Shown: positions 1-5,710 of the stretch, piece after piece
Layout: each line of letters begins with the position of its first letter
Position numbering within the stretch: the stretch's first letter is position 1
Assembly: GCA_016209155.1 (NCBI GenBank)
Contig: JACQWU010000349.1
Location: forward strand, 1 to 5,710
Origin: Candidatus Desantisiibacteriota bacterium
Lineage (GTDB): Bacteria; JACRDZ01
Length of the DNA: 5,710 bases
Direction of reading: 5' to 3'
The notes under the pieces: model-generated
The model's database searches: none
What the model was told of the DNA's origin: nothing
Seen by the model: the letters and a program-made list of their open reading frames with translations, nothing else
Position numbers and translations under genes: made by a program

Positions 1-2
1 AT

Positions 3-170
3 GATTTTTTGAGAGGATACCTTTTTGACTATGGGAACAGAGAGAAAGAGAAAAATTCAAAGGATGCCTATTCCGTGATTATTAATGGAATAACATATAG
101 AGCATCATTAAATAAAAAAATAAAATGCTTGTTATTCACCCCACGCTATAGTACAATGGTTTCAAAATAA
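3..170 (+). CDS. C-terminal end of an unidentified protein (partial)
   Basis: A reading frame is open from the left edge for 55 codons and closes at TAA 168-170. Its tail reads ...SVIINGITYRASLNKK and ends ...YSTMVSK. In DNA this AT-rich, 55 codons without a stop, together with a plausible amino-acid mix (alternating charged and hydrophobic residues, few low-complexity runs), suggests a real gene tail. The other two + frames are broken by stops early on. I do not recognise the family, and no catalytic motif is visible in the part present. Its last codons contain the promoter of the restriction-modification operon, which starts 37 bases after this stop, so the two are neighbours but probably separate transcription units. 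It could also be a chance open frame. Confidence 0.5.
   Translation, partial: DFLRGYLFDYGNREKEKNSKDAYSVIINGITYRASLNKKIKCLLFTPRYSTMVSK
129..157 (+). promoter_or_regulatory. Sigma70-type promoter of the restriction-modification operon
   Basis: TTGTTA (129-134) and TACAAT (152-157) are separated by exactly 17 bases; each differs from the consensus by one or two bases. Transcription would start near 164, giving a leader of about 44 bases before the methyltransferase ATG at 208. The promoter lies within the last codons of the upstream gene fragment. No promoter of similar quality precedes the endonuclease gene, so both genes probably depend on this one. Confidence 0.6.
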
Positions 171-182
171 ATGTAATGATGT

Positions 183-199
183 CGGCAATGCCGGAGGAG
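183..199 (+). promoter_or_regulatory. Shine-Dalgarno site abutted by a small hairpin
   Basis: GGAGGAG (193-199) lies 8 bases before the ATG at 208 and fixes that start. Just upstream, CGGC-AAT-GCCG (183-193) can form a four-pair GC stem with a three-base loop, and its last G is the first G of the ribosome site. The stem is short and would be only a weak brake on translation. Confidence 0.6.
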
Positions 200-207
200 T
201 CATTAAA

Positions 208-1164
208 ATGAATAAAGTAAAAAAATCTAAAAAAAACCCATTACAGAACTGTATAAAAGAAAATTTGGCTGTTTATTCTGCCTCTACACTTTTACCTTCC
301 GCACTTTCCCAAAAATTAGATATTGGTTTTCAACGGTCATGTACTTGTAAAAATAGCAATATAAATTGCATGACTCCTAAAGAATGGCTTAAAAGTCAAA
401 TTGGTGTCTGGCAATTTTTTTACGAAAAACGTGATATTAGAGATAAAACTGTTCATCCGGCAACATTCCCTATTTCGCTTTCAAAAAAAATAATATCCTT
501 ATTTACGCATGAAGGGGAACTTGTATTAGACCCTTTTGTCGGCAGTGGAACAACTTTAGTGGCTGCGAACGATTTAAATAGAAATGCGGTAGGATTTGAT
601 TTACAGAAAAAATATATTGAACTCTGTCAGCAGAGATTAGAACAGAACTTATTATTTACAACTACAAAACAAATTGCAATTCAAGATGACGCTAGGAATA
701 TTTCTAATCATTTGAATAATGAGACCGTTTCTTTAATATGGACGTCGCCGCCATACGCTAATTTATTAAACAGAGAAAGAAAAAATAAATCTCGCAGAGA
801 CCGTGATAATGGCCAATTAGGTAAAGTCGAACAATATTCGCAAGACTCTCGTGATTTGGGCGTTATGGAAATAGAGGAATATACAAAAACAATGGGTGAT
901 ATATATGAAAAATTACTGCCTCTTTTGCGACCTAAGGCCCATTGTGTTATTAATGTCCCTGATATGTGGTGGGAAAATAAAAGAATTACTATTCATATTA
1001 GTCTTGTGGAGGAATTACGAAAACGCGGCTATGAACTTAGAAACATCATTATTTGGGACAGAACAAATGTGGTAAATTCAATAGGTATTTTCGGATGGCC
1101 AAGCAACTATATAACAATGGGCGTAACTTTCGAATATTTATTGGATTTCTGGAGGCCGGCATAA
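208..1164 (+). CDS. Type II DNA methyltransferase, N4-cytosine type
   Basis: S-adenosylmethionine-dependent DNA methyltransferase of 318 residues that protects host DNA from the endonuclease encoded next to it. Motifs in order: HPATFP (83-88, motif X-like), the AdoMet-binding DPFVGSGTT (108-116, motif I), GFDL (129-132, motif II), a DD acidic pair (160-161), and the catalytic TSPPY (179-183, motif IV). Motif I before motif IV rules out the beta order, and T/S-PPY is typical of enzymes methylating exocyclic amino groups, usually N4 of cytosine. The basic, polar stretch at about 188-215 is probably part of target recognition. An N-terminal cluster C45-x-C47-x6-C54 could bind a metal, but that is a guess. 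The start is set by GGAGGAG. Known MvaI and BcnI systems carry m4C methyltransferases, which agrees with the partner. The recognition sequence cannot be read from the protein. Confidence 0.9.
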   Translation: MNKVKKSKKNPLQNCIKENLAVYSASTLLPSALSQKLDIGFQRSCTCKNSNINCMTPKEWLKSQIGVWQFFYEKRDIRDKTVHPATFPISLSKKIISLFTHEGELVLDPFVGSGTTLVAANDLNRNAVGFDLQKKYIELCQQRLEQNLLFTTTKQIAIQDDARNISNHLNNETVSLIWTSPPYANLLNRERKNKSRRDRDNGQLGKVEQYSQDSRDLGVMEIEEYTKTMGDIYEKLLPLLRPKAHCVINVPDMWWENKRITIHISLVEELRKRGYELRNIIIWDRTNVVNSIGIFGWPSNYITMGVTFEYLLDFWRPA

Positions 1165-1165
1165 T

Positions 1166-1972
1166 ATGAAATTATTTACAAAAGATGAACTTATAAATGC
1201 TATAAAAAAACTATCAGACCATGGCTGGTACAAAAGCGTTAAAAAAACAGTGGATATTAGGAACGACGGAGCTGTGGGAAATACTCTGGAAGTTTTACTC
1301 GGAATAGAAGAAAACAATTTGCCGATACCCAATGCAATGGAGTGGGAATTAAAAGGACAAAGGGCAGACAGTTCATCTTTGCTGACTTTAAAACATATAG
1401 AACCGTCTCCCAGAGCGTCAAAAATAGTTCCACAAATTTTATTGCCTAATTATGGGTGGAGACATGAACAAGCAGGGAAAAAATATCCTGATACCGAAAT
1501 GAGCTTTCGCTCAACAACTTATGCTACTGGATATACCAATAGAGGTTTTAGCATAGTTATTGATAAACAAGAAAATAAATTGAAATTTGTATTTGATTCC
1601 TCCTATACCGATAAAAGTAATCCCATTATTTCAAAATGGCTTGGCGAGGTTGAGAAAAAAACAGGATTGGGTTCTCTGAATCCAGAGCCTTATTGGGGAC
1701 TGGATGATTTAAAATATGAAATAGGGGCAAAAATCAAAAATTGTTTTTATATAATTGCAGAAAGAAAAATAGAAAATCGTCATGAATATTTCAAATTTAA
1801 AGATTTATACGTAATGTCAGGATTTGATTTCAATGGTTTCATTAAATGTTTCCAAGAAGGATTAGCATATGTAGATTTCGATGCGAGAACAGGACATAAT
1901 CACGGAACTAAATTTAGAATTCGTCAAAACGCTTGGAAAAATTTATATAATTCGGTTGAAAAAAAGCTATAA
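1166..1972 (+). CDS. Type II restriction endonuclease, MvaI/BcnI family
   Basis: A 268-residue restriction endonuclease predicted to cut DNA unmethylated by its partner. Family hallmarks are GNTLEVLLGIEEN (38-50), the PD-(D/E)xK core ending E61-L-K63, and a C-terminal GHNHGTKFRIR block (243-253). MvaI and BcnI, the characterised members, are monomers of roughly 240 residues that cut CCWGG and CCSGG, so the length fits. As I recall MvaI, its active site is Asp, then E-x-K five residues later; the matching position here is N56, so either the register differs or an active-site acid is replaced. The gene starts one base after the methyltransferase stop, and its GGAGG site (1151-1155) lies within the last methyltransferase codons, so translation is probably coupled and endonuclease synthesis follows methyltransferase synthesis. 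No controller (C) protein gene is present. Confidence 0.85.
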   Translation: MKLFTKDELINAIKKLSDHGWYKSVKKTVDIRNDGAVGNTLEVLLGIEENNLPIPNAMEWELKGQRADSSSLLTLKHIEPSPRASKIVPQILLPNYGWRHEQAGKKYPDTEMSFRSTTYATGYTNRGFSIVIDKQENKLKFVFDSSYTDKSNPIISKWLGEVEKKTGLGSLNPEPYWGLDDLKYEIGAKIKNCFYIIAERKIENRHEYFKFKDLYVMSGFDFNGFIKCFQEGLAYVDFDARTGHNHGTKFRIRQNAWKNLYNSVEKKL

Positions 1973-1981
1973 AAACGGATA

Positions 1982-2037
1982 ATCGGGGGCGCATAGTGTA
2001 CCCCCACTTGACATGCGGCTTTAGCACCAGGCGGTTC
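1982..2037 (-). other. Hairpin pair resembling a group II intron 3' end (domains V/VI), probably a remnant
   Basis: Read on the minus strand from 2037, GAACCGCC opens a hairpin. The lower helix CCGCCTGG/TCAAGTGG has five Watson-Crick pairs, two G-U pairs and one mismatch. A two-base TG bulge sits on the 3' side, followed by a TGC/GCA upper stem and a seven-base loop. A second hairpin follows with five G-C pairs (GGGGG 2005-2001 with CCCCC 1989-1985), extended by a U-G pair that forms only in minus-strand RNA. The block ends in GAT, matching the AY intron terminus. A lower helix, two-base bulge and short upper helix are the plan of domain V. Against this: the expected AGC triad would read AAC, no branch-point A is evident, two bases are claimed by both hairpins, and no reverse transcriptase lies nearby. 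It could instead be an insertion-sequence end. Confidence 0.3.
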
Positions 2038-2119
2038 ATTACAATCACTTTTGATAATGCCGTGCAATCCACATTTCTCTTACACTTATTAGCTATCCCC
2101 CTGTTCTTTCAACTATTTG

Positions 2120-2233
2120 TTTTTTCATGCACAGAAACTGACCAATGCAGGTAATATAATCATGGTGATAGATAATAATCCGGAAGTGATTAAAACAGCG
2201 GATTATATAATTGATCTTGGTCCGGTAAATTAA
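2120..2233 (+). pseudogene. uvrA: Fragment of uvrA (excinuclease ABC subunit A), C-terminal region
   Basis: In the frame ending at TAA 2231-2233 the translation contains NAGNIIMVIDNNPEV followed by [12 protein letters not shown]. This closely matches the conserved end of the second ATPase domain of UvrA, the damage-recognition subunit of nucleotide excision repair (typical form: [29 protein letters not shown], given here from memory). Only about 38 codons survive. The conserved EHN is DNN, the frame stops right after DLGP instead of running on through GGDGGG, and the Walker and signature motifs are absent upstream. The preceding FFHAQKL resembles the HFHDVQKL of UvrA but is joined too closely, as if several residues were deleted. 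A stop at 2090 closes the frame upstream. It is a relic, and whether an intact uvrA exists elsewhere cannot be seen here. Confidence 0.7.
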
Positions 2234-2357
2234 AAATTAAATATTAAATATCAAAATTATGGTGGCCTGCGGACATGTTTAATCGTGAAATAGTTTCATA
2301 TTGAATTAAAATATTTCCAGATATATTTATCATAGGATATTGGATAGAAACTGACCA
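2133..2357 (+). repeat. 12-base direct repeat, copies 213 bases apart
   Basis: AGAAACTGACCA occurs at 2133-2144 (inside the uvrA relic) and at 2346-2357. A chance 12-base match within this ~570-base interval is unlikely (on the order of 0.01-0.05 given the base composition). Flanking bases do not continue the match. It may mark a small duplication or a rearrangement junction. Confidence 0.5.
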
Positions 2358-2489
2358 GCATGAAAACCGGAATGTTAGCCAACTCGAAAAGTATAATAAA
2401 GACATGTAAAAAGCCTCGACTTGACTACATGTTGTAATAATAGTGAAAATAGGGAAAAGGGATCCTGCAAAATAACATTAAAATCAAGA
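2234..2489. other. Intergenic stretch without a recognisable gene
   Basis: This is the rest of the 567-base gap between the endonuclease and the PIN gene. All frames are closed by frequent stops and no RNA gene is apparent. Visible structure is limited to a short inverted repeat TGAAA-TAG-TTTCA (2286-2298), the second copy of the AGAAACTGACCA repeat, and an inverted repeat ACATGTA (2402-2408)/TACATGT (2426-2432) with a 17-base spacer. Mixed composition (for example a GC-richer patch near 2262-2275) suggests assembly from pieces of different origin. Confidence 0.5.
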
Positions 2490-2522
2490 AAAGATTTTTA
2501 TTATTGAAATAGTAAAATCTTT
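2490..2522 (+). promoter_or_regulatory. Inverted repeat overlapping the PIN-gene promoter, candidate operator
   Basis: AAAGATTTT (2490-2498) and AAAATCTTT (2514-2522) are perfect nine-base inverted arms. The inner bases TATT (2499-2502) and AATA (2508-2511) extend the pairing, leaving a five-base loop and a two-base bulge. The element covers the probable -35 box and ends five bases before the -10 box. Toxin-antitoxin operons are commonly repressed by their own antitoxin binding palindromes in this position, so an autoregulatory operator is plausible. It is a poor intrinsic terminator, being almost all A-T with no long T run after it. Confidence 0.4.
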
Positions 2523-2532
2523 ATGATACATT
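2504..2532 (+). promoter_or_regulatory. Promoter of the PIN toxin-antitoxin operon, possibly giving a leaderless mRNA
   Basis: TTGAAA (2504-2509) and TACATT (2527-2532) are separated by 17 bases. The expected transcription start is about 2539-2540, at the A of the toxin ATG. No Shine-Dalgarno sequence precedes that ATG, which fits a leaderless transcript. A weaker alternative -10, TATGAT at 2522-2527, has only a 12-base spacer. Confidence 0.45.
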
Positions 2533-2539
2533 TATTTAT

Positions 2540-3022
2540 ATGAAAAATAAAATATACTTAGATACATCAATACCAAGCGCATATCTTGATTTTTCTAAAC
2601 CTGTAAGACAATTGATTACTCAGAAATGGCTTGAAATAGAATCAAAAAATTATTCTTTATACATTTCAACTTTAACAATGGTAGAGATAAATAGGACTAA
2701 AAAAGATAGCAAAAAAAATACGATTAATAATTTAATAAATGAATATAATTGCAGACAATTAGAAATAAATGAAGAAGCAATAGAATTATCTAAAAAATAT
2801 ATAACTCATGGTGCTATTCCACCTAAAGAAGTAGAAAATTCGTTGCATATTGCAATAGCAACAGTAAATAAAATAACATTATTAGCTTCGTGGAATTTCA
2901 GGCATATTGTAAGTATTAATCCTATTATAAAAATAAATCAAATAAATAATAAATTTAATCATTGTTCAATACAGATAGGAACATTAGAAATATTCGTAGG
3001 GTCAAAATATGGCAAACTATAA
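2540..3022 (+). CDS. PIN-domain ribonuclease, VapC-like toxin
   Basis: A 160-residue PIN-domain protein, probably the toxin of a type II toxin-antitoxin pair. PIN toxins are Mg2+-dependent ribonucleases that cleave RNA such as tRNA or rRNA and stop growth when not bound by antitoxin. Visible landmarks: YLDTS with catalytic D8, TMVEI with E49, a GAIPPK turn (91-96), SLHIAIATV (101-109) and ASWNFRHI (116-123). The last two typify the subgroup whose usual form is DDALHIAIATVN...SWNFKHI. In that subgroup the third metal-binding acid is the Asp just before ALHIA; here the pair reads E99-N100, so either E99 substitutes or activity is reduced. The target RNA is unknown. A 61-residue partner gene overlaps its 3' end by 14 bases. 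Base composition is extremely AT-rich (10 G or C in 2701-2760), unlike both neighbouring genes, which suggests horizontal arrival. Confidence 0.8.
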   Translation: MKNKIYLDTSIPSAYLDFSKPVRQLITQKWLEIESKNYSLYISTLTMVEINRTKKDSKKNTINNLINEYNCRQLEINEEAIELSKKYITHGAIPPKEVENSLHIAIATVNKITLLASWNFRHIVSINPIIKINQINNKFNHCSIQIGTLEIFVGSKYGKL

Positions 3023-3194
3023 AAAAGATTTTTGTAAAGATGAAGATTATTCTCTTTGGGAATTACATGAAATACGTCATGAAATATATAAGGACTTCGG
3101 TTTAAATAATTATAAAAAAATAAATGAACTAGGAAAAGCTTTATTTAAACAAATAAAATCCCCATTAGAAAAAATCAAATCAAAAAATAACTAA
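3009..3194 (+). CDS. Putative antitoxin of the PIN toxin
   Basis: A small basic protein of 61 residues whose ATG lies inside the last codons of the PIN gene, a 14-base overlap that implies coupled translation. AGGG (2998-3001) seven bases upstream can serve as ribosome site. The middle, LWELHEIRHEIYKDFG (17-31 region), is a charged amphipathic helix like the 'EIRxIRxEI' helix of small proteins often encoded beside this type of PIN protein; such helices wrap the toxin and block its active site. The rest is Lys-rich and probably flexible. No ribbon-helix-helix or AbrB DNA-binding motif is evident, so its role in repression is unclear. The order toxin-then-antitoxin is the reverse of classical vapBC. 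The assignment rests mainly on position, size and the helix pattern. Confidence 0.55.
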   Translation: MANYKKDFCKDEDYSLWELHEIRHEIYKDFGLNNYKKINELGKALFKQIKSPLEKIKSKNN

Positions 3195-3210
3195 AATTTA
3201 CAATCGGGTA

Positions 3211-3726
3211 ATGTCCGGTGATGTGCGGATCAATGAAATACCGGTTACGCAAATGAGCGATAAACAGTTGGCATGCTTGCGCCGTGAACATATCGGATTT
3301 ATTTTCCAGTCTTTTAATTTGATCCCGGTGTTGAGCGTTTATGGTAATGTGGAATTTCCGCTTTTATTACTGAAAACTCCGAAGAAAGAACGCAGGGATA
3401 AAGTGATGGAAACTTTGAAATGCGTCGGGCTGGAAGACCGGGCGGAGCACAAAACAGAGGAACTAAGCGGCGGTCAGCGCCAGCGTGTCGCTATTGCGCG
3501 CGCTTTGGTAACAAAACCGAGCATTATTTTATCCGATGAGCCAACTGCCAATCTTGATTCCAAAACCGGAAAAGCTATTATTGACCTGATGCAGAAGTTG
3601 AATGAAGAACAACGTGTTACACTGGTATTCGCGACGCATGATGCGTCTATTATTTCGCGTGCCAAACGGATCGTCTGCATTCTGGATGGTGTTATATCAA
3701 ATGCTGATGCTGTGTTATCACACTAA
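3211..3726 (+). pseudogene. 5'-truncated LolD/MacB-type ABC transporter ATPase
   Basis: The 171-residue frame matches the C-terminal three-quarters of an ATPase of the lipoprotein-release/macrolide-efflux (LolD/MacB, MJ0796-like) group, normally about 225-235 residues. Present: Q-loop FIFQSFNLI (Q33), signature LSGGQ (85-89), Walker B IILSDEP (105-111, D109-E110), D-loop NLDS (114-117) and H-loop H143. Missing: the first ~60 residues with the Walker A loop, so it cannot bind ATP normally. Similarity begins at SGDVRIN, codon 2, directly after the end of the toxin-antitoxin module. The ATG at 3211 has no convincing ribosome site and probably arose by the junction. No FtsX/MacB-type permease gene follows. 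Composition is much more GC-rich (29 of 60 bases in 3241-3300) than its neighbours. The preserved frame suggests a recent truncation. Confidence 0.8.
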
Positions 3727-3741
3727 TTTTTTTATAAAGTA

Positions 3742-3756
3742 ACTATATAATATAGT
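3742..3756. promoter_or_regulatory. Perfect 15-base palindrome with central A
   Basis: ACTATAT-A-ATATAGT, seven-base arms about a single central base, lies 16 bases after the ABC fragment and about 105 bases before the next gene. It contains TATAAT (3746-3751), but no good -35 box lies 16-18 bases upstream. It could be a protein-binding site; AT-rich palindromes also arise by chance. Confidence 0.3.
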
Positions 3757-3787
3757 ATTGATTTTCTATATTTAAAGTATTGTTTCT

Positions 3788-3854
3788 GGATTTTTCGATT
3801 ATAACAAAGATTCAACAAAAAATCCTACCACCTGAATTTCACATGATGTATAAT
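3788..3854 (+). promoter_or_regulatory. Inverted repeat and -10 box just upstream of the phospholipase D-like gene
   Basis: GGATTTTT (3788-3795) and AAAAATCC (3818-3825) are eight-base inverted arms with a 22-base spacer. Further on, a consensus TATAAT (3849-3854) lies seven bases before the ATG at 3862, so transcription from it would begin at or next to the start codon. No matching -35 hexamer is seen at 3826-3831. The -10 alone is weak evidence in DNA this AT-rich. Confidence 0.3.
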
Positions 3855-3861
3855 AATATCC

Positions 3862-5346
3862 ATGTCTAAAAATATAAAACAAATATTTTTAATTTCAATT
3901 GCACTAATCTTAATACTCGCACAAAGAATTTTTACTGAAGATGTTTCCGATATCATCAATAGAAAATATTTTCCTGTTGTAAAAGAAGTACTGGACAAGG
4001 CAAAAAAAACAATATTTATGGTTATGTATATTGTAAATATGGATGAAAAAAACACGCAGTCGGAAGTTTATCAGCTATGTAATAGTTTAACTGATGCAAA
4101 AAAGCGCGGTGTGAAAATTAAAATAATTTTAGACCAGAGTATTGATTATGAAAAAACAGGGGATGGAAACGGTTTGCGTATTGAAGAAAAAAATCAAAAT
4201 GCGTTCAGATTTTTCAAAAAAAACGGTATTGAAGTTTATTATGATACCCGGACTATTTTTACGCACAGTAAAGTTATAGTCGTAGATGAAAATATAGTTA
4301 TATTAGGAAGTACTAACTGGTCAGATTCGGCTTTAAAAAAAAATAATGAAACATCTGTTTTAATAAAATCAAAAAATCTGGCAAATTCATTACTTGAAAA
4401 TTTTTCAGAAATTGCTATTGATAAAGAAGCCGGCGGGGATATAAAAAATAGCGGGCTTCCGCTGGCAATATATAGATATTTTCTGGAAAATGAAAATCTT
4501 GCCGGCAGGATGATAACCAAACAGGATGAGAGGGCGTTTGACCTTTATCTTTTAATATTACGCGAATTTAAAAGCAACGCTTCAATAGATTTTAATTACG
4601 ACAAAATGGCAATGTATCTCGGAATAGATAAAACTATGGATAAACCCGCTTACAGACGGCAGATTATTAAAACTTTAGATAAGCTTAACGAAACATATCA
4701 TCTTATTAGATACGAACCGCAGTTTGGAAAAAATGCGAAAGTAACATTACTTAATTTAGAAAATAGTGAACTGCTGTATAAATATCCGGAAGAAAAATAT
4801 TTTATCATACCGGAGGAATATTTTAGCTTCAAATGGGACAGAAAGCTTTCCTTTAACGCAAAATTTTGTTATCTGATAAACCTGTACAAAGTAAGCTTAA
4901 ATAGCAGCGGTCTGTGGTGGAGCAATGCGCAGAAAATCCTCAGCGAACAATTTCATTTACATATAAGCACAATAAGCGAAGGGATGAATGAACTAAAAAA
5001 TTACAAAATTATTGAAATACAATATTCCAGTATACAGGAAGGCTACGAATCAAGAGAACCTGCAAAATATAAGTTATTTGATTTATACGATCCGGTGAAA
5101 CAGGCAGAAAAATTTGAAAACCTAAAAAAATTGTATAGCGCGGACAGAGTCAATCAGGCAAAAGAATTTGCCAGAGTTGTTTTTGAAGATAATAATCCTG
5201 CGATTGTTGAAGATATAATTTTATTAATTGATGAATTCGGAATAGAAAAATACCGCAAAGCTATAAACATAGCTTCCCAAAAAGCAGCAGATAATCCTAA
5301 AAGAACACATAAATATGTTGTTGGAATTCTGAGGGGAATGGATTAA
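3862..5346 (+). CDS. Phospholipase D-like (single HKD) protein with winged-helix and DnaD-like C-terminal region
   Basis: A 494-residue protein, apparently a fusion. Residues 1-25 have a Lys-containing start and a hydrophobic helix (9-20), a signal peptide or membrane anchor with no strong cleavage site. Residues ~34-185 form one phospholipase D half: YIVN (56-59), IKIILDQS (86-93) and the HKD motif H135-x-K137-x4-D142, followed by GSTNW (149-153). One HKD per chain is typical of the Nuc/NucT nuclease group, which dimerises to complete the active site, so DNA or phosphodiester cleavage is likelier than lipid hydrolysis. Residues ~222-285 and ~335-390 each look like a winged helix (YDKMAMYLGIDK; ILSEQFHLHISTISEGMNEL). 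The tail, ~445-491 (IVEDIILLIDEFG, AINIA, YVVGIL), has the spacing of a DnaD-type replication domain. No Shine-Dalgarno precedes the ATG. Exported nuclease and DNA-binding parts in one chain is odd. The PLD call is firm; the C-terminal calls are inference. Confidence 0.75.
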   Translation: MSKNIKQIFLISIALILILAQRIFTEDVSDIINRKYFPVVKEVLDKAKKTIFMVMYIVNMDEKNTQSEVYQLCNSLTDAKKRGVKIKIILDQSIDYEKTGDGNGLRIEEKNQNAFRFFKKNGIEVYYDTRTIFTHSKVIVVDENIVILGSTNWSDSALKKNNETSVLIKSKNLANSLLENFSEIAIDKEAGGDIKNSGLPLAIYRYFLENENLAGRMITKQDERAFDLYLLILREFKSNASIDFNYDKMAMYLGIDKTMDKPAYRRQIIKTLDKLNETYHLIRYEPQFGKNAKVTLLNLENSELLYKYPEEKYFIIPEEYFSFKWDRKLSFNAKFCYLINLYKVSLNSSGLWWSNAQKILSEQFHLHISTISEGMNELKNYKIIEIQYSSIQEGYESREPAKYKLFDLYDPVKQAEKFENLKKLYSADRVNQAKEFARVVFEDNNPAIVEDIILLIDEFGIEKYRKAINIASQKAADNPKRTHKYVVGILRGMD

Positions 5347-5348
5347 CC

Positions 5349-5438
5349 CGTCCCCTCGTCCTTTCATCCTTCGTCCTTCGTCCCTCGTCCCTTCGTCCTT
5401 CGTCCCTCGTCCCTTCGTCCCTTCGTCCCTTCGTCCCT
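5349..5438. repeat. 90-base array of twelve CGTCC(C)T(T) units
   Basis: The array starts two bases after the stop of the preceding gene and consists of 7- or 8-base units: CGTCCCCT, CGTCCTTT, CATCCTT, CGTCCTT, CGTCCCT, CGTCCCTT, CGTCCTT, CGTCCCT, then three CGTCCCTT and one CGTCCCT. A 22-base higher-order unit of three monomers repeats exactly at 5372-5393 and 5394-5415. The + strand is nearly pure pyrimidine apart from one G per unit (and one A). There are no spacers and no inverted symmetry, so it is neither a CRISPR array nor a terminator hairpin. Slippage and unequal exchange would explain the unit-length variation. Confidence 0.9.
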
Positions 5439-5458
5439 CGCATTTAACTCATACGCTT

Positions 5459-5488
5459 TTTACAATAATGACAATATTGTGCTATAAT
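5459..5488 (+). promoter_or_regulatory. Promoter of the response-regulator gene with a palindrome in its spacer
   Basis: TTTACA (5459-5464, five of six consensus) and a perfect TATAAT (5483-5488) are separated by 18 bases, and the -10 is preceded by TG one base away (TGCTATAAT), the extended -10 form. Expected start is near 5495, giving a leader of about 75 bases. The spacer contains the perfect ten-base palindrome ACAATATTGT (5471-5480), well placed for a repressor or an autoregulating response regulator. Confidence 0.65.
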
Positions 5489-5569
5489 TAAAAACAAAAT
5501 ATTAATTTTAAGTATACCTAATAAACTAATTGTTATTATTTTAAAGCCGTATTTTTTTGGAGATAAATT

Positions 5570-5710
5570 TTGTCAAATAAAGATAACTTAATAGAAAAAA
5601 TAAATTTATTATTAGTTGAAGATGATAAAGATTTTAGTAATGCATTAATACCAAGGTTGATCAGGAGAAACTTTAATATTACTGTTGCTGATTCTGCGGA
5701 ATCAGCTCTG
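5570..5710 (+). CDS. Response regulator, receiver domain (5' part only)
   Basis: The window ends inside this gene; 47 codons are present. INLLLVEDD (11-19) is the first strand and acidic pocket of a CheY-like receiver domain: E17, D18 and D19 would hold Mg2+ beside the phospho-accepting Asp, which lies beyond the edge. The following helix (FSNALIPRLIRR) and second strand with DSAESAL fit the same fold. The domain accepts phosphate from a sensor histidine kinase in a two-component system. The start is TTG at 5570, chosen because GGAG (5559-5562) lies seven bases upstream, no in-frame ATG or GTG precedes the conserved core, and the resulting lead of about ten residues is normal. The output domain is unseen. 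It is divided from the preceding gene by the repeat array and has its own promoter. Confidence 0.85.
   Translation, partial: MSNKDNLIEKINLLLVEDDKDFSNALIPRLIRRNFNITVADSAESAL

Follow-up and report, generated by a model that had tools for sequence, protein, structure and literature searches.

The 5,710-nucleotide stretch of DNA analysed here, referred to as the window, is contig C289 of the draft genome G000 (352 contigs). It raises the question whether the gene at 3862 to 5346 encodes a genuine fusion of a nuclease with a module of the replication machinery and, if so, on which side of the membrane such a protein would work and for what. The ORF proposed for these positions is indeed present, and the opposite strand is stop-rich and closed. 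The same fusion recurs in seven genomes of three phyla, with up to eight copies per genome, and it is this family (loci L, genomes G) that provides most of the evidence. The features are the following.

3820..3861, + strand: candidate -10-like element TGTATAATA, separated from the ATG by a few bases and following a conserved AATCC(T/C)ACCA stretch (upstream comparison)
3862..5346, + strand: complete ORF (ATG start, 494 amino acids, uninterrupted) comprising a signal peptide, a single-HKD phospholipase D (PLD) nuclease and a wHTH/DnaD-like C-terminal module
3862..3936, + strand: predicted Sec-type signal peptide or N-in/C-out membrane helix, residues 1-25 (K-rich N-terminus, then a hydrophobic core)
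3982..4413, + strand: PLDc_2 domain of the Nuc/NucT type, residues 41-184 (Pfam, E = 3.2e-25)
4264..4317, + strand: HKD signature HSKVIVVDENIVILGSTN, residues 135-152 (sequence)
4504..4764, + strand: conserved middle domain with a helix-turn-helix-like pattern, residues 215-301 (conservation among members)
4789..5076, + strand: winged-helix-like region, residues ~310-405 (replication-initiation profiles phrog_186, phrog_678 and phrog_270)
5077..5343, + strand: DnaD-like all-helical domain, residues ~406-494, ending in YVVGILRGM (TIGR01446, phrog_186, helical block in the model)
208-1972 of the window: N4/N6 methylase and MvaI/BcnI-family restriction endonuclease, an ordinary-looking type II restriction-modification (R-M) pair

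In a Pfam search of the 494-residue protein, PLDc_2 is the one confident domain. The earlier note had described one HKD half-site, and this proves to be a complete HxK(x)4D(x)6GSxN signature (H135, K137, D142, G149, S150, N152), which is the one given for NucT, Nuc and Zucchini (PMC5714352). The nearest solved structures of the PLD part are those of Nuc and of the NucT/Zucchini nucleases: the top matches of a phmmer search include Nuc (1BYR, 1e-7) and NucT (6EHI, 8e-5), and the PLD part of the model aligns with 1BYR over 132 residues (VIA-align, Z 8.3, rmsd 3.4). Two more specific models match the PLD part only and stay below their cut-offs, i.e., the NCBIfam NucT equivalogs (PRK13912) with 44.6 bits, far under the cut-off of 297, and the DISARM DrmC model (NF038319) with 69 bits against 133. 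NucT is a periplasmic, membrane-associated and metal-independent nuclease that crystallised as a dimer with a twinned active site at the interface (PMC5714352). By analogy, the family protein would form a homodimer with a shared active site and metal-independent nuclease activity. The HKD residues are intact in 20 family ORFs. They are degenerate or lost in L083, L092 and L093, and the nuclease is therefore not always needed. In a tree of the PLD parts with Nuc as one outgroup row, on which no conclusion is based, the deep branches are poorly settled, and the tree speaks neither for nor against a single fusion event.

The 300 residues that follow the nuclease are less readily assigned. The best evidence comes from the PHROG profile phrog_186 (DnaD-like helicase loader), which matches six of the eight family members over the equivalents of residues ~310-491 of the window protein. 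The E value is 4e-5 for the window protein, 2.8e-8 for the best member (L033) and below 0.01 for most others; moreover, the profile matches members of another phylum (L058, 4.8e-5; L060, 3.6e-5). The NCBIfam model TIGR01446 (DnaD_dom) gives weak matches of 0.0024-0.0042, with 18 bits against a cut-off of 24.95, and matches the last 47 residues at 0.0024. An hhalign comparison with six cellular DnaD proteins is likewise weak (E = 0.0034, probability 9.5%) and is confined to the last 45 residues, with the YxxxIL motif at the end of the alignment. This motif resembles the DnaD motif YxxxIxxxW, which belongs to a DNA-binding patch (PMC6393240). AlphaFold models built from two-row alignments (window plus one related locus) reached a pLDDT of 49 and 55, with the DnaD-like helical block mostly at 70-88, and a fold search with the tail of these low-confidence models returned no significant structure match. 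The DnaD-like tail that had been suggested from the sequence pattern is thus supported by phrog_186 and, weakly, by TIGR01446. Of the two helix-turn-helix stretches proposed along with it, the second (~355-388) lies within the phrog_186 match, while the first (~246-285) has no profile match: scanned alone against Pfam it yields nothing, and the model has low confidence there. The whole of residues 215-301 is without a Pfam match as well, despite its conservation. Altogether, residues 310-494 probably consist of a winged helix followed by a DnaD-like domain. Such a tail may grip nucleic acid; as its net charge is 0 to +1 per domain and it is not basic overall, DNA binding is proposed on the basis of homology.

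DnaD-type modules are textbook cytoplasmic replication parts. The hydrophobic N-terminal helix described before is present (MSKNIKQIFLISIALILILAQRIFTED), and since positive charge precedes the helix, an N-in/C-out orientation is expected. A signal-peptide-like start, called by a simple hydropathy and charge rule (K/R-rich start, uncharged hydrophobic core of 12 residues), is found in all 24 family ORFs whose N-terminus is intact, compared to 41 of 190 neighbouring control ORFs. By this rule the export signal is universal among intact members, and the 494-residue protein is predicted to be exported. In G003 and G001, the tail even occurs without the nuclease, behind a signal peptide of its own (L038 and L039), and the gene neighbourhood is conserved between both loci. 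That these nuclease-less tails keep the signal peptide suggests that the DnaD-like module is exported in its own right, apparently even alone. An export signal in every intact member argues against a cytoplasmic helicase-loading role for the family.

The protein combines traits of several known systems. With Nuc from plasmid pKM101 and NucT from Helicobacter pylori, it has the signal peptide, the single HKD half-site and the PLD fold in common. Nuc and NucT stop after the PLD domain (155-162 residues in the PDB chains), whereas the family protein adds 300 residues with a replication-protein-like module. With the phage loaders and replisome organisers of phrog_186 and with Bacillus DnaD, it shares the terminal YxxxI(L) and, probably, the succession of a winged helix and a helical DnaD domain. 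These proteins serve cytoplasmic replication and have neither a signal peptide nor a nuclease. The final W of the DnaD YxxxIxxxW motif is M or L in most family members and W in L061. DISARM DrmC has the PLD domain in common, but there is no other DISARM gene in the window. A different nuclease with a borrowed C-terminal DNA-binding domain is the Thioalkalivibrio DNase, in which a ComEA-type tail gives salt tolerance (PMC4777378); there, a DNase I fold is joined to a helix-hairpin-helix tail, whereas the family joins PLD to DnaD. In the literature searched, no description was found of a combination of DnaD, PLD, signal peptide and nuclease.

The evidence supports a real fusion, in which a single-HKD nuclease that is predicted to be exported is joined to a tail resembling replication proteins (probably winged helix plus DnaD domain). 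Our preferred reading, held with moderate confidence, is that of an exported, probably dimeric nuclease of the Nuc/NucT type, which a re-used module from a replication protein keeps on nucleic acid outside the cytoplasm. The chain would be made in the cytoplasm and cross the inner membrane via its Sec signal. Two chains would then pair and, as known from this family of nucleases, combine their HKD half-sites into a single active site for the metal-independent cleavage of DNA and/or RNA. Outside the cytoplasm, the C-terminal module, a relative of phage-type DnaD and replication-initiation proteins, would find a new use: it could grip single- or double-stranded nucleic acid and perhaps multimerise, keeping the nuclease on its substrate. 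The role of such a protein would be to process or destroy DNA that is foreign or comes from the environment, either within the envelope or beyond the cell; candidate substrates are nutrient DNA, the DNA of an incoming phage or plasmid, and that of a competitor. A wider and rather speculative version sees a so far undescribed multi-copy envelope system in several uncultured phyla: modules of replication initiators, exported alone or joined to a nuclease, would capture and cut nucleic acid outside the cytoplasm, e.g., as a barrier to phage or plasmid DNA. We know of no earlier extracytoplasmic use of the fold, either as an exported module alone or joined to a nuclease; if true, this would be the first use of the DnaD fold outside the cytoplasm. 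Besides, the family, of which annotation libraries recognise the PLD part only, yields, from uncultured phyla, a small set of candidate genes for DNA scavenging, uptake or exclusion.

How the family is distributed bears on the reality of the fusion as well as on its role. In a survey of 386 genomes, the tail is present in five. Five of the 44 genomes in the phylum of G090 contain it, each giving several matches; in the phylum of G145 it is one of three. The tail is fused to the PLD part in G000, G003, G090, G400 and G398; it is shortened in G423 and split by an insert in G145. The related genome G003 has four copies in unrelated contexts: three are intact and full-length, with 64-68% identity over the matched part, while the fourth is interrupted by a MITE-like insert of 270 bp that has terminal inverted repeats of 32 bp (L037 5846-6115). 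In the second copy of G000 (L003), signal peptide and PLD start are out of frame with the tail and the PLD domain is largely lost, so that it reads as a decaying copy. Isolated relics of the last 25-50 residues occur elsewhere in G003, G090 and G399. Such a split or frameshifted sister copy, together with a draft of 352 contigs, might suggest that assembly or annotation has joined two genes. The same domain order at similar length is found, however, in more than 12 independent ORFs of several genomes, and dN/dS between copies is ~0.1, low in the PLD part and in the tail, which indicates purifying selection on both halves. As independent full-length copies exist, an artefact is refuted for practical purposes and given next to no probability. 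In its distribution the fusion resembles an accessory gene that is quickly gained and lost and resides in flexible regions, not a member of a fixed operon. Scans of viral contigs revealed no homologues, plasmids and phages gave matches to the PLD part only, and a tblastn search of phages with the tail found no match.

As for the role of the exported nuclease, defence and nutrition are about equally likely, and each taken as a full explanation remains tentative. A periplasmic protein might cut phage or plasmid DNA on entry; its tail would then serve to recognise single strands as they come in, or structures of the replication type. The patchy, multi-copy, fast-turnover distribution is typical of defence genes, the tail is related to phage replication proteins, and toxin-antitoxin (TA) or other defence-type genes are often near the copies (R-M and PIN in the window, HicAB/RelBE/Fic in L003, an OLD-type ATPase in L061). 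The TA and R-M neighbours were, however, assigned by eye and without a control, and the proposal of a defence function from the R-M/TA neighbourhood of the window is not supported: elsewhere the adjoining gene may be of the TA type, an integron integrase, an OLD-type ATPase or a housekeeping gene (many named by eye), several copies being surrounded by housekeeping genes (L033, L035, L060, L092), and in a comparison across copies and genomes no gene is conserved beside the family. PADLOC matches are limited to the PLD fold, with DrmC under its cut-off. Defence is a possible role, for which no conserved partner was found at the family copies examined. Alternatively, the protein may cut environmental DNA for salvage or for a ComEC-type uptake machine. 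NucT, which serves purine salvage and transformation (PMC5714352), is a precedent, and ComEC is present in all five family-carrying genomes of the G090 phylum. Yet ComEC is found in 41 of the 44 genomes of that phylum, with or without the family, and the link is uninformative because the gene is nearly universal there. Moreover, as many as eight diverging copies, accompanied by relics, would be unusual for a nutrient enzyme with a housekeeping function.

Less probable still is a selfish or mobile unit of promoter and ORF that spreads within genomes and has the fusion as its working part. Four to eight copies are dispersed in unrelated contexts, and the tail relics lie at yet other places. The TGTATAATA element is common to the window copy and two dispersed G003 copies (L033 and L036); it is a putative promoter, and being shared by dispersed copies it seems to have been copied together with the ORF, i.e., the promoter seems to travel with the gene. 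Integron integrases lie 0.5-2.4 kb from family copies in three of the seven integrase loci, the other four (L118-L121) having no family member. Against such a unit, paralogues are mostly 60-70% identical or less at the protein level and therefore not recent jumps, three G090 copies excepted. Locus comparison in G003 revealed no shared ends well beyond the ORF, a simple pattern scan found no attC pair (RYYYAAC...GTTRRRY) in the window or beside copies, and a universal signal peptide is ill-suited to a DNA-mobilising enzyme. The more specific idea that the gene is an integron cassette was rejected on the missing attC pairs and on the integrase loci without the family; it is also disfavoured by the promoter-like element of some copies, unlike typical cassettes.

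Several further observations concern the surroundings of the copies. The integrases in question (TIGR02249, over the cut-off) are located at L003 3227-4516, L080 2739-3785 and L086 489-1457. Next to a family copy in L082 (1618-4014), 62-64-bp repeats ending in attC-like GTTAGGC/GTTAGAA lie between small same-strand ORFs, an arrangement that resembles a small array of integron cassettes. The OLD-type ATPase of L061 (3306-5132) is related to the retron Eco8 effector and ends directly upstream of the family gene. In G090, two copies have a metallophosphoesterase-like gene behind them, and one relic has such a gene nearby. Gene remnants are abundant in the window itself, which also contains a PIN-domain gene: a remnant of a UvrA-like C-terminus (MVIDNNPEVIKTADYIIDLGPVN, then a stop) lies at 2155-2234 and a truncated ABC ATPase without its Walker A part at 3211-3726. 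An 85-bp repeat at 2004-2088 was considered as an attC site, but the pattern does not fit and Rfam finds nothing; it occurs at five places in the genome with 91-94% identity. Directly after the gene, at 5349-5440, lies a tandem array of CGTCCCTT, which is not tied to the gene because the same repeat is found in two other contigs (C269 and C307).
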